Shown here in pieces: positions 1 through 64,000 of a stretch of 64,000 bases of DNA. The notes under the pieces were generated by a model. The model was not told where the DNA came from. It ran no database searches and was given only the letters and a program-made list of their open reading frames with translations. This DNA is from Planctomycetota bacterium. Its GTDB lineage: Bacteria > Planctomycetota > Planctomycetia > Pirellulales > PNKZ01. Position 1 is the stretch's first letter; every line of letters begins with the position of its first letter. The translations under genes were made by a program, and so were the position numbers. The stretch is taken from NCBI GenBank assembly GCA_018242585.1, contig JAFEBQ010000016.1, forward strand, positions 62,001 to 126,000, given 5' to 3'.

Positions 1-2673
1 CAAGTGCAGGTTGTGCTCGACGACGATCAGCGAATGTCCGACGGCCAGCAGGGCCTCGAAGCAATCGAGCAACTGCACGATGTCGGCAAAGTGAAGCCCC
101 GTGGTCGGCTCGTCCAACAGGAACAACGTCCGCCCGCGCTTGGCGGCCGAGATATAGGCCGCCAGTTTCAGCCGCTGCGACTCGCCACCGCTCAAGGTGT
201 TGGCCGGCTGTCCCAACCGCAGATAGTCGAGTCCGACGTCGATCAGCCGCTTGAGCCGCGCTTGCACCTTGGCGTGGCCGCGAAAGAACGTGAACGCTTC
301 GCGAACGGTCATATCGAGCACGTCGGCGATGTTGCGGCCGCGATAGTTGATGTCGAGAATCTCGCGGCGATAGCGCCGGCCGTGGCACTGGCTGCATTTC
401 ATGAACACGTCGGCTAGGAACTGCATGTCGACCTGGATATAGCCGTCCCCTTCACACTGGCTGCAACGGCCGGCTTCGTTGTTGAAGCTGAAATGGGTGG
501 CCGTGTAGTTGCGGGTTTTGGCGTCAACGGTCGCGGCAAAGACGGCGCGGATTTCGTCGAAGGCCTTGATGTAGGTCACCGGGTTCGAGCGCGGCGAACG
601 GCCGATCGGCGCTTGATCCACCAGCACCACGTCGCCAATCTGACCGTCCCCCAGCACGTCATCGTGCGCCAATGGCGGAGTCGTCTCCTTCTTCATTCGT
701 TTGCACAGCGCCGGATACAGCGTGTCTTGCACCAGCGTGCTCTTGCCGGCGCCGCTCACGCCCGTGACCACGCAGAGCATTCCTAGCGGAAACTCGACGG
801 TCAGGTTTTTCAGGTTGTTCCCCCGCGCGCCGGCCAGGCGAATCCAGCCGTGGTTCGGCGTGCGGCGGCGCTGGGGGCTGCGAATGATCCGGCGTCCCGC
901 CAGGTAGTCGCCGGTCAGACTGTCGGGCGACTCGATCATTTCCTCGGGCGTCCCCTGAAAGACGACGCGGCCGCCGCGCTGGCCCGCGCCGGGACCAATT
1001 TCGACCACCTGATCGGCGGCGCGGATCATCGCCTCTTCATGTTCGACGACGATCACGGTGTTTTGTCGCGCCAGCAAGCCGCGGATCGCGCCGATCAACC
1101 GGTCAGTATCGCGCGGGTGCAGCCCGGCCGACGGCTCGTCAAGGACGTACAGCATGTTGACCAGGCTGCTGCCGATGGCCGAGGCCAGCGCCACGCGCTG
1201 CGACTCGCCGCCGCTCAGCGTCCGCAACGACCGATCGAGTGTCAGATAGTCGAGCCCCACCACCACCAGAAAGTTCAACCGGGACTGGACCTGTTCGAGC
1301 ATGGTCCGGGCCACTTGCCGCTCGTGGTTGCTCAGTTCCAGGGCTTTCAAGAAGCCGAGCGCGTCGCCGACTTTCATGGCCGACAGCTCGGCCAGATTCT
1401 TGCCGCCCACGCGCACCGACAAAGCGTCGGCGTTCAGCCGCCGGCCTTCGCACGTGGGGCACGTGCGATAACTGCGCCAACGACTGAGAAAGACGCGGTT
1501 GTGCATCTTGTACTTGCGGCGCTCGAGCCAGGCAAAGAACCCGTTCAGGCCGCCGAATTTCCGCTCGGGCACGCCCGCGACGATCAGCGCCTTTTGCGCC
1601 TCGGTCAACTTGCCGAACGGCACATCGACGGGCAGCTCGTAATCGCGGGCGAGCGCCAACAACTCTTTCAGCTCATGCTCGTAGGCCGGCGTGTTCCACG
1701 GCGCGATCGCCCCCTCTCTTAGCGACTTGCTCGCGTCGGGGACGATCAGGTTCCAGTCCAGATCGATCACATTGCCGAACCCTTCGCATTCGGCGCACGC
1801 GCCGAGCGGGCTGTTGAAGCTGAACAGGCGCGGCTCGGGCGTGGGGTAATCGATGCCGCAATCGTCGCAGCGCAATTGGGTGCCAAAGCCGAGCCGACGC
1901 CAGGGCTGGCCGTCGAGTGTCGCGGGCACGCCGGCGGGCAAGACCTCGGTACGCACCTCGGCCGGTAGCCAGACCGAACAATGTCCCGCGCCGTGGCCGA
2001 GCGCCGTCTCGAGCGAGTCGCGCAGCCGGGTTTCGCCTTGCGCCCCGGCGGTCAGCCGGTCGACGACGACGAATACCTTCTCGGGGTTCCAATCGGCCGG
2101 CGCTTGTTCGAGCGTGATGGTTTTTTCGTCAGCGATCACGCGCTGAAAGCCCAGGCTGCGGAGCCGTTCGACCAGCGGCGCTGTGCCGTCGCTTTCTTCG
2201 GCGTGCGATTCAAAGGCCAACAGAAACCGCGTTCCCTCGGGCAAACGCCGCAAGGCATCGACGATCGTTTCGGGGGACTCGCGGCGAATCCAGCGGCCAC
2301 AGCCGCGGCAGATCACGCGGCCGATGCGGGCAAACAGCAGCCGCAGGTAGTCGTGCGTCTCGGTGGCCGTGCCGACGGTCGAGCGATTCGAGCGTGTCGA
2401 GCTGTCGGCGGCAATGGCGATGGCCGGCGGCAGGCCGTCGATCCGCTCGGCGGCGGGCTTTTCCAGGCGTTCGAGGAATTGCCGGGTGTAAGCCGAGAAG
2501 CTTTCGATGTACCGCCGCTGGCCTTCGGCATAGAGGGTGTCGAACGCCAGGCTGCTCTTACCGCTGCCGCTCAGGCCACAGAAGGTGATCCAGCGATAAT
2601 GCGGCAGATCGAGGTCCACTTGCTGCAAGTTGTGAACTTCGACGCGACGCAGCGCGATGACACGCTCGGGCAC
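1..2673 (-). CDS. uvrA: UvrA, excinuclease ABC ATPase subunit (3' end cut by window)
   Basis: Damage-recognition ATPase of nucleotide excision repair; dimeric UvrA loads UvrB at lesions. Reading the minus strand from a GTG at 2673 gives a Walker A GLSGSGKSS around residues 33-41, followed by the typical FDTLYAEGQRRYIES stretch. Two Cys4 zinc modules are visible: CDDC...CAEC coded near 1785-1850 and CSQC...CSQCHG near 390-470. An ABC signature LSGGESQR lies near 170-195, and the frame is open to base 1, where VVEHNL of the last Walker B/switch is read. About 891 residues are present, so only some 50-60 C-terminal residues are missing compared with the usual 940. The GTG is chosen because AGAGAG lies 6 nt upstream; an in-frame TTG at 2679 is the alternative. 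It is divergent from the GntR gene. Confidence 0.95.
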   Translation of the reverse strand, partial: MPERVIALRRVEVHNLQQVDLDLPHYRWITFCGLSGSGKSSLAFDTLYAEGQRRYIESFSAYTRQFLERLEKPAAERIDGLPPAIAIAADSSTRSNRSTVGTATETHDYLRLLFARIGRVICRGCGRWIRRESPETIVDALRRLPEGTRFLLAFESHAEESDGTAPLVERLRSLGFQRVIADEKTITLEQAPADWNPEKVFVVVDRLTAGAQGETRLRDSLETALGHGAGHCSVWLPAEVRTEVLPAGVPATLDGQPWRRLGFGTQLRCDDCGIDYPTPEPRLFSFNSPLGACAECEGFGNVIDLDWNLIVPDASKSLREGAIAPWNTPAYEHELKELLALARDYELPVDVPFGKLTEAQKALIVAGVPERKFGGLNGFFAWLERRKYKMHNRVFLSRWRSYRTCPTCEGRRLNADALSVRVGGKNLAELSAMKVGDALGFLKALELSNHERQVARTMLEQVQSRLNFLVVVGLDYLTLDRSLRTLSGGESQRVALASAIGSSLVNMLYVLDEPSAGLHPRDTDRLIGAIRGLLARQNTVIVVEHEEAMIRAADQVVEIGPGAGQRGGRVVFQGTPEEMIESPDSLTGDYLAGRRIIRSPQRRRTPNHGWIRLAGARGNNLKNLTVEFPLGMLCVVTGVSGAGKSTLVQDTLYPALCKRMKKETTPPLAHDDVLGDGQIGDVVLVDQAPIGRSPRSNPVTYIKAFDEIRAVFAATVDAKTRNYTATHFSFNNEAGRCSQCEGDGYIQVDMQFLADVFMKCSQCHGRRYRREILDINYRGRNIADVLDMTVREAFTFFRGHAKVQARLKRLIDVGLDYLRLGQPANTLSGGESQRLKLAAYISAAKRGRTLFLLDEPTTGLHFADIVQLLDCFEALLAVGHSLIVVEHNLHL

Positions 2674-2794
2674 GGGCAACTCTCTGGGCTCAAGGACAGG
2701 GTTTCGCAACTTGCCATCGTAGACCAGTGCTGGCGAAGGGACTAGCGGCGCGGGGAGCGTTAAGTTGGCCCATGAAAAGGAGTTTGGTACATCG

Positions 2795-2813
2795 ATTGTA
2801 TTTTGCATACAAT
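2795..2813. promoter_or_regulatory. Putative GntR/FCD operator (perfect 7-5-7 inverted repeat)
   Basis: ATTGTAT and ATACAAT face each other across TTTGC, with a further ATACAA half-site at 2815-2820. FCD-type GntR regulators commonly bind TTGTATACAA-like palindromes, and a GntR gene starts 83 bp downstream. The site lies in the divergent uvrA/gntR spacer, so autoregulation of gntR and the downstream operon is the simplest reading (inference). Confidence 0.55.
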
Positions 2814-2895
2814 TCATACAAGTTTTTGTCGCGTTGAAGTTTAGGTATTGTTATGTTGTGGAAAACTTGCCATCCGAACGAGGGTCGCACCGCTC

Positions 2896-3504
2896 ATGGC
2901 ATCTCCCGTCGTTTTTCGCAACATTCGCGAGCAAATCGCCAATCATCTGCGGCAAGAAGTCTTGTCGGGGCGCGTGCGTCGGGGCGATCCGCTGCGCGAA
3001 GTCGAGCTGGCCGAACGCTACGGTGTCAGCCGGTCGCCGGTTCGTGACGCCCTGCTGCAACTCACCCAGGAAGGTCTGCTGGTCGCCGAGCCAAATTGCG
3101 GCGTTCGGGTTCACGGCGGGCCGAGCGAGACGCTGCGGCCGTTGGTGATTTCCCTGCGGCGGCAGATCGAACGGTTCGCGCTCGACTTGGTGTTCGACGA
3201 GCTCGACGAGCCGGCGCTGGCCTCGTGGCATTCGATCCTCGATCGGCTCAAATGGGCCTGTGACGCCAACGACTTTGCCGGGGTGATCGAACACGATATG
3301 GCGTTCCACCGCTGGATCATCGAGCGGACTGGCGACGCCGACCTGGTGGCGGTCTGGCTGCCGATCGTCTCGCGGATGTTGCTGGTCTATTCGCGGCACG
3401 AATCGCTGAGCGAAGTCTACCCAGAACACCTGGCCGTTTTCAACGCGGTTCGGGCCGGCGATCGCGCGGCCGCGCTCGCGGCGCTGGAGGCGAACATCGT
3501 ATGA
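2896..3504 (+). CDS. GntR family transcriptional regulator, FCD (FadR-like) type
   Basis: Predicted 202-residue DNA-binding repressor or activator controlled by a small acid ligand. The N-terminal 70 residues form a winged helix (LREVELAERYGVSRSPVRDAL is the recognition region). The remainder is an FCD helical bundle with candidate metal-ligand His/Asp residues in EHDMAFHRWI and YPEHLAVF. The ATG at 2896 gives the standard N-terminus; an upstream in-frame ATG at 2848 would add 16 residues unlike the family. Its stop overlaps the next start by 4 nt (ATGA), so it is translationally coupled to the cytochrome/DUF1549 gene and probably controls it. The C-terminus is slightly short for FCD regulators, ending just after the last predicted helix. 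The ligand cannot be told from sequence. Confidence 0.88.
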   Translation: MASPVVFRNIREQIANHLRQEVLSGRVRRGDPLREVELAERYGVSRSPVRDALLQLTQEGLLVAEPNCGVRVHGGPSETLRPLVISLRRQIERFALDLVFDELDEPALASWHSILDRLKWACDANDFAGVIEHDMAFHRWIIERTGDADLVAVWLPIVSRMLLVYSRHESLSEVYPEHLAVFNAVRAGDRAAALAALEANIV

Positions 3505-6251
3505 GCCTCACGTTGCGTTCGGCGGTCAGCGCTTGTGTTTCAATCTTCGTGGCTGCGGTGGCGCACGCCGCCGAGCCGCTTGATGCCGAGCCGTTGTTCC
3601 AGCGCGAAGTGTTGCCGGTACTGCGCGAAAAATGCTTCGGCTGCCACGGCGACGGTAAGGAGCTGGAAGGGGGGCTCGACTTGCGCTCGCGGGGGGCGTT
3701 GCTGCGCGGCGGCGATTCGGGCCCGGCGCTGGTGCCGAAGAAGCCGCGCGAAAGCCTGCTCTACCAAGCGATCCTCTGGGACAATGAAGAACTGCGGATG
3801 CCCCCTCAGGCCCGCAACCGATTGGGGGCGAATGAAATCGCCTCGATCGAACGCTGGATCGAAGCCGGCGCCCCGTGGCCCAAAGCGCGCGCGGGCAAGT
3901 CCGCCGCGCCAGAAGACCAACAAGCTGAAGGGACGCTCGTGTCGACCAGCGGTGGGTTGAGCGAGGCCTGGAATCAGCGCCGCTACAAGCCCGACGAGAT
4001 TTGGGCCTATCTGCCGATCCAGCGCCCGCAGGTGCCAAAAGGGGCCGCGCATCCGATCGATGCGTTCCTCAACGAGGAGATCGCTGAGGCCAAGTTGCAA
4101 CCGGCCCCGCGCACCGACCGGCGAACGCTCGTGCGGCGGGCGACATTTGATCTGCTCGGGCTGCCGCCACGACCGGAGGATGTGACGGCCTTCGACGCCG
4201 ACGACGCGCCCGAGGCATTCGCGAAGCTCGTCGATCGGCTGCTGGCCAGTCCGCACTATGGCGAGCAAGCGGCGCGGCACTGGCTGGACGTGGTGCGCTA
4301 TGCCGACACCAGCGGCTTTTCCAACGATTTCGAGCGGCCGAACGCCTGGCGCTATCGCGACTATGTGGTTCGCAGCTTCAACGCCGACAAGCCGTTCTAC
4401 CGGTTCATCGTCGAGCAGATCGCCGGCGACGAACTCGACGCCAAGGATCCCGAGTTGCAAATCGCGGTCGGCTATTTGCGAATGGGGCCGTGGGAACACA
4501 CCTCGATGAGCGTGGCGGCCGTGACGCGGCAGCAATTCTTGGACGACGTCACGCACGGCATCGGCGTGACGTTCCTGGGGCAGGGGCTGCGGTGCGCGTC
4601 GTGCCACGATCACAAGTTCGATCCAGTGCCGACGCGCGACTACTATCGGCTGCAAGCGGTCTTTGCCCCGACGCAACTCACCGATCGTCGCGTGCCGTTC
4701 CTGGCCAGCGAGAAGCTTGGCGACGTCAGCGAGGAGCAGGCCCGCCTGCGGCGCTTGATCGCCGAGTGCGAAGCGACCAGCGACGCGATCACCGCCAAGA
4801 CCAAGGCGGCCCTCGAACGGGTTCTGGCCGAGTGGGGCGTGAAGGACATCAAGGAGCTATCGGGCGACGAGCAGCAGAAGCTCCGTCTGGTTGGCCTGGA
4901 CGAGATCGAGAAAAGCACGCTCAAGGTGACCGAGAAGCGGAAGTCGTACCTCGAGCGCGAGCTGAAGCGGTACGAGCCGATCGCCTTCAGCGTCTATAGC
5001 GGCGCGCCGCGGCTTTACTTCTCGCCACGACTCAATAACGACATGCCCCCCGAGGCCAAACGCCGCGGCGAAGCGCCCGACGTCTGCATCCTGACCGGCG
5101 GGGCGCTCGACGCGCCGGGCGATAAGGTCGAGTCGGGCGTCTTGTCGGCGGTGGCCCACTCGAACAGCCGCGCGGAACCGAGCGCCTGGAACAGCGTCCC
5201 CCCCGCGGTCGAGGGGCGTCGATTGGCGCTGGCGCGCTGGATTGCCAGCGGTGAGAACACACTGACGGCCCGCGTGATTGTGAATCGCGTCTGGCAGCAG
5301 CACTTTGGCCACGGGTTGGTCGCCACGCCGAACAACTTTGGCAAGATGGGGGCTCGGCCGAGCCATCCCGAGCTATTGGATTGGCTGGCCACCTGGTTCA
5401 TTGACCACGGCTGGTCGATCAAGGGGCTGCACCGGCTGATCATGACCAGCGACGCGTACGCGCGGCGGTGCGACCCGGTCGACGCCAACGCGGTGGCCCA
5501 GGCCGACTCGCGGAACGCGCGACTGTCGTACTATCCGCGTCGCCGGTTGGCGGCCGAGGAGATTCGCGACGCCATGCTGGCCGCGACCGGCGAGCTGAAC
5601 CCGCGGCTGGGCGGGCCGGGCGTGTTCGTCGAGCTGAACTGGGAAGTGGCGATGCAGCCGCGCCACATTATGGGTTCGGTCGCGCCGGCCTATCAACCGG
5701 CGACCGATCCGCGCGAGCGGCACCGGCGGACGCTCTACGCGTTTCGCATTCGGACGCTGGCCGATCCCATGCTCGAAGTCTTCAACCAGCCGGTCAGCGA
5801 CACTTCGTGCGAGTGCCGCGACAACACGACCGTCACGCCCCAAGTGTTCGCGCTGTTCAATGCTCAACAAGCCCACGATCGCGCGTTGGCGCTGGCCGCG
5901 CGACTGGAACGCGAGGCGTCGGATCGGCCGGCGCAAATCGCCCGGGCGTTTGAATTGGTTTATGGTCGCGCGCCGCGGGCCGAAGAGACCGCTCGTGCCG
6001 TCGAGCACGTCGAGCGGATGACTGCTTGGCATCGACAGCACGAGCCCCAGCGCGTCGACCCGCCGCGCTCGGTGCGGCGCGAGATGATCGAGGAGATGAC
6101 CGGCGAGCCGTTCATTTGGGATGAAATGCTCGACCGGATGAAGTCGTTCCAGTCGGACTTGAAGCCGTGGGATGTCGGCCCGGGGACGCGGGCGTTGGCG
6201 GAGTTGTGTCTGGTGCTGTTCAACTCGAACGAGTTTCTTTATGTGCGCTAA
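3501..6251 (+). CDS. PSD1-type secreted cytochrome c / DUF1549 / DUF1553 protein
   Basis: Planctomycete-specific secreted protein of 916 residues. A signal peptide (about residues 1-23, ending HAAEP) is followed by a cytochrome-c-like domain with heme motif CFGCH near residue 45, then DUF1549 and C-terminal DUF1553 domains. A second CASCH motif lies near residue 355 in a conserved CHDHKFDP context, and a coiled-coil stretch (around 410-480) separates the two DUFs. The family is typically encoded next to a DUF1501 partner, as here, with an 11-bp overlap. The exact reaction is unknown; roles in redox-linked breakdown of complex organics at the cell surface are proposed for the family. Start overlaps the gntR stop (ATGA). 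Confidence 0.92.
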   Translation: MSLTLRSAVSACVSIFVAAVAHAAEPLDAEPLFQREVLPVLREKCFGCHGDGKELEGGLDLRSRGALLRGGDSGPALVPKKPRESLLYQAILWDNEELRMPPQARNRLGANEIASIERWIEAGAPWPKARAGKSAAPEDQQAEGTLVSTSGGLSEAWNQRRYKPDEIWAYLPIQRPQVPKGAAHPIDAFLNEEIAEAKLQPAPRTDRRTLVRRATFDLLGLPPRPEDVTAFDADDAPEAFAKLVDRLLASPHYGEQAARHWLDVVRYADTSGFSNDFERPNAWRYRDYVVRSFNADKPFYRFIVEQIAGDELDAKDPELQIAVGYLRMGPWEHTSMSVAAVTRQQFLDDVTHGIGVTFLGQGLRCASCHDHKFDPVPTRDYYRLQAVFAPTQLTDRRVPFLASEKLGDVSEEQARLRRLIAECEATSDAITAKTKAALERVLAEWGVKDIKELSGDEQQKLRLVGLDEIEKSTLKVTEKRKSYLERELKRYEPIAFSVYSGAPRLYFSPRLNNDMPPEAKRRGEAPDVCILTGGALDAPGDKVESGVLSAVAHSNSRAEPSAWNSVPPAVEGRRLALARWIASGENTLTARVIVNRVWQQHFGHGLVATPNNFGKMGARPSHPELLDWLATWFIDHGWSIKGLHRLIMTSDAYARRCDPVDANAVAQADSRNARLSYYPRRRLAAEEIRDAMLAATGELNPRLGGPGVFVELNWEVAMQPRHIMGSVAPAYQPATDPRERHRRTLYAFRIRTLADPMLEVFNQPVSDTSCECRDNTTVTPQVFALFNAQQAHDRALALAARLEREASDRPAQIARAFELVYGRAPRAEETARAVEHVERMTAWHRQHEPQRVDPPRSVRREMIEEMTGEPFIWDEMLDRMKSFQSDLKPWDVGPGTRALAELCLVLFNSNEFLYVR

Positions 6252-7695
6252 ACTTTTTGTGCCACCGCGGCGCGAGTTTCTCTATGGCCTGGGGGCCACG
6301 CTGGGGACGGCGGCGCTGAATACGTTGTTGCAAGCCGACGAAGCGCGCAAGATCGACGGGGCCGCGAAGTCGGGTGGTGATGCAAACGCCGAGCGCGTGA
6401 ACCCATTGGCGGCCAAGCCGGCGCATCATCGGGCCAAGGCCAAAGCCTGCATCATGCTGTTCATGGAGGGTGGCCCCAGCCACATCGACACGTTCGATCC
6501 CAAGCCGAAGCTCAACGATGTCCACATGCAGGCCTTCGAGCGCCAGGATAAGTTCGCGTCGGCCATGGCCAGTGGCCAACGCTACTACGTGCAAAGCCCG
6601 TTCAAGTTTCGCCAGGTCGGCCAGTCGGGCCTGCAGATGTGCGACGTCTGGGAGCACCTGCCGCGCGTGGCCGACGAGTTGTGCGTCTATCGCGGCTTGC
6701 AGGCCCAGTCGATCAATCACCCGACGGCTTGTTATCACATGAACACGGGGAACCAGTTCGGCGGCGACCCGGCGCTGGGGGCCTGGGTCACGTACGGGCT
6801 CGGCAGCGAGAACGCCAATCTGCCGGCGTTCGTCGTGCTGCCCGAGGCGGCTTATCCGCAAGGCGGGGCCGCGAACTGGGGGAACGGGTTCATGCCGGCG
6901 TTCTATCAAGGGACGTCGCTGCGCGCGGCAGGCTCGCCGATCTTGGACTTGCGACCGCCGCGCGGCGTGACCACCGAGCTACAACGGCGGAACTTGGACT
7001 TGCTGGCCGAGTGGAACGAGGCGGATCGGGCCCGGCATCCGCACGATGACGAACTGGCCGCGCGGATGCACGCCTATGAGCTGGCCTTTCGGATGCAGGC
7101 CGACGTGCCGGCGATCGTCGATTTGGGACAAGAGAGCGAAGCCACTCGCCAGCGCTACGGCATGGGCCAGCGCGAGACCGACGACTTTGGTCGGCGGTGT
7201 TTGTTGGCGCGGCGGCTTGTCGAGCAGGGGGTCCGCTTCGTGCAGGTCTACTCGGGGGGCTGGGACTCGCACGATTTCATCGAGCGGTCTCATCGCGCGC
7301 GGATTCGTTCGGTCGATCAGCCGATCGCGGCGCTGTTGGAAGACTTGAAACAGCGCGGGCTGCTGGACGAGACGCTGGTCGTCTGGTGCGGCGAGTTTGG
7401 CCGTTCGCCCGACAATGGCGTGCGCGGCGGCGCCCAGGCGGCCGGCCGCGATCACAACGCGCGGGCGATGGCCATGTGGCTGGCCGGCGGGGGCGTGCGG
7501 CGCGGGCAAGTGATCGGCGCGACCGACGAGTTGGGGGCCACGGCCGTCGAGGCGGTGCATCCGATTCGCGATCTGCACGTGACGTTGCTGCACCTGCTGG
7601 GGCTGAGCGACAACCAGTTGACCTACTTTCACGAAGGGCGGTTCAAGCAACTGAGCCAAACCGGCGGGGAAGTGATTAAAGAGCTGCTGGGGTAG
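6241..7695 (+). CDS. DUF1501 protein (sulfatase-fold, Tat-exported)
   Basis: 484-residue protein of the DUF1501 family, which has an alkaline-phosphatase/sulfatase-like fold and is the standard partner of DUF1549/DUF1553 cytochrome proteins. The N-terminus carries a twin-arginine-like export signal (PRREFLYGLGATLGTAALN). Conserved landmarks are FMEGGPSHIDTFDPKP, the GGWDSHDF motif near residue 340 and EFGRSP near residue 385. The ATG at 6241 lies inside the preceding reading frame, an 11-bp overlap that implies coupled translation. A longer frame to 6172 exists but would lie wholly inside the upstream gene and displace the export signal. The substrate is unknown. Confidence 0.92.
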   Translation: MCAKLFVPPRREFLYGLGATLGTAALNTLLQADEARKIDGAAKSGGDANAERVNPLAAKPAHHRAKAKACIMLFMEGGPSHIDTFDPKPKLNDVHMQAFERQDKFASAMASGQRYYVQSPFKFRQVGQSGLQMCDVWEHLPRVADELCVYRGLQAQSINHPTACYHMNTGNQFGGDPALGAWVTYGLGSENANLPAFVVLPEAAYPQGGAANWGNGFMPAFYQGTSLRAAGSPILDLRPPRGVTTELQRRNLDLLAEWNEADRARHPHDDELAARMHAYELAFRMQADVPAIVDLGQESEATRQRYGMGQRETDDFGRRCLLARRLVEQGVRFVQVYSGGWDSHDFIERSHRARIRSVDQPIAALLEDLKQRGLLDETLVVWCGEFGRSPDNGVRGGAQAAGRDHNARAMAMWLAGGGVRRGQVIGATDELGATAVEAVHPIRDLHVTLLHLLGLSDNQLTYFHEGRFKQLSQTGGEVIKELLG

Positions 7696-7913
7696 CGGTG
7701 GCCAGGCAATTGAACCACAAGGCACAGAGTAGGAAATGACGAATGATGAAGAGCATTCAACCACGACGGCACGACGGTCACGACGCCGGAAATGCGGCAG
7801 CAGTTTGAACCGCAGAGGCGCAGAGGGCGCAGAGAAAACCGCTGAGGTGGGCAAAGAGAACTCGTGGGCCAATTTCAGGTGAATGGAGTTTAGGCATTTG
7901 TCATGCGGATGCC

Positions 7914-7983
7914 GTCATTCCCGCGCAGGCGGGAATCTAGTGGTGACGGTTGGCGTCTAGATTCCCGCCTGCGCGGGAATGAC
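7914..7983. repeat. 70-bp palindromic repeat, ATTCCC-N8-GGGAAT type, copy 1
   Basis: Near-perfect terminal inverted arms of 27 bp (GTCATTCCCGCG...AATCTAG) around a 16-bp centre. Each arm is itself a small palindrome ATTCCC-N8-GGGAAT. The second copy, at 52944-53013, is of equal length but reversed: its centre matches the reverse complement of this one except for two or three bases. Confidence 0.9.
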
Positions 7984-8091
7984 GCTCGAACTCGAATGCC
8001 GCCGACAGATCGGCGCGCAGCGTCACCCGGATTCCGCCAGGGTGCAACTGGCCACGGACTACTGACAACTGACGAATTGCGGGCCGGCGTC

Positions 8092-8137
8092 AACCCTTCT
8101 CCCCCGGGGAGAAGGTGGCCGAAGGCCGGATGAGGGT
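8092..8137. repeat. CTCATCCGGC-family palindromic repeat, copy 1
   Basis: Reads AACCCTTCTCCC...GGATGAGGGT with two nested hairpins (CTCCCCCGGGGAG-like and GGCCGAAGGCC). The same unit occurs at 9270, 27945, 48135, 54150 and 54239. It lies 27 bp beyond the 3' end of the zinc-ribbon gene. Confidence 0.85.
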
Positions 8138-8164
8138 CCACCCTCCACTTCAAACGGCGCCCGC

Positions 8165-8803
8165 CTAGCTTAGCTTTTCCTCAAGCAATCGAGTCGCGTT
8201 CTTGGAGGCCGTCGTGTCCGGCCAGCGTTTGATAATGGTCCGGCAGACCAACGCGGCTCGTTTGGGATCGGTTTGCAGAACATCCTTGGCATGGGCCAAA
8301 TAGCGATCGGCTTCCGACGGTGGTGATACGGAGACTGGGGCGGGTGTCGCTAACGGTTCCGTCTTCGCTTCGGCTTCCGGTTCCCAATCACCCACCAGAT
8401 CATCAATACTTGCGGTAGGACTCTGCTGGCCCTTGTTGAAACTGGCGATCGCGGACATATCGACTTGTTCCGCGTTCGAGCTAAATAGCTTGGTCTGGCA
8501 GTAGCGACAAACCCGCGCTTCGAGCTTTATTGTCTCGGCACAATTGGGGCACTTCTTGGTGGTGGCTGCTGCTACCTCTTGCTTGTTGATGCTACGCAGA
8601 ATGAGCATGTCGATGAGCATCACCAGATTCAGAGACAGCCACGATCCCAGCAACCCATATAGTCCATATCCGGCATAGGTGTAGATTGCGATTAGCAGAC
8701 AACCGATGCCTGAGAATGGCCGGTCCATGTAGAAGTAACCCAGACCAACCAGTACGAAGTTCAAACCAATGGCGACGGGCAGACTCTTTTCTCGAACGGC
8801 CAT
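8165..8803 (-). CDS. Zinc-ribbon membrane protein of unknown function
   Basis: 212 residues from the ATG at 8803. Three hydrophobic segments (about residues 8-25, 29-45 and 50-68) are followed by a zinc ribbon CPNC...CRYC (about residues 83-102). An acidic/proline-rich linker and a helical tail (RYLAHAKDVLQ...RLLEEKLS) resembling a TPR-like segment complete it. The topology suggests a small inner-membrane anchor with a cytoplasmic metal-binding and protein-binding tail. The open frame continues upstream to 8995, but that part reads like non-coding DNA, so the ATG followed by MAVREKSLP is preferred. No characterised homolog recognised. Confidence 0.75.
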   Translation of the reverse strand: MAVREKSLPVAIGLNFVLVGLGYFYMDRPFSGIGCLLIAIYTYAGYGLYGLLGSWLSLNLVMLIDMLILRSINKQEVAAATTKKCPNCAETIKLEARVCRYCQTKLFSSNAEQVDMSAIASFNKGQQSPTASIDDLVGDWEPEAEAKTEPLATPAPVSVSPPSEADRYLAHAKDVLQTDPKRAALVCRTIIKRWPDTTASKNATRLLEEKLS

Positions 8804-9085
8804 GAGGTGTACCCCAAATAAAAAGGAGCGTCGAACCAACGCCGCTCGCAGAACCCCGACCAAGGGGCAAACAGAACAGCACCGGCCGACGCCCCCTTGC
8901 GGAGGCGCGGTCCAAGCGCCGCTTCTGTTTTCAAGAGCCTTACGGCTCAGGTTGGTCGTTTCTGCGAAGCAGCAAACTTGACGCACGCGCGTCATTCGAA
9001 TTGTTTCATTAAGCGGACAAGTTCTCCTGGAATAAGGACTTAACGGTTCCTAGTTTAGTGTCAGCCGCACCAGCGAGCTAGCCTG

Positions 9086-9224
9086 GTAGGGTGTACTCTC
9101 TGCACCTTAGATTGAGTGTCCTGGCCAAATGCCAAACGATTCGCCACCACGGTCAGTGCCGCTATCAGCCTGATTCACTTCCCGCGCCCGCAGCGGAGTA
9201 TAAGGTGCATGGAGTGCATCCTAC
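9086..9224. repeat. GTAGGGTGCACT inverted-pair element, copy 1
   Basis: Left arm GTAGGGTGTACTCTCTGCACCTTA and right arm TAAGGTGCATGGAGTGCATCCTAC are imperfect reverse complements, each with its own small hairpin, separated by about 90 bp of unique DNA. The same architecture occurs at 36702-36829 with an unrelated core. Confidence 0.8.
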
Positions 9225-9269
9225 GGGAGTGGCCTACCAAGTCTCGGCCTTAAGCATTGCGCGGCGTTG

Positions 9270-9315
9270 ACCCTCATCCGGCCTTCGGCCACCTTCTCCC
9301 GGGGGGAGAAGGGTT
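9270..9315. repeat. CTCATCCGGC-family palindromic repeat, copy 2
   Basis: ACCCTCATCCGGCC...GAGAAGGGTT, inverted relative to the copy at 8092 and nearly identical to the one at 54239. It lies just downstream of the bestrophin-like gene. Confidence 0.85.
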
Positions 9316-9362
9316 GCTTCATGCTCCGTGATGATGGGAGCGCTGTTGTTGGGTAGCGATGT

Positions 9363-10253
9363 CTACGCGCTCTGCTTCACGGTGGCTAGTTCGAGCAGGC
9401 TGGTCTCGAGACCTGTGCAGATGTCGTCGAGCGGCAGGTGGTTGATGTTCTTTGTGGCGAACGGGTTTTGTAGCTCGGTGCCGATTTCTTCGATGGCCAA
9501 CATCGGGATCGCCACGAACATGGTCACCAGCGGCGCCAGCCAATGCACGTCTTGTAGAATGCCGAACGGCAAGGTCGCCAAGAAAACAAACAGAAACTGC
9601 CGCACGACGATCGCATAGGCCCGGGGCAACGGCGTCTGTAGAATCCGCTGACAGCCGCCCCAGTGATCGACCAGGCCGATTCGCTCGCGCTCCATTTGCA
9701 GATGGGCCGCGGTCGACAACTCGCCGCGCGCGGCCGTCTGTTGCAACAGCTCGGCGATTCGGGTGCTGATCCACAAGGGGGCTTGCGTCACGTCGGGTAT
9801 CGCCTGGGCCGCGACGTCGGCACCGAGCAGGCGCGCCGCCTCGGGCAGTTCGTGCTCGCGGCGCAGATTGCGCCGCACGGCATGGGCATAGAGCACCACC
9901 CAGCGGGCCAGTTCCTCGCGCCACGCACCGGCGGGGGCATAGGCCACACCCGCCGACACCAACGCTCGGCTCTGGTTGGTGATACCACCCCACAGCCGGC
10001 GGGCTTCCCACCAGCGGTCATAACCCGAGTTGGTCCGCAACACCAGCAGCACGCCCAGCACGCCGCCGCCGACTTCGTAAGGGGTGATGCCGAGCGAAAG
10101 CGGGAAGGGCGTCACCGCGTCGAAGTAGAGCGCGAACAGCGACAGTCCAATAAACGGCAACGAGGCGATCGTCACGTGCAGCAAAAACCGCCAGTATTCG
10201 CAACTGAGCGGGATGATGTCGGCCCAGAAGTAGGTGGCGGCGCGATGCGGCAT
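9363..10253 (-). CDS. Bestrophin-like (UPF0187/RFP-TM) chloride channel family protein
   Basis: 296-residue integral membrane protein. Recognisable bestrophin features are the N-terminal W-R-LL pattern with two transmembrane segments (about 27-75), the conserved LLVLRTNSGYDRWWEARRLWGG block (about 83-105), and the later pair of hydrophobic segments (about 205-250), followed by IEEIGTELQNPFA near residue 255. Family members form pentameric anion or cation channels in the inner membrane. The ATG at 10253 is chosen over an upstream start at 10310 because the added residues are not family-like. The beta-carbonic anhydrase on the same strand is about 185 bp upstream, so a shared role in bicarbonate/anion balance is possible (inference). 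Confidence 0.88.
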   Translation of the reverse strand: MPHRAATYFWADIIPLSCEYWRFLLHVTIASLPFIGLSLFALYFDAVTPFPLSLGITPYEVGGGVLGVLLVLRTNSGYDRWWEARRLWGGITNQSRALVSAGVAYAPAGAWREELARWVVLYAHAVRRNLRREHELPEAARLLGADVAAQAIPDVTQAPLWISTRIAELLQQTAARGELSTAAHLQMERERIGLVDHWGGCQRILQTPLPRAYAIVVRQFLFVFLATLPFGILQDVHWLAPLVTMFVAIPMLAIEEIGTELQNPFATKNINHLPLDDICTGLETSLLELATVKQSA

Positions 10254-10294
10254 TTTTGGCGCGAAGCGGAGTTGAACGCGGTTGTGAGTCGAAC

Positions 10295-10318
10295 GCCCCC
10301 GGTGAATCACCGGGGGCT
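10295..10318. repeat. CCCCCGGTGA hairpin
   Basis: GCCCCC-GGTGAATCACC-GGGGGC forms a perfect stem. On the minus strand it reads TTTAGCCCCCGGTGATTCACC, almost the same as the plus-strand hairpin at 18022-18047, so it is a repeated hairpin. It lies between cynT-like and bestrophin genes and may act as a terminator or processing site. Confidence 0.6.
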
Positions 10319-10437
10319 AAAGGTCGTTTGTCGCCATCGCAAGAGGGCTCGGGACGGCGCTCGATTCCCTCTTGTCGCCGCGCGACACCGACAACCAGTT
10401 GCCGGCGCTACCCACTAAAGTGTGCATGTCGAAGGTT

Positions 10438-11112
10438 CTACGCCTTGCTGTGCAATGCCGCGATCATTCGTTCGGCGTGGTCGCGGTCGATCGGCTCGAA
10501 GCGGCGTGTCTCGCGGCGATAGGCCAGCATCTCGCCGGTGGCGATATTGAACCAGCAGCCGAAGAGCCGCAAGTTGCCCGTCTGCATGCGCTCGCGCACC
10601 AGTGGATAGGTTCCCAAGTTTTCCAACTGCACCAGGACGTTGAGTTGGGAAAGCTGGTCGTGCAGTTCAATCGTCGGGTCCAAGGGGCCTTCGTTGGCCA
10701 GCCGCATGGCCGCCGAGGTCGAATGGTGCAGCCAGCGCTCCAGGTTCGGCGTTTCGTCGGCCGAGACGCCAGCCAACGTGGCTTTCATGGCGCCGCACTC
10801 CGAGTGGCCACAGACGACGATGCTGCTGACCTTCAGGACCAGCACGGCGAACTCGATGGCGCTGGCTTCCGAGACATCGCCGGTCGAGTGCCCCTCGTAC
10901 GTGGCCGGCGGCACCAGGTTGCCGACATTGCGCGTCACGAACAGGTCGCCCGGGTCGGTCGAGGCCACCAGGTCGGGCACGACGCGGCTGTCGGAGCATG
11001 AGATGAACAGAGCGTCGGGCGTTTGCCGCGAGGCCAACTTTCCGAAGCGCTCGACGTACTCGGGGAGCAGGTGTTCGCGAAACTCGACAATGCCGCGGAT
11101 GAGCTTTTCCAT
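10438..11112 (-). CDS. Beta-class carbonic anhydrase
   Basis: Reversible hydration of CO2 to bicarbonate, cytoplasmic zinc enzyme, 224 residues. Zinc ligands and catalytic pair are plain: C39-x-D41-x-R43 (in ISCSDSRV) and H103-x2-C106 (in CGHSECGAMK). Length and motif spacing are normal for the plant/CynT-type beta class. It precedes the bestrophin-like channel gene on the same strand. The start ATG at 11112 gives MEKLIRGIVEFRE, the usual N-terminal helix. Confidence 0.95.
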   Translation of the reverse strand: MEKLIRGIVEFREHLLPEYVERFGKLASRQTPDALFISCSDSRVVPDLVASTDPGDLFVTRNVGNLVPPATYEGHSTGDVSEASAIEFAVLVLKVSSIVVCGHSECGAMKATLAGVSADETPNLERWLHHSTSAAMRLANEGPLDPTIELHDQLSQLNVLVQLENLGTYPLVRERMQTGNLRLFGCWFNIATGEMLAYRRETRRFEPIDRDHAERMIAALHSKA

Positions 11113-11419
11113 GTCGTGCTGACTTCCAACGAGGGTGATGGGAACGATGCCTGACGAGTACGCCGCGCGTGACGGAACGCGGGGCGTCGGGCGGCGCGCG
11201 GGGATATTATAGGGTCGCGACGGCCGAGGCCGTCAGGCTCTTGACCCGGGAAAATGTGGGAAAAACCCGCGAATGACCCCGCTCGCGCGGCCGTCTTTAA
11301 CAAACCGGGGCCGACGGGTAAGATGCTGGTTTCGCGGCACGGCGCGCGATAGCGCTCCGACCGCGGCTCGCGCGCCGGCGGGTCAGATCATATCTTTTCG
11401 TTCATGCAAGGTGCTGCCC
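11113..11419. other. Intergenic, 307 bp, divergent
   Basis: Lies between the divergent carbonic anhydrase and ferredoxin genes and should hold both promoters. A short GACGGCCGAGGCCGTC hairpin is at about 11219-11234 and an AT-rich patch (GATATTATAG) at about 11203-11212. Nothing else is recognisable. Confidence 0.5.
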
Positions 11420-11797
11420 ATGCCTGTGGTCAACTTCGTTACCGAGAAGAAGCAGATCAATGTTCCCGAGGGGGCCAACCTGCGAACGGAAGCGATGCAG
11501 GCGGGGGTGAAGCTGTACAACGGTCTGAATGGGTTCGGCGCCAAGCTGAACGAAGTGTTCAACTGCCACGGGCTGGGACATTGCGGCACCTGTCGCGTGC
11601 TGATCACCAAGGGGCTGGAAAACGCCAGCGAGATGGGGGCGATGGAAAAGATCACCTTCAAGGTCGGCGCCGGCGCGTTCGCGTATATCGGCAACGAAGC
11701 GAACATGCGGCTGGCTTGCTGTGTGAAGGTCAACGGCGACATGGACGTGGTGACTTGCCCCGAGTTCAACCTGTTCGGCGATAACTTTTTTAGCTAG
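11420..11797 (+). CDS. 2Fe-2S ferredoxin (plant/vertebrate-type fold)
   Basis: 125-residue electron carrier. Cluster ligands C49-x5-C55-x2-C58 (NCHGLGHCGTC) and a distal cysteine in the ACC pair at 100-101 (MRLACCVKV) match the 2Fe-2S fold; a last Cys at 113 is extra. The start ATG at 11420 (MPVVNFVTEKK) leads straight into the first beta strand. Upstream in-frame codons to 11273 are not family-like. The P-II gene follows 92 bp downstream on the same strand. The redox partner is not indicated by neighbours. Confidence 0.9.
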   Translation: MPVVNFVTEKKQINVPEGANLRTEAMQAGVKLYNGLNGFGAKLNEVFNCHGLGHCGTCRVLITKGLENASEMGAMEKITFKVGAGAFAYIGNEANMRLACCVKVNGDMDVVTCPEFNLFGDNFFS

Positions 11798-11889
11798 TTC
11801 GCGTTGCTACGCTACTTTCATTTCGTAACGCGCCGCCCGCCCACGCCCGTGATTCGATATCCTGGTCTTCAAGTCCCGCGCGGCCGCAC

Positions 11890-12222
11890 ATGAAACAGGT
11901 GGTGGCGATCGTCAAGCCGTACTTGGCCGAGAAGGTGCTCGACAGTCTGAAGCGAGCACCGCTCGAAGCCGTCAGCGTCACGGAAGTGAAGGGCTATGGC
12001 CGGCAGAAGAACTATCTCGATCAATACGCCGGCAGCGAATATTCGTTGGCGTTTCTTCCCAAGGTGGAAATCGAGCTGTGGGTCGAGGACAACCGCGTCG
12101 AGGAAGTGATCCGCAAGATCGTCGAAGTGGCGCGGACCGGGCGAATGGGAGACGGGAAGATTTTCGTGCTGCCCGCAGGGAAGGAAGTGGGGGAGTTGCG
12201 GGGTGGCAGAGTGGGGGGGTAG
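11890..12222 (+). CDS. P-II family nitrogen regulatory protein with atypical C-terminus
   Basis: Trimeric sensor of 2-oxoglutarate, ATP and ADP, 110 residues. The T-loop is well kept (KGYGRQ at 34-39, Tyr46, and Tyr51, the usual uridylylation position) and the GRMGDGKIFV block contains Lys90. The normal C-terminal RTGE(E)-type end is replaced by a glycine-rich LRGGRVGG tail. No ammonium transporter or glutamine synthetase gene is adjacent, unlike most glnB/glnK, so the target is open. It converges on the Topo VI operon. Subgroup (GlnB, GlnK or other) cannot be fixed by eye. Confidence 0.9.
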   Translation: MKQVVAIVKPYLAEKVLDSLKRAPLEAVSVTEVKGYGRQKNYLDQYAGSEYSLAFLPKVEIELWVEDNRVEEVIRKIVEVARTGRMGDGKIFVLPAGKEVGELRGGRVGG

Positions 12223-12287
12223 AGAGAAGGCGCGAAGCGATCGTCTCTGCTCCGGTCGAATCGCTAGTCGCTAATAGCTAATCGCTC

Positions 12288-13433
12288 CTAATCCAACCAA
12301 TCTTTTTCCTTCAATCGCGCCGGGACGTATTCCTCGGTCACGTAGCTGATGTCCTTGGAGATCAGCGATTCGACTTCCAGCTTGAAGCCGTTCTTGAGCA
12401 TCCGCTCGATTTCTTTCTGCCAGGCTTTCTTTTCCTTGAACCAGGGATACTCGGCGATCTGCTTGGCGCGCTTGATATCCTGGTCGTTGAGGTTGATCTT
12501 CACGCTGTTCGATAGCTCGCAACGGTCATAGTCGATGCTGCGCAGGCCCAGGTACTTGGCGTCGGGAATGCCCATCCGCACGCTCTCGAAGGCCAGGTTG
12601 ATCGAGCCCTGCTTCAAGACGCTGTAGATGTAGTATCCCCACGGGTCGTTATCCAGCAGACAGTAGACCGGCAGCTTCAGCTCGTTGTGCAGCCGATGGA
12701 GCAACCGGCGCACGCCGCGCGGGGGCTGACCGCCGCCGTGGCTGACGATACAGTTATGCTTCTTCCAGAACTTGTCCTCGGCAAAGCGGCGCCAGACCGT
12801 GTCCTTTTCGACGTGCAGGATGAAATCGGCTTGGCACTTCTGGGGGTCGAGCTCGATCACGTCGGGCTCGCAGATCGACGGAATGCTGTAGCCGGCGCTT
12901 CCCATTCGGGTACAGTCGATCGTGTCGCCGTTGTCGACCAGGGTGATCGGCCCAACCAGGTTGCCACGGTTGCTGGCGTAGAGGTGCATCTCTTCGCGCA
13001 GCGCGTTGAGCGTGACTTCCACGTCTTCGATGATCGAGTCCGACTCTTCCTGCCCCTCGAAGGTTTCTTCCTTGGTCCCCTCGATCGAGTGCTTGAGCAT
13101 GTAGTACAGACCGCGCAAGCTGGTCGTCTTGCCCTGATCGATCAGCTTTTTGCAGCCGCTACCGACCAGCAGCGTCTGCATGTAGCTTTTGGCTTGGGAC
13201 AGGTTGAACAGCTCGCGGCGATTGGTGCCCGAGCCCATTTCAATGAACTTCTTGGTCTTGTTGTAGCGGACGTTCGACAGCGACCGGCTGGGGACGTCGA
13301 GGTGGGGCGCGCGGCCGTTTTCGGCCTTTTGCTCGACGTCGTTGGCCATGCCGCGCAGGGCCCCCATCGTCTTCTTGTCCTTGGTCGACAGGGTCGCGGT
13401 GGCGACGGCCTTTGCAGCTTGCTTCTTTGCCAT
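12288..13433 (-). CDS. top6A: DNA topoisomerase VI subunit A (Spo11-like)
   Basis: Catalytic subunit of type IIB topoisomerase, 381 residues. The 5Y-CAP region has the tyrosine pair 110-111 in SLRGLYYMLK; the second is the expected DNA-cleaving residue. The Toprim metal site is seen as HVEKDTVWRR (catalytic Glu) and LLDNDPWGYY (Asp pair). Together with subunit B it would relax supercoils and decatenate DNA through ATP-dependent double-strand passage. Subunit A is last in a three-gene run, 23 bp after the nucleotidyltransferase. Topo VI is mainly archaeal and plant, but a bacterial minority including planctomycetes has it. A basic N-terminal extension (residues 1-45) is longer than in archaeal enzymes. 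Confidence 0.93.
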   Translation of the reverse strand: MAKKQAAKAVATATLSTKDKKTMGALRGMANDVEQKAENGRAPHLDVPSRSLSNVRYNKTKKFIEMGSGTNRRELFNLSQAKSYMQTLLVGSGCKKLIDQGKTTSLRGLYYMLKHSIEGTKEETFEGQEESDSIIEDVEVTLNALREEMHLYASNRGNLVGPITLVDNGDTIDCTRMGSAGYSIPSICEPDVIELDPQKCQADFILHVEKDTVWRRFAEDKFWKKHNCIVSHGGGQPPRGVRRLLHRLHNELKLPVYCLLDNDPWGYYIYSVLKQGSINLAFESVRMGIPDAKYLGLRSIDYDRCELSNSVKINLNDQDIKRAKQIAEYPWFKEKKAWQKEIERMLKNGFKLEVESLISKDISYVTEEYVPARLKEKDWLD

Positions 13434-13456
13434 AAGGCGTTTGGCTTCCGTTCAAA

Positions 13457-14377
13457 TTAGCGGGTGCGATCTAACAGTTCTGATTCGTCTTCCATCTGAT
13501 ACTTGTCGGCGACCGTGCGATCGGTCGTCACGAGATACGCGCTTTCGAGCGTGGTCAGGCCGGGATCGAGCGTGATCCCTTCCTTGCGCATGCTTTCCAA
13601 GGTCGAAGCCGCGCTCGGCATCGCATTGATCAACTCATCGAGCGAGGCGACTTGTTGCTTCAGCGATTCGTGCTTCCACAACAATACATAACGCTTGGGC
13701 GAAGCGTTGATCGACGACCAGATCGACTCGTACTTGTCGCGGATCGATGGATGCAGTTGGTCACCGAACGACTTGGGCAACGATAGCAGCTTGATCATTT
13801 CTTCGACGTCGCCCAAATCTTTGGTCCGTCCCACGCCCGTCAAGGCCGAAGCGATCTTTAGCGTGACCAAGGTCGGTACGTTGAGCACGCGGATGCCGTT
13901 GCGCACTTCGGCGACGGCGCTCGGGTCGGGAAACGCGATTTCCTTGGGCTTGCCGTCGCCGGGGAAACCACCGGTAAGCAAGAACTCGATTTTGACGCCC
14001 GATTCGGTGTCGCGCAGATTCTTGCTGGCCTCAAAGCGGCGTACATAGCCGCGGCCTTCAAGCTGTTCGTGGATGCGCTGTAGCCCCTCGCGCGTGACCA
14101 GAATATCGACGTCCTCGGTAAAGCGATGATACCCGTGCAGGAACAGCGCCATCCCGCCGGCCACGGCATAGGAAACTCCGATTTCGTCCAATCGCTTGGT
14201 AACGCGGCGCAAGCTGTCTTGAACCTTGCCGCGTCCCTCGAAGAACACGCTTCCTTCGGACATGGCCCACTCCAAATCCTGGTTCATTCGGGCTTCGAAG
14301 GGTTCGACCATGCCGACGATTGGCGGTTGGCCGATGTTCGCACCGAGGTTCTGATTGGTTGGCTCAGGAAGAGGCAT
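13457..14377 (-). CDS. Nucleotidyltransferase-fold protein in the Topo VI operon
   Basis: 306 residues. The N-terminal half has the minimal nucleotidyltransferase signature: AVAGGMALFLHG (Gly74-Gly75), then EDVDILV with Asp89 and Asp91, and a probable third carboxylate Glu131 in VKIEFLLTGG. This resembles AbiEii/MNT-like and DUF6036-type nucleotidyltransferases. The C-terminal half (about 190-306) is helical with no recognised domain. It lies between top6B (46 bp upstream) and top6A (23 bp downstream), so it should be co-transcribed with both. Activity on tRNA, protein or nucleotide is unknown. An alternative start is Met31. I am confident of the fold, not of the function. Confidence 0.75.
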   Translation of the reverse strand: MPLPEPTNQNLGANIGQPPIVGMVEPFEARMNQDLEWAMSEGSVFFEGRGKVQDSLRRVTKRLDEIGVSYAVAGGMALFLHGYHRFTEDVDILVTREGLQRIHEQLEGRGYVRRFEASKNLRDTESGVKIEFLLTGGFPGDGKPKEIAFPDPSAVAEVRNGIRVLNVPTLVTLKIASALTGVGRTKDLGDVEEMIKLLSLPKSFGDQLHPSIRDKYESIWSSINASPKRYVLLWKHESLKQQVASLDELINAMPSAASTLESMRKEGITLDPGLTTLESAYLVTTDRTVADKYQMEDESELLDRTR

Positions 14378-14423
14378 AACTTCAATTCTAACTGCCCGTG
14401 ACGTGGCTTCGCAGCGCCGTGGC

Positions 14424-16598
14424 CTAGGACTTCTTGGCCGATTTCTTGCCCTTCTTCGGCGTATCCGCCACCGCTTCGCCGCTCGGCTCGTCGCCGGCCT
14501 GGCCGACGATCAACACCTTGTCGCCGTAGTCTTCTTCGTCCGGCTCTTCGACCAAGCGGCCTTGATCGTCGTATTTGGCGTCGGCCTGGGCCGTCTTGCG
14601 TTTGGCGACTTTCAGCAGTTGGTCATAGAGCGATTGCTGATTGGCGCCGTTGATGTCGTGGACCGCCGACGCGACTTCCTTCAGGTAGCGCAGGAAGATC
14701 GAGCGCCGCTCGCCCTCCTGTTTGACTTTCTGCCGCTTGCGGACGTACATGGCCAGCTTGCGGCCGACGGCTTGCAGCCCCAATCGCAGATCGCGCTGGA
14801 TTTCCGGGTAGCTGGCGACCGCTTCCTTCGACTCGCTGGTGAACGGCACCCACACACTGGCCACATGGACCAGCACGGTCACCGGCCCACTGGGCAAGCC
14901 GCCGCGCGACTGGCTTAGTCCGTACGATCGCCAATTGGTCGACATGATCATTTGCGTAATCGCGCACGCGCCGGGCTGAAATTGCAACGGCACCCGATTG
15001 GCGTAGCGCAGCACGTTCATCGTCTGCCCTTCGTCCAGGTTCACGTTTCGCATCGCTTCGTGCAGTTGCTTGATCTCGGCCGGTTTGAGCTTTTGTGGCG
15101 AGACACGCGTGCCGAACTTCGCTTCTTCCAAGATCCTGTCGGCCGCCTCGGACCCAACGCCGCTGAAGCCGTTGATCAGAAACTGGCGCAGCGTTCGGGC
15201 GTCGGTCTCTTGCAGCAGCTCGGTCAGCGCTTCGAGCGTCACCTTGGCCGCCTGCGACGCGCCGCCGTAGGCTACCGCCACCTCGATCAGGAACGGGTTG
15301 CCGCGATAGACGGACGGCGGGCGAGTTTCGGCCGCGTAGAACTCGGCCGGCACCACGTGGTGCATCCCTTTCAGCAACAACGGCTCGCCGATCGGCGTAA
15401 TACAATCGGTTGACGGCGCGGGAATCTTGGTCGCTTGCAGCGCCTGGTACAACGACTCGGCGTCGTTGCGACCGATCCGGCCTGGGTTGGCCCGCGTGCT
15501 CAGCTTGGCCGCCTCGCACACCTTGGCCGCCGTGCCCGGGCTGACCCGCGAGAAGCTGCTGGTCAGGAACTGGGACAGGGTCGATCCCTTGGTCGCCTGC
15601 AACATCGTCACCAGGTTGCCCAGTTCGATGCCGTATGGATGCGGCAAAATTTCCTTGGGCTCGGGGGGCAATTCCTCGGCGGCCCGCGCGTAGTGATACT
15701 CCTCGCCGTCCGGATCCTTGTAATGGATCGTGACGTGAGGATTGGCGATGGCCGTTTGGGACAGATACTCGTCCACGCTGCCGCGCCCGCGCTGGTACTT
15801 GGCTTCGAGCTCGATGGTCACGCGCGTGCCGTGTGGCGTTTCGACCCATTCGATGCCGTACTTCTCCATTTGCTTCTGGCCGGCTTCGCCCGGTTCGACG
15901 TCGACCCCTTCGCCCCGGTTGTTCAGGATCTCGGGTTTGTTCTTCTTGGTGTCGATTTGAATCTCGAAGTAGTGCGCCGGTTTCTTGGCGCCGATGCGCG
16001 ACATCACCTTCACCGGCTTGCCGGTCGTCAGCACGCCGTACATGCCGGCGGCGCTGATGCCGATGCCTTGCTGGCCGCGGCTCATCCGCAAGCGGTGAAA
16101 CTTCGAACCGTACAGCAACTTGCCAAAGATGTTCGGAATCTGCTGCTTGACGATGCCGGGGCCGTTGTCCTGAACGCCGACCTTAAAGCGATTCGTGCCG
16201 GTCGCTTCGATATGCACCCAAATCTCGGGCAGGATGCCGGCCTCTTCACAGGCGTCGAGCGAGTTGTCGACGGCCTCTTTCACGGTGGTCAGCAGCGCTT
16301 TGCGCGGATTGTCAAAGCCGAGCAGATGCCGGTTCTTGGCGAAGAACTCGCTGACCGAGATATCGCGCTGGCCGGCGGCCATGGCCTCGGCCGTGGTGCG
16401 GCGCTTGGGCGCTTTGGCCGGCGCGGCGTGTCCATTGGCGACGTGCGACGCGGCGCCGTTCTGCTCGACGCTGGCGGCCGAGCCGTTGGCCTCGTGATCG
16501 CCGTCGCCGTTGGTCGACGGCGCGGCTAGCCGCGATTTCGAGGGTTGCTTGTCGGCCTTGGCCGCCTGTTTCTTCGACTTGAGCTTCGACACTATCAT
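14424..16598 (-). CDS. top6B: DNA topoisomerase VI subunit B (GHKL ATPase)
   Basis: ATPase/clamp subunit of topoisomerase VI, 724 residues (archaeal subunits about 530-620). A low-complexity Ala/Gly/Asn-rich extension (residues 1-80) precedes the GHKL domain. The N-box TTVKEAVDNSLDACEEAG (about 104-121), G1 box QDNGPGI and G2-like GQQGIGISAAGMYG are all present. H2TH and transducer regions follow. A lysine-rich tail (KKGKKSAKKS) ends the protein. It is the first gene of the top6B-nucleotidyltransferase-top6A run; its promoter should lie in 16599-16700. Confidence 0.95.
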   Translation of the reverse strand: MIVSKLKSKKQAAKADKQPSKSRLAAPSTNGDGDHEANGSAASVEQNGAASHVANGHAAPAKAPKRRTTAEAMAAGQRDISVSEFFAKNRHLLGFDNPRKALLTTVKEAVDNSLDACEEAGILPEIWVHIEATGTNRFKVGVQDNGPGIVKQQIPNIFGKLLYGSKFHRLRMSRGQQGIGISAAGMYGVLTTGKPVKVMSRIGAKKPAHYFEIQIDTKKNKPEILNNRGEGVDVEPGEAGQKQMEKYGIEWVETPHGTRVTIELEAKYQRGRGSVDEYLSQTAIANPHVTIHYKDPDGEEYHYARAAEELPPEPKEILPHPYGIELGNLVTMLQATKGSTLSQFLTSSFSRVSPGTAAKVCEAAKLSTRANPGRIGRNDAESLYQALQATKIPAPSTDCITPIGEPLLLKGMHHVVPAEFYAAETRPPSVYRGNPFLIEVAVAYGGASQAAKVTLEALTELLQETDARTLRQFLINGFSGVGSEAADRILEEAKFGTRVSPQKLKPAEIKQLHEAMRNVNLDEGQTMNVLRYANRVPLQFQPGACAITQMIMSTNWRSYGLSQSRGGLPSGPVTVLVHVASVWVPFTSESKEAVASYPEIQRDLRLGLQAVGRKLAMYVRKRQKVKQEGERRSIFLRYLKEVASAVHDINGANQQSLYDQLLKVAKRKTAQADAKYDDQGRLVEEPDEEDYGDKVLIVGQAGDEPSGEAVADTPKKGKKSAKKS

Positions 16599-17167
16599 GC
16601 GACTCCGACGATCAAATACAGTGGATGTGGCGATGACGTTTTGGACTTACGGCACGCGCTCGGCGCGTGTTGAACCAACGAGACCAGGTAACCGGTCATG
16701 GTGCGCGCGAGGGCCGTACGCTACAGACTAGCCCCCAGTCCGTGGCCGCTAGTTCCATTTCTGACTCCGTCCGTGTGCCAGGGCGAGCCTAAGTCTGTGG
16801 CTCACTCGGCGTGGTGGTCCAGGCCGGTCGCGGCCTGCCGTTGGCCGCCATTGCCAGGCGAAAATCAACCTGGGCCGAGCGACCTGGCCGACCCCCGGGG
16901 GCAAGGCCGTGCCGATTATAACGCCTGGCGCGGAGCCCTCCCAGTCGCTTCGTACGCATCAGGCAAACTGCACGGGGAAGGTTATTTTGATTCAGCCGCT
17001 TGTGCCGCCCACGCCGAACGTGAGCCTAGTGGCGCGTGCGAGGGGCCGCGGGGGAGGTATCCCCCTGAAATGCCCCGCGATCGGCGCGGCCCGATGATGC
17101 TGGCGCGGTAGCCCTCTAGGGGGCGAGTCGCCAGGCCGACCCTGACTGACCTTTGGGAGTCGCACAC
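16599..17167. other. Intergenic, 569 bp, divergent
   Basis: Between the divergent top6B and the first small secreted protein gene. Open frames exist on the plus strand (for example 16698-17111) but their residue content (Arg/Pro/Ala-rich, no pattern) looks non-coding. No repeats of the families seen elsewhere. Confidence 0.5.
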
Positions 17168-17506
17168 ATGACCGTCTCTGCCTGGCGCGGCCGACTGGCC
17201 GCCGTGATGTTGTTGGCTGTCGCGGTGGTGGGCGCTCCGCTGGCCGGCTCGGCCCGGGCCGAAGGGATGGCTGCCCGGCCACCGTACGACCTGTTCTACA
17301 ACTACTATGCCGGGGGCGGCGCTGCTGGCATTCCGGTTGGCATGTACCCGTCGCCACAGCCGGTCCCGGCGCGTGTGGGCGGAACGTACCTGACCTACCA
17401 GCCGTTCTACCCTCAGGAGTTCATGTACCCCCACGCGCGCACCTATCGCCGCTTTCAGCGCGGCCACCTGGTGCCCATGAACACGACCCGGGCGGTCTAC
17501 TGGTAA
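17168..17506 (+). CDS. Small secreted Tyr/Pro/Gly-rich protein
   Basis: 112 residues with a signal peptide (about 1-31, AVAVVGAPLAGSARAEG). The mature part is rich in Tyr, Pro and Gly (PYDLFYNYYAG, TYLTYQPFYPQEFMYPHART) and has no cysteines or catalytic motif. The start ATG at 17168 lies 15 nt inside a longer frame and gives the only sensible signal sequence. A second protein of similar type is encoded 103 bp downstream, suggesting a duplicated family of envelope or surface components. Function unknown. Confidence 0.7.
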   Translation: MTVSAWRGRLAAVMLLAVAVVGAPLAGSARAEGMAARPPYDLFYNYYAGGGAAGIPVGMYPSPQPVPARVGGTYLTYQPFYPQEFMYPHARTYRRFQRGHLVPMNTTRAVYW

Positions 17507-17609
17507 GCAGTTGGCGAGGGGCCGAAGTTCGCTCCGGTTTGGCAGGTTGAGTGGTCCGACTGGCGACACCGAAATTGCGGCGACGACGTGCCGCGCGAGG
17601 AGATCTGAC

Positions 17610-17984
17610 ATGAAGTTGCGAACCTGGGCGACGCTGATCGTCGTCGGTGTGCTGGCCGCGACCGCGGCGCAAGAAGCCTTTGCGCAGTATCCTCCGGTGT
17701 CAACCGGCTGGCGCGGCAACCCGGCGGGCACGCCGTGGCACGCCAACTACTATGACCCGGCTTGGGGCCAGCCCCACGCGCTGGTCGCGCCCCCGGGTGG
17801 CAAGCGATACGTCAACTACAGTTGGGGCGTTGCCAACACCGAAAAGGTGACCAACCGCTACCGCTTCCGCCGCGCGTATCCGGGCGCGGGGAACATCGGC
17901 GCTTGGGGCATCGTGCCCGCTCCGGCCCAGCCATTCCACACCGAGCAAAGCGGGACGTACTTCGTCCGCGCCCCGTATCGGTAA
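17610..17984 (+). CDS. Small secreted protein, probable relative of its upstream neighbour
   Basis: 124 residues with a cleavable signal peptide (about 1-25, cut after AFA). The mature chain has the same flavour as the upstream protein: ANYYDPAWGQPHALV resembles NYYAGG, and it ends SGTYFVRAPYR. No enzymatic motif is present. AGGAG lies about 9 nt before the ATG at 17610. A strong hairpin follows the stop by about 40 bp, so the pair may form a transcription unit. Function unknown. Confidence 0.7.
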   Translation: MKLRTWATLIVVGVLAATAAQEAFAQYPPVSTGWRGNPAGTPWHANYYDPAWGQPHALVAPPGGKRYVNYSWGVANTEKVTNRYRFRRAYPGAGNIGAWGIVPAPAQPFHTEQSGTYFVRAPYR

Positions 17985-18021
17985 ACCGCTCAAGTCGTCA
18001 CTGGCGAGAGCGCAAAATACT

Positions 18022-18050
18022 TTAGCCCCCGGCGAGTCGCCGGGGCTTTG
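18022..18050 (+). terminator. GC-rich hairpin, probable terminator of the secreted-protein pair
   Basis: TTTAGCCCCCGGCGAGTCGCCGGGGCTTT: a stem of about 10 bp followed by a short T-containing tract (TTTGTGTTT). The same hairpin type occurs at 10295-10318, so it may be a repeat element used as a terminator. Confidence 0.55.
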
Positions 18051-18071
18051 TGTTTGCCATCGGCAAGCACC

Positions 18072-18135
18072 GTAGGTCAGGCCTTGGCCTGACGAAGTGG
18101 TGCGCACCATCTTGTCAGGCCAAGGCCTGACCTAC
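18072..18135. repeat. GTAGGTCAGGCC inverted pair, intact copy
   Basis: GTAG precedes a GTCAGGCC-TT-GGCCTGAC hairpin. A mirror-image copy (GTCAGGCCAAGGCCTGACCTAC) follows after about 21 bp. GTAG next to a palindrome, arranged tail to tail, is the REP/REPIN layout. The interrupted counterpart is at 48071-48203. Confidence 0.85.
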
Positions 18136-18160
18136 ACCTTGACCAACGCCATTAAGCAGG

Positions 18161-18195
18161 GGCGCCACTGGTGGCTAGTCCACCAGTGCGAAGCG
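18161..18195. repeat. GCCACTGGTGGC hairpin, copy 1
   Basis: GGCGCCACTGGTGGCTAGTCCACCAGTGCG forms a hairpin; the near-identical sequence is at 33037-33070. It lies just beyond the 3' end of the long TPR gene. Confidence 0.7.
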
Positions 18196-18227
18196 TGAGC
18201 GATCTTAAATCGCTGCTCGCGTAAAGC

Positions 18228-20786
18228 TCAGCGTCGTTGACACCGGGCCAGCAGTTCATCGAACTGCCGCTTCAACTCGGGGCCGCCGAGTTCCGGATGC
18301 AAGAGCGCCGTCAACTGCACGATCTGCACCGCGCGCGCAGCGTTGCCCAGCCGTTCATGGGCCAGCGCCAGTCCGAGCTTGGCTCGGAACCAGCGTTCAC
18401 TTCCCGGCTGGGTTCCCTGTTCGAGTTGGCGATACTTAGCTAGCGCCGCTTGCCAATTCGCCGCATCGGTTCCGTCGAGGAGCGCTTGGGCGTAGTGACT
18501 CATCACTTCGGCGTCGCGCGGCAGTTGCTTGCTCAGTTGTTCAAACGCCGCCAGTCCGTCGGGTCGCCGGCCCAGGTCGAGAATGGCCTGTGCCCGGTTT
18601 AGCTCGAACCGCCGCCGCTGGTCGGGTGTAAGCTTTTCGAGCGTAGCCGCGGGTTGTTGCTCGATGAATCGCAGTGACAGGCCGGCCAACTGGGCTCGGG
18701 CCTCGGGCGTGGCGCCAGCGGCCAGGCGCGCCAGATTGTCCAGCAGCGCGAGCATCTGGCTGGTGTTTCCCGCGGCGGCTTGGGCGATGGTGGTGGCCGC
18801 TTCGTCGCGCCGTCCTTGACCGGCCAGGGCCAGCGCCAGCCAGGCGTTCATCGACTCACGCCAGGCGGCGCTCGTCTCGCCCGGAGCGGCCAGCGCGGCG
18901 CGAACGATCCGCTCGGCCCGCGCGAACTGCTGACCGGCGTACTGCAACCAGATTTCCGCCGCCCATTGAGCGGCGTCGCGTTGCAGCGAAGTCCACTGGG
19001 CCGGCAATTGCCCGCTGGGGCCGGTGATCGTCTGCTCGCAATACGCAGCCGCCTGGGCCGCCAGAGCTTCAGTCGATTGTCGCTCGCGCCGCAGTTGATC
19101 AAGCCATTCCAGGTAACACCTCACGGCCGCTTCGACGGCTGCGGTGTATTGATCGCTCTCGGGACTCACGCCGCGAAAGGCCGCAATGGCCGGCTCCCAC
19201 GCGCGCTGACGCTCGCGCAGCCGGCCGAGCCAGACGCGCGCCTGGTCGGCGGTCTCGCCGCGCGGCCAGCGTTGCAGATGCTCATCAAGCCAGGCCAGGT
19301 ATTGCTTGAATGCCGCCTCGTCGGCGGGTTTAAGCTGCTGGGCCATGAGATAAATCGCCTGCAAGTGCGCGGCGCTTGCTCGGGCGTTCTCGGGCGACGC
19401 CAATGCCAGGGTGTGCAGCCGCTGGGCCGCCTGGCTGAATTGTTGTTGCTGCTGTTCGATGGCCGCGGCGGCCAGCGTGGCGGCGAACATCGCGTCGGTC
19501 TGTTTGGTTTCACGCGCGCGCTGGACGACGACTTCGTACGTGGCGATCGCCTCGCCGAGCTTGCCGACCCGATAGTAGCTCTCGGCTGCCCGGGTCAATT
19601 GTTCCAGGTCGGCCGAGGCCGGTGCGCCGCTGACCGCTCGGGCCAGCGTCATCTCGGCCATCCGTCCCCAGTAAGCAGTCTGTTGCTCTTCGATCCGGCG
19701 GGCCACCGCGGCGGCTTGCTGCTGTCGGCGCTCGGCCTCGGGAGCGTGATTCGCTTGCCGGTCAGCTTGTGCGGCCGCAAGGTACACCGCGAGAATTGAC
19801 ATGTCGAGTTCCGCCGGTCGCACGGCTGGCAGAGCTTGCTCGAGGGCGTCGGCTTCGCGCAGCGCGGCGTCAAGCTGTTTTTGAGCCAGGAGTAATTGCA
19901 GCCGTTCGGCGCGTAGGAGCAGCGCTACGTCGGCGGGGGGCTGCTTGCGCTGGAGTTCCGCCAGTAGTCGATCGGCGCTCGTCCAATCGTTCAACTCGCG
20001 CAGCGTTGCCACCCGGGCCACCTGCACTTGCCAATCGAGCGCGTCGTCGAGCGCCGGGATCGCCCCCAGCCGTTCGTACGCCTGTTGCATTGACGACAGC
20101 CGATCGGCGCTATCGGCCGGGTAGCAGAGCCCTTGCTCCATCAGGGCCAGCGACTGCTGATACGTGACGTTCCGCGTCAGCGCCAGCAATTGCGGCTCGC
20201 CAAGGGAATCTTCCGCCGTGGCGGCCCGACCGACGCGCTGACGCTGCAACGTATCGACCGTGGCCGCGGCATGAGCGAGTTGCTCGATCGCCTGTCGCAA
20301 ATGGAGCTTCGCCTGCTCTTGGACACCAGTTGAGTCGAGCGACAAGGGGGCCTCGGCGCGCAGTTGCCTGCCGCGACTTAACGCGATCAAGCCACGCTGT
20401 ACTTGAGTCAGCACCACGTCGCTCGGCGAGGGGTTTTGTTTCGCCACCGAGTCGAGTGCCGCAATCGCCCGCTGCCAGAGTTGCTCGCGGGCCTCGGGGG
20501 CGCTGTTGAGGGCCTGGTCGGCGCAGCTCCGCGCCATTTCCAGAGTGAACCAGACACGCCGGGCCGGCGACAGGCCCGAGCGATCGAGTTGGCGCTGGCA
20601 ATATCGCTCGGCCAACTCATACAGTTGACGCTCACGCAAGCCCGCCAGGAATCGCTCATCTTGGGGGCTGGCAACGACGTCACCGACTAACAGAAACCAA
20701 CACGCGACGACGTACAGCATCCACAGCGCGCGCAAGTTGCGACATTCGGGGAGCCGTCTCAGCGGTATGGCAAGCGTGCAGCGCAT
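18228..20786 (-). CDS. Large exported TPR-type protein (last gene of ExbBD operon)
   Basis: 852 residues with an N-terminal hydrophobic segment (about 20-40, LWMLYVVACWFLLVGDVVAS) that should export or anchor it. The rest is Leu/Ala/Gln-rich helical pairs spaced as tetratricopeptide-like repeats throughout, for example near residues 360-470 and 740-845 (AALAKYRQLEQG, LGLALAHERLGN). Such solenoids bind proteins. It follows the second ExbD gene by 22 bp, on the same strand, as the end of the vWA-TPR-ExbB-ExbD-ExbD-TPR run. A periplasmic scaffold partner of the ExbBD motor is a reasonable inference. The first ATG is used; its 20 residues before the hydrophobic segment are basic. Confidence 0.75.
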   Translation of the reverse strand: MRCTLAIPLRRLPECRNLRALWMLYVVACWFLLVGDVVASPQDERFLAGLRERQLYELAERYCQRQLDRSGLSPARRVWFTLEMARSCADQALNSAPEAREQLWQRAIAALDSVAKQNPSPSDVVLTQVQRGLIALSRGRQLRAEAPLSLDSTGVQEQAKLHLRQAIEQLAHAAATVDTLQRQRVGRAATAEDSLGEPQLLALTRNVTYQQSLALMEQGLCYPADSADRLSSMQQAYERLGAIPALDDALDWQVQVARVATLRELNDWTSADRLLAELQRKQPPADVALLLRAERLQLLLAQKQLDAALREADALEQALPAVRPAELDMSILAVYLAAAQADRQANHAPEAERRQQQAAAVARRIEEQQTAYWGRMAEMTLARAVSGAPASADLEQLTRAAESYYRVGKLGEAIATYEVVVQRARETKQTDAMFAATLAAAAIEQQQQQFSQAAQRLHTLALASPENARASAAHLQAIYLMAQQLKPADEAAFKQYLAWLDEHLQRWPRGETADQARVWLGRLRERQRAWEPAIAAFRGVSPESDQYTAAVEAAVRCYLEWLDQLRRERQSTEALAAQAAAYCEQTITGPSGQLPAQWTSLQRDAAQWAAEIWLQYAGQQFARAERIVRAALAAPGETSAAWRESMNAWLALALAGQGRRDEAATTIAQAAAGNTSQMLALLDNLARLAAGATPEARAQLAGLSLRFIEQQPAATLEKLTPDQRRRFELNRAQAILDLGRRPDGLAAFEQLSKQLPRDAEVMSHYAQALLDGTDAANWQAALAKYRQLEQGTQPGSERWFRAKLGLALAHERLGNAARAVQIVQLTALLHPELGGPELKRQFDELLARCQRR

Positions 20787-20808
20787 TCGTGGAACAATCG
20801 GGCCGATC

Positions 20809-21291
20809 TTAAGAACCCGCCGGTGGCTTCGGCGGCGCGGGATTCACCGGCGTGTGAGCCGCGAACTGAATTTTCTCAAAGCCGATCACGCGGCACATGT
20901 CGTAGGTGTCGATCACATCGCCCAGCGGCACGTCGGGCTGGCTGTCGAGAATCACCGGCAGGTCGGCGCGCAGTTGGGCCAGTTGCCCCAGCACGGCGCG
21001 CAGCTCGGGCAAGGTGGCAAAGTTCCGCGAGCTGAGCGACCAGCGCGTCTTGGCCCCTTCGCGCTCGATACGAATGATCACGTCTTCCAACTCGGCCAAG
21101 GCGGGATCGAGCGCGGTCGCGCCGGCACCCGCCCCCGGCGCGCGCAGATTGGTCGGTAGGACTTCTTCCAACGCCTGAAAGCTGACCGTGCAGACGAAAA
21201 AGATCAACAACTGAAACACGACGTCGATCATCGGCGTCATGTTCGTGTCCATCCGACCGCGATTGGCCTCGCTATAGCTGGGCACACGCAT
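20809..21291 (-). CDS. ExbD/TolR family biopolymer transport protein (second copy)
   Basis: 160-residue bitopic inner-membrane protein of the proton-driven Exb/Tol/Mot class. The transmembrane helix (about 18-40) contains the essential acidic residue Asp23 in MTPMIDVVFQLLIFF. A periplasmic domain with the ExbD beta/alpha pattern (LPVILDSQPDVPLGDVIDTYD) follows. Its ATG overlaps the stop of the first ExbD gene by one base (TGATG). It ends in a Pro-rich tail. Confidence 0.92.
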   Translation of the reverse strand: MRVPSYSEANRGRMDTNMTPMIDVVFQLLIFFVCTVSFQALEEVLPTNLRAPGAGAGATALDPALAELEDVIIRIEREGAKTRWSLSSRNFATLPELRAVLGQLAQLRADLPVILDSQPDVPLGDVIDTYDMCRVIGFEKIQFAAHTPVNPAPPKPPAGS

Positions 21292-21734
21292 CAGCCGCTC
21301 CCGTCGCGATGCAACACGGCGAAGGTGACCTTCCAGATGCCGCCGCGGGCGCAGGCCAGCAAGATCGGCTCGACGGCGCGATACGGCGCGGCGCGGTGGC
21401 AGCGAATCCGCACTTCGACTTCCTGGCCTGGGTGCTCGGCATGCCGGCTTTCAAAGCCGATGCGGCGTTCCAACTCGGCCGGGTCGACCGGCTGGCCGGC
21501 CAACATCAACTGTCCGTCGTCGAGGACGTTGATCGTTACGCGCCGCGCCGTCGATTCTTCGTCGTCGGGCTTGTGACCGCTGGCGGCTTTGGGCAGCTCC
21601 AGCTCGAGCTGCGTCTCTTGGTGAGCCAGGTGACCCGAGACGAGGAAGAAAATAATCAGCAAGAACGTGACGTCGATCATCGGCGTCATGTTGAATTCCA
21701 GGCTCGGTCGCGATTTGGCGTGAGGGACGAACAT
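21291..21734 (-). CDS. ExbD/TolR family biopolymer transport protein (first copy)
   Basis: 147 residues. One transmembrane helix after a short cytoplasmic head, with the proton-relay Asp21 in NMTPMIDVTFLLIIFF. The periplasmic part has the ExbD fold pattern (RRVTINVLDDGQLMLAGQPV) ending with an arginine/cysteine-containing segment (RIRCHRAAPYRAVEP). It starts 2 bp after the ExbB gene and overlaps the next ExbD by one base. Two non-identical ExbD subunits next to one ExbB suggests a hetero-oligomeric stator complex. Confidence 0.92.
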   Translation of the reverse strand: MFVPHAKSRPSLEFNMTPMIDVTFLLIIFFLVSGHLAHQETQLELELPKAASGHKPDDEESTARRVTINVLDDGQLMLAGQPVDPAELERRIGFESRHAEHPGQEVEVRIRCHRAAPYRAVEPILLACARGGIWKVTFAVLHRDGSG

Positions 21735-21736
21735 GA

Positions 21737-22507
21737 CTAACGTCCCTCCACCGGCGGGGCGACGGGGGCCGTGCGGCGCGGGGCCGGCCTGGGGGCGCGC
21801 AGCGGCGCGAGCGTCTGTTGAGCGGTCGACGCCAGTTGTCCGAGCATGTTTTCAACGCGGCTGCGAAACATGGCGAACAAGCCGAGCGCGGGAATGGCGA
21901 CGACCAGCCCTTCGACCGTAGTGATCAGGGCTTTGTAGATACCCTCGGCCAGATCGGCGGCGCGCGCGGCTCCTTGGGTGGTCGCGACCACGCGGAAGGC
22001 GAACACCATCCCGACCACCGTCCCCAGCAGACCGAGCATTGGCGCGATGTTGCCGATGACCGACAGGTATTCGATGCGGCGATAGAGCTTGCCGGCCTGC
22101 TCGGCAAGGGCGTCTTCCATTCCTTTCTCGATGGCCGGCCAACCTTCGTCGGCGTGGCGCAGGCCCGCTTCCAGCACGATGGCCAGGCACGATCGATCGT
22201 TGTGACAGACTTGCAGCGCCTCGGCGATCTGGCCTTGCTGGGCCAACTGCCAGACCTGTTCAACCAGCGCGCGGGGCATGAGGACCGGTTGCCGTAGCGT
22301 GCGCAGGTAGTCGATGGCCAGGCCGACGGCGACGATCGACAACAGAATGATCACCGCGCCGACGCTGCCGCCGGCCAGGATGATGCCGCTGAACGAGTTG
22401 ACGTCATCCTCGACTTGGCGCTGAGCCTCGGGGGTTTGCGCGGCCAGGGGCGCAGCCAGCGCCAGCCAGCCGATCAACGTCAGCGCCGCGTAACGAATGG
22501 TGTGCAA
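21737..22507 (-). CDS. ExbB/TolQ/MotA-type proton channel protein
   Basis: 256 residues: signal-like N-terminus (about 1-23), then three transmembrane helices (about 44-65, 150-172 and 190-215) with the family hallmark NIAPMLGLLGTVVGMVFAF and the C-terminal TTVEGLVVAIPALGLFAMFR. It forms the pentameric motor core that uses proton flow to move ExbD. The start is TTG at 22507, supported by AAAGGAG 7 nt upstream; an ATG just upstream is out of frame. A Pro/Arg-rich tail follows the last helix. Third gene of the operon, after the TPR protein by 19 bp. Confidence 0.92.
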   Translation of the reverse strand: MHTIRYAALTLIGWLALAAPLAAQTPEAQRQVEDDVNSFSGIILAGGSVGAVIILLSIVAVGLAIDYLRTLRQPVLMPRALVEQVWQLAQQGQIAEALQVCHNDRSCLAIVLEAGLRHADEGWPAIEKGMEDALAEQAGKLYRRIEYLSVIGNIAPMLGLLGTVVGMVFAFRVVATTQGAARAADLAEGIYKALITTVEGLVVAIPALGLFAMFRSRVENMLGQLASTAQQTLAPLRAPRPAPRRTAPVAPPVEGR

Positions 22508-22526
22508 GCCATCACTCCTTTGATGT

Positions 22527-23582
22527 TCATTTGGTCGCGGCCGGCGCGGCGCTTAGCTCTCGCAAACGCTCCTGCGCGGCCGACAGGTTCGATGATTCGG
22601 GATAGTTGGCAATCAGTTCGCGATAAAGCCGGGCGGCGTCGACGGGTTTGCCCAGTTTTTCCAGCGCCTGGCCGGCCAGCCAGAGACTCTCGCTGGCCAG
22701 CGGCCGGTCGTCGCTGTTGACGATCGCCACACGTAGTAGCGCGATGGCGCCCGCCTCGGGTTGATCGCGCTGGACCAGTGCGCGCCCCAGGGCGAACTCG
22801 GGACCGGCGCGCAGCGACTCGGGAAACCTTTCCACGCGCTCGGCCCAGGCGTTGAGCGTCACTGATGTGGCCGTTGGAAACGTCACACGCCACGATTGAG
22901 CCTCGGCCAGCATGGCCACACGCTCGTCCTTGCTGAATGCTAGGGTACGTAGCAAGGTCAGCGCGTTGGCCTGGTTCGACGTGGTCAAAAGATAACTCGT
23001 CCCCAACAGTTGCGCCAGGGGCGAATCGCTGCGGCCGGCCCACTCGCGAGCCTTTTGCTCCAGGTCGGCTGGCACGCTTTGCGGACGCCACGCCAGCGGG
23101 ATGGTGTCGAAGTAGGGGGTGTTCGGATCGTCCTTGGCCAGTGTGAGGAAGTAATCTCCCGCGATGGCCGCGCGATCGAGCCGCGCGTAGCAGACGACCA
23201 GCCGCGACAAGATCAGCCGGCGGACCCAGCGCCGTGTTTCACGGTCGGGCTTCAAGGCGTCGTTGTACTTCTGCACGGCGGCCGCGTATTGCCGGGCGGC
23301 TAGCAGTTCGTCCCCTTGGCGGTGCTCGGCCGTCCGCGCGGTCTGAATCTCGATCACCTGTCGACCGGGGAACTTCTGCTGCGAGCCGCCGGGAAGCTGG
23401 ATCGAAAGCTCCGCGCCGGTGTAATCGAGCACGGTGCCGGTCATCCGCACTCGCCCGTCAGGCTTCGATGCCGATGACAACGTGACGATGTCCTCGCCGC
23501 GCAGCGGCGCGACGCCGACGAATACGACGACCAGCGCCACTCGAACGAGCCGACTCGTGTTGTGCCGATCCGTGTATCTCAT
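22527..23582 (-). CDS. Exported TPR-type protein (second gene of ExbBD operon)
   Basis: 351 residues from the ATG at 23582, giving MRYTDRHNTSRLVRVALVVVFVGVAP, a signal peptide. A short beta-rich N-terminal region (MTGTVLDYTGAELSIQLPGG, residues about 45-75) is followed by helical repeats. The clearest TPR motifs are at the C-terminus (LWLAGQALEKLGKPVDAARLYRELIANYPES). The longer open frame to 23699 lies inside the upstream vWA gene. Its start overlaps the vWA stop by 4 nt (ATGA). Probably a periplasmic adaptor of the ExbBD system. Confidence 0.8.
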   Translation of the reverse strand: MRYTDRHNTSRLVRVALVVVFVGVAPLRGEDIVTLSSASKPDGRVRMTGTVLDYTGAELSIQLPGGSQQKFPGRQVIEIQTARTAEHRQGDELLAARQYAAAVQKYNDALKPDRETRRWVRRLILSRLVVCYARLDRAAIAGDYFLTLAKDDPNTPYFDTIPLAWRPQSVPADLEQKAREWAGRSDSPLAQLLGTSYLLTTSNQANALTLLRTLAFSKDERVAMLAEAQSWRVTFPTATSVTLNAWAERVERFPESLRAGPEFALGRALVQRDQPEAGAIALLRVAIVNSDDRPLASESLWLAGQALEKLGKPVDAARLYRELIANYPESSNLSAAQERLRELSAAPAATK

Positions 23583-24571
23583 GGGCGCAATTGCCGCGTG
23601 ATGTCGATGTACAGGTATTGCCCGTGGTTCTCGCGGGCTAGGACTTGCAGGAAGTTTTCGCTCCCTGCCGGGGCCGGGCCGACGGCGAACATGATGCAAT
23701 TGATCGAGGCCCGCTGGTTGGCTCGGCGGACGCGCTGCATCTGCGGGGGGCTGAGCCCTGGCTGGTCGGCATCGGTCAGGAAGAAGATCACGTCGGCGTC
23801 CAGGCGCAGGGCCATCATCAGCGCGTCGTAATGGTTGGTGCCGCCGTCGGCGACCATGCCGCTGACAAACTGATGAGCCGCCCGCTTGTTGGCGTCGGTG
23901 GCGAACGTCAAACGCCCTTGCAGACCTTGCGGGTTAAAGATCGTGGGCCGCTCGTTGTAGAAGATGATCTGGAAGCTGTGCTCGGGGCCCAGACTGTCGA
24001 GGCTGGCTAAGAGTTCTCCCTTGGCCGAGCGGAGCGCGCTGTTCCCTTCGCCCCCCATGCTGGCCGAACGATCGAAGACATAGACGAACCGCTGTCCCTC
24101 GCCGACCAGGCCGTAAACTTTGGTCCGGGCAAAGTTCCCTTGCTTCGAGCTGCCCGACGGCGCCCCTTGGGTCAGACCCGTCGCCGAGGGGGCCGCCTGG
24201 CCGGTGGCCGCGCCGGGGCCGATGGTATTGCGCTGCTTGGGCAACGCCTCGCTCAAGTCGAGCGGTGGCCGATCGGCGGCAGCAGTGGCCAGCGGGTTGT
24301 TTTGGGCGACGGCGTCGCTGGGCTGGTCCGCGGTCGGGGCGTCGAGCGGGGCCGATTCGTATTGCAACTCGCCCGACGGCGCCACATGGGCCAGCACCAC
24401 GCCGACGTCGCGGCCGGGTTCGGTGGCCGCCCCGCGCTGCTCGGGGGTCAGCAGCAAGCCCATCGTGGTGAACAGCCCGGCATGAAACACCAACGACAGC
24501 GCCCAGGACGGAACGCGCGCAGCCCAGCCGACGCGCGGTTCGTCGTTCGTCGTTTCGGCGTGCTGGGACAT
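23579..24571 (-). CDS. von Willebrand factor A domain protein with N-terminal membrane anchor
   Basis: 330 residues. A transmembrane segment (about 22-42, PSWALSLVFHAGLFTTMGLLL) is followed by a disordered Ala/Pro-rich stretch (to about 140) and a VWA domain. The metal-ion adhesion site is intact: D167-x-S169-x-S171 (DRSASMGGEG), with a later Thr in GGTNHYDALMMA and DVIFFLTDAD. The first 60 residues resemble the TonB-like anchors seen in planctomycete VWA proteins. It heads the operon and overlaps the TPR gene by 4 nt. It would bind a partner in the periplasm in a metal-dependent way (inference). Confidence 0.88.
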   Translation of the reverse strand: MSQHAETTNDEPRVGWAARVPSWALSLVFHAGLFTTMGLLLTPEQRGAATEPGRDVGVVLAHVAPSGELQYESAPLDAPTADQPSDAVAQNNPLATAAADRPPLDLSEALPKQRNTIGPGAATGQAAPSATGLTQGAPSGSSKQGNFARTKVYGLVGEGQRFVYVFDRSASMGGEGNSALRSAKGELLASLDSLGPEHSFQIIFYNERPTIFNPQGLQGRLTFATDANKRAAHQFVSGMVADGGTNHYDALMMALRLDADVIFFLTDADQPGLSPPQMQRVRRANQRASINCIMFAVGPAPAGSENFLQVLARENHGQYLYIDITRQLRP

Positions 24572-24697
24572 TACAAAACTTCAGAGTGTGACTCGTGGGG
24601 AATCGTTCCTGGGAATTGTATGAAATGTGGCGCGTTCGATGAACGTGAATTCACCGCGCCCCGGCCTGGCCGCGTGGGACTGCTAGCCCCGCGCCGC

Positions 24698-26197
24698 CTA
24701 CAGATAAGGCGAAAAGAGCCGGGCAATGCCGTCGCGCAGCCGGACGGGGAGCGCCCGCGAGTCAACCTCGGTCAGGGTGACTTGCCGCGCGGTGGCCAGC
24801 TTTTTGGCGGCCAGTTGCTCGAGCTGGGTGGCCAACGCCGCGTCGTAACATTCGACGTTGAACTCGAAATTAAGCCGCAGGCTGCGCTGGTCCCAGTTGC
24901 CCGAGCCCAGCAAGGTCCAACAGTCGTCGACGATCATCAGCTTGGTGTGATCGAACGGGGGCGCGCTGTACCAGACGCGGCAGCCATGTTCGAGCACCTG
25001 CCACAACTGGGCGGTGCAGGCCCACTGGACCAGGGCCAGATTGTTCTGGGCCGGCAGAATGATGTCGACCTCGACGCCGCGCATGCGGGCCACGCCCAGC
25101 GCGGTGATCAACGCCTGGTCGGGCAGGAAGTAGGGGGTGAGGATGCGAATCCGCGATTCGGCGCAGGAAATCGCCCCCAAGATGCTCAGCCGGAGTTTGC
25201 CCCGGTTTTCGTCGGGACCATCGACGATGCCGCGGGCCAGCGCTTCGCCCACCGGTTCGATCATGGGGAACCAGGACTCACCGTCCAACGATTCGCCGGT
25301 AGCGAACTCCCAGTCGTCGGCAAACACCTGGGCCAGGTGCGAGGCGATCGGCCCTTCGAGCTTGAAGTGCAAGTCGTTCAGTTCGTCGTCGCTTTCCTCG
25401 CCCTGCTTGCCGCAGCGGCGGATGTTCATGCCGCCGGTAAAGCCAACGTGGCCGTCGACGACAAGGATTTTGCGGTGATTGCGCAGATTGAAGTACGGCG
25501 CGAAGACCGGCACATAGGTGGGCAGAAAGCGCGCCGACCGCACCTTCAACTTGGGCAACAGCGAAAAGATGGTCGGCAGCGAGTAGCGCGCGCCGATGGC
25601 GTCGACCAGCACGCGGACCTCGACGCCCCGCTCGACGGCCTGGCCGAGCGCTGCGGCGAACTCGCGCCCGGTGATGTCGTTGTTAAAAATATAGGTCGCC
25701 AGCACGATGCTTTTCTGGGCGTCACGAATGGCGGCCAGCATTTCGGGATAAGCCCGCGACCCGTGTTCGAGCGGCGTCACGCGGTTGCCGATCACCAGCG
25801 GCTGCCCGGTCACCTCGCCGACCAGCCGGACCAGCGGGTCAAGGTGCGCGCCGTGCCCCGACGTGGCCTTGAACAGCCGATCGACCGTGCTGGTCGGCGA
25901 CTTGGAGCGGCGCTGACCACGCGCCATGGGGCCGCGCAGCGAACGGGCACGGCGACGAATCCGGTTGATGCCCAGCAGGAAATACAGCGTCGCGCCGACC
26001 AACGGGGTTAGCCAAATCAGTCCGACCCAGCCAATGGCCGAGCGCGGGTCGCGCTTGTTCAACAGCGCGTGGCCGCCGGCGACAAGCTGCAAACAGACGG
26101 TGGCCAGCCCGAGCAGGTGGAGCCAGTAATGCTGTACAAAGTTGGATGTCTCAACAAAGTCCACGATGTTCGCCCGGCCCGCTGTCTCGGTGGTCAT
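24698..26197 (-). CDS. Cardiolipin synthase, phospholipase D superfamily
   Basis: 499-residue membrane-bound enzyme that makes cardiolipin from two phosphatidylglycerols. Two N-terminal hydrophobic segments (about 20-75) precede two HKD catalytic motifs: HRKILVVDGHVGFTGG in the first half and HTKLMIVDDCWTLLGSGNWD in the second. Length and two-TM plus two-HKD layout match bacterial Cls. The ATG at 26197 (MTTETAGRANIVDF) is preferred to an upstream start at 26329, which falls in repeat-bearing DNA. It stands alone. Confidence 0.92.
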   Translation of the reverse strand: MTTETAGRANIVDFVETSNFVQHYWLHLLGLATVCLQLVAGGHALLNKRDPRSAIGWVGLIWLTPLVGATLYFLLGINRIRRRARSLRGPMARGQRRSKSPTSTVDRLFKATSGHGAHLDPLVRLVGEVTGQPLVIGNRVTPLEHGSRAYPEMLAAIRDAQKSIVLATYIFNNDITGREFAAALGQAVERGVEVRVLVDAIGARYSLPTIFSLLPKLKVRSARFLPTYVPVFAPYFNLRNHRKILVVDGHVGFTGGMNIRRCGKQGEESDDELNDLHFKLEGPIASHLAQVFADDWEFATGESLDGESWFPMIEPVGEALARGIVDGPDENRGKLRLSILGAISCAESRIRILTPYFLPDQALITALGVARMRGVEVDIILPAQNNLALVQWACTAQLWQVLEHGCRVWYSAPPFDHTKLMIVDDCWTLLGSGNWDQRSLRLNFEFNVECYDAALATQLEQLAAKKLATARQVTLTEVDSRALPVRLRDGIARLFSPYL

Positions 26198-26284
26198 CAA
26201 CGCGCGCGAGTGCCACGATACCACGGCGAGGCGCGGTTCTCCACGGGCGCGGACGCGACGCGGCAGACTTGGAGTTTGCTTCCG

Positions 26285-26309
26285 TAGGGTCCGCAACCCG
26301 TGCGTACCA
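26285..26309. repeat. GTAGGGTacgcaCCC half-element
   Basis: GTAGGGTCCGCAACCCGTGCGTACC, followed by ATGAACCCGGTTT, matches the left half of the element at 58214-58285. The right half is missing. Confidence 0.65.
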
Positions 26310-26337
26310 TGAACCCGGTTTCGGTGCAAAGGTCGGG

Positions 26338-26466
26338 GGTGGCCCAGCCGCTTGCCGGCTGGGTCGCGCTAGCGGCAAGAACAAGCTTGGACGCTCAATC
26401 ACACGGCGATGATGCTCGTTCTTCTTGTTGCTTCCGCAACCCGGCCGACGAGCGGCCGGGCCACCC
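26338..26466. repeat. Composite GGGTGGC...GCCACCC element, copy 1
   Basis: Left arm GGGTGGCCCAGCCG...GGCAAGAACAAG; right arm TTCTTGTTGCTTCCG...GGGCCACCC. Each arm has its own hairpin, and the 30-odd-base core between them is unique. Same layout at 32848-32999 and 34696-34852. Confidence 0.7.
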
Positions 26467-26500
26467 CTGGTCAATCGCCAACACTTGTTGGAACGCTACT

Positions 26501-27691
26501 CTACGTGTGCTTGGTCACGAGCGATTGGCAATGGGCCAAGGCCTGGTCCACGGGCATGACGTGGGCCATTTGCTCGGGATGGCGACGGAACCAGAGGGAG
26601 ACCAGCAGCACGAACGGCAAGGTGTTGTGCTCGGCCCCTTCGGCCGCGGGAAACGGGTTGTCATAGACCGCGCCCAGTCGCGCTGCCGCCCGCTGGGCCT
26701 GGGGCGCGTCGGTCGGCGCACGCATCGCGCCGACCGGGACGCCGTTGCGCACCAGATACCAGGTGTGGCGGCGGCGGGCCTGATGGGGCGAGTAGATGAA
26801 CGTCCAGTTGCGGCGGACTTCGTTGATGTGGGCCACCTGGTAGCACAGGTAGCGCATGTCGCTCTCTGCGTCGCGCAGCGCGGCGGCGCGTTCGAATTGC
26901 TGCTTGGCGGCGGCGTCGAGCATGGTGGCGTTCAGTCGTTCGAGCGCCGACAGGTCGCGCCCTTCGACCAACTCGGCCGCGGCGCGGACGGATCGCGAAT
27001 ACTGCCGTAGCGAGCAGAGACCGGCGCAGGGCCCCAGGCAGACGCCCAACTCGTAGCGCAGGCACTTCGGCGCGAGCGATTCGTCGAATAGTCCACGCTG
27101 GTCGGCGAAGTGCATGGGCACCCGATCGGGACAATCGCGCAGGCGGAACAAGTTGTTCAAGCGTTCGACGGCGCGGCGCATCCGCCGGCCGATCGACAAG
27201 GGGCCGTAGGCTCGCTCGGACTTGCTGGTGACCGTGGGGGACAGGTAGGCGTAAGCGGCCGGCGCGCGTCCCAGACAGAGATAGCCCCGCCGCAAGCCGC
27301 CGGGCTGGCCTTGGACGTTGTAGCGCGGGCGGAAGCGGCGAATCAGTTCCAGTTCGCGCATCAGCGCGGCAAACTCGTGCGATGTCCGTTCCCAGACCAG
27401 GTGCTCGGCCGTGCTGACGATACGGCCCGCCTTTTCGGCGTCGGCGCCTGACTGGAAGTACGTGATCAGCCGGTTGCGCAGCAACTTGGACTTGCCGACG
27501 TAGATCAACTCGCCCTGATCGTTGATCATGCCATAGACGCCCGGCGCGGCAGGGCACTGCTCGCGCAGCAGCCGGCGCGTCTTGCGGCGGGTGGCCGGCA
27601 GTTCGAGCGTGGTGAGCGGCGAGCGGCAGTTGCCGATCCGATCCGAGCGACCAAAGCCGGCGAACTGGCCATTGTCCAAAGGGCGAAACAC
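26501..27691 (-). CDS. UvrC-like GIY-YIG/UVR protein lacking the C-terminal nuclease
   Basis: About 396 residues if the GTG at 27691 is used; the frame is open further up to 27952 but enters repeat DNA, and a TTG at 27679 is another option. The GIY-YIG nuclease domain is clear (PGVYGMINDQGELIYVGKSK). A Cys-rich central part resembling UvrC (CLRYELGVCLGPCAGLC) comes next, then a UVR-type UvrB-binding motif (KQQFERAAALRDAE). The second UvrC nuclease (RNase H-like) and helix-hairpin-helix domains are absent, while usual UvrC has about 600 residues. It could be a Cho-like 3' incision enzyme or a UvrC paralog. It does not neighbour uvrA closely. Confidence 0.75.
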   Translation of the reverse strand: MFRPLDNGQFAGFGRSDRIGNCRSPLTTLELPATRRKTRRLLREQCPAAPGVYGMINDQGELIYVGKSKLLRNRLITYFQSGADAEKAGRIVSTAEHLVWERTSHEFAALMRELELIRRFRPRYNVQGQPGGLRRGYLCLGRAPAAYAYLSPTVTSKSERAYGPLSIGRRMRRAVERLNNLFRLRDCPDRVPMHFADQRGLFDESLAPKCLRYELGVCLGPCAGLCSLRQYSRSVRAAAELVEGRDLSALERLNATMLDAAAKQQFERAAALRDAESDMRYLCYQVAHINEVRRNWTFIYSPHQARRRHTWYLVRNGVPVGAMRAPTDAPQAQRAAARLGAVYDNPFPAAEGAEHNTLPFVLLVSLWFRRHPEQMAHVMPVDQALAHCQSLVTKHT

Positions 27692-28044
27692 GCGCGTCGT
27701 CCGTGACCGGGGAAACGTCGAGGGAAACCCGGCGCGGATTGTAGCCCGGCGGAGCGCGGGCGGGGATACCCTGTTGCGGGGATCGTAATGCGACGTACGA
27801 TTGCTAGCGGTGGTGCCGAGTAGCCATCTTGCAGCAAATGGCTGTGCGCGGTGGAGCGATTCTTGTAGCGCTAGAGATGAACACCCCTCCCTGACAAGGA
27901 GGGGCAGGGGGGAGGGTAAAGGCGTCGCGCAAGATTGCGGCGAGACCCTCATCCGGCGGCTAGCGCCGCCACCTTCTCCCGGCGGGAGAAGGGTTAGCGC
28001 GGCACCGCTCGCGATTGATGCGCGAGAGATGATGAAGAGGCGCC
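27692..28044. other. Intergenic, 353 bp
   Basis: Upstream of the UvrC-like gene and downstream of trpC. It holds one CTCATCCGGC palindrome (27945-27995) and a short CCCTCCC...GGAGGG inverted stretch at about 27889-27916. Nothing else is recognised. Confidence 0.55.
27945..27995. repeat. CTCATCCGGC-family palindromic repeat, copy 3
   Basis: ACCCTCATCCGGCGGCTAGC...GGGAGAAGGGTT. The internal loop differs from other copies (GGCGGCTAGCGCCGCC) but keeps base-pairing, i.e. compensatory changes. Confidence 0.85.
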
Positions 28045-28827
28045 CTACCGTCCCAGCAGACGGTCGACGGCGGCGCCGACGTTGGGCTCGCGCATCAGCG
28101 TTTCGCCGACCAGCATGGCGTCAACGCCGGCCGCCTCGAGCCGGAGCACATCTTCGCGCGTGGCGATGCCGCTTTCGCCGACCAGCACGCACTCGTCGGG
28201 CACGCGCTCGCGCATGCGAATGGTGTGTCCCAGGTCGACCTCGAACGTGTGCAGGTTGCGATTGTTGATGCCGATCAACGTGGCTCCGGCGTCGAACACC
28301 CGTTGCAGATTGTCAGGCTCGTACAACTCGACCAGCGGCGTCAGCTTCAAGTCGATCGCCCTGCGCACCAGCGAGCGGAGCAGGCAATCGTCGAGGCATT
28401 CGGCGATTAGCAGCGCGGCATCGGCCCCGGCGGCCCGGGCTTCGAACAATTGATACTCGTCGAGGATGAAATCCTTGCGCAGCACCGGCACGTCGACAGC
28501 CGCGCGAACCGCCCGCAGGTCGTCGAGTTGTCCCTGAAAGTAGGGCCCGTCGGTCAGCACGCTGATGCAACTGGCGCCGTGGGCGGCGTACTCGCGAGCA
28601 ATCGCCACCGGTTTGAAATCGGCGCGAATCACGCCCTTCGAGGGGCTGGCCTTCTTCACTTCGGCGATCAGGCGGATCGGCCCCCCGGCCGCCAGCGCCG
28701 CGAAAAAGTTGCGCACCGGCGGCGCGTCGGCCAGTTGCCGCTCGACCGCGGCCAGCGGAGTCGAGCGCTTGGCGGCGGCGATCTCCTCTCGCTTGCTGGC
28801 GACGATTTTGTCGAGGATGGTGGGCAT
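28045..28827 (-). CDS. trpC: Indole-3-glycerol phosphate synthase
   Basis: Tryptophan biosynthesis: cyclises CdRP to indole-3-glycerol phosphate. 260 residues, a single TIM barrel. Catalytic and phosphate-binding segments are in place: LIAEVKKASPSKG (Glu56, Lys58), VPVLRKDFILDEYQ, LIGINNRNL, VGESGI and MLVGETLMR. It stands alone, with no other trp gene in the window. The ATG at 28827 gives the normal MPTILDKIVASKREE N-terminus. Confidence 0.95.
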   Translation of the reverse strand: MPTILDKIVASKREEIAAAKRSTPLAAVERQLADAPPVRNFFAALAAGGPIRLIAEVKKASPSKGVIRADFKPVAIAREYAAHGASCISVLTDGPYFQGQLDDLRAVRAAVDVPVLRKDFILDEYQLFEARAAGADAALLIAECLDDCLLRSLVRRAIDLKLTPLVELYEPDNLQRVFDAGATLIGINNRNLHTFEVDLGHTIRMRERVPDECVLVGESGIATREDVLRLEAAGVDAMLVGETLMREPNVGAAVDRLLGR

Positions 28828-28908
28828 GGGGGAGGAAGTTGCTTGTTGCTAGTTGCTGGTTGCTAGAGAAATGCGGAACTGTCCGACGACTTTACTTGGA
28901 GTGCGGGA

Positions 28909-28943
28909 ATAAAAAAGCCCAGGGGATGTGGCCCCTGGGCTTG
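28909..28943 (-). terminator. Rho-independent terminator downstream of hicA
   Basis: On the minus strand AAGCCCAGGGGCC-ACAT-CCCCTGGGCTT is followed by a T-run (TTTTTTATTCC). It lies 12 bp after the hicA stop and ends the sigma/hicBA strand before trpC. Confidence 0.85.
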
Positions 28944-28954
28944 GGTGGTTGGTC

Positions 28955-29140
28955 TTATGGTTCCGCGATGCCAAGATCGCGACAGATTTTTCTTACTAGA
29001 TGGTCATCGACCTCGGCGTGTCGCGGCACTGCGCTGCGTTTTCCATTCGTTGGGTTGCCCCACCACGAATGGCGGGCTCCCTCGCGAATCAATACACAGC
29101 CGTGTGCTCGCAAGTGGGCAATCACCGCATGACGCTTCAC
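28955..29140 (-). CDS. hicA: HicA-type mRNA interferase toxin
   Basis: 61-residue toxin with the dsRBD-like HicA fold. The catalytic histidine is His24 in EGARHSWWGNP, and the C-terminal HAEVDDHLVRKICRDLGI is typical. Start is GTG at 29140, overlapping the hicB stop by 4 nt (GTGA), so translation is coupled to the antitoxin. Family members cleave mRNA independent of the ribosome. Order is antitoxin first, toxin second. Confidence 0.85.
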   Translation of the reverse strand: MKRHAVIAHLRAHGCVLIREGARHSWWGNPTNGKRSAVPRHAEVDDHLVRKICRDLGIAEP

Positions 29141-29343
29141 GCGACAATGCCCACTTCTTCATACGGTCCCTGGCATGCGGCCAATGCGTCGGCGCGGTTC
29201 ATTTCCAGCGCCTCTTGCAAAGCCGAGGTCAGGTTATCCAACAACTCTTCACGAGTCGCGCCTTGTGAATTAACGCCAGGCACTTCCTCGACCCAGCCAA
29301 TCCACCACGCATCGCGCTGCTGAATCACAGCTTTGTACTGCAT
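29137..29343 (-). CDS. hicB: HicB-type antitoxin
   Basis: 68-residue partial RNase H-like fold protein that neutralises HicA. Pattern YKAVIQQRDAWWIGWVEEVPGVNSQGATREELLDNLTSALQEAL is classic (split here: WWIGWVEEVPGVNSQG, then a helix). It lacks the C-terminal DNA-binding extension found in many HicB proteins, so autoregulation may need another factor. It lies 30 bp after the sigma factor stop on the same strand, and may be read through from it. Confidence 0.85.
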   Translation of the reverse strand: MQYKAVIQQRDAWWIGWVEEVPGVNSQGATREELLDNLTSALQEALEMNRADALAACQGPYEEVGIVA

Positions 29344-29373
29344 GGTCCATTGCTCGCGATTTCAAGCAGCAAA

Positions 29374-30945
<1,572 letters not shown>

Positions 30946-31714
30946 CCTCCTAGCTGAACCGCGGGTGGGGAGTTAAAGGCCGGGCGACACGCCCAGGGCT
31001 AGCGGCGGCACTCCGCTCCTCAAATGAGAAACAGTCAGTCCCCTCAAAGACAAACACTAGTCGAGACAGAAAACGAACGACAAGGCACCCACGGGGCGTG
31101 CGCGCCTTGCTGCAAAAACCAGTGCAATCGGGGGGTAAGTGGGGTCTCTACAAGCCGTGCAATTATCTCTAGACGGCTGTCTAAAAGCCAACGAATTCTA
31201 CACGATTATTTTCGCAGCTTGGCGTCCGGCTTTGATTTGTGAAAAGATTCCGTCTGGTTGATGCTTTTGGCCACTCAGCACCTCGTCGCAGTTTATCTAA
31301 ATTATCTTGTCAGGTGTTTTGCGTGCTCGTTTGCGAACCAGCGAGTCGACGCGTGCGGCGCATCGCACGCGCTCGCGCGGCCGATGGACACTTTTGCCGA
31401 TGTGGCAAACCGGCGCATTCATGCTTGAGCCGGCGGTGATGTAAGCAGTGCGTGCTGGACACCTTCGGTAAGTCGGGACAATCTCCCGCCCCGTGCCGGT
31501 CAAGGGCTGTCGTACGGTCGTATCGGTCCTACGCCGTGATGCATGCCGTGGTTCGGTGCTTGCGACGCATGATCGGCGCGCAACTGACCACAAGCCACTG
31601 CCCGAACCGCTTATCTGCCTCGCGGCTCCTCGTTATACTGGCCATCTTTCACTCAAAGTTGCAGCTTCTGGGCAAGTTGCAACGCATCGAACTGCTGGAG
31701 AGCGAGACGCCGCC
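30946..31714. other. Long divergent intergenic region between sigma factor and serC, 769 bp
   Basis: No gene supported and no repeat family found. It is lower in GC than the flanks, with A/T-rich tracts around 31180-31320. AGGAGG at 30946-30951 is the Shine-Dalgarno of the sigma factor. A TTATACT box at 31633-31639 lies 75 bp before serC and could be its -10 element (low confidence). Confidence 0.5.
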
Positions 31715-32809
31715 ATGAGCCAACGGATTTTCAACTTCTCGTCGGGGCCTGCCGTGTTGCCTGTGTCGGTGCTGGAACGGGCGCGCGACGAGCTGCTGGG
31801 TCTGCCGAACGTCGGCGTTTCGCCGCTCGAAATCAGCCACCGCTCCCCCTGGTGCGAAGGAATGTTCGCCGAGACCGAAACCAACCTGCGGCGGCTGCTG
31901 TCGATTCCCGACAATTTCAAGGTGCTGTTCCTGCAAGGGGGCGCCCGGCTTCAATTCTCGCAAATCCCGATGAACCTGCTGCGCGGCACCGGCAAGCGAG
32001 CCGAGTACGTCGTGACCGGTTCGTGGGGACAAATGGCCCTCCCCGAGGCCAAGCGCGAAGGGGAAGTCCACACCGCCTATTCGAGCAAGGCGACCAACTT
32101 TGACCGGCTGCCGGCGGCGAACGAGTTGGACCTGGACACCTCGGCCGCCTATGTCCACATCACTAGCAACGAAACGATCCAGGGCGTGCAATTTGCCAGC
32201 GAGCCCGACGTCGGCTCGGTTCCGCTCGTCTGCGACAGCAGCAGCGATCTGCTCCATCGGCCCGTCGACATGAAGCGCTATGGGCTGCTGTACGCCTGTG
32301 CCCAAAAGAACCTCGGTCCGGCCGGCGCGACCATTGTGATCATTCGCGACGATCTGCTGGCCCGCAGCAGCGACGAGCTGCCCACGATGATGAACTACAA
32401 GTCGATCGCGGCCGAGAAGTCGATGCTCAACACGCCGCCGGTCTTTTCGGTCTATATCGTCAACCTGGTCATCAAGTGGCTGTTGAACGATATCGGCGGG
32501 CTGCCGCGAATGCTCGACTTGAACAAGCGGAAGGCTAAGCTGCTGTACGATGTGATCGACGGGAGCAACGGCTTCTACCAAGGGCACGCCCAGCCGCAGT
32601 TCCGCTCGCTGATGAACGTGACGTTCCGTCTGCGCGATGACGCCACGCAGGACAAGTTCCTCAAGCAGGCCGAGGCCCAGGGGCTGCACTACCTGAAGGG
32701 GCACCGCTCGGTCGGCGGCGTCCGGGCGTCGATCTACAACGCCATGCCGCTGGCCGGTGTCGAAGCCCTGGCCGACTTCATGACCGATTTCCTGAAACGC
32801 TCGGGCTAA
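31715..32809 (+). CDS. serC: Phosphoserine aminotransferase
   Basis: PLP-dependent enzyme of serine (and pyridoxal phosphate) synthesis: 3-phosphohydroxypyruvate plus glutamate to phosphoserine. 364 residues, normal length. FNFSSGPAVLP at the N-terminus, HRSPWCEGM, GGARLQFSQIPMNLL and the PLP lysine Lys198 in ACAQKNLGPAG (same number as in E. coli SerC) are all present. Start ATG at 31715 directly before the conserved N-terminus; frame upstream to 31493 is not family-like. Stands alone. Confidence 0.95.
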   Translation: MSQRIFNFSSGPAVLPVSVLERARDELLGLPNVGVSPLEISHRSPWCEGMFAETETNLRRLLSIPDNFKVLFLQGGARLQFSQIPMNLLRGTGKRAEYVVTGSWGQMALPEAKREGEVHTAYSSKATNFDRLPAANELDLDTSAAYVHITSNETIQGVQFASEPDVGSVPLVCDSSSDLLHRPVDMKRYGLLYACAQKNLGPAGATIVIIRDDLLARSSDELPTMMNYKSIAAEKSMLNTPPVFSVYIVNLVIKWLLNDIGGLPRMLDLNKRKAKLLYDVIDGSNGFYQGHAQPQFRSLMNVTFRLRDDATQDKFLKQAEAQGLHYLKGHRSVGGVRASIYNAMPLAGVEALADFMTDFLKRSG

Positions 32810-32847
32810 CACAAGCACCGTCGCGATCGTCGCATGCAATTGTGTCT

Positions 32848-32999
32848 GGGTGGCACCGATGGCTCGGCCATCGGTGTTGCGCAGCAACAAGAAACTCGAT
32901 GAACATGCGTTGCCGAGTGGAAAGTCGCCACTTGAGCAGACCGGCGCCCGAGGTTTCTTGTGGCCTGCGGCCACCTAGGTGCAAGCACCTGGGCCACCC
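32848..32999. repeat. Composite GGGTGGC...GCCACCC element, copy 2
   Basis: Left arm GGGTGGCACCGATGG...GCAACAAGAAACTCG and right arm CGAGGTTTCTTGTGGCC...GGGCCACCC, inverted, around a unique core of about 45 bp. Confidence 0.75.
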
Positions 33000-33036
33000 G
33001 TGCGCCGCGTCCCCCGAGGACTGCATCAGCGCCAGG

Positions 33037-33070
33037 GTGCCACTGGTGGCTTGCCCACCAGTGCGAACCG
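33037..33070. repeat. GCCACTGGTGGC hairpin, copy 2
   Basis: GGTGCCACTGGTGGCTTGCCCACCAGTGCG, matching the hairpin at 18161-18195 except for a few loop bases. It lies just past the 3' end of the sulfatase gene. Confidence 0.7.
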
Positions 33071-33091
33071 CGTGCGCCCCCGCGCAATGCC

Positions 33092-34510
33092 CTACGAACG
33101 CTTCGCCGGGCGGCGCTGGGCTCGTTTGGCTGCCCGCTTGGCGGCTTGCTTCTTGTTCGGAGCTTTGCCCACGCGTCCCTTCTCTTGCGGCGCCGACGGG
33201 GGCGCTTGCTCGGCGTTCCAGGCGGCCCACAACCCTTGCAGCCGCTCGACCGTCGAGCGCTCGGCGCTGGCCTGGTCCTTGGACTCGCCGATGTCCGTGG
33301 CCAGGTTGTACAACTCGGGCTCTTTCCCGCCGCCGCGACCGACCAGCAGCTTCCAATCGCCGTCGCGAACCGCCCATTGCTGGCCAAATCGCCAGTACAG
33401 CGTCTGGTGCGGCTTTTCCTTGACGTCACCCGCGAGGTACGGCATCAGGTTCGCGCCGTCGAGCTTCCAGGCCGGATCGATCGGCTGGCCCGCCGCCGCC
33501 AGGCAGGTGGGCAGAATGTCGAGCTGAATGATCGGGTTCTCGTACGTCTTGCCGGCCGGGACGTGACCTTTCCATTGCATGCAGAACGGCACCCGCACGC
33601 CCCCTTCCCAAGTCGTGGCCTTGAAGCCGCGCAGCGGCCCGTTGCGCGACGTGGTCGATTGCGTCGGGCCGCCGTTGTCGGCCAAGAAGAAGACCAACGT
33701 GTTTTCTTCCTGGCCCATGTCGCGGAGCTTGCCCATCACGCGGCCAACGGCGTCGTCCATCGCCGACATCATGGCCGAGAACAACTGCCGCTTCTCGTCG
33801 GTCACGTTCGGAAACCGGTCCAGGTACTTCTGCGGCGATTGCAGCGGCGCGTGCTGGGCGTTGAACGGCACATACAACAGCCACGGCTCGTTCTTGTGCT
33901 GCTCGAGCCAATCGACGCAGCGCTCGGCGTACTTGTCGGTGGTATAGAAATCCTTGTCCTCGACCTTTTGCACTTCCTTCGACACTCGGGTGTCGACGAA
34001 CGCGGTCGGGTGATAGAACGGCGTGTTGGCCAGCGTGCCATAGAACTCGTCAAAGCCGCGGACGAACGGCCGATACTCGGGCTTGTCCCCCAGGTGCCAT
34101 TTGCCGACCGCACATGTCGAATAGCCCAGCTCCTTGAACCGGGCCGGGAACGGTGTCTCGGTCAGGGCCAGACCGCTCTGCCGGGCCACGCTGTTGAACT
34201 CGTGGCCAAAGCGGGTCTGGTAGCGACCGGTCATCAGGCCGGCCCGCGTCGGGCTGCAATAGGGGCCCGAGACGTAACCTTGGGTGAAGCGGACCCCCTG
34301 CTTGGCGATCGAGTCGATGTTCGGCGTGGGGATGTCGGTCGCGCCCTGAAAGCCGTACTCACCATAGCCGACGTCGTCGGAAAGAAAAATCAGCACGTTC
34401 GGCTTGCGCGTGTCGGTCCCGGCCCGAGCGGCGACAGGGGCCAGGCAAACGGCCGCGGCCAGCAGCGCCGGCGCGACCCATAACCAGCGGCGAATCAGTT
34501 GAAAGCGCAT
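33092..34510 (-). CDS. Secreted formylglycine-dependent sulfatase (arylsulfatase family)
   Basis: 472 residues with signal peptide (about 1-30). The sulfatase signature C85-S-P-T-R (PYCSPTRAGLMTGR) marks the cysteine converted to formylglycine. Metal ligands LIFLSDDVGYG and VFFLADNGGPT are present, as is the AVGKWHLG substrate-pocket motif. It releases sulfate from sulfated glycans or aryl sulfates; the substrate cannot be told. The protein ends in an unusual, highly basic Lys/Arg/Ala tail of about 30 residues (from about 443). No sulfatase-maturating enzyme gene is in view. Confidence 0.93.
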   Translation of the reverse strand: MRFQLIRRWLWVAPALLAAAVCLAPVAARAGTDTRKPNVLIFLSDDVGYGEYGFQGATDIPTPNIDSIAKQGVRFTQGYVSGPYCSPTRAGLMTGRYQTRFGHEFNSVARQSGLALTETPFPARFKELGYSTCAVGKWHLGDKPEYRPFVRGFDEFYGTLANTPFYHPTAFVDTRVSKEVQKVEDKDFYTTDKYAERCVDWLEQHKNEPWLLYVPFNAQHAPLQSPQKYLDRFPNVTDEKRQLFSAMMSAMDDAVGRVMGKLRDMGQEENTLVFFLADNGGPTQSTTSRNGPLRGFKATTWEGGVRVPFCMQWKGHVPAGKTYENPIIQLDILPTCLAAAGQPIDPAWKLDGANLMPYLAGDVKEKPHQTLYWRFGQQWAVRDGDWKLLVGRGGGKEPELYNLATDIGESKDQASAERSTVERLQGLWAAWNAEQAPPSAPQEKGRVGKAPNKKQAAKRAAKRAQRRPAKRS

Positions 34511-34695
34511 CGCAATCAGCTCCCGAAAACAGTGCGAACGAACCCAGGCATGACCCCGGCCGACAAGCGGCGACCGGACAACACCGCCACCAGGAACCAG
34601 ACGCGCCGGGCGGGGGGGTTATTTGGGCAGGGGCGGCGATCGTGGCCGAAGTTAAGCCGCAATCAGGGGAGCGGTGCAGAACGAACACCCCAACT

Positions 34696-34852
34696 GGGTA
34701 GCCCAGGTTGCTCCTGCAACCTGGGCGGGCTTCGCCCGCAAGAAACCTCGGGCAAGCGCTTCATGGGGTGGTGGCTTGCAAAACGGGACGGCACGGCACC
34801 CGGGGTTTCTTGTTGCTTCGCAACCCCGATGGCTACGCCAGCGGGGCCACCC
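34696..34852. repeat. Composite GGGTGGC...GCCACCC element, copy 3
   Basis: Left arm GGGTAGCCCAGG...CGCAAGAAACCTCG, right arm GGGGTTTCTTGTTGC...GGGGCCACCC, around a unique core of about 48 bp. Both arms contain long hairpins. Confidence 0.75.
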
Positions 34853-34856
34853 GCCA

Positions 34857-34913
34857 ATCAAATATCGGGGTCGGTACATACTTCCCCACGCCCAAAGGAC
34901 GGGCGTGCCACCC
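34857..34913. repeat. CCCACGCCC...GCCACCC hairpin unit, copy 1
   Basis: ATCAAATATCGGGG..., then CCCACGCCCAAAGGACGGGCGTGCCACCC; nearly identical to the right half of 51599-51698, including 30 bp outside the hairpin. Begins 4 bp after the composite element. Confidence 0.8.
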
Positions 34914-34918
34914 AGACG

Positions 34919-35749
34919 CTAAAACTGTCCGCAGGCAGTGCCCCCTGGCCGGTGCGAATCGTAGACCTTGATGCGAGTCTCGGTCGTCGGCGCGCTCAAC
35001 TTGCGCGTCGCTCGAAACGTCCTGATCAAGTCGGCAGTGCGAGCTTGGATTTCGCGAGTTTGGCTGACGATGAGCGTGTCGCCAAGAAATCGAACGCTTC
35101 CCATTCCGCCGGTATCGGTCCAAGACTGCGGAATGATGGCTTCCTTGATCGCGGATACCAATTCCTCCGGTTCGCGAGTGTAAAAGTCGCCTCTCTTAAC
35201 TAGCACTAGATCTTGGACCGCGTATACGCGCGTCTCGAGCCAGGTGTCGGCTTCGGTGCGCGTGGTGACGACCAATGCTTCGTCGCGAATGATCCAGGTC
35301 AGTTCCAGCGGCCGCAGCACACTGCTCAGGATCGCCTCAAATGAGACATCTTTGATAGTCAAAGTGACGGGAGCGGTGGCAGGATCGACGCCTCCTCCCT
35401 GTAACGATCGGTGATCGAACACGATCGGCACTTGGAGCTTGTCTCGCAGCTCAGACGCCACGTCGACCAGAAACGTCTCTGTAACCTCCAGCGATCCTTT
35501 CTTCGCCAATGCCGCTAGGATTTTCTTTTCGGCCGCGATTTCCGCTTCGCTGGCGACGAGCGTTCCTTCGCTGGGCAGGTCCTGCGGGATCGGGCCGTCG
35601 AGCTGAATCTTGTCGCTGGCCCAGCGGTAATTCCGTCCCTTGCGGTCGGCCGTCTGCTGTTGGCCTGCGGCTTCGCCGACGGCGACGAATAGAAGCAGCG
35701 TTGCCGCCACGTAGCAGCCGAACGACCCAAATAGGCGTTGGTTGACCAT
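34919..35749 (-). CDS. Secreted protein with STN-like (secretin/TonB N-terminal) domain
   Basis: 276 residues from ATG 35749 with signal peptide (about 1-31). The middle (about 95-190) has the beta-alpha-beta pattern of STN/secretin N0 domains: DKLQVPIVFDHRSL, APVTLTIKDVSFEAILSSVL, LELTWIIRDEALVV. The C-terminal third (RFLGDTLIVSQTREIQARTADLI) resembles an N1-like domain. No secretin barrel follows, so it is not itself a secretin. Similar planctomycete proteins are common and uncharacterised. The final dozen residues run up to the repeat at 34857-34913. Confidence 0.7.
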   Translation of the reverse strand: MVNQRLFGSFGCYVAATLLLFVAVGEAAGQQQTADRKGRNYRWASDKIQLDGPIPQDLPSEGTLVASEAEIAAEKKILAALAKKGSLEVTETFLVDVASELRDKLQVPIVFDHRSLQGGGVDPATAPVTLTIKDVSFEAILSSVLRPLELTWIIRDEALVVTTRTEADTWLETRVYAVQDLVLVKRGDFYTREPEELVSAIKEAIIPQSWTDTGGMGSVRFLGDTLIVSQTREIQARTADLIRTFRATRKLSAPTTETRIKVYDSHRPGGTACGQF

Positions 35750-35894
35750 GATCGAAGCTCCCCGGAATCTGGGACGTTTGGATTTCAAAGTTCGCGATGC
35801 GTGCGCATTGATAGCGCCAATGTGCATCGGTTAGACGCCCGACGCAACGTCCCGGTTCCCCGGTCGCCCAATTCCGCCGCTGACCGCTGTTCCG

Positions 35895-36668
35895 CTACCC
35901 TGGTAACCGGAACAATGCCCGGGCGTTCGCCGTCGTTTGCTGGTCGAAGGCTTCGACCGTCACGCCGCGCTGAGCGGCCAGGCACGTCGCCGTGTGGACC
36001 AGGTGGGCCGGCTCGTTCCGCCGGCCGCGCAAGGGGTGGGGCGAAAGATAAGGGCTGTCGGTCTCGATCAGGATCCGATCTGGGGGCACGGTGACGGCCA
36101 CTTGCCGCAGGGCGTCCGACTTTTTGAACGTCACCATGCCGGCAAAGCTGATGTGCAGCCCCAGGGCCACGCACTCGGCCGCCGTCTCGGCCGTGCCGGT
36201 GAACGAATGCATTACACCCCGCAACGGCCCGCGGGCGGCCGCCTCGCGCAGCATCTCGAGCACGTCGGCGTCGCTCTCGCGAGTGTGGACGACGAACGGC
36301 AGGTTCAACTCCTGGGCCAGGCGCAGATGCCGATCGAACCAGACGCGTTGCGTTTCGATCGGCACGTGGGTCCAGTAGCGATCGAGCCCTGTTTCGCCCA
36401 AGGCGACCGCCCGACCCGAGCGGGCCAGCGACACGATCAGGTCCCAATCGGCGTCGGTGGCTTCGTGCGTATAGTTCGGTTGCACGCCGACCGCGGCGTA
36501 CAAAAAGCCCGGATGTTGCTCGGCCAGGGCCACACAGGCGGCGCTGCTGGCGCCCGAGACGCCGATCACGACCACGGCCTCGACGCCGGCCGCCCGAGCC
36601 GCGCTCAGCACGGCGTTGCGATCGGCGTCGAACTCGGTCTGGTCCAGATGGGCGTGCGTGTCGATCAT
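35895..36668 (-). CDS. TatD family metal-dependent deoxyribonuclease
   Basis: 257-residue TIM-barrel hydrolase. Metal-ligand motifs are complete: IDTHAHLD at the N-terminus, ALGETGLD near residue 93, PFVVHTRESD near 127, GVMHSFTG near 153 and ILIETDSPYL near 202. Family members are 3'-5' exonucleases in DNA repair or quality control, with several paralogs per genome (TatD, YcfH, YjjV); the paralog type is not decided here. The gene stands alone between the STN protein and a GTAG-type inverted pair. Confidence 0.92.
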   Translation of the reverse strand: MIDTHAHLDQTEFDADRNAVLSAARAAGVEAVVVIGVSGASSAACVALAEQHPGFLYAAVGVQPNYTHEATDADWDLIVSLARSGRAVALGETGLDRYWTHVPIETQRVWFDRHLRLAQELNLPFVVHTRESDADVLEMLREAAARGPLRGVMHSFTGTAETAAECVALGLHISFAGMVTFKKSDALRQVAVTVPPDRILIETDSPYLSPHPLRGRRNEPAHLVHTATCLAAQRGVTVEAFDQQTTANARALFRLPG

Positions 36669-36701
36669 GGGAACGATTGCAGGGTGGTTGCCGCCGGTCT
36701 G

Positions 36702-36829
36702 GTAGGGTGCACTCCGTGCACCTTAGCTTCGCGCGGCCGATTTTCGAGGTTCCGGATGTGGGCGGCGCCTAGCGATTGAGACCGCGACCCATTGCAACGT
36801 CGCAATAAGATGCACGGAGTGCACCCTAC
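36702..36829. repeat. GTAGGGTGCACT inverted-pair element, copy 2
   Basis: GTAGGGTGCACTCCGTGCACC on the left and TGCACGGAGTGCACCCTAC on the right, almost perfect reverse complements, around an 80-bp unique core. It lies between tatD and the ferritin-like gene. Compare 9086-9224. Confidence 0.85.
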
Positions 36830-36879
36830 AATTGCAGATCAGTCGAAATGGCAGCCTGGCGCGAGCACACTGGGCCTGG

Positions 36880-37323
36880 CTACGCCATCCAGCTCGAGGC
36901 GTGGCTGGCCAGCTCTTGCAATGTTTCGAGGTGCGCCTTTTCGCTGCCCAGCAGTTCCAGCGCCAGCTCGCGGGCCGGGCGGTCGTTGCCGAGCCGTTCG
37001 GCCAACTGCTCGACCTCGGCCACCACGCCAAACTGGTGTTGCACCAACTGGCCCAGCAGATAGTCGAGCGCCAAGTCATGCAGCGCGGTGTATTCCATGG
37101 GGAACTCGCCGAAGCGGAGCGCGCCGGCGCGGGAAAGGATCAGGTCCGATAGCCGCTGCACGTAGCTCTTCTGATTGGTGATGATGTCGCACAGCGCTTG
37201 CACTTCGCGCTGATCGCCCGTATGCCGCCAAGGGCGCGCGTCCATCAGATACATCGGCAGCGACCGATATTCGATGGCCAACAGCCGATTCAACACAGGC
37301 AGCGAGTCGTGCGTGGGACGCAT
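36880..37323 (-). CDS. Ferritin-like helical bundle protein
   Basis: 147 residues predicted all-helical. Candidate metal-site residues have ferritin-like spacing: LLAIEYRSLPMYL (helix 1), MEYTALHDLALDYLLGQLVQHQ (helix 3) and SEKAHLETLQ (helix 4). The overall pattern resembles bacterioferritin/rubrerythrin-like four-helix proteins but is too diverged to name. It follows nuoN by 85 bp on the same strand and may be at the end of that transcription unit. Confidence 0.6.
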   Translation of the reverse strand: MRPTHDSLPVLNRLLAIEYRSLPMYLMDARPWRHTGDQREVQALCDIITNQKSYVQRLSDLILSRAGALRFGEFPMEYTALHDLALDYLLGQLVQHQFGVVAEVEQLAERLGNDRPARELALELLGSEKAHLETLQELASHASSWMA

Positions 37324-37408
37324 GGCGAAAGGGATTGCTCGGTTTTCACGAAGTTTCAGGATGGTCAGAAAAGGTGCCGCGGCGGAGCCCGCCCCGGCGG
37401 AAACGCGA

Positions 37409-39118
37409 CTACGACAGGACCGCCTGCGCGGCCGCCTGGGCCCAACGGTGCAAGCCGTCCCAACCCACGCCCAGGGCGACGACCGGGGCGGTCATGGCCA
37501 CGACGAACACCCCTTCGGCCGAGATCAGCGAGAAGCTCACCGGCAAGCGATCCTCGGGCGCGGGATCGATGGTCATGATCTTCACGACTCGCAGGTAGTA
37601 GAACAGGCTGATCACGGTGTTCAACCCGCCGATCACCAGCAAGGTCATCAACAGCGGATCGTAGGCGTTGGTTTGCATTTTGGCGGCCAGCGGCGCAAAG
37701 GCGGCGAACTTGGCCGTAAAGCCGGCCAGCGGCGGCAAGCCGATCAGACTGACCAGCAGCGTGGCCAGGCAGAGCACGACGCCCGGCGACGATTTGATCA
37801 GTCCGCCGTAGTCGGCGATTTCCTCGCTGCGCATTGTGTTGCGCAAAAACGCCACGACCGCGAACGCCCCTAGATTCATGAACATGTAAATGCCGACGTA
37901 CATGCAAACCGCCGTGACGGCTTGACGCACATGGTCGGGGTTGTCTCCCAGGAACACGACCGCCGCCGCGACCGGCATCATCATGTAACCAGCATGGGCG
38001 ATCGTCGAATACGCGAGCAGCCGCTTCAAGTTCGTTTGACCATACGCGGCCAGATTGCCAAACGTGCAGCTCACCGCCGCCAGCAGCGCGATCAGCCCGG
38101 CGATGAAATGCCGAGCGGCTTTCTGACCCGGGGCGCTTTGAATGCCCATCGCCTCCGAAGTTTCGGCCGTGGCGACCTTGCCCACGGCGTTGGCGTTGGC
38201 TTCGAGCGTGACTTGTTCCTGTTGTGGCGATTCCGCGACCAGCGACGGCGGCACCACCGAGAAGCCGATGGCAATGCGGACCAGCAGGGCCAGCGCGGCG
38301 GCCTTGGACGCCACGGACAAGAAGGCGTTCACCTCGGCGGCGGCCCCTTCAAAGACGTCGGGGCACCAGAAATGGAACGGCACGGCCGACAGTTTGAACG
38401 CCAGCCCGACCGAGACCATCAATCCGCCCAGCATCAGCACCGTCTGCCGCTCGGCCAGCGTCTCGGGCGAAAGGGCGGCCAGTTGCGCGGCCATCGTCGG
38501 CAAGTGCAACGAACCGAGCGCGCCGCCCAGCAGGCTAATGCCGTACAGCATCACGCCGGCCGCGCCCGCGCCGTAGACCGAGTACTTAAGGGCGGCTTCG
38601 CTGCTGCGCCGGCGGCCTTTCAGGATGCCGGCCAGGGCGTAGGACGGCACGCTGGCCATCTCGATGCCCAGCAAGGCGACGAACAGATGGTTCGACGACG
38701 CCATCAGGCACATGCCGATCGTCGCGCCGAGGACCAAGGTGTAAAAGTCGGGGCTGTCCTCGCGATCGGGAATGCCCGACAGCCAGGTAAAGACCAGGAA
38801 CAGCAAGGCAAAGACCAGCAGCACGCTGCGGAAGTAAACGGTCAGCGTGTCGTAGATCAGCATCCCTTGGAATAGTTCGACCGGTTCAAGGGCGCTGCTC
38901 CCTTGCGCCAGAAAGTTCCACGGCGCGGCGTAGTACAGAGCGATGGCCACGCCGGGCAGGGCGATGCACACTGAGTTGATCTTGTGGCCCCAGCGGGGCA
39001 TGCGAACCAGCAGCATGGCCACGATCGTGGCGCACAGCACCAACTCGGGCCGAAAGTTCGGCAGCGAGTTGTCGAGCGTGTCGCGCAGCAGGTTGTTGAC
39101 GAACGTATAGAAATTCAC
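37409..39118 (-). CDS. nuoN: NADH-quinone oxidoreductase subunit N
   Basis: Antiporter-like proton-pumping subunit of complex I, 569 residues (E. coli 485). Multiple transmembrane helices; the key segment LKYSVYGAGAAGVMLYGISLLGG and the lysine helix AYGQTNLKRLLAYSTIAHAGYMM are in place. An extra hydrophilic insert of about 45 residues (VAESPQQEQVTLEANANAV onward, near residue 300) is unusual. The start is GTG at 39118, 25 bp after nuoM. Last nuo gene of the cluster. Confidence 0.93.
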   Translation of the reverse strand: MNFYTFVNNLLRDTLDNSLPNFRPELVLCATIVAMLLVRMPRWGHKINSVCIALPGVAIALYYAAPWNFLAQGSSALEPVELFQGMLIYDTLTVYFRSVLLVFALLFLVFTWLSGIPDREDSPDFYTLVLGATIGMCLMASSNHLFVALLGIEMASVPSYALAGILKGRRRSSEAALKYSVYGAGAAGVMLYGISLLGGALGSLHLPTMAAQLAALSPETLAERQTVLMLGGLMVSVGLAFKLSAVPFHFWCPDVFEGAAAEVNAFLSVASKAAALALLVRIAIGFSVVPPSLVAESPQQEQVTLEANANAVGKVATAETSEAMGIQSAPGQKAARHFIAGLIALLAAVSCTFGNLAAYGQTNLKRLLAYSTIAHAGYMMMPVAAAVVFLGDNPDHVRQAVTAVCMYVGIYMFMNLGAFAVVAFLRNTMRSEEIADYGGLIKSSPGVVLCLATLLVSLIGLPPLAGFTAKFAAFAPLAAKMQTNAYDPLLMTLLVIGGLNTVISLFYYLRVVKIMTIDPAPEDRLPVSFSLISAEGVFVVAMTAPVVALGVGWDGLHRWAQAAAQAVLS

Positions 39119-39143
39119 GGCAATGGCTTAGCGTGTTTGATGG

Positions 39144-41045
39144 TTAGCGAGGTTGATTGTTGAGTTCGATGGCGCCCGCGTCGAGTTGCAAGGTTCCGCC
39201 CTCTTGTCCGTTCAAAACGAGCGTGCCGCCCGCAATGTTCAAGGTGACGCCGGCCTGTTCGTTGTGGCGAGGAACCTTGTGGTCGGTGGTTTCGACCTTG
39301 CCTTCGTCGGCGGCCGAGAGGCGCGGCGTCTTGACGTCGCGCGTCCAGGTGGCCAGATCCTCGGCCTGCTTGTCGACCGTGGCGGTCTGATAGGTGAAGA
39401 TCGCCTGCGGATTCACGCCGAACCAGATGGCCAACGCCAACAGCGGCGCGGCAATGGCCAGCTCGCGCGGCGTCATCGGCGTCAGATGGTCGCCGTGCGG
39501 ACCCTTGTACTCGGGGCCTAGGTACACGCGCTGCAGCGTCCACAGGATGTAGCCAGCGGTCAGGATCACCACCGCGGCCGACAGCACGGCCAGGGTGTGG
39601 CTGAAGTTCCAGACGCTGAGCGTGACGAAGACTTCGCCGATGAACCCGCACAAGCCGGGCAAGCCGAGGCCGGCGAAGAAAATGCCGAAGGCCAGGCCGC
39701 TGTAGACCGGCATGATCCGGAACAGCCCGCCGAACTCGTCGAGATTGCGATGATGCACGCGGTCGTAAACCACGCCGACCAGGAAGAACATGCCGGGCGA
39801 GCTGATGCCGTGGGCCAGCATCTGGAACATCGCGCCGTTCATGCCCATGGCCCAGTATTCCGAATTGAAGTTCCAGCGCTGGTCGGCGCTCCACACGCCG
39901 ATGCCCAGCAGCACGTAGCCCATGTGGCTGACCGAGCTGTAGGCCACCAGCCGCTTAAAGTCCTTCTGGGCCAAGGCGGCGAACGCGCCGTAGATCATGC
40001 TGATGACGCCAATGGCACAGACGAACATCGACAAGTCGTAGCCGGCGTCGGGGCAGATCGGGTAGCAAATTCTGAGGATGCCGTAGCCACCCATCTTCAA
40101 GAGCACGCCCGCCAGGATCATCGAGATCGGCGTCGGCGCCTCGACGTGGGCGTCGGGCAACCAGGTGTGGACCGGGAAGCCGGGCACCTTGATCAAGAAG
40201 CCAATGAACAACAGCAGGAATGACCACCACTGCAAGTTGTGGCCGGCCAGCAGACCGGTCCCCAGCAGCCCCTTGGGCATGATCACGCCGTCGAACAGAT
40301 CGGTGTGCTGCCCCATCTTGGCCAGCGCCATGATGTTGAAGGTGTGAATCGGGTCGGCGCCGTCGGCTTTGACCTGGGCCGTGACCGAGGGGTGAATGTG
40401 CAGTTGCGCCCAAGCGGGACCGTCAACGTCAAAGCCCTTCACTTCCGACAGCTCGCGCAGGTCGCTGTTGAAGTAGAGCATCAGGATCGCGATCAGCATG
40501 AACACGCTACCCAATAGCGTGTACAGGAAGAACTTGATCGAAGCGTAATCGCGGCGCGGGCCTCCCCAGACGCCGATCAGGAAGTACATCGGCAGCAGCA
40601 TCACTTCCCAGAACACGTAGAACAGGAAGAAGTCGAGCGCCAGAAACACGCCCAGCATGCCCGTCTCGAGCAGTAGGAACAGCATGCAGTAGGCTTTGAC
40701 GTGCTTGTCGATGTTCCAACTGGCGGCGGCGGCCAGCAAGCTGACAAACGAAGTCAACAGCAGCAGCGGCAGGCTGATGCCGTCGAGACCCATGAAGTAG
40801 TAAATGTCGAACGAGGGAATCCAGCTCAGTGAGAAGGCGTCTTGCAACTCGGCCACTCCCTGCTTGAATTGCAGGTCGCCCCCCGCCGGCAGAATCAGCG
40901 CCAGCGTCAGCAGAAACACCACCGCGGTGCTCAGAATGGTGAACAGCTTGGCGGCCTCGGGCTTGCTCTTGGGAAAGAACGCCAACAGTAAGGCGGCCAG
41001 GGCCGGCAGAAAGACAATCAAGCTCAAAAAGAAGGACGATTGCAT
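39144..41045 (-). CDS. nuoM: NADH-quinone oxidoreductase subunit M
   Basis: Proton-pumping antiporter-like subunit, 633 residues (E. coli 509). Core motifs include GISLPLLLLTSFV, the functional lysine region GFLIKVPGFPVHTWLPDAHVEAP and AALAQKDFKRLVAYSSVSHMG. After the last membrane helix (LALAIWFGVNPQAIF) there is an extra polar tail of about 80 residues. It ends in a beta-like Gly/Leu/Asn-rich stretch (GGTLVLNGQEGGTLQLDAG). The ATG at 41045 is chosen; an upstream TTG at 41063 is possible. Confidence 0.93.
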   Translation of the reverse strand: MQSSFFLSLIVFLPALAALLLAFFPKSKPEAAKLFTILSTAVVFLLTLALILPAGGDLQFKQGVAELQDAFSLSWIPSFDIYYFMGLDGISLPLLLLTSFVSLLAAAASWNIDKHVKAYCMLFLLLETGMLGVFLALDFFLFYVFWEVMLLPMYFLIGVWGGPRRDYASIKFFLYTLLGSVFMLIAILMLYFNSDLRELSEVKGFDVDGPAWAQLHIHPSVTAQVKADGADPIHTFNIMALAKMGQHTDLFDGVIMPKGLLGTGLLAGHNLQWWSFLLLFIGFLIKVPGFPVHTWLPDAHVEAPTPISMILAGVLLKMGGYGILRICYPICPDAGYDLSMFVCAIGVISMIYGAFAALAQKDFKRLVAYSSVSHMGYVLLGIGVWSADQRWNFNSEYWAMGMNGAMFQMLAHGISSPGMFFLVGVVYDRVHHRNLDEFGGLFRIMPVYSGLAFGIFFAGLGLPGLCGFIGEVFVTLSVWNFSHTLAVLSAAVVILTAGYILWTLQRVYLGPEYKGPHGDHLTPMTPRELAIAAPLLALAIWFGVNPQAIFTYQTATVDKQAEDLATWTRDVKTPRLSAADEGKVETTDHKVPRHNEQAGVTLNIAGGTLVLNGQEGGTLQLDAGAIELNNQPR

Positions 41046-41150
41046 AGCGTTGTTCCGCGCCAATTCTGGCTGGTTAGCAGTGCGACTGATTAACTGCGGT
41101 GTTGGTGGTTCAAGGTTTCTTCGTTGTCGAAGTCGATGGACCGTTGCCCG

Positions 41151-43730
41151 TTATTGTCCGGCGGCCGAGGACCATTGGATCAGCACGGCCAGCACGACGG
41201 TTCCCACGACGATCAACATCACATATTGCCGGAGCTTGCCGGTTTGTATGTTGCGCAGCGAGCGGCCGATCGAATAGGTCCAGTGGGCCGTAATGTTCAC
41301 CAGCCCGTCGACAAAGTGGCGGTCGATCAGGTCGTCGAACTTGGCCACTCGGACGGCCGCGCGAGCCGTGCCGTCGATGAACCGGTCGATGACTTGCTTG
41401 TCGCACTTGGCCACCAGGTTGGCGACGAAGTGCGTCGGCTTGACGAACAGGACGTCGTACAGCTCGTCGAAGTACCACTTGTTCAACAAGAACGTGTAGA
41501 TCGGGCCGAACTGCTGGCGGGCTTCGGCCGCGCTCAACAACCGCCAGCCATAGAAGATCGTGGCCAGCGTGAACCCGGCCAGGGCCGTGGCGCTGGCAAT
41601 GATCGTGGCCAACAGGTGATAGTGAGGCTCGTGGCTGGCGTGCTCGTTGGGATAGGCCAACGTCGGCAGCACCACGCCCGCGGCCAGCTCGCCCGCCGGT
41701 CGAGCCTGTTCCAACAGGTTGGTCACGCTAAAGCCGGTGAACGGCAACGTCCAGCCGGCCGTGATCGCGAAGAAGGCCAGAATCAGCAGCGGCCGATACA
41801 TGACCGGCGGCGATTCGTGAGCGTGATCGTAGATGTCCCGCTCGCGTGGCTCGCCGGCGAACGTCATGTACCAAAGCCGGAACATGTAGAACGCGGTGAT
41901 CGCGGCGCCGACCGCCACGGCATAGAACAGAATGCCGTGCGATGGGTTGTTGTCGGCAAAGCTGAGGGCCTGGGCGAGAATGGCGTCCTTGGAGTAGAAG
42001 CCGCTGAAGAACGGCGCGCCGGCAATCGCCAGGCAGCCAACCAGCATCGTGTAGGCCGTATAGGGCATCTTCTTGCGCAGCCCGCCCATTCGCGGCATCT
42101 CGTTCGTGTGGCAGGCGTGAATCACGCTCCCCGAGCACATGAACAACAAGCTCTTGAAGAAGGCGTGAGTAATCAAGTGGAACATGCCAGCCGCCCAGCC
42201 GCCCACGCCCAGCGCGAGCATCATGTAGCCCAACTGGCTGACGGTCGAGTAAGCCAACACGCGTTTGATGTCGGTGGCGGTGATGGCGATCGTGGCGGCA
42301 ATGAACAGCGTGATCCCGCCGGTATAGGCGATTGCCAACAGCGCCTCGGGCGCGAACACCGGATAGAACCGGCCCACCAGGTAAACGCCCGCCGCGACCA
42401 TCGTGGCCGAGTGGACCAGCGCCGACACCGGCGTGGGGCCTTCCATCGCGTCGGGCAACCAGACGTGCAGCGGGAATTGCGCGCTCTTGCCCACACAGCC
42501 GCAGAAGATGCCCAGTCCGGCGATGATCAACAGCCAATAGCCTGGGTGACCCGGCTCGTCGCGCAACTGGGACAGCCGCGACTCGGCTTCGAGCTTGCCC
42601 GCTTCGGGATCGCTCTTGTGATCGGCTTCGACTTCGGCCAGCATCGGTCCCGCGCGGTCGGCGGCGGCCGAAGCGACCATACCCAGCGGCGTGGTCAATT
42701 GGTAGTGATTCTCGGCGGGGCGCACCTGGCTGAACAAGCCGGGCCCTTGGCCGGGGACATCGCCAAAGGCGAACGTGCCCAAGCTGCCCCACAAGGCCAT
42801 CAGGCCGATGATCATGCCAAAGTCGCCGACGCGGTTGACGATGAACGCCTTGTTGGCCGCGTTCGACGCGCTCTTGCGCTCGATGTAGAAGCCAATCAGG
42901 AAGTAGGAGCAAATGCCCACCAACTCCCAGAACACGAACACCATCAAGATGTTACCCGCGATCACCAGCCCCAACATGCTGAAGCAGAACAGCGACAGAT
43001 ATTGGAAGAACCGGTGGAACCGCCCCGGCCGATGCAGGAACCGCATTCCTTCAGGAGGCTGCGGGCCGTGATGGGCGTGGTCGTCATGGCCATGATCGCC
43101 GTGGCCGTGGTCACCGTGGCCGTGGTCACCGTGGCCGTGGTCACCGTGACTATGTGACTCGTGAGCGTGCGATTCGTGGCCATGATCGTGTCCGCCGTGG
43201 CCTTCGTGAGCGCCATGCTCGCCGTGACCCGAGGCGGGCCGAATCGGCAGCAGCACTTCGGTATCGGTGATCGGATGCAATTCATCGTGCATATAGCCGA
43301 TGGCGTAGAAATGAATGCACGAGGCGATCAGCGTCACCATCGTGAACATGCCGACCGTCAGGGCGTCGATGTAATAGCTGACCGTGACGCGCAGCTTGCC
43401 GAACTGGCCCAACACGTACCAATCGTCGGTGTAGGCGCGGGGCGGGCCGGCTTCATGGCCGTGTTCGTGCCCGTGATCGGCCGCATGCTCGGCGTGGCCG
43501 TGGTCGCTCGCGGCGGCGTGCGACTCGGTCGCCGGCGACGTCACCCACCAGCCGACCAGGGCCGTGGCCGACAAGGCAAACGCCGTCACAATCGCGCCGG
43601 TGGCCACATAGCTGGCCAGCACGCCGGCTTTGCCCATCCGCGAACCGAAGAAGACGATCAGCGTGAACGACGCCAACGGCAACAGCCAGGCCGCGCCCAA
43701 CAGCATCGGTAACAGGGATTCGATATTCAT
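41151..43730 (-). CDS. nuoL: NADH-quinone oxidoreductase subunit L with histidine-rich insertions
   Basis: Largest antiporter-like subunit of complex I, 859 residues against about 610 in E. coli. Core motifs are normal (FWELVGICSYFLIGFYIE, KSAQFPLHVWLPDAMEGPTPVSALVHSATMV in the ion path, TATDIKRVLAYSTVSQLGYM). Two histidine-rich loops are inserted: residues about 67-97 with 8 His, and 167-232 with 22 His in about 65 residues, including a GDHGH repeat. Further inserts lie near 320-400 and 610-660. The loops should face outside the membrane. ATG at 43730; nuoK ends 68 bp upstream. Confidence 0.94.
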   Translation of the reverse strand: MNIESLLPMLLGAAWLLPLASFTLIVFFGSRMGKAGVLASYVATGAIVTAFALSATALVGWWVTSPATESHAAASDHGHAEHAADHGHEHGHEAGPPRAYTDDWYVLGQFGKLRVTVSYYIDALTVGMFTMVTLIASCIHFYAIGYMHDELHPITDTEVLLPIRPASGHGEHGAHEGHGGHDHGHESHAHESHSHGDHGHGDHGHGDHGHGDHGHDDHAHHGPQPPEGMRFLHRPGRFHRFFQYLSLFCFSMLGLVIAGNILMVFVFWELVGICSYFLIGFYIERKSASNAANKAFIVNRVGDFGMIIGLMALWGSLGTFAFGDVPGQGPGLFSQVRPAENHYQLTTPLGMVASAAADRAGPMLAEVEADHKSDPEAGKLEAESRLSQLRDEPGHPGYWLLIIAGLGIFCGCVGKSAQFPLHVWLPDAMEGPTPVSALVHSATMVAAGVYLVGRFYPVFAPEALLAIAYTGGITLFIAATIAITATDIKRVLAYSTVSQLGYMMLALGVGGWAAGMFHLITHAFFKSLLFMCSGSVIHACHTNEMPRMGGLRKKMPYTAYTMLVGCLAIAGAPFFSGFYSKDAILAQALSFADNNPSHGILFYAVAVGAAITAFYMFRLWYMTFAGEPRERDIYDHAHESPPVMYRPLLILAFFAITAGWTLPFTGFSVTNLLEQARPAGELAAGVVLPTLAYPNEHASHEPHYHLLATIIASATALAGFTLATIFYGWRLLSAAEARQQFGPIYTFLLNKWYFDELYDVLFVKPTHFVANLVAKCDKQVIDRFIDGTARAAVRVAKFDDLIDRHFVDGLVNITAHWTYSIGRSLRNIQTGKLRQYVMLIVVGTVVLAVLIQWSSAAGQ
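43098..43147. repeat. 15-bp tandem repeat inside nuoL
   Basis: About three copies of CCGTGGCCGTGGTCA (plus strand) with partial flanks, coding for the GDHGH repeats of the second His-rich loop. In-frame expansion or contraction would change the loop length. Confidence 0.85.
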
Positions 43731-43798
43731 CGGTTTCGGTCTGGCTGCGGTGTCGACTTCTGGTGATGCGTCGCCAACTCAAGCTGCGGGGCTGGGTG

Positions 43799-44143
43799 TT
43801 AGCCGCGCAACTCGTCGGCCTTGTCCACGTCGATGGTCGCGTGATTGTTGTAAAAGCTGAGGGTGATCGCCAAGGCGACGGCTGCTTCGGCGGCGGCCAG
43901 CACAATGACGAACAACGATACCAACTGGCCGTCGAGGCCCAGGCTGTAAGCCGTGTCGCTACGCAACAGGTCGCTTCCCAGGGCGACGAAGTTCACATTC
44001 GCGCCGTTCAGCACCAACTCGACCCCCATCAGCACGCCCAGCGCGTTGCGCTTGGTGGCCATGCACACTACGCCAGCCGCGAACAAGATCGCGCCGACGA
44101 CCATCATGTGCGAAACGCCGATTGGTTGAGTGAGCAGGTTCAT
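43799..44143 (-). CDS. nuoK: NADH-quinone oxidoreductase subunit K
   Basis: 114-residue membrane subunit with three transmembrane helices. Signature residues are LMGVELVLNGANVNFVAL (membrane Glu of helix 2) and VIVLAAAEAAVALAI (second Glu). Length fits the family (100-110). ATG at 44143; 38 bp after nuoJ. Confidence 0.94.
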   Translation of the reverse strand: MNLLTQPIGVSHMMVVGAILFAAGVVCMATKRNALGVLMGVELVLNGANVNFVALGSDLLRSDTAYSLGLDGQLVSLFVIVLAAAEAAVALAITLSFYNNHATIDVDKADELRG

Positions 44144-44181
44144 TGTGGGCGTTGGTTCTGTTCGTTAACCGCGGATTTTCT

Positions 44182-44787
44182 TTAACCACTTGTCGCGTTG
44201 CGGCGGCGCTTGCTGCGGGCCAGGTAAGCGGCCCCCACCAGCACGACCAGCAAATGGATCGAAACAATTTCAAACGGCAGCAGGTAGCCGGAGCGGCCGG
44301 TGTTCAAGTTGGCGGTCGTGGCGTCGAGCTTGTCGACGCGGACTCCCAACAGGCCCAGCCCCAGGGGGGCCGACGTGGCCAGCGGTTCCTGTTGCTGGTC
44401 GACGATGTCGGCCGCTGGGTTGTCGTTGCGCCAGCCGCCGACGCTGAACGCCGCCGGCACCAGCACGGCCAGTAGAGCGCCCGACACCAGCGCCGCCAAA
44501 ATCCAGTCGCCACCACGGGTCTTCATGTTGATGAACGGCCCTTGCGCCGTCAGCATCACGCCGAAGATCAACAGCACCAGCGTACCGCCGACATAGATCA
44601 TCAATTGCATGGCCGCCACGAAGTCAGCGCCAGCCACGAAGAACAACCCCGACGTCGCCGCCAGCGACATCACCAGGTAGAACGCCATCCGCACAATGTT
44701 GCTGGTCACGACCACGGCCACGGCAAACGCGCAGGCCAATAGCGCGAACAACAGAAAGAAGAACGAATGCCAGTTGATCGGGTCCAT
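44182..44787 (-). CDS. nuoJ: NADH-quinone oxidoreductase subunit J
   Basis: 201-residue membrane subunit with five helices. The conserved TMH3 region VAAMQLMIYVGGTLVLLIFGVML is present, and the N-terminal FFLLFALLACAFAVAVVV is typical. ATG at 44787 gives MDPINWHSFF; the open frame upstream to 45543 is antisense-free but overlaps nuoH and is rejected. It follows nuoH by 5 bp. NuoI, usually between H and J, is absent here. Confidence 0.94.
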   Translation of the reverse strand: MDPINWHSFFFLLFALLACAFAVAVVVTSNIVRMAFYLVMSLAATSGLFFVAGADFVAAMQLMIYVGGTLVLLIFGVMLTAQGPFINMKTRGGDWILAALVSGALLAVLVPAAFSVGGWRNDNPAADIVDQQQEPLATSAPLGLGLLGVRVDKLDATTANLNTGRSGYLLPFEIVSIHLLVVLVGAAYLARSKRRRNATSG

Positions 44788-44792
44788 GTGGG

Positions 44793-46118
44793 TTACGACC
44801 TGCCTGCGCGCGGAGCGCCGAGCGATGACTGGGCCCGAGTCGGCGCCAGGGTGGCCCCCGCGGCGCTCCCCGTGGCTTGCGGAGCGACAGGGCCGTGCTT
44901 CGCGGCCTGGGAGTATTTGGCGTATTCGCCGCGCGGGAACTGGTAGGCCCACCAGGCGGCCCCCAGGAACATCACCGCGGCGATCGGCGTGCAGTACTTC
45001 AAGCAGACGCGCATCACCTGATCGATACGCAATCGCGGCAGCGTCCACCGCGCCCACATCATGAACGTGACGCCGAACACGCACTTGAACAGAAAGTTGA
45101 GCAAGCCGATGAAATTGCCCACGTAGCTCGCCACCGGATGGTCGACGAACCACTGGGCGTACGCGGCGGTCTCGGCCGGAGCGATCGGATTGGCCAGCCC
45201 CAGCCATTCGGTCACCGGAATCGGGCCGTTCCAGCCGCCACAGAACAACGTCGCCGCCAACCCGCTGACCGCGAACATCGAACCGTACTCGGCCATGAAG
45301 AAGAAGCTCCAGCGCAAGCCGGAGTATTCGGTATGGAACCCGGCCACCAGTTCGCTTTCGGCTTCGGCCAGATCGAACGGCGCGCGGTTCACGCTGGCCA
45401 TGGCGCAGGTGAAATAGACGAAGAACGTGATGAACGTGAAGGGGTCGTGGAACATCAGCCAGTTGGTGAACCAGCCATGCTGCATCTGGCCAATGCGGAC
45501 CAGGTCCATCGAGCCGGCGATCAGCACCGGAATCACCACGCACATGCCCATGGGCACTTCATAGCTGACGACCTGGGCCGCTTCGCGCATGGCGCCGAAC
45601 AGCGACCACTTCGAGGCCGAGGCGTAGCCCCCCAGAATCACGCCGAACACTTCCAACCCCAACACGGCCAGGATGAAGAACACGCCGGCGTTCAGATCGA
45701 GCGCCACCCAGCCGTCGCTGAACGGCAAGGCCAGATACGCGCAGAACGAAGCGCAAAAGCTGATGTACGGGCCGATGCGGAACAGCATCTCGTCGGCGCC
45801 GCCGGGAATCAGGTCTTCCTTGGTGATCAGCTTCAAGCCGTCGGCCAAGGTTTGCAGCCAGCCGAACTTGCCACCGACGCGCGTGGGGCCCAGGCGGTCT
45901 TGAATGCGCCCCGAGACTTTGCGTTCGAGCCAGATGAAGAACAGCGCGCCGACGGCGACGACATTAATAATGAGGACGGCGTGGACCAGTGCAGTCAGCA
46001 AGTATCCCGTCGCAATGACAACCCATTGCGGGGGAACCAGCCACAACAACCAACTGGGAAGGTGTCCTGAGAGCCAACCTGCCAAGCTAGTTAATAGTTG
46101 GACGAGATAATCGGCCAC
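44793..46118 (-). CDS. nuoH: NADH-quinone oxidoreductase subunit H
   Basis: Quinone-site membrane subunit, 441 residues (E. coli 325). Hallmarks: WLERKVSGRIQDRLGPTRVG, LADGLKLITKEDLIP, NRAPFDLAEAESELVAGFHTEYSG and RWTLPRLRIDQVMRV. Extra length is in the N-terminus (about 55 residues before the ERK motif) and a C-terminal Ala/Pro tail of about 45. The start is GTG at 46118 with GAGAGGAAG about 9 nt upstream; an open frame to 46220 begins with TTG in non-coding-looking DNA. First gene of nuoHJKLMN; no nuoA-G or nuoI seen. Confidence 0.93.
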   Translation of the reverse strand: MADYLVQLLTSLAGWLSGHLPSWLLWLVPPQWVVIATGYLLTALVHAVLIINVVAVGALFFIWLERKVSGRIQDRLGPTRVGGKFGWLQTLADGLKLITKEDLIPGGADEMLFRIGPYISFCASFCAYLALPFSDGWVALDLNAGVFFILAVLGLEVFGVILGGYASASKWSLFGAMREAAQVVSYEVPMGMCVVIPVLIAGSMDLVRIGQMQHGWFTNWLMFHDPFTFITFFVYFTCAMASVNRAPFDLAEAESELVAGFHTEYSGLRWSFFFMAEYGSMFAVSGLAATLFCGGWNGPIPVTEWLGLANPIAPAETAAYAQWFVDHPVASYVGNFIGLLNFLFKCVFGVTFMMWARWTLPRLRIDQVMRVCLKYCTPIAAVMFLGAAWWAYQFPRGEYAKYSQAAKHGPVAPQATGSAAGATLAPTRAQSSLGAPRAGRS

Positions 46119-46368
46119 GGCCGCGGACTTCCTCTCGGCGGAATTCGAGCGCAAAAACGGCGGCGCGAAGTGGCCGCTCTTAAGATCGTGAAATATGGCA
46201 CAAGGGGGGGCGGGCGACAAGCCCCCGGCTCGCTCGTTTTAACCACGCGTTTTCACGGCATTTGCCGCTGATGAACGCGAAATTGTAATTGAGCCCGGAA
46301 TCGACTATTTGTGAGGCTTCGCCCGCATTGCGCCATGCCTCCCGCCGCCAAAAAAGAAAGGTTCTCCG

Positions 46369-47901
46369 ATGTTGATTTGCCAACAATGGGTTCACGCGTT
46401 GATGGTTGGCGCGCTACTGCTCTCGCCACTGGTCACGCGCGCCGCCGAGCCGGTTGCGTCGGCTTTCAAAGCCGGTTTCGCCGAGCGGGACATTACGCCC
46501 GAGATCGGCATGGAACAGCCCGGCGGGTACGGCAAATCGTTCCATCGCTCGCTGCACGATCCTTGCAAGGTCCGGGCCGCCGTGTTCGACGACGGCAAGA
46601 ACCGCGTCGCGATCGTCGGGCTCGACGCCCTGTTGATTCGTCGGCCGCAAGTGCTGGCCGCGCGGCGTGGCATTCAAGAGCGGGCCGGCATCGCGCCCGA
46701 GGCGGTGCTGATCTCGGCGTCTCACTCGCATTCGTCGGGGCCGGTCGGCATGGTGCTGCCCGGCGAGTTCGACAACGCGCCGGCCGACGTGCGGCAGTTG
46801 GCCTATGAGAAGACATCGATGGCCAATGCGGAATACTTGAAGCGCGTCGAGCAAGCGATCGTCGACGCGGTCTGCGAAGCCAACGAGCGGCGCACCGCGG
46901 CCACGGCCGGCGTCGGCTACGGCGTCGAAGAGCGGGTCGCCTACAACCGGCGGTTCCGGATGACCAACGGCCTGACCATGACTCACCCGCGGCAAGGGAA
47001 CCCCGACATCGTCGAACCCGCCGGCCCGGTCGATCCGCAAGTCGGCGTGCTCGGTGCCTGGAACGCCGAGGGGAAACTGATCGGCTGCGTCGTCAACTTC
47101 GCCTGTCACGCCACGACCAGCCCCGGCGGCATCTCGGCCAATTACATCTATTATTTGGAGCAAGTCATCCGCGGCTCGTTCGGGCCGGACGTGGTGGTGG
47201 TGTTCCTGCCCGGCTGCTGTGGCGACATTACCCAGGTCGACAACCAGAGCCCCTACGTGAATCGCGCGGCCGAGAATTGGGCCCGCTATGTCGGCGGCCG
47301 AGTCGGGGCCGAAGCCGTCAAGGTGCTGCTTACGGTCGAGCCGGCCGATCTGTCGCCGGTCGGCGTCAAGACGACCGTGTTATCGCTCAAGCGGCGCGTG
47401 CCGAGCGCCGAGCGCGTCTCGCGCTGCCGGCAAATCGTCACGCAAGATCCCAAGAAGGTGAACGCCACCGAGTGGGCCTTCGCCAAGGAGATTGTCCTGC
47501 TCGACGCGCTGTTGAAGCACGAGCCGGTGAAAGAGACCGAGATTCAGGCGGTGCAGGTCGGGCCGCTGGTGCTGATTACGAACCCGGCGGAGTTTTTCTG
47601 TGAGTTCGGTCTGCGCCAGAAAGCAGAGAGCGGCTTCCCGTTCACGTTCCCGGTGGAACTGGCCAACGACTGTGTGGGCTATGTGCCGACGGCCGAGGCG
47701 CTGGGCCCGCGCGGCGGCGGGTACGAAACGCGGCTGACGTTCTACAGCAACCTGGAACCGACCGCCGGCGATCAGATTACCGAAGCGGGCATTAAACTGG
47801 CGCACCAGTTCAAGCCGACCGCGGCCCCCGAGCGAGCCAAGGTGCCACCGTTCAAAGGCACTGGCTGGGACTACGGCGCGGTGCCGCCGGAGTTGGATTG
47901 A
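46369..47901 (+). CDS. Secreted neutral/alkaline ceramidase-like hydrolase (paralog 1)
   Basis: 510 residues, signal peptide to about residue 25. N-terminal ceramidase pattern FKAGFAERDITPEIGMEQPGG and the zinc/active-site segment LISASHSHSSGPVG (near residue 124) fit the neutral/alkaline non-lysosomal ceramidase family. Later landmarks are VVNFACHATT and VFLPGCCGDITQ. Family members hydrolyse N-acyl-sphingosine, but planctomycete relatives are numerous and may act on other amides. It lacks the C-terminal Ig-like domain. ATG 46369 chosen for the signal sequence. A paralog follows at 49327. Confidence 0.82.
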   Translation: MLICQQWVHALMVGALLLSPLVTRAAEPVASAFKAGFAERDITPEIGMEQPGGYGKSFHRSLHDPCKVRAAVFDDGKNRVAIVGLDALLIRRPQVLAARRGIQERAGIAPEAVLISASHSHSSGPVGMVLPGEFDNAPADVRQLAYEKTSMANAEYLKRVEQAIVDAVCEANERRTAATAGVGYGVEERVAYNRRFRMTNGLTMTHPRQGNPDIVEPAGPVDPQVGVLGAWNAEGKLIGCVVNFACHATTSPGGISANYIYYLEQVIRGSFGPDVVVVFLPGCCGDITQVDNQSPYVNRAAENWARYVGGRVGAEAVKVLLTVEPADLSPVGVKTTVLSLKRRVPSAERVSRCRQIVTQDPKKVNATEWAFAKEIVLLDALLKHEPVKETEIQAVQVGPLVLITNPAEFFCEFGLRQKAESGFPFTFPVELANDCVGYVPTAEALGPRGGGYETRLTFYSNLEPTAGDQITEAGIKLAHQFKPTAAPERAKVPPFKGTGWDYGAVPPELD

Positions 47902-47951
47902 AGAAGAGGGAGAGAAGAGGGGTTAGGGACTAGAGAAATGCGGGGGCGCGT

Positions 47952-48074
47952 ATGAACGAGTCAACCTTGGCGGCGAATCAGAGTGGGCGACGATACGGCG
48001 CGCTGGCCATTGGGGTTGGCACGACGGCGCTGTGTGTCGGGTTCTTTCTGGCGATGGGGGTGGGAGTGTCGTAG
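47952..48074 (+). CDS. Possible 40-residue single-span membrane peptide
   Basis: ATG at 47952 opens MNESTLAANQSGRRYGALAI followed by a hydrophobic helix (GVGTTALCVGFFLAMGVGVS) and TAG at 48072. A polar head with two arginines before a single membrane span is the usual inside-out layout of small membrane proteins. The stop codon is the TAG of the adjoining GTAG repeat, so the 3' end may have been reset by repeat insertion. No clear Shine-Dalgarno. It could be an unannotated small protein or chance. Confidence 0.35.
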   Translation: MNESTLAANQSGRRYGALAIGVGTTALCVGFFLAMGVGVS

Positions 48075-48203
48075 GTCAGGCCTCGGCCTGACGAAGTGGC
48101 ATGCGTCAGTCTTGCGTGATAAAGTGCAACGGGAACCCTCATCCGGCCTATCGGCCACCTTCTCACGGGGCAACATTCTGCAACAGTTATCAGCCTGACC
48201 TAC
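48071..48203. repeat. GTAGGTCAGGCC inverted pair, interrupted copy
   Basis: Left part GTAGGTCAGGCCTCGGCCTGAC GAAGTGG and right part CAGCCTGACCTAC match the intact element at 18072-18135. The flank after it (ACACCCTGACAAAC against ACACCTTGACCAAC) also matches. About 75 bp including a CTCATCCGGC palindrome sits between. Confidence 0.75.
48135..48170. repeat. CTCATCCGGC-family palindromic repeat, copy 4 (truncated)
   Basis: ACCCTCATCCGGCCTATCGGCCACC then TTCTCACGGGG; the final GAGAAGGGTT is lost. It lies inside a GTAGGTCAGGCC element. Confidence 0.75.
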
Positions 48204-48407
48204 ACCCTGACAAACCTGCCTGCGGTTTGACGCCACGCGGCACGCGAATCCAATCCGCCCGTTGTTGGTACTTGCGCCAGTCAAAAACATTGGAACGGGC
48301 CATAACACCGACTAGGATCGTGGTCTGGCCGCGCGTCACTCCCGCCTTTTGCGCCGGCCTGCCTGCGCTCGCCACCTGTCATCCCGCCTATGGAGACCCA
48401 CCCGATA

Positions 48408-49316
48408 ATGCGTCGCACGATGTTTACGCTGGCTGTCTGTATCGCCAATCTGCTCATGGCCGCCGGACCCGCGTGTGCCGCCGACGCTGATGGCAAGTTG
48501 AGGATCATCATCTTCGGCGCGCATCCGGACGACGCCCAGTACAAAGCCGGCGGCACGGCCGCCAAGTGGGCCAAGTTGGGGCACAAGGTCAAGCTCGTCT
48601 CGGTCACCAACGGCGACATCGGCCATTGGCAATCGGCCGGCGGCCCGTTGGCTCAGCGGCGACTGGCCGAGGTGAAGAAGGCCGACGGGATCATCGGCGC
48701 CGAAACGCAGGTGCTCGACATCCACGACGGTGAGTTGGTCCCCACGCTGGAGAATCGCCTGAAGATCATTCGCGTCATCCGCGAGTGGCAAGCCGACATT
48801 GTGATCGCGCATCGCCCCTGGGACTATCATCCCGATCACCGCTACGTCGGCGTGCTGATGCAGGACGCGGCCTTCATGGTCACGGTGCCGTTCGTCTGTA
48901 CCGACGTGCCGCCGCTGAAAAAGAATCCGGTCTTTCTCTATTCGAGCGACGGGTTCAAGAAGCCCTATCCATTCCAGGCCGACATCGCCGTCTCGGTCGA
49001 CGACGTGTTCGATTTGAAGCTGACCGCCATTCACGAAATGCCGTCCCAGCACTACGAAGGGGGGGCCAGCGGCAGCGAAGAATACGTCCGCAACGTGCCG
49101 CCGGCCTCGGACGAGGCGGCGCGCAAGGACTGGCTGCGCGATCGCTGGACCCAGCGCCAATCGGGCGAGGCGAACCGCTATCGCGACGCGCTGAACCGCT
49201 GGTACGGCCCCGAAAAAGGGGGGGCCGTGAAGTATGCCGAAGCTTTCGAAATCTGTGAATACGGCCGGCAACCGTCGACCGCCGAGATCAAAACCTTGTT
49301 CCCATTCTTTCCGTAA
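48408..49316 (+). CDS. PIG-L family deacetylase, secreted
   Basis: 302-residue zinc-dependent N-acetyl deacetylase (LmbE/PIG-L fold). Signal peptide about 1-24. Zinc and catalytic motifs: GAHPDDAQYKAGG (AHPDD) near residue 38 and WDYHPDHRYVG near 145. Substrates in the family are N-acetylglucosaminyl conjugates. ATG 48408 used; an in-frame ATG at 48390 adds six residues. It ends 10 bp before the second ceramidase-like gene, so the two are co-transcribed, and an amide/sugar hydrolase cassette is likely. Confidence 0.9.
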   Translation: MRRTMFTLAVCIANLLMAAGPACAADADGKLRIIIFGAHPDDAQYKAGGTAAKWAKLGHKVKLVSVTNGDIGHWQSAGGPLAQRRLAEVKKADGIIGAETQVLDIHDGELVPTLENRLKIIRVIREWQADIVIAHRPWDYHPDHRYVGVLMQDAAFMVTVPFVCTDVPPLKKNPVFLYSSDGFKKPYPFQADIAVSVDDVFDLKLTAIHEMPSQHYEGGASGSEEYVRNVPPASDEAARKDWLRDRWTQRQSGEANRYRDALNRWYGPEKGGAVKYAEAFEICEYGRQPSTAEIKTLFPFFP

Positions 49317-49326
49317 AGCACTTCTC

Positions 49327-50700
49327 ATGTTCAACACACGTGTTCTTTCGTTGGCGCTGTGGCCCTGCCTGATTGCCCTGGCCCAGGGGGCCGAACCGGC
49401 TGACGGTGCCTTTGCGGTCAAATCGAATCTGCGCGCCGGCTGCGCCAAGGTCGACATCACGCCCAGCGACGTCTCGGGCATGGTCGTGGTCGGGCATCGA
49501 CGCGAAGTGACCGGCGTGCGCGATCCGTTGCGCGCGGGCGTGCTGGTGCTGGACGACGGCGAGACCCGCGCCGCCATTGTCACGCTCGACGTCATCGGCG
49601 CGTGGGAGCCCATGGTCAAGCAGGTGCGCGACCGGCTCGAACAAGCCATCAAGGTGCCCGCGGCGAACATTCTGGTGGCCGCGTCGCACAATCACTCGGG
49701 GCCGGGCTTTGCAGAGCACCCGCTGTGGGGACGCCGGCTGGTCGAACAGTTGGTCGAAGCGGCCCAGGCGGCGGCCGGCGCGATGCGCCCCGTCTCGATT
49801 GGCTATGGCGAGGATCGCATCGGCTTTGGCATCAATCGTCGCAAGGTGATCGATGGCCGCGCCGTGGTGCGATTGAATCCCGAGGGGCCGAACGATCCGC
49901 GCGTGAAGGTGCTCCGCTTCGACGACGGCCGATCGCTAACGCCGCTGGCCGTGGTGATGCACGCCGTCTGCCACCCCTGCTTTTTTACCTGGGGGGACAA
50001 AGGGACGCCCCCTTATCCGAACGGTTATCCCAAGCTGAGCGCTGACTTCCCCGGCGAGGCCCAGACATTCGTCGAGGGCGCCTACGCCCAGCGCACCTGC
50101 GCCTTGTTTCTGCAGGGTTGCGCCGGTGACATCCGGCCCAACCTACCCGGCTATCCCTATCGCTGCGCGGACGAAGCCGACATTCAATGGGCCGGCCGCG
50201 ACTTGGGCTCGGCCGTGGCGCGCAGCCTGGCGCTGAGCGTCACGCGCGAGCAGCTGCGCGAGCGCCCCGAGTTTTACCAATTGCGGGTGGCCAACCAGAC
50301 GCTCGAACTGCCGGGTAAAGAACATCCGGTCCAGGCCGAGATTCAGGCGCTGAAACTGGGGCCTTACCTGCTGTTGACGATGCCGGGCGAGCCGATGGTC
50401 GAGTACGGATTCAAGCTCGAACGAGCCATCGCCGACCGCGCCGTGCCGATCATCGTGGGCTACGCCAACGGCAACGTCGGTTATATTCCCACGGCCGATG
50501 CGTACACCGTTGGTGGCTACGAGCCGAATCGTTCGCCGTTGAAACCCGAGGCCGAGGCGTTGCTGTTGGAAGGGCTGGGGCGATTGGCCGATCGCGTGAT
50601 TGGCGACGTATTCGAGTCGTTTTCCAAACACCCGAAAGATGTGCAAAAGCGCACCGAACAAGAACGGGCGCGCAATGCCGACAACAAAGCCACGAACTGA
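49327..50700 (+). CDS. Secreted neutral/alkaline ceramidase-like hydrolase (paralog 2)
   Basis: 457 residues with signal peptide (to about residue 22). Family landmarks are AGCAKVDITPSDVSG, ILVAASHNHSGPGFAEH (active-site region), VVMHAVCHPC and LFLQGCAGDIRPN. It differs from the first paralog in the ASHNHSGP motif and in a shorter C-terminus. A long frame upstream to 49234 overlaps the PIG-L gene and is rejected. It lies between PIG-L (10 bp gap) and the VanX-like gene (9 bp gap), so the three should be co-transcribed. Confidence 0.85.
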   Translation: MFNTRVLSLALWPCLIALAQGAEPADGAFAVKSNLRAGCAKVDITPSDVSGMVVVGHRREVTGVRDPLRAGVLVLDDGETRAAIVTLDVIGAWEPMVKQVRDRLEQAIKVPAANILVAASHNHSGPGFAEHPLWGRRLVEQLVEAAQAAAGAMRPVSIGYGEDRIGFGINRRKVIDGRAVVRLNPEGPNDPRVKVLRFDDGRSLTPLAVVMHAVCHPCFFTWGDKGTPPYPNGYPKLSADFPGEAQTFVEGAYAQRTCALFLQGCAGDIRPNLPGYPYRCADEADIQWAGRDLGSAVARSLALSVTREQLRERPEFYQLRVANQTLELPGKEHPVQAEIQALKLGPYLLLTMPGEPMVEYGFKLERAIADRAVPIIVGYANGNVGYIPTADAYTVGGYEPNRSPLKPEAEALLLEGLGRLADRVIGDVFESFSKHPKDVQKRTEQERARNADNKATN

Positions 50701-50709
50701 AAGCAGATC

Positions 50710-51573
50710 ATGACGGTTGCCAATGACGAAGCCGCCCGGCGGGCCTATTGGGCCGAGCAGATGCAGGCCGGCTATGAAGTGATCCAGCGCGTTCTCCCTT
50801 GGCCGGTGCGCGAGTGCGGCGAAGGGTTCGGCTCGCTGCGCGATGCCGCCCAAGCAGCCGGAGTCGAGATGCTGTTCTCGACGTCGAAGATTGCCGGTGA
50901 ACTCGATCGGGTGTACTACATGCGCGAGAGCCTGGTCGAGCGCGTGGTGGCGGCCGGTCGCGACATGAATCGTCGCGGCTGGGTGCTGAAGATCGAGGAC
51001 GCTTATCGCTCGCTCGACATGCAGCGGCAATTGGTCCGCAAGCCTGCGGTCTTCGACGCGATCTTGCGGAAGTGCGTCTGGGAGTGCGGCGGCCAGTTGC
51101 CGTCGGTCGAACTGCTGTCGCGCCGCGCCATTGTCCTGGTGGCCAATATTCCCAAGATCGGCACGCACATGTCGGGTTCGGCCATCGACGTTTCGGTCTT
51201 TCGCCGCGACGACGGCACGGAAGTCTGGCGCGGCAAGCCGTATTTGGAGATGAGCGAGCTGACCCCCATGCGTTCGCCGTATGTCGACGCCGACTCGCTG
51301 CGCAACCGATTGGAGATCACGGCCCTGCTCGAAGCGCGTGGCTTTGTCCACTTCCCCTTCGAGTTCTGGCACTTCAACCAGGACGACGCGATGGGGAACT
51401 TGCTGTTGGGCAACAGCGAGCCGGGACGATTCGGGCCGGTCCATTGGGACCAGTCGACCAACCGCGTGACGCCGGTCGACGACCCGCTTGAGCCGTTGAA
51501 CCCGCCCGAAGTGATCGAGCGCGAGATCAGGGCGGCGCTCGAACGCGCCGCGGCCGACAGTGTGCAACATTAA
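50710..51573 (+). CDS. D-Ala-D-Ala dipeptidase-like peptidase (M15D, VanX family)
   Basis: 287 residues. The VanX/DdpX zinc motif His153-x6-Asp160 (GTHMSGSAID) and EFWHF with catalytic Glu218 and zinc ligand His221 are intact. Arg100 in KIEDAYRS fits the transition-state arginine. No signal peptide, so cytoplasmic as for VanX and DdpX. It would cleave D-Ala-D-Ala or related dipeptides for peptidoglycan recycling or catabolism. There are no vanH/vanA ligase genes, so a resistance role is not indicated. 9 bp after the ceramidase-like gene. Confidence 0.85.
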   Translation: MTVANDEAARRAYWAEQMQAGYEVIQRVLPWPVRECGEGFGSLRDAAQAAGVEMLFSTSKIAGELDRVYYMRESLVERVVAAGRDMNRRGWVLKIEDAYRSLDMQRQLVRKPAVFDAILRKCVWECGGQLPSVELLSRRAIVLVANIPKIGTHMSGSAIDVSVFRRDDGTEVWRGKPYLEMSELTPMRSPYVDADSLRNRLEITALLEARGFVHFPFEFWHFNQDDAMGNLLLGNSEPGRFGPVHWDQSTNRVTPVDDPLEPLNPPEVIEREIRAALERAAADSVQH

Positions 51574-51598
51574 GTCGTTGCTACGAAGTCCGTGCCGA

Positions 51599-51698
51599 GG
51601 GTGGCACGCCCAAGCGTAGCGCAGGGCGTGGTGAATTGCCGATCAAATGTTGGGGCTGGTACGCGCTTCCCCACGCCCAAAGGACGGGCGTGCCACCC
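51599..51698. repeat. GGGTGGCACGCCC...GCCACCC element, full copy
   Basis: Terminal arms GGGTGGCACGCCC and GGGCGTGCCACCC are exact reverse complements. The right 57 bp matches 34857-34913. It lies in the convergent gap between the VanX-like and sulfotransferase genes. Confidence 0.85.
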
Positions 51699-51741
51699 CG
51701 ATGCGAGAATGCAACGAGTCACACTCACCCGAGGATGCGAC

Positions 51742-52656
51742 TCAGCGCGGCGGCTTGCGCTTGCGCGACGACGCGGCCCGCCAGGCGTCGATCCAGGCGG
51801 TTGACGACTCATAACCCAGCGCGATCAAGGTCTCGCCGAACTGCGGGTCTTCTCGTAACACCTCTTCGATCCGCGCGATGTGCTCGGCGCTTTGCCAGCG
51901 CTGGACCGTGTTGTCGTCGACGGGGCGCAGCCCGTTCAGTGACGACAGATCGACGGTCGCGCGTTGCTCCTGGTGGAAGTGGGCAAAGCTCCGCGCGGTC
52001 GGCTCGCCGGTATAGGAGTCGATGCGCTGCTGCACCCCCGCCGTGTCGGTGACTAGATCTTCGTAGCGGACCACGAGCGCTCGGGGCGAGTCGAGCAAGG
52101 GCAGCAGCGCGGCCCGGTGCTTGCGCCACTTGTCCAGCGAGACAAAGTAACGGTGCGAGCCGGTCTTGGCGTGGTACGAGGTCAGCGCGTCGCGCGGGTC
52201 GCGCAACATCACAATCGGGCGCAGCCGGGCCGTCCGCTGGCGATAGAAGTTGTGCAACCGATGCAGGCGGAGCAAGTCGGCAGGCGCCTTCGAGATCATC
52301 ACCCGATGGTTGCGCAGCCGGTACATCGCCGCGCGCCACCCGGAAACTTCGCGGCCAAATCGCCGCGCGTGGGGCAGGGCGTATTCCAACATCAACTGCA
52401 ACAGCGTTGTCCCGGATCGGGGCAGGCCGCAGACGACAATATGCGTCCGCAACGGTCGCAGGCCCAACCAGCCCGTATCGGGCAGGCAAAAGAAACAACC
52501 CGCTAGTTGCCGCCGCCAGCGCTTCAGCAGATGCCAGTCGCTGAAGATTGTCTCGCGGTCATCGATCGCCGGAGTGTCGAACCCCGACCAGTCCAGCTTC
52601 GCGGTTGCCATATGTTCGGTGAGGGGAACGCTCGTTGTTGTCAAACTCGTCCGCAT
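51742..52656 (-). CDS. Sulfotransferase family protein
   Basis: 304 residues. The 5'-phosphosulfate-binding loop CGLPRSGTTLLQLML (near residue 77) and the 3'-phosphate segment VMLRDPRDALTSYHAKT (near residue 148) fit PAPS-dependent sulfotransferases. RYEDLV follows near residue 198. Acceptor unknown; no signal peptide. A start at Met16 (52611) is possible. It is convergent with the VanX-like gene, across the repeat at 51599-51698. Opposite in action to the sulfatase at 33092. Confidence 0.85.
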   Translation of the reverse strand: MRTSLTTTSVPLTEHMATAKLDWSGFDTPAIDDRETIFSDWHLLKRWRRQLAGCFFCLPDTGWLGLRPLRTHIVVCGLPRSGTTLLQLMLEYALPHARRFGREVSGWRAAMYRLRNHRVMISKAPADLLRLHRLHNFYRQRTARLRPIVMLRDPRDALTSYHAKTGSHRYFVSLDKWRKHRAALLPLLDSPRALVVRYEDLVTDTAGVQQRIDSYTGEPTARSFAHFHQEQRATVDLSSLNGLRPVDDNTVQRWQSAEHIARIEEVLREDPQFGETLIALGYESSTAWIDAWRAASSRKRKPPR

Positions 52657-53076
52657 ACGCCGGCCTTTCCTCGCCAGGGGGCAGCCCGGGCTCCGTGTGG
52701 CGTTGGAAACTATCGGCGGTTTGCGGAACGAACAATGTCAACGAAGGCGCGGATGAAGAACTCGTCATCGACGGGCGCGCTGCTGCCACCATGAGCCGGA
52801 GTTTTATTACGGCCTTGATTACAACGTAATCTTTTGACTACGAGATCGTAATGAAGATTGACCTTGCGTTGTATCAACGTGGCGCGCGAACTCGATCGCC
52901 ACGAGCGCAGATGAGTCAGTAAACAGGCGACAACCAATTCACCGTCATTCCTGCGCAGGCGGGAATCTAGACGCTCACCGTCACCACTAGATTCCCGCCT
53001 GCGCGGGAATGACGGCCTGCAACGGCATGCGACATAGCAATGAAAAACACTCTCGCCGCGACTGGCGGGCCGAGCG
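52657..53076. other. Intergenic, 420 bp
   Basis: Upstream of the sulfotransferase and downstream of the isomerase-like gene. It holds the 70-bp palindrome at 52944-53013 and an A/T-richer patch near 52800-52850 (TTACGGCCTTGATTACAACGTAATC). No gene supported. Confidence 0.55.
52944..53013. repeat. 70-bp palindromic repeat, ATTCCC-N8-GGGAAT type, copy 2
   Basis: Same length as 7914-7983 and in reverse orientation: the central CTAGACGCTCACCGTCACCACTAG is the reverse complement of the centre of copy 1 with two or three changes. Confidence 0.9.
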
Positions 53077-54006
53077 TTACAGCCCGAACGCCACGTCCAT
53101 TTGCTGGGCAATGCTCGTCAGCTCTTTCAGATCGCCGCCGCCAACTTCGGCCGCCAGCCAGCCGTGGAAGTTGATCTCGGTGAGCGCTTTGCGGACGTCG
53201 GCGTAGTCGATGTCCCCTTCGCCGATCGGCGTGAACTTGTTGTTCGTGCGCGAGAAGCCTTTGATGTCGAGCTTGAGCACGCGTTTGTCGAGCTGGCGAA
53301 TCCAGTCCCCCATGCTGCCGTACTTCCAGTGGTTGCCAATGTCGAACTGCATGCCGACCCAGGGGGAGTGAAACTCATCGACGTACTTCACGTACTTGTC
53401 GGCCGTCTGAGTCGCGCCGCCGGTATGGTCATAGAGGAACTGGTTCCAGACGTTCTCGATGACAATCGCCACGCCCAACTCAGCGGCCAGCGGCACCGCC
53501 TTGGCGATGTTCTCGACCGAGCGTTGCCAGATTTCCTGCTCGGGTCCGTCTTCTCCCTTGCCGACGACGAGCAGCACGCTGTGGCCGCCGACGGCGTGCG
53601 TATCGCGGAGTGCGGTCTGTAAATCCTTGAGCGCCTGAGCCCGGGTGGCCGGGTCGGCGCTGGTGTGACGAATCTGCCAGTGCGAACCACAAACGGTTCC
53701 GTCGACCGGCAAGCCCGACTCGGCAATCGCCTTTCGCGTCTCGGCCACGTCCATGCCTGGCGCGGCCATTTCGACCCCTTGAAAGCCGGCTGCTTTCGCC
53801 GCCTTGAACTTATCGGTCAGCGTGCCGGGGACCTTGATCATGCCGACCTTGAGCGTCTTGTAGAGCCGGCCGGCCAGCGGGTACGAGGTGTCACTCGCCG
53901 ACGGAGCGGCCCACAACGGGCGCGTCGACGCGGCGGCCGCGGCGCCAGCCAGCAACGAAGCACCAGCCAGAAACGAACGACGATCAAGTTCAGGGCGTGG
54001 ATTCAT
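53077..54006 (-). CDS. Tat-exported sugar phosphate isomerase/epimerase-like TIM barrel protein
   Basis: 309 residues. The N-terminus has a twin-arginine signal (DRRSFLAGASLLAG). The barrel has the xylose-isomerase-like landmarks: GFQGVEMAAPG, VIENVWNQFL (Glu at a metal-ligand position), GMQFDIGNHW (Asp, His), LKLDIKGFSR and LAAEVGGGD (second Glu). Family proteins act on sugars or inositol derivatives with a divalent metal; export is common in planctomycetes. No partner gene is adjacent. ATG at 54006 gives the signal sequence directly. Confidence 0.85.
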   Translation of the reverse strand: MNPRPELDRRSFLAGASLLAGAAAAASTRPLWAAPSASDTSYPLAGRLYKTLKVGMIKVPGTLTDKFKAAKAAGFQGVEMAAPGMDVAETRKAIAESGLPVDGTVCGSHWQIRHTSADPATRAQALKDLQTALRDTHAVGGHSVLLVVGKGEDGPEQEIWQRSVENIAKAVPLAAELGVAIVIENVWNQFLYDHTGGATQTADKYVKYVDEFHSPWVGMQFDIGNHWKYGSMGDWIRQLDKRVLKLDIKGFSRTNNKFTPIGEGDIDYADVRKALTEINFHGWLAAEVGGGDLKELTSIAQQMDVAFGL

Positions 54007-54149
54007 GGCAATCTCTCAAGCGTGGGCGTGATTGATAAGGCGAGCGATACAATACGGGGGACAGTATACCTATGGCAAAGACGCGAAGCACGTGTTTGTC
54101 CGTGGTCGGTGGCACCTCAGCGCGTCAGGCTGGCGCGATTCGGGGCAGG

Positions 54150-54200
54150 AACCCTTCTCCCACCGGGAGAAGGTGGCGGCGGTAGCCGACGGATGAGGGT
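54150..54200. repeat. CTCATCCGGC-family palindromic repeat, copy 5
   Basis: AACCCTTCTCCCACCGGGAGAAGG...GGATGAGGGT; the loop hairpin GGCGGCGGTAGCCG is varied. Confidence 0.8.
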
Positions 54201-54238
54201 CACGCGTCAGGCTGGCGCGATTCGAGGTGGCGAGTGGA

Positions 54239-54283
54239 ACCTCATCCGGCCTTCGGCCACCTTCTCCCGGGGGGAGAAGGGTT
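54239..54283. repeat. CTCATCCGGC-family palindromic repeat, copy 6
   Basis: CTCATCCGGCCTTCGGCCACC...GGGGAGAAGGGTT, near-identical to copy 2 at 9270 and opposite to copy 5, 40 bp away. Confidence 0.8.
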
Positions 54284-54379
54284 GACGCTGGCTCGGTGAT
54301 GGTGGATGCCGCGTGGCCTACGGGGTGCGCGATCTGCGTCCTATCTAATCGCTAACGGCTAATCGCTTCCCCTCGCAAC

Positions 54380-56878
54380 TCACTTCTTCGAGCCGGGCGA
54401 TTTCACCGGCAAGGGCGCGCCGAGCGTGTCTTGGTTCGGCTTGAAGCCTTGGCCGTCCACGTCGACGTAGATCGGGTTCGACACGGCGACCGGCGGCGTC
54501 TTGGCGTGCTCGGGGCCCATCACGTGCCCCAGCTTGGACTGCTCGCCGATCGTGGCCACGATCACATGCGCGTCGCTCTTGAGCGCGAGCGGAATCTTCT
54601 GCTCGAACTTGACTACCTTCGAGCCAAACATGTCGGGGTGCGACTTGCGCGTGAAGTTCAGTTCAGGCTGCGGCGCGCCGTTGATGAACACCTGGACTCG
54701 GTCGACGTCCAGCCAGTTGGCGCACTGCACCCGCACCGACAAGGTCGCCTTGCCAGTCGGCGCGTCGATGTCGTCGCCGGCGGTCCCTTGCGAGCGTGGG
54801 CCGGGCTGGGCCGCTTGTAGGTTCACTTCCAGAAACGGCCCGTTCGACATCACGATATGGCCATGCTCGGCCGCGTGGACAATGTCCAGCACTTCGATCT
54901 TGGCCGGGTCGTCGGTCGGGCATTCGATCCAGTTCCTCAGCCAGCCCGAGCCGTGAATGTTGTAATGGGCGTCGGTGTTGACCACGCCCGGCACGCGCGC
55001 GCCCTGGTTCAGCAGTTGCAGCCAGTTGAAGATGGTGTTGTTCTTCTGGCCGTCTTTGCCATCGATCAGGGCCGGCTTGAAGATGTTCTGCGGCGGGTGG
55101 ACCTCGACGACGTCCATGTGCGCCAGAACGCGCTGATAACCCTCGTCCGGCTTGCCGTCGCCGTTCTTGTCAAACAGCAGCCAGCCCAGATCGGGATGAT
55201 TCTGCTGGACGAGCTTTTCGCTGCGATTGTCCCACAGGGCCAGTCGTTCGATCTGCGCCTGGGGATCGGCGTCGGGCAGCGGCGCGCCGTTGTCTTGCGT
55301 GTGGTCGTGCATGTGCAAGGGGAACGAGTTCATGTGTCCCAGCGGCAACGGCGAACTGGTCAGCTCGATGCCAGTGCAGGTGCCCATCAGGTGCTCGACT
55401 CCCAGCCGTTTCAGGTGCGGCACGTAGGTCGAAATGCGGTTGTGCTCGGTGCAGGGGGCGTATTCCACGTGCTCGCACAGCAGGTTCAACACCCGGCCGT
55501 ATTGGCTCGAAATGTTGTCCCCCGACGGGCTGGCGTGGTTGTGAAAATCGCCGCTCACCCAGCCGCGGGTGTCGACCGTGCGAATCAGCTTGGCGCTCAG
55601 CCGGGTTTCGGAGCCGGCCAGGACTTCAAGCTGCTGCTCGACGATGTCGTACTCGGGGCCGTAACTAACCGTGCAGTCGTACTTGCCCGGCGGCAACTCC
55701 AACCGGAACGCGCCGGTGTGCGAGTAGTACAAATTGCCGACGGCGTGCTCGCCCGACTTGTCGAAGAAGTTCGGGTTCTTGGTGTCGCCCGCGCCGCGGA
55801 ACTGGACCTTGCAGGGAATCGGCCCGCCGGCTTGATTGGTGACTGATGCCACCACGGTGCCGGCCGTGGGGAGCTTGACTGCGTGTTGGCCGCCGGCGGT
55901 GACTTCGAGCGTCCGCTCGCCATGATGCGGTGACGACACACTGGCCTTGGCCGGCGCCGTGAGCGAGGCGATAAACATGCCGTCTGATCCCGTCTTGCCC
56001 GCGGCGATGACCTTGTCGTCTTGCTTCAACTCGACGTAAGCGCCGGCCAGCGGCTTGCCCGCCTCGTCGGTGACGGTGATGACGGCGGGCTTCGCGCCGG
56101 GTTCGTTGGCCGCGCCGGCCACTTGCAGCAACTGGTTCAAGTCGCTGGCCACGTAGACGTGCCGCGCAATTGCGGCCGTGCCTCCGGCCGGGATCGACAA
56201 CTTGCGGCTGGTGGCCGACGGCTTATTCCCTTCGGGCTGGTCGATGATCACGCCATACGCGGCGTTCCACCAGCGGTCATAGTTCCAGGCGAGCGCGCCT
56301 GCGGTTCCTTTGGTGTACACAGTCCCGTCGGCGCGAATCTCGTCGGCCGCGTCGTAGTCAATCGGCTTGTCAGTCGAGTTCTTGAATGTAGTCGTCACGG
56401 CCAGTCGGCCGTCACCGTCGGCCAACTCGTAGGTGGTTTCGGCGGTCAGTTTCCCTTCCTGGATCACCGCGCCGACGCGGACGACGATCCGTTCGGCCTT
56501 GGCGGTTGGCGACTGCTCGCTGACGGCGGGGGTCGTGGTAACCGTGCGCCAATTGGCGGCCTTGCCCAGTGGATACCAAGCGCCGAGCTGGTCGTTCTGT
56601 CCTTCGCGCGTAGTGAAATCGAGCAGACAGCCGCCGACGTTCTTGACCGTCATGTTGGCGTTGCGTGTGACCAACGGCTGGGCGATGACCGCCACCAGCT
56701 TGTCATTGCGGATGACGATGTCGCCGTAGATGGCGTCGACCTCTTTGCCGGCTGGCACCCAGGCGTTCCAGTTGTCGGCGGTCAGGATGGCGATCTCGGC
56801 GGCGCTGGCCGAACCGACCGGCGCGATCGCGCCCCACAGGAACAGCCCGCCCAGGATGAATCCGCGAACAGATTGCAT
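54380..56878 (-). CDS. Secreted CehA/McbA-type PHP-domain metallohydrolase
   Basis: 832 residues with signal peptide (about 1-26). The N-terminal half has beta-sandwich-like regions, including carboxypeptidase-regulatory-like parts (TDEAGKPLAGAYVELKQDD near 270). The C-terminal half has the PHP-type metal motif DFHNHASPSGDN (near residue 445) and PCTEHNRISTY (near 475), with HPDLGWLLFDKNGDG carrying EF-hand-like DKNGDGK. CehA is a carbaryl-hydrolysing relative, but the natural substrate of the planctomycete members is unknown. The EF-hand-like segment may bind calcium. Alone between an isomerase-like and an amidohydrolase gene. Confidence 0.85.
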   Translation of the reverse strand: MQSVRGFILGGLFLWGAIAPVGSASAAEIAILTADNWNAWVPAGKEVDAIYGDIVIRNDKLVAVIAQPLVTRNANMTVKNVGGCLLDFTTREGQNDQLGAWYPLGKAANWRTVTTTPAVSEQSPTAKAERIVVRVGAVIQEGKLTAETTYELADGDGRLAVTTTFKNSTDKPIDYDAADEIRADGTVYTKGTAGALAWNYDRWWNAAYGVIIDQPEGNKPSATSRKLSIPAGGTAAIARHVYVASDLNQLLQVAGAANEPGAKPAVITVTDEAGKPLAGAYVELKQDDKVIAAGKTGSDGMFIASLTAPAKASVSSPHHGERTLEVTAGGQHAVKLPTAGTVVASVTNQAGGPIPCKVQFRGAGDTKNPNFFDKSGEHAVGNLYYSHTGAFRLELPPGKYDCTVSYGPEYDIVEQQLEVLAGSETRLSAKLIRTVDTRGWVSGDFHNHASPSGDNISSQYGRVLNLLCEHVEYAPCTEHNRISTYVPHLKRLGVEHLMGTCTGIELTSSPLPLGHMNSFPLHMHDHTQDNGAPLPDADPQAQIERLALWDNRSEKLVQQNHPDLGWLLFDKNGDGKPDEGYQRVLAHMDVVEVHPPQNIFKPALIDGKDGQKNNTIFNWLQLLNQGARVPGVVNTDAHYNIHGSGWLRNWIECPTDDPAKIEVLDIVHAAEHGHIVMSNGPFLEVNLQAAQPGPRSQGTAGDDIDAPTGKATLSVRVQCANWLDVDRVQVFINGAPQPELNFTRKSHPDMFGSKVVKFEQKIPLALKSDAHVIVATIGEQSKLGHVMGPEHAKTPPVAVSNPIYVDVDGQGFKPNQDTLGAPLPVKSPGSKK

Positions 56879-56903
56879 AGCGTGTCTCGTTAAAACCAGT
56901 GGC

Positions 56904-58193
56904 TTAAGGTGACTTGAATACGGCGCCTTGCTTCATCACGAACACGACCTTGTGCATCTTGCTGATGTCGGCCAGCGGATCGCCTTCGACGGCGATGATG
57001 TCGGCGATCTTCGTGGCTTCGATCGTTCCCAAGCGGTCATCGATGCGCAGCAGCCGGGCCGCTTGAATCGTGGCCGATTGAATGGCCTTCATTGGGGGCA
57101 TGCCGCCGGCGACCATCAACTCGAACTCTTCGGCGTTCTGCCCGTGGGGCGACACGCCCGAGTCAGTGCCAAAGGCGATCTTCACGCCGGCCGTGTAGGC
57201 CTTGGCAAACGTCTCGCGAATCACGGGCCCGATGGCGGCGGCCTTGGGGCGGACGATCTCGGGAAAATAGCCCGGCTCCTTGGCCTTCTCGGCCACCCAC
57301 TTGCCGGCCAGGTTGGTCGGCACCCACCACGTGCCGCGTTCTTTCATCAGCGCGATCACTTCATCGGTCATGAACGTGCCATGCTCGATCGAGTCGACCC
57401 CGGCCAGGACCGCGCGCTTCATCCCTTCGGTGCCGTGGGCGTGAACGGCCACGATCATGTTGTAATCCTTGGCCGTCTGGACCACGGCCCGCAGCTCCTC
57501 GTCGGTGAACTGCGGATTCTGCCCGCTGGCCGCCAGGCTCAGCACGCCGCCGGTAGCGGTCAGCTTGATCAGATCGGCGCCGTCCTTGTAGCGCTGGCGC
57601 ACGGCCTTGCGGGCGTCGTCGGCGCCGTTGATCACCCCTTCGAGCGGGCCCGGATCGCGGCGATAGTCGCCCCGCAGCGAGTTGGTCGGATCGGCGTGCC
57701 CGCCGGTGGTGGCCAGCGATTTACCCGAGGTGAAGATGCGCGGCCCGGGCGTCCAGCCCTGATCGATTGCTTTGCGCAGCGCAATCGAGTTGACGCCGTT
57801 GTCCCCCAGATCGCGCACCGTGGTAAAGCCCGCCATCAGCGTCACGCGGGCAAAATGCGTGGAGCGCAGGGCGTAGTCGGCCTGGTCCATGAAGAACCGC
57901 TCGGTATACGAATCTTTCGAGTGCTGCGATTGCAGATGGGTGTGCATGTCCATCAGGCCAGGCATCACCGTCCGGTCGGTGAATTGAATCAGCTTGTCGT
58001 CCGGGCCGGGTTCCAGGTAACCGTCGACGACGCGCGTGATGCGATCCCCTTCGATCACGATCGACTGCCGCGTCTTCGGCTGATCGCTCCGCCCGTCGAT
58101 CAACCGGCCGGCATGAATGATGGTGGCCGCGTGCGCCGAGCCGGCGACCGCTACGAGAGTGACGACCGTCAACAAGATGCCCCAGCGCTTCAT
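56904..58193 (-). CDS. Secreted metal-dependent amidohydrolase (imidazolonepropionase/prolidase-like)
   Basis: 429 residues, signal peptide about 1-22. Amidohydrolase metal site: [13 protein letters not shown] (HxH), the lysine [32 protein letters not shown] and [11 protein letters not shown] (Asp). The layout matches the Xaa-Pro dipeptidase/imidazolonepropionase branch. ATG 58193 starts [11 protein letters not shown]; upstream frame to 58226 opens with GTG in repeat-like sequence. The CehA/McbA-type gene lies 25 bp downstream on the same strand, so both may be one unit. Confidence 0.9.
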
Positions 58194-58213
58194 CGCGTTG
58201 TTCCTAGTTTCCT

Positions 58214-58285
58214 GTAGGGTACGCACCCCGTGCGTACCGATGAACCGGATTTAATTCTTGGTACGCACCGGGGTGCGTATCCTAC
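58214..58285. repeat. GTAGGGTacgcaCCC inverted pair
   Basis: GTAGGGTACGCACCCCGTGCGTACC on the left and GGTACGCACCGGGGTGCGTATCCTAC on the right around a 22-bp core with GATGAACC. GTAG plus hairpin, mirrored. Left half also at 26285-26309. Confidence 0.85.
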
Positions 58286-58386
58286 GACTGACTTACCGAT
58301 TTGCGCAATCAACCAAGGCACGCCGCGGCGCGCGGCGAGTGCCCAAGCTGACTCGAAACCTGTTAGTGGCCGATTGGCGTGGCGTT

Positions 58387-59862
58387 TTACAACGCTTTGA
58401 CTTTGAAGCTGCGGTACGCGACCGGGTCGCTGTGACCGGCGAAGCCGACGAACCCCTTGCGATTGTCGAGCCCTTTGGGCGGGTGCGCGATCTGGCTGCG
58501 GTCGAACGAATCGATGTCCACATCCAGAATCTTGGTTCCGTTGAGCGTGACCTTGATCTTCTGGCCGCGGACTTCGATCTCTTCAAAGTTCCACTCGCCC
58601 ACCGGCCGCAGATAGCCGTGCTTGGCGCCGACGCAGTGGTACAGCGAGCCGTGGTACTGATACGGCAACAGCGGGGTCTTGGCCTTGGCGTTGTAACCAT
58701 CGCTGTCGATGACCTGGATTTCCAGGCCATCGGCCGCCGAATGTTTGCCCAGTGGCGTGCGCAGCGCGATGCCGTTGTTACCGGCCGGCGGCAGCTTGAA
58801 CTCGAAGCGGATCAGGACGTCTTCGTACTCGTCCTTGGTCAGCAGGTCGCCCCCCTTGCCGGGCTTGCAGACGATCGCGCCGTCGAGCACTTCGTAATTG
58901 TTCACCGCTCCTTGCCAGTTGCTCAGATCCTTGCCGTTGTTCAATTCGACGTAGCCGTCGGCGTCGCGCGCGGCGAGAATCTTGTTTGCTTCGTCGCCGC
59001 TGATTTCACGAACAAAGACGTTGCGCCAGCGAATCTCGCTGCCGTGGGTTTGCAGTTGGATCGGCCCCTTGGCGTAGACCGGGTCGAGCATGAAGCCGTT
59101 CGGCGCCTTCGCGGCCGAAGCGTCGCTGCTGGTCGCGCCGGGCTTGCCATAGGCCAGGTAGCCGGTCTTGCGATTGGCAAAGAAGTTCTCCAAGGGCGCG
59201 TTGTCAACCACCACTTCACCGTTCAAGGCGACGGTCACACGCTCGCCGATCATGGTGATCCGCATGCTGTTCCACTCGCCCAGTGGCTTATCCATTTTCT
59301 TCAACGGATCCTTGCCGGGCGAACCCTTGCGGTTGTTCCACAGACCTCCCGAGCCCTTGTCCTGGCCCAGGCCGCGCGGATCGCCGTTCGTGGTGTCCCA
59401 AATCTGCACTTGCGGCGTGCCGCGCAGGTAGACGCCGCTGTCACCCAAGGGCAAGGCCTTGTACTCGAGCAACAGCTCGAAGTCGCCGTAGTCCTTGTCA
59501 GTCGTCAGGTAGAGCCCGTGCCCGTCGTTCACCAGCTCGCCGTTTTCAACTTTCCAGTGGGCGTTCAGGTGATCGTTCAGTGGTTCGCCCTTCTTGTTAA
59601 GCAGGCCACCCTCGATCGATTGCTGCTTGTACTTGGCTTTTTCCTCGTCGCTCATCCCCCAGAGGTCCGCCGGGTCGCGCGTGGACCAGCCGTACCAACC
59701 CTGCAGGTTTTGGCCGTTGAACAGCGCGGTGAAGCCCGGCGGCGGGGCGACCGGCTCGGCGGCCAACGCGCCGGCGGCCAGGGGGACAATCGCCAGAGTC
59801 AGCGACATCAAACCAACGAACCAACGGGGCGCGCGACGAACACAGGAATAAGGAGTGGGCAT
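58387..59862 (-). CDS. Secreted double DUF1080 (3-keto-disaccharide hydrolase-type) protein
   Basis: 491 residues with signal peptide (about 1-38). Two copies of the beta-sandwich DUF1080 domain: first about 42-280 (FTALFNGQNLQGWYGW, GDFELLLEYKA, GVYLRGTPQVQIWD), second about 290-491 (YVELNNGKDLSNWQGAV, VLIRFEFKLPPAGNNGIALR, EIQVIDSD). DUF1080 proteins include 3-keto-glucoside hydrolases and glycan-binding proteins. ATG 59862 chosen because it begins the signal peptide; the frame is open to 60189. The amidohydrolase lies about 190 bp downstream on the same strand. Confidence 0.88.
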   Translation of the reverse strand: MPTPYSCVRRAPRWFVGLMSLTLAIVPLAAGALAAEPVAPPPGFTALFNGQNLQGWYGWSTRDPADLWGMSDEEKAKYKQQSIEGGLLNKKGEPLNDHLNAHWKVENGELVNDGHGLYLTTDKDYGDFELLLEYKALPLGDSGVYLRGTPQVQIWDTTNGDPRGLGQDKGSGGLWNNRKGSPGKDPLKKMDKPLGEWNSMRITMIGERVTVALNGEVVVDNAPLENFFANRKTGYLAYGKPGATSSDASAAKAPNGFMLDPVYAKGPIQLQTHGSEIRWRNVFVREISGDEANKILAARDADGYVELNNGKDLSNWQGAVNNYEVLDGAIVCKPGKGGDLLTKDEYEDVLIRFEFKLPPAGNNGIALRTPLGKHSAADGLEIQVIDSDGYNAKAKTPLLPYQYHGSLYHCVGAKHGYLRPVGEWNFEEIEVRGQKIKVTLNGTKILDVDIDSFDRSQIAHPPKGLDNRKGFVGFAGHSDPVAYRSFKVKAL

Positions 59863-60381
59863 GGATGACTCGCAAAGGGAAAGGCGGGTAGCAGGGGGGC
59901 AGGCGCAACCAAAGTCGCGGCTTGCAATGTGTACGCTGGCCGAGCGAAAGTCAAACCAACGCCGGGCTTCGGCCGCAAACGCGCGTCCCCCGTGGCGGAG
60001 CCGCACCAGTTTCACTGGTAAAACTGTCGGCACGTCGCGATCGACAGGCACGCCCTCGTTGGGGGGCTTGAGCTTGCTCGTCTTTCCCGAAGAAAAGTGA
60101 CGATTCTTGGCCCTGAGTACGATGACGGGCACGACACGCCGGTCACGGCTTGCCGAGGGGTTCTTTGAACAAGACCGCCCGTACCGCAATCGAGAAGCAG
60201 ACCAGCGGCCTTGATTCGACGTGCGAGGGGGGGCGTCCCCGGTGCGTGTGGTCGCTGGCCAGGACGTGTTTCTCTACGGGCCGTCTTTACGAGAGCAGGT
60301 GAAACGCAAGCCGCAGCCTAACTTCGGCCTCGGGCATCGTTTTCTTCGGACAAGATCACAGGCATTGGTAAATTCCAGTCG
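59863..60381. other. Intergenic, 519 bp
   Basis: Upstream of the DUF1080 gene and downstream of the pRiA4b-Orf3-like gene. No repeat of the families above and no gene with support; the frame upstream of the DUF1080 start is merely open. Confidence 0.5.
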
Positions 60382-61143
60382 CTATGAGCGCCAATCCGGC
60401 AGCCCGCGTTTCATTTCCTTCGAGGTCTTCTGCGGATCGAATTCCTCTGGGTCAAAAGAGCCGCCGATCCATTCCAACCGATTCTCGTGATCCTCGTGCT
60501 TCGGATCGCGGATGACTTCGAGAAGCTCGTAATAGCCCCAGATGCCGCCGCAATCCTCGGGTGGACAGGCACGCGCGCCTGCCAGGCAGAGCGGGTACTT
60601 GGCTTTGGGATCGACGGGCGGACAGCCCTCGAAAAGGATTTCGTGTTCCCAGCCGTCGCCGAAGTCATATTCGTATTTGAACCGGAAGGCTTTCCCTTTT
60701 CGGGGCAGGATGTCATGGAGCTTTGTCTTGGTGGAATCGACACACTCGAAGTCATCGAAGCCGTCGTCGAGTTGTTCGGGATTGCCGTATCGGTTCCCTT
60801 TGATCTCGAACTGGTGAAGATGGCTGTTGGTCCAGCCCATTGCCGTCTGGATGTGGTCATGCAGTCTGTCGAGCGTGCAGTCTTGAACCTGAATTCGCCG
60901 CCAGATCGGCGGCTTGGAGCCAAGCAGGGTGATCTTGAATTGAAACACGCCGGATGATTGGGACTTGGCTTGCGGAGATTCGTTCCCCAGGGTTGAGTCG
61001 CTGGCCTCCTCCAAAAACACGCCGATCTTGTTCAGGACCGAAAGCAACCTCTTCTTGTGGGGGCTCGGTGCGTAAACCGCGGCCGTGCCGATCTCGTCGT
61101 TCAACTGGTTGAGTTCCTTCATCGTGAATGACACGACCTGCAT
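60382..61143 (-). CDS. pRiA4b Orf3-like (MM3350-type) domain protein
   Basis: 253 residues. After a helical head of about 70 residues comes a full pRiA4b Orf3-like domain: LGSKPPIWRRIQVQDCTLDRLHDHIQ, AMGWTNSHLHQFEI, FRFKYEYDFGDGWEHEI and LAGARACPPEDCGG, the usual Trp/Cys markers. This domain is found on plasmids and chromosomes with no settled function; a nucleic-acid role is often supposed. It ends a short same-strand run with the next three genes. ATG at 61143. Confidence 0.88.
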   Translation of the reverse strand: MQVVSFTMKELNQLNDEIGTAAVYAPSPHKKRLLSVLNKIGVFLEEASDSTLGNESPQAKSQSSGVFQFKITLLGSKPPIWRRIQVQDCTLDRLHDHIQTAMGWTNSHLHQFEIKGNRYGNPEQLDDGFDDFECVDSTKTKLHDILPRKGKAFRFKYEYDFGDGWEHEILFEGCPPVDPKAKYPLCLAGARACPPEDCGGIWGYYELLEVIRDPKHEDHENRLEWIGGSFDPEEFDPQKTSKEMKRGLPDWRS

Positions 61144-61212
61144 GCCGTCACTTGCGGCCTCGATCCTTTTCTTGAATCTCAGGCTGAGCCGGGTGCAGGA
61201 GACAAGACTCTC

Positions 61213-61395
61213 TCACTGCTGCTTGGTGAGCTTGAGCGGGTAAAGTGAGCTGGCCTTCTTGGTTGGTTTCGGGCGGAACGATTGCGGGCCAGGATGCTCG
61301 CCAGTGAGCAGTTCGCTCATGGCCTGGGCGAGCACCTTTCGTATCTGTTCGTGAGTGGGGGGCTTGTTGTGTTCGGGCTCGTTAAGCTGGTTCAT
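61213..61395 (-). CDS. Small hypothetical protein, 60 residues
   Basis: MNQLNEPEHNKPPTHEQIRK onward: polar, with a central helix (IRKVLAQAMSELLTG) and a basic Lys/Pro tail. GGCAGGAG lies about 8 nt upstream of the ATG at 61395, which supports translation. Same strand as its neighbours, 70 bp before the Orf3-like gene. Not recognised. Confidence 0.55.
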   Translation of the reverse strand: MNQLNEPEHNKPPTHEQIRKVLAQAMSELLTGEHPGPQSFRPKPTKKASSLYPLKLTKQQ

Positions 61396-61420
61396 CGAGA
61401 GGCTCCTGCCGTCAAAAAGA

Positions 61421-61693
61421 TCATGCCACGGCCCACGCCACGCCCGTCAGCATGACGACTCCGATCAGGACCAACAAGCACCCACCACCCGCCTTTGGCA
61501 ATCCATCTCGAATCAATCGCCCGGCCTCGGACTCATAGCCGATCTCCCGCTTGAGCTGCCGCTTCTTGTTCGGCCACCAACGGAGCGGCTTGAGCAGGGC
61601 CGTGATGCCCAGGTCTTTTTTGATTCGCTTCTTGGCTTTGGTGACGCCGAGCAGGGTCTTCAACGAAGGGCGACGATAGCGGAAGAATTTCAT
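61421..61693 (-). CDS. Small basic membrane protein, 90 residues
   Basis: Strongly basic N-terminal 50 residues (KAKKRIKKDLGI, LRWWPNKKRQLKREIGYESEAGRLIRDGLP) then a single membrane helix (GGCLLVLIGVVMLTGVAWAV). Its ATG at 61693 overlaps the stop of the truncated HAD gene by 4 nt. Not recognised; could be a conserved planctomycete protein. Confidence 0.6.
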   Translation of the reverse strand: MKFFRYRRPSLKTLLGVTKAKKRIKKDLGITALLKPLRWWPNKKRQLKREIGYESEAGRLIRDGLPKAGGGCLLVLIGVVMLTGVAWAVA

Positions 61694-62061
61694 CGGGAAT
61701 GCTCTCTGTCATAAGTCGGCGCGGCCGTAGGGATGTCGGCGCAGCCTGCCATCTGGCCGGATACTTCCGCGCGAGCATACGCAGCCCAAGCCGCCGCCCG
61801 CATCTCAGGAGGAAACTGATATTTCTCGGCGACAACATTCAAGGGCTGACGCCACAGATCACCAATGATGGCAGAGACTTCGGCCGCGGAGTATGTGCCG
61901 TCATTCGTGCTTCGAATTACCGCGAAGACCGCTTCGAGCAACTGCCGTCCGGCTGCATCGGCGGCACAGAGGCAGTTATCGAGATCAAAGATGATTGCCT
62001 TTATCACCACTCCACCTTCAGTTCGTCGTTCGTTGCCATCGTTGTTGCCGCGGTTTGTCAC
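61690..62061 (-). CDS. Truncated HAD-superfamily hydrolase (N-terminal part)
   Basis: 123 residues. IKAIIFDLDNCLCAAD carries HAD motif I (Asp nucleophile) and a helical cap follows. The chain stops after SGQMAGCADIPTAAP, before motifs II and III of a normal 200-residue HAD, so it is unlikely to be an active phosphatase. GTG at 62061 overlaps the VOC stop by 4 nt (GTGA); GTG codons at 62007-62010 could also start the HAD core. Could be a remnant. It continues directly (4-nt overlap) into the small basic membrane protein. Confidence 0.55.
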   Translation of the reverse strand: MTNRGNNDGNERRTEGGVVIKAIIFDLDNCLCAADAAGRQLLEAVFAVIRSTNDGTYSAAEVSAIIGDLWRQPLNVVAEKYQFPPEMRAAAWAAYARAEVSGQMAGCADIPTAAPTYDREHSR

Positions 62062-62603
62062 CCGTCCCGTGGCCCTTCACCGACCGCCGGGACGTCCTGG
62101 TGCGCCTTGACTTCCTTGAGCAACCCGTTCAGGTCGAGCCGCCGACTGAACATCGCTAATTCGCCCCGTGGCGTCCGCGGCCATGCTTCCGGGGGGCGAT
62201 CCCAATACAGTTCCACGCCGTTGTCGTCCGGGTCACGCAGGTACAGCGCCTCGCTGATGCCGTGATCGCTGGCTCCGTCGAGCGAGATTCCCGCGGCCAA
62301 CACGCGATGCAGCGCAGCGGACAGCGCCCCGCGAGTTGGGTACAGAATGGCGGTGTGGTACAGGCCCGTCGTCCCCGGCGGCGGGGGCGACCCGCCCAGG
62401 CTCTCCCAGGTGTTCAGTCCGATGTGGTGGTGGTAGCCGCCCGCCGAAACGAATGCCGCCTGGGTACCGTACCTTTGGGTCAACTCGAAGCCGAGAACGC
62501 CGCAATAGAACCGCAGCGCCCGTTCCAGGTCGGCGACCTTCAAATGGACATGGCCGATGCGAACGCCCGGATCAATCGGTCGGAGCGGTTCGTCGGTAGT
62601 CAT
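62058..62603 (-). CDS. VOC (glyoxalase/dioxygenase) superfamily protein
   Basis: 181 residues. A full beta-alpha-beta-beta-beta vicinal-oxygen-chelate module is visible: IGHVHLKVADLERALRFYCG (metal His), YHHHIGLNTWES (second His) and LYLRDPDDNGVELYWDRP (metal Glu). Similar proteins are putative catechol dioxygenase-like or glyoxalase enzymes. ATG 62603 with AAAGGA 7 nt upstream is chosen over 62624. The DUF417 gene on the same strand ends 17 bp upstream of it. Substrate unknown. Confidence 0.88.
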   Translation of the reverse strand: MTTDEPLRPIDPGVRIGHVHLKVADLERALRFYCGVLGFELTQRYGTQAAFVSAGGYHHHIGLNTWESLGGSPPPPGTTGLYHTAILYPTRGALSAALHRVLAAGISLDGASDHGISEALYLRDPDDNGVELYWDRPPEAWPRTPRGELAMFSRRLDLNGLLKEVKAHQDVPAVGEGPRDG

Positions 62604-62620
62604 TGTTGGTCCTTTCGCTT

Positions 62621-63247
62621 TCACGCGCTCGCCAGGGTCGTCCGATTCTCAGTCACGGCGGCCTTTGACAGCATGACGGCCGCGGCCCGCTTTCGGAGGT
62701 ACGCCTTCGCCGAATCCGCCATCGTCACCAGGGCCGCACCCATCATAATCGCGTCCTTGACGACCAGCCGCCCGGCGCCGCTCAAATAGGGGAAGCCGTG
62801 CTGGGCGTCGCCCAGCGCGGGAACCCAACATTCCGGAGTCGTGATCAAGAACGACAGCGTGACGAGCGACATCACGAAGACCAGAAAGCTACCCAGCGCC
62901 GCGGCCTGGGGCAGCCAGGGATGCAGGCAGAGCAGCAGGCCGTACAGGACAATCACGGTCCCCAGGCCATAGGCGAACTCGTAGGTGTGGTTCGCTTCGT
63001 GCCAAGCTCGATTCTCGGCGTTCAGCACCCCCTCCGGGTTCTTGTGGGTCTTGTAGTTCTCGCCGTCGGCGTAAAAGAAGCTCATGAATGGGCTGTTGGC
63101 GACGAACGGCACGATGCCGTCCGCTTCGTAGCGAAACGCCTTCAATCCACCAATCCAGAGCAGCACGACGATCAAGCCGACTCGCGTGACGGCCACGCCC
63201 ACGTGGTCCATCCGGGAGGCCAGTTCGAAAAGCTTCAGCACGCCCAT
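62621..63247 (-). CDS. DUF417 (YkgB/RclC-like) inner-membrane protein
   Basis: 208 residues. Multi-span membrane protein with the DUF417 markers WIGGLKAFRYEADGIVPFVANSPF, then SLVTLSFLITTPECWVP and GRLVVKDAIMMGAALV. E. coli RclC belongs to this family and responds to reactive chlorine. A 30-residue extra segment (YADGENYKTHKNPEGVLN) lies after the first helices, as in longer members. ATG 63247 with GGAGG 7-8 nt upstream; the frame to 63484 overlaps the AraC gene and is rejected. AraC-type regulator upstream. Confidence 0.88.
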   Translation of the reverse strand: MGVLKLFELASRMDHVGVAVTRVGLIVVLLWIGGLKAFRYEADGIVPFVANSPFMSFFYADGENYKTHKNPEGVLNAENRAWHEANHTYEFAYGLGTVIVLYGLLLCLHPWLPQAAALGSFLVFVMSLVTLSFLITTPECWVPALGDAQHGFPYLSGAGRLVVKDAIMMGAALVTMADSAKAYLRKRAAAVMLSKAAVTENRTTLASA

Positions 63248-63317
63248 TTTTCTTCCTCCACGAGAGCCACGCGAGCGGAGATTCCTCGGTACATCCCGGT
63301 TCGTCCGCCGCCATGGT

Positions 63318-64000
63318 TCAAGTATCGGAAGCCGCGGCGGCAGGCAGAATGGGCGCATGGCCCGAAGGCATGGACAAATTGCTCCCGCCCCGGATTTCCG
63401 TCTCGAACTCGCGAAAGAACGTCGGCGAATAGCCGGTCGCCTTCTTGAACAGGCGGCTGAAATACAGTTCGTCGCTAAAGCCAAGCTCCCGGGAAATCTC
63501 CTTCACCGGCTTCAGCGTGTGGAGCAGTTGCCACTTGGCGTGGATCAGGACGCGGTTGCGGATCAGATCGGTTGGCGTTGTTCCCAGCTGCTCGCGCACG
63601 ACCCTGCCGAGCGTCTTGGCGGTAACGTGCAGCCGCTTGGCGTAGTCGGCGGGCGAGTGCAGCGTGCGGTAGTTCTGCTCAATCAGCTCGCGCAATTCCG
63701 CCAGAATGGGCTGCCGGAGGTCCGGCCCCGGCGCGCACGCGGCCGCCTGGGGTGACTTGAGCCTCGTGGCGAGGACGAGCAAGACCTTCAGATGAGCGAG
63801 CATGACTTCGCCGTAGGCGAGTTCACGCTTGTCGTCTTCCTGTTGGATGCGGTCGATCAGATTCTTGATGGCCGACTTGGCCGGCCCTTTCAACTTGACC
63901 ACGGGAGTGCCATAGAGGTCATTGAACAAGACGCCACTGCAACCGACTTCGGCGTGGAACGTCTCGACGCACAGAAAGTTGGCGTGAAACTGTACCAACT
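63318..64000 (-). CDS. AraC family transcriptional regulator (5' end cut by window)
   Basis: At least 227 residues; frame open to the right edge. The C-terminal half has two helix-turn-helix motifs: SPADYAKRLHVTAKTLGRVVREQLG and VKEISRELGFSDELYFSRLFKKATGYSPTFFR. The remaining N-terminal part reads like the end of an AraC cupin-type sensor domain (FHANFLCVETFHAEVGCSG). It precedes the DUF417 and VOC genes on the same strand and may regulate them. Confidence 0.88.
   Translation of the reverse strand, partial: LVQFHANFLCVETFHAEVGCSGVLFNDLYGTPVVKLKGPAKSAIKNLIDRIQQEDDKRELAYGEVMLAHLKVLLVLATRLKSPQAAACAPGPDLRQPILAELRELIEQNYRTLHSPADYAKRLHVTAKTLGRVVREQLGTTPTDLIRNRVLIHAKWQLLHTLKPVKEISRELGFSDELYFSRLFKKATGYSPTFFREFETEIRGGSNLSMPSGHAPILPAAAASDT

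Follow-up and report, generated by a model that had tools for sequence, protein, structure and literature searches.

The six genes read from 24571 to 18228 on the minus strand of the window, the whole stretch of 64,000 nucleotides that was analysed, are likely to encode a Ton/Tol-type force machine acting across the envelope, in which a vWA head replaces the C-terminal domain of TonB or TolA. In such a machine an inner-membrane proton motor probably pulls a periplasmic vWA binding domain by way of a TonB-like tether. Comparison of sequences supports the motor chemistry, the tether and the head; the binding, the pull, the ligand and the roles of the TPR proteins are inferred. If the reading is true, Ton/Tol force transmission has acquired an unrelated binding head in a group whose tested genomes yielded no TolB. 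Residues S26 and H30, the MIDAS residues and the two ExbD aspartates would then be handles on the planctomycete use of proton-driven force.

The host genome (5.57 Mb in 56 contigs, 99.9% complete) groups with the Pirellulales. The genes are co-directional and encode, in order, a vWA protein, TPR1, an ExbB/TolQ-like subunit, ExbD1, ExbD2 and TPR2 (Table 1). An earlier note, made from the letters of the DNA, had placed six such genes at 18228-24571; all are present and were confirmed by Pfam, TPR2 weakly. It had also described their junctions as overlaps of 1-4 nt, which holds for vWA/TPR1 (4 nt) and ExbD1/ExbD2 (1 nt). The other three junctions are gaps of 19 nt (TPR1-ExbB), 2 nt (ExbB-ExbD1) and 22 nt (ExbD2-TPR2). 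The probable start codon of ExbB is TTG, preceded at 7 nt by an AAGGAG site, and about 130 nt separate the operon from an upstream cardiolipin-synthase-like gene. The AlphaFold model of TPR1 has a mean pLDDT of 92 and its fold search returned generic TPR solenoids only. Orthologues of TPR2, at 29-39% identity, occupy the same position in many loci.

Table 1. Genes, motifs and protein regions of the operon (positions are those of the window)
Feature	Position	Strand	Remarks
vWA force-transducer candidate	23579..24571	-	330 aa; Pfam VWA_3 4.3e-7
vWA protein regions			cytoplasmic N-terminus; TM helix 22-40; disordered linker 41-146; vWA domain 147-325
SxxxH motif, putative motor-binding	24482..24496	-	SLVFH, S26-H30, in the vWA TM helix
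MIDAS DxSxS of the vWA domain	24059..24073	-	D167-S169-S171; invariant alignment columns
TPR1	22527..23582	-	exported (predicted); Pfam TPR_6 1.6e-6; order conserved among loci
TPR1 regions			signal peptide; small beta domain (residues 31-80); TPR helices after it
ExbB/TolQ-like motor subunit	21737..22507	-	Pfam MotA_ExbB 1.9e-26; N-terminal signal-like extension; pentamer expected
ExbD1/TolR-like subunit	21291..21734	-	Pfam ExbD 9.9e-21; Asp within MTPMIDV
ExbD2/TolR-like subunit	20809..21291	-	other subfamily than ExbD1; Pfam ExbD 1.1e-17; Asp within MTPMIDV
TPR2	18228..20786	-	exported (predicted) 852-aa helical-repeat protein; Pfam TPR_6 weak, E 0.009

By sequence and model, the plan of the vWA protein is like that of TonB and TolA: a single predicted TM helix is joined to a vWA head by some 100 aa of disordered linker. 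The AlphaFold model has a helix at residues 22-40, low confidence over 41-146 and a vWA fold at 147-325, mostly above 90 pLDDT, and many vWA domains were among the best PDB matches of the modelled protein. In an alignment of 22 sequences, 40-48% identical to the window protein, the sole invariant positions of the TM helix are W23, S26 and H30. Position 37 is leucine in 19 of the 22 and position 40 is serine or threonine in 14; the window protein itself has M37 and L40. The spacing of a serine, a histidine 4 residues on and a leucine 7 further is that of TonB, and it matches the motor-binding motif of TonB and TolA, SHLS. In E. coli TonB the motif residues are S16, H20 and L27. A TonB_C protein of the host genome (contig 10, L137) has an identical SLVFH, and the strict form WxxSxxxH was found in 71 of 80 vWA proteins, the exceptions being truncated or miscalled starts, SxxxH without the tryptophan, or members of a secreted class. 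After the helix, G47 is invariant and a semi-conserved R-x-V-x-(I/L/V)-V-L follows at 54-60; a motor-box beta-strand was not visible in the single-chain model. The MIDAS residues D167, S169, S171, T245 and D267 are present in the window protein and invariant in the 22 homologues, in agreement with the membrane-anchored VWA with intact MIDAS that had been described before. A degenerate vWA protein is ruled out by the invariance of the MIDAS and of the TM motif.

The pore threonines of ExbB, T163 and T197, are invariant among homologues, and the motif aspartate (MTPMID), predicted to bind protons, was found by pattern in 42 of 42 ExbD2 and 41 of 46 ExbD1 proteins; inspection by eye finds the aspartate in four of the remaining five ExbD1, the fifth being a frame-fused call. 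ExbD1 precedes ExbD2 in 42 of 42 loci. The two belong to different subfamilies, both with the aspartate, and the earlier recognition of two different ExbD subunits was correct.

Operons of this kind are already known and are not specific to planctomycetes, since a "vWA force transducer" family was predicted in print in 2025, beside TPR, tolQ and two tolR genes (Mol Biol Evol; PMC12204202). The range that paper gives for it, Proteobacteria, Planctomycetes, Verrucomicrobia, Bacteroidetes and Rhodothermaeota, contradicts the earlier suggestion of a planctomycete-specific machine. The function of the family is given there as unknown, and no characterised function was found for it in the titles and abstracts of later literature. 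According to the same paper, which also describes the SHLS motif, structure predictions put the TM helix of the family on the motor, and the vWA gene is often downstream of one TPR gene. The window operon has the architecture, TM motif and neighbours of the family as set out there: an N-terminal TM helix with an SHLS-type motif, a disordered linker of about 100 residues, a C-terminal vWA domain, and adjacent TPR, tolQ-like and two tolR-like genes. It departs from that description in starting with vWA and in having a second, large TPR gene at its end. New here are the persistence of vWA-TPR after loss of the motor, the split of tethered and secreted vWA forms by motor, and SxxxH proteins beside other motors; for motor loss with vWA-TPR retained and for secreted vWA forms, no description was found in that paper's passages on the family. 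A second family of that paper, TPH-vWA/TolQ, resembles the operon in its TolQ-like motor and in a vWA domain anchored by a TM helix, and is described as having no ExbD/TolR genes and no SHLS motif. Membership in it is ruled out by the two ExbD genes and the SxxxH motif of the operon.

Homologues of the vWA protein were found in 93 of the 97 relatives searched. Eighty loci with flanks, from named genomes, were used for comparison, and gene content was followed by profile searches. Of these, 54 extend at least 5.5 kb past the vWA gene; the order vWA-TPR1-ExbB-ExbD1-ExbD2-TPR2 is kept in 29 and is short of TPR1 only in 3 more, so the operon is not a chance arrangement. Outside the order Pirellulales, another family of the class has vWA-TPR1-ExbB-ExbD1-ExbD2 (L173-L176), and vWA-motor operons occur in further families of the phylum (e.g. 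L179, L180, L181, L183 and L190). Judged by these searches, the six-gene order, whose conservation the earlier note had proposed to check, is conserved across the Pirellulales, with variants phylum-wide. Next to the motor, genes for vWA and TPR proteins are retained, the point on which that note had made its proposal depend. Together with the TonB/TolA-type TM motif, this points to the VWA and TPR proteins as partners of the motor, as it had suggested. One genome (G087) has both a window-type operon and a second, divergent vWA-TPR-ExbB-ExbD-ExbD-TPR operon (L139:6168-12848).

A cognate ExbB, taken as a profile score of at least about 260 bits (other motor types reach at most about 237), is missing in roughly half of the 97 relatives. 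In the drafts G001 and G005 it was missed through contig ends; G018, G054 and G078, of 96-100% completeness, are without it, and in other genomes the vWA and TPR genes are adjacent and the cognate ExbB is missing. In L055 a large unrelated gene lies between TPR1 and TPR2, at the usual position of the motor, and in L059 TPR1 is apparently fused to TPR2. The intervening gene of L055 (12122-15280) encodes 1052 aa and is restriction-enzyme-like by eye. As far as gene content tells, genomes that lost the cognate motor still carry the vWA-TPR unit. Where the genome has a cognate motor, all 53 vWA proteins have a tether with SxxxH. Where it was not found, 14 of 31 are tethered, retaining SxxxH; the remaining 17 are short, lack SxxxH, have hardly any linker and begin with a signal-peptide-like segment, and are called secreted on these features. 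Given those 14 tethered proteins, the pairing of vWA and motor is not obligatory. The association of tether with motor has a Fisher p of 1e-9 with genomes treated as independent, which they are not. On the vWA-domain tree the secreted state accounts for about 4 changes and motor loss for about 10; independent pairs go in the expected direction and are too few for significance, the motor-tether link representing few independent events. These natural losses, in which the motor is gone and the tether is kept or also gone, make that link testable comparatively.

The same losses bear on another reading, in which vWA and TPR make up a self-contained envelope assembly or adhesion complex, perhaps in the manner of BatA/BatB-type vWA-TPR sets, and the adjacent motor serves a different transducer, such as a TonB encoded elsewhere. 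Several lineages keep vWA and TPR without motor genes and secreted vWA forms without a tether exist, as this reading would expect; moreover, neither of the two TonB_C genes of the host has an ExbD on its contig, and whichever motor serves them must therefore act in trans. However, it leaves unexplained why SxxxH is kept in tethered vWA proteins after the motor left the operon, unless a motor is still bound, and an untethered vWA protein was found in no motor-bearing genome. We hold such a separate complex to be quite improbable.

In the preferred reading of the operon as a force machine, five ExbB subunits would assemble with one ExbD1 and one ExbD2 into a 5:1:1 motor, where proton flow would move the ExbD pair. 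The vWA helix would dock laterally on the motor in the manner of TonB and the linker would transmit the pull to the vWA head, which may grip a periplasmic, wall or outer-membrane ligand through the MIDAS metal site. TPR1 and TPR2 could scaffold the head or its client. The client would be encoded elsewhere, and the vWA-TPR unit could probably be driven by another motor in the cell as well.

Clustering of the flanking ORFs of the 80 loci revealed no client gene near the operon. The only recurrent neighbours are def, fmt, miaB, a glnE-like gene and topoisomerase VI genes (named by eye and Pfam), and these flanks hold no conserved outer-membrane client, Pal-like client or receptor gene. With no client gene conserved nearby, we make no firm choice among outer-membrane maintenance, attachment, uptake and motility. 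In the window, a gene for the topoisomerase VI B subunit lies at 14424-16598 on the minus strand; topoisomerase VI genes recur downstream of the operon in other loci.

The operon is like TonB-ExbB-ExbD and TolA-TolQ-TolR in its motor subunits, SxxxH helix and flexible linker, and unlike them in its vWA head, its two different ExbDs and the lack of TolB/Pal or a receptor nearby. It encodes no TonB, TolA, TolB or Pal, as had been stated earlier, and two TonB_C proteins and two Plug receptors are encoded elsewhere in the host genome. A canonical Ton system is ruled out by the absence of a TonB_C/TolA C-terminal domain, the window vWA protein matching VWA models alone in Pfam, and canonical Tol-Pal by the lack of TolB_N, of which a search with positive controls found none in 18 genomes. 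That absence would suit a replacement of Tol-Pal that holds the outer membrane at division, a function compatible with the force machine in which vWA would correspond to TolA and TPR1 to CpoB. The closest NCBIfam models, each scoring below cut-off, point the same way: ExbB is nearest to TolQ (1.9e-21), ExbD1 to TolR and TPR1 to YbgF/CpoB. Nonetheless, about half of the 97 relatives are without the cognate motor and some without any tethered vWA, which is not likely for an essential division machine, and the neighbourhood holds no Pal-like client; we consider this function unlikely. The operon genes are not mentioned in the main text of essential-gene studies of Planctopirus and Verrucomicrobium.

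Surface attachment or motility, or macromolecule uptake, would also be compatible with a force machine. The AglRQS gliding motor of Myxococcus is likewise built of one TolQ-like and two TolR-like subunits, and macromolecule uptake occurs in some planctomycetes. To our knowledge, the AglRQS operon has no vWA transducer with SxxxH; a vWA adhesin participates in Myxococcus gliding, according to PMC12204202. Unlike AglRQS, the vWA operon has no gliding genes beside it among the recurrent flanking genes of the 80 loci, nor is a receptor gene conserved in these flanks, and no single motility or uptake trait is known to be common to the lineages that bear the operon. Functions of this group seem to us somewhat unlikely.

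A second motor type, TPR2'-TPR1'-ExbB-ExbD-ExbD, was found on contig 25 of the host and in relatives, both those that have the cognate motor and those that do not. Since it occurs in both groups and no SxxxH protein was seen beside it, we infer that it is a candidate trans driver of tethered vWA proteins. The host copy lies at L012:3494-10373, and the same operon was observed in other Pirellulales (L123, L125, L126, L130, L132 and L142). Most other motors of the host genome adjoin further SxxxH proteins, two of which have alpha-toroid heads. It may be, and we offer this tentatively, that Planctomycetes lacking TolB run a set of interchangeable Ton-like transducers, with vWA-TPR on more than one motor, including the widespread TPR-TPR-ExbB-ExbD-ExbD, and an unreported alpha-toroid class, which jointly do envelope mechanics of the Tol-Pal type.

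The alpha-toroid proteins join an SxxxH TM helix to a squalene-hopene-cyclase-like alpha-toroid (PF13243, weak to moderate scores) beside other ExbB-ExbD motors, at L009:6412-9549 (host contig 41), L011:7416-9407 (host contig 12), L128:4517-6592 and L141:6326-7984. They are possibly a second class of Ton-like transducer, of which a literature search found no report. On host contig 9 (L010:5049-10143), ExbB and two long ExbD proteins come after two SxxxH-helix proteins of about 300 aa that match nothing in Pfam, and are themselves followed by a 1482-aa protein.
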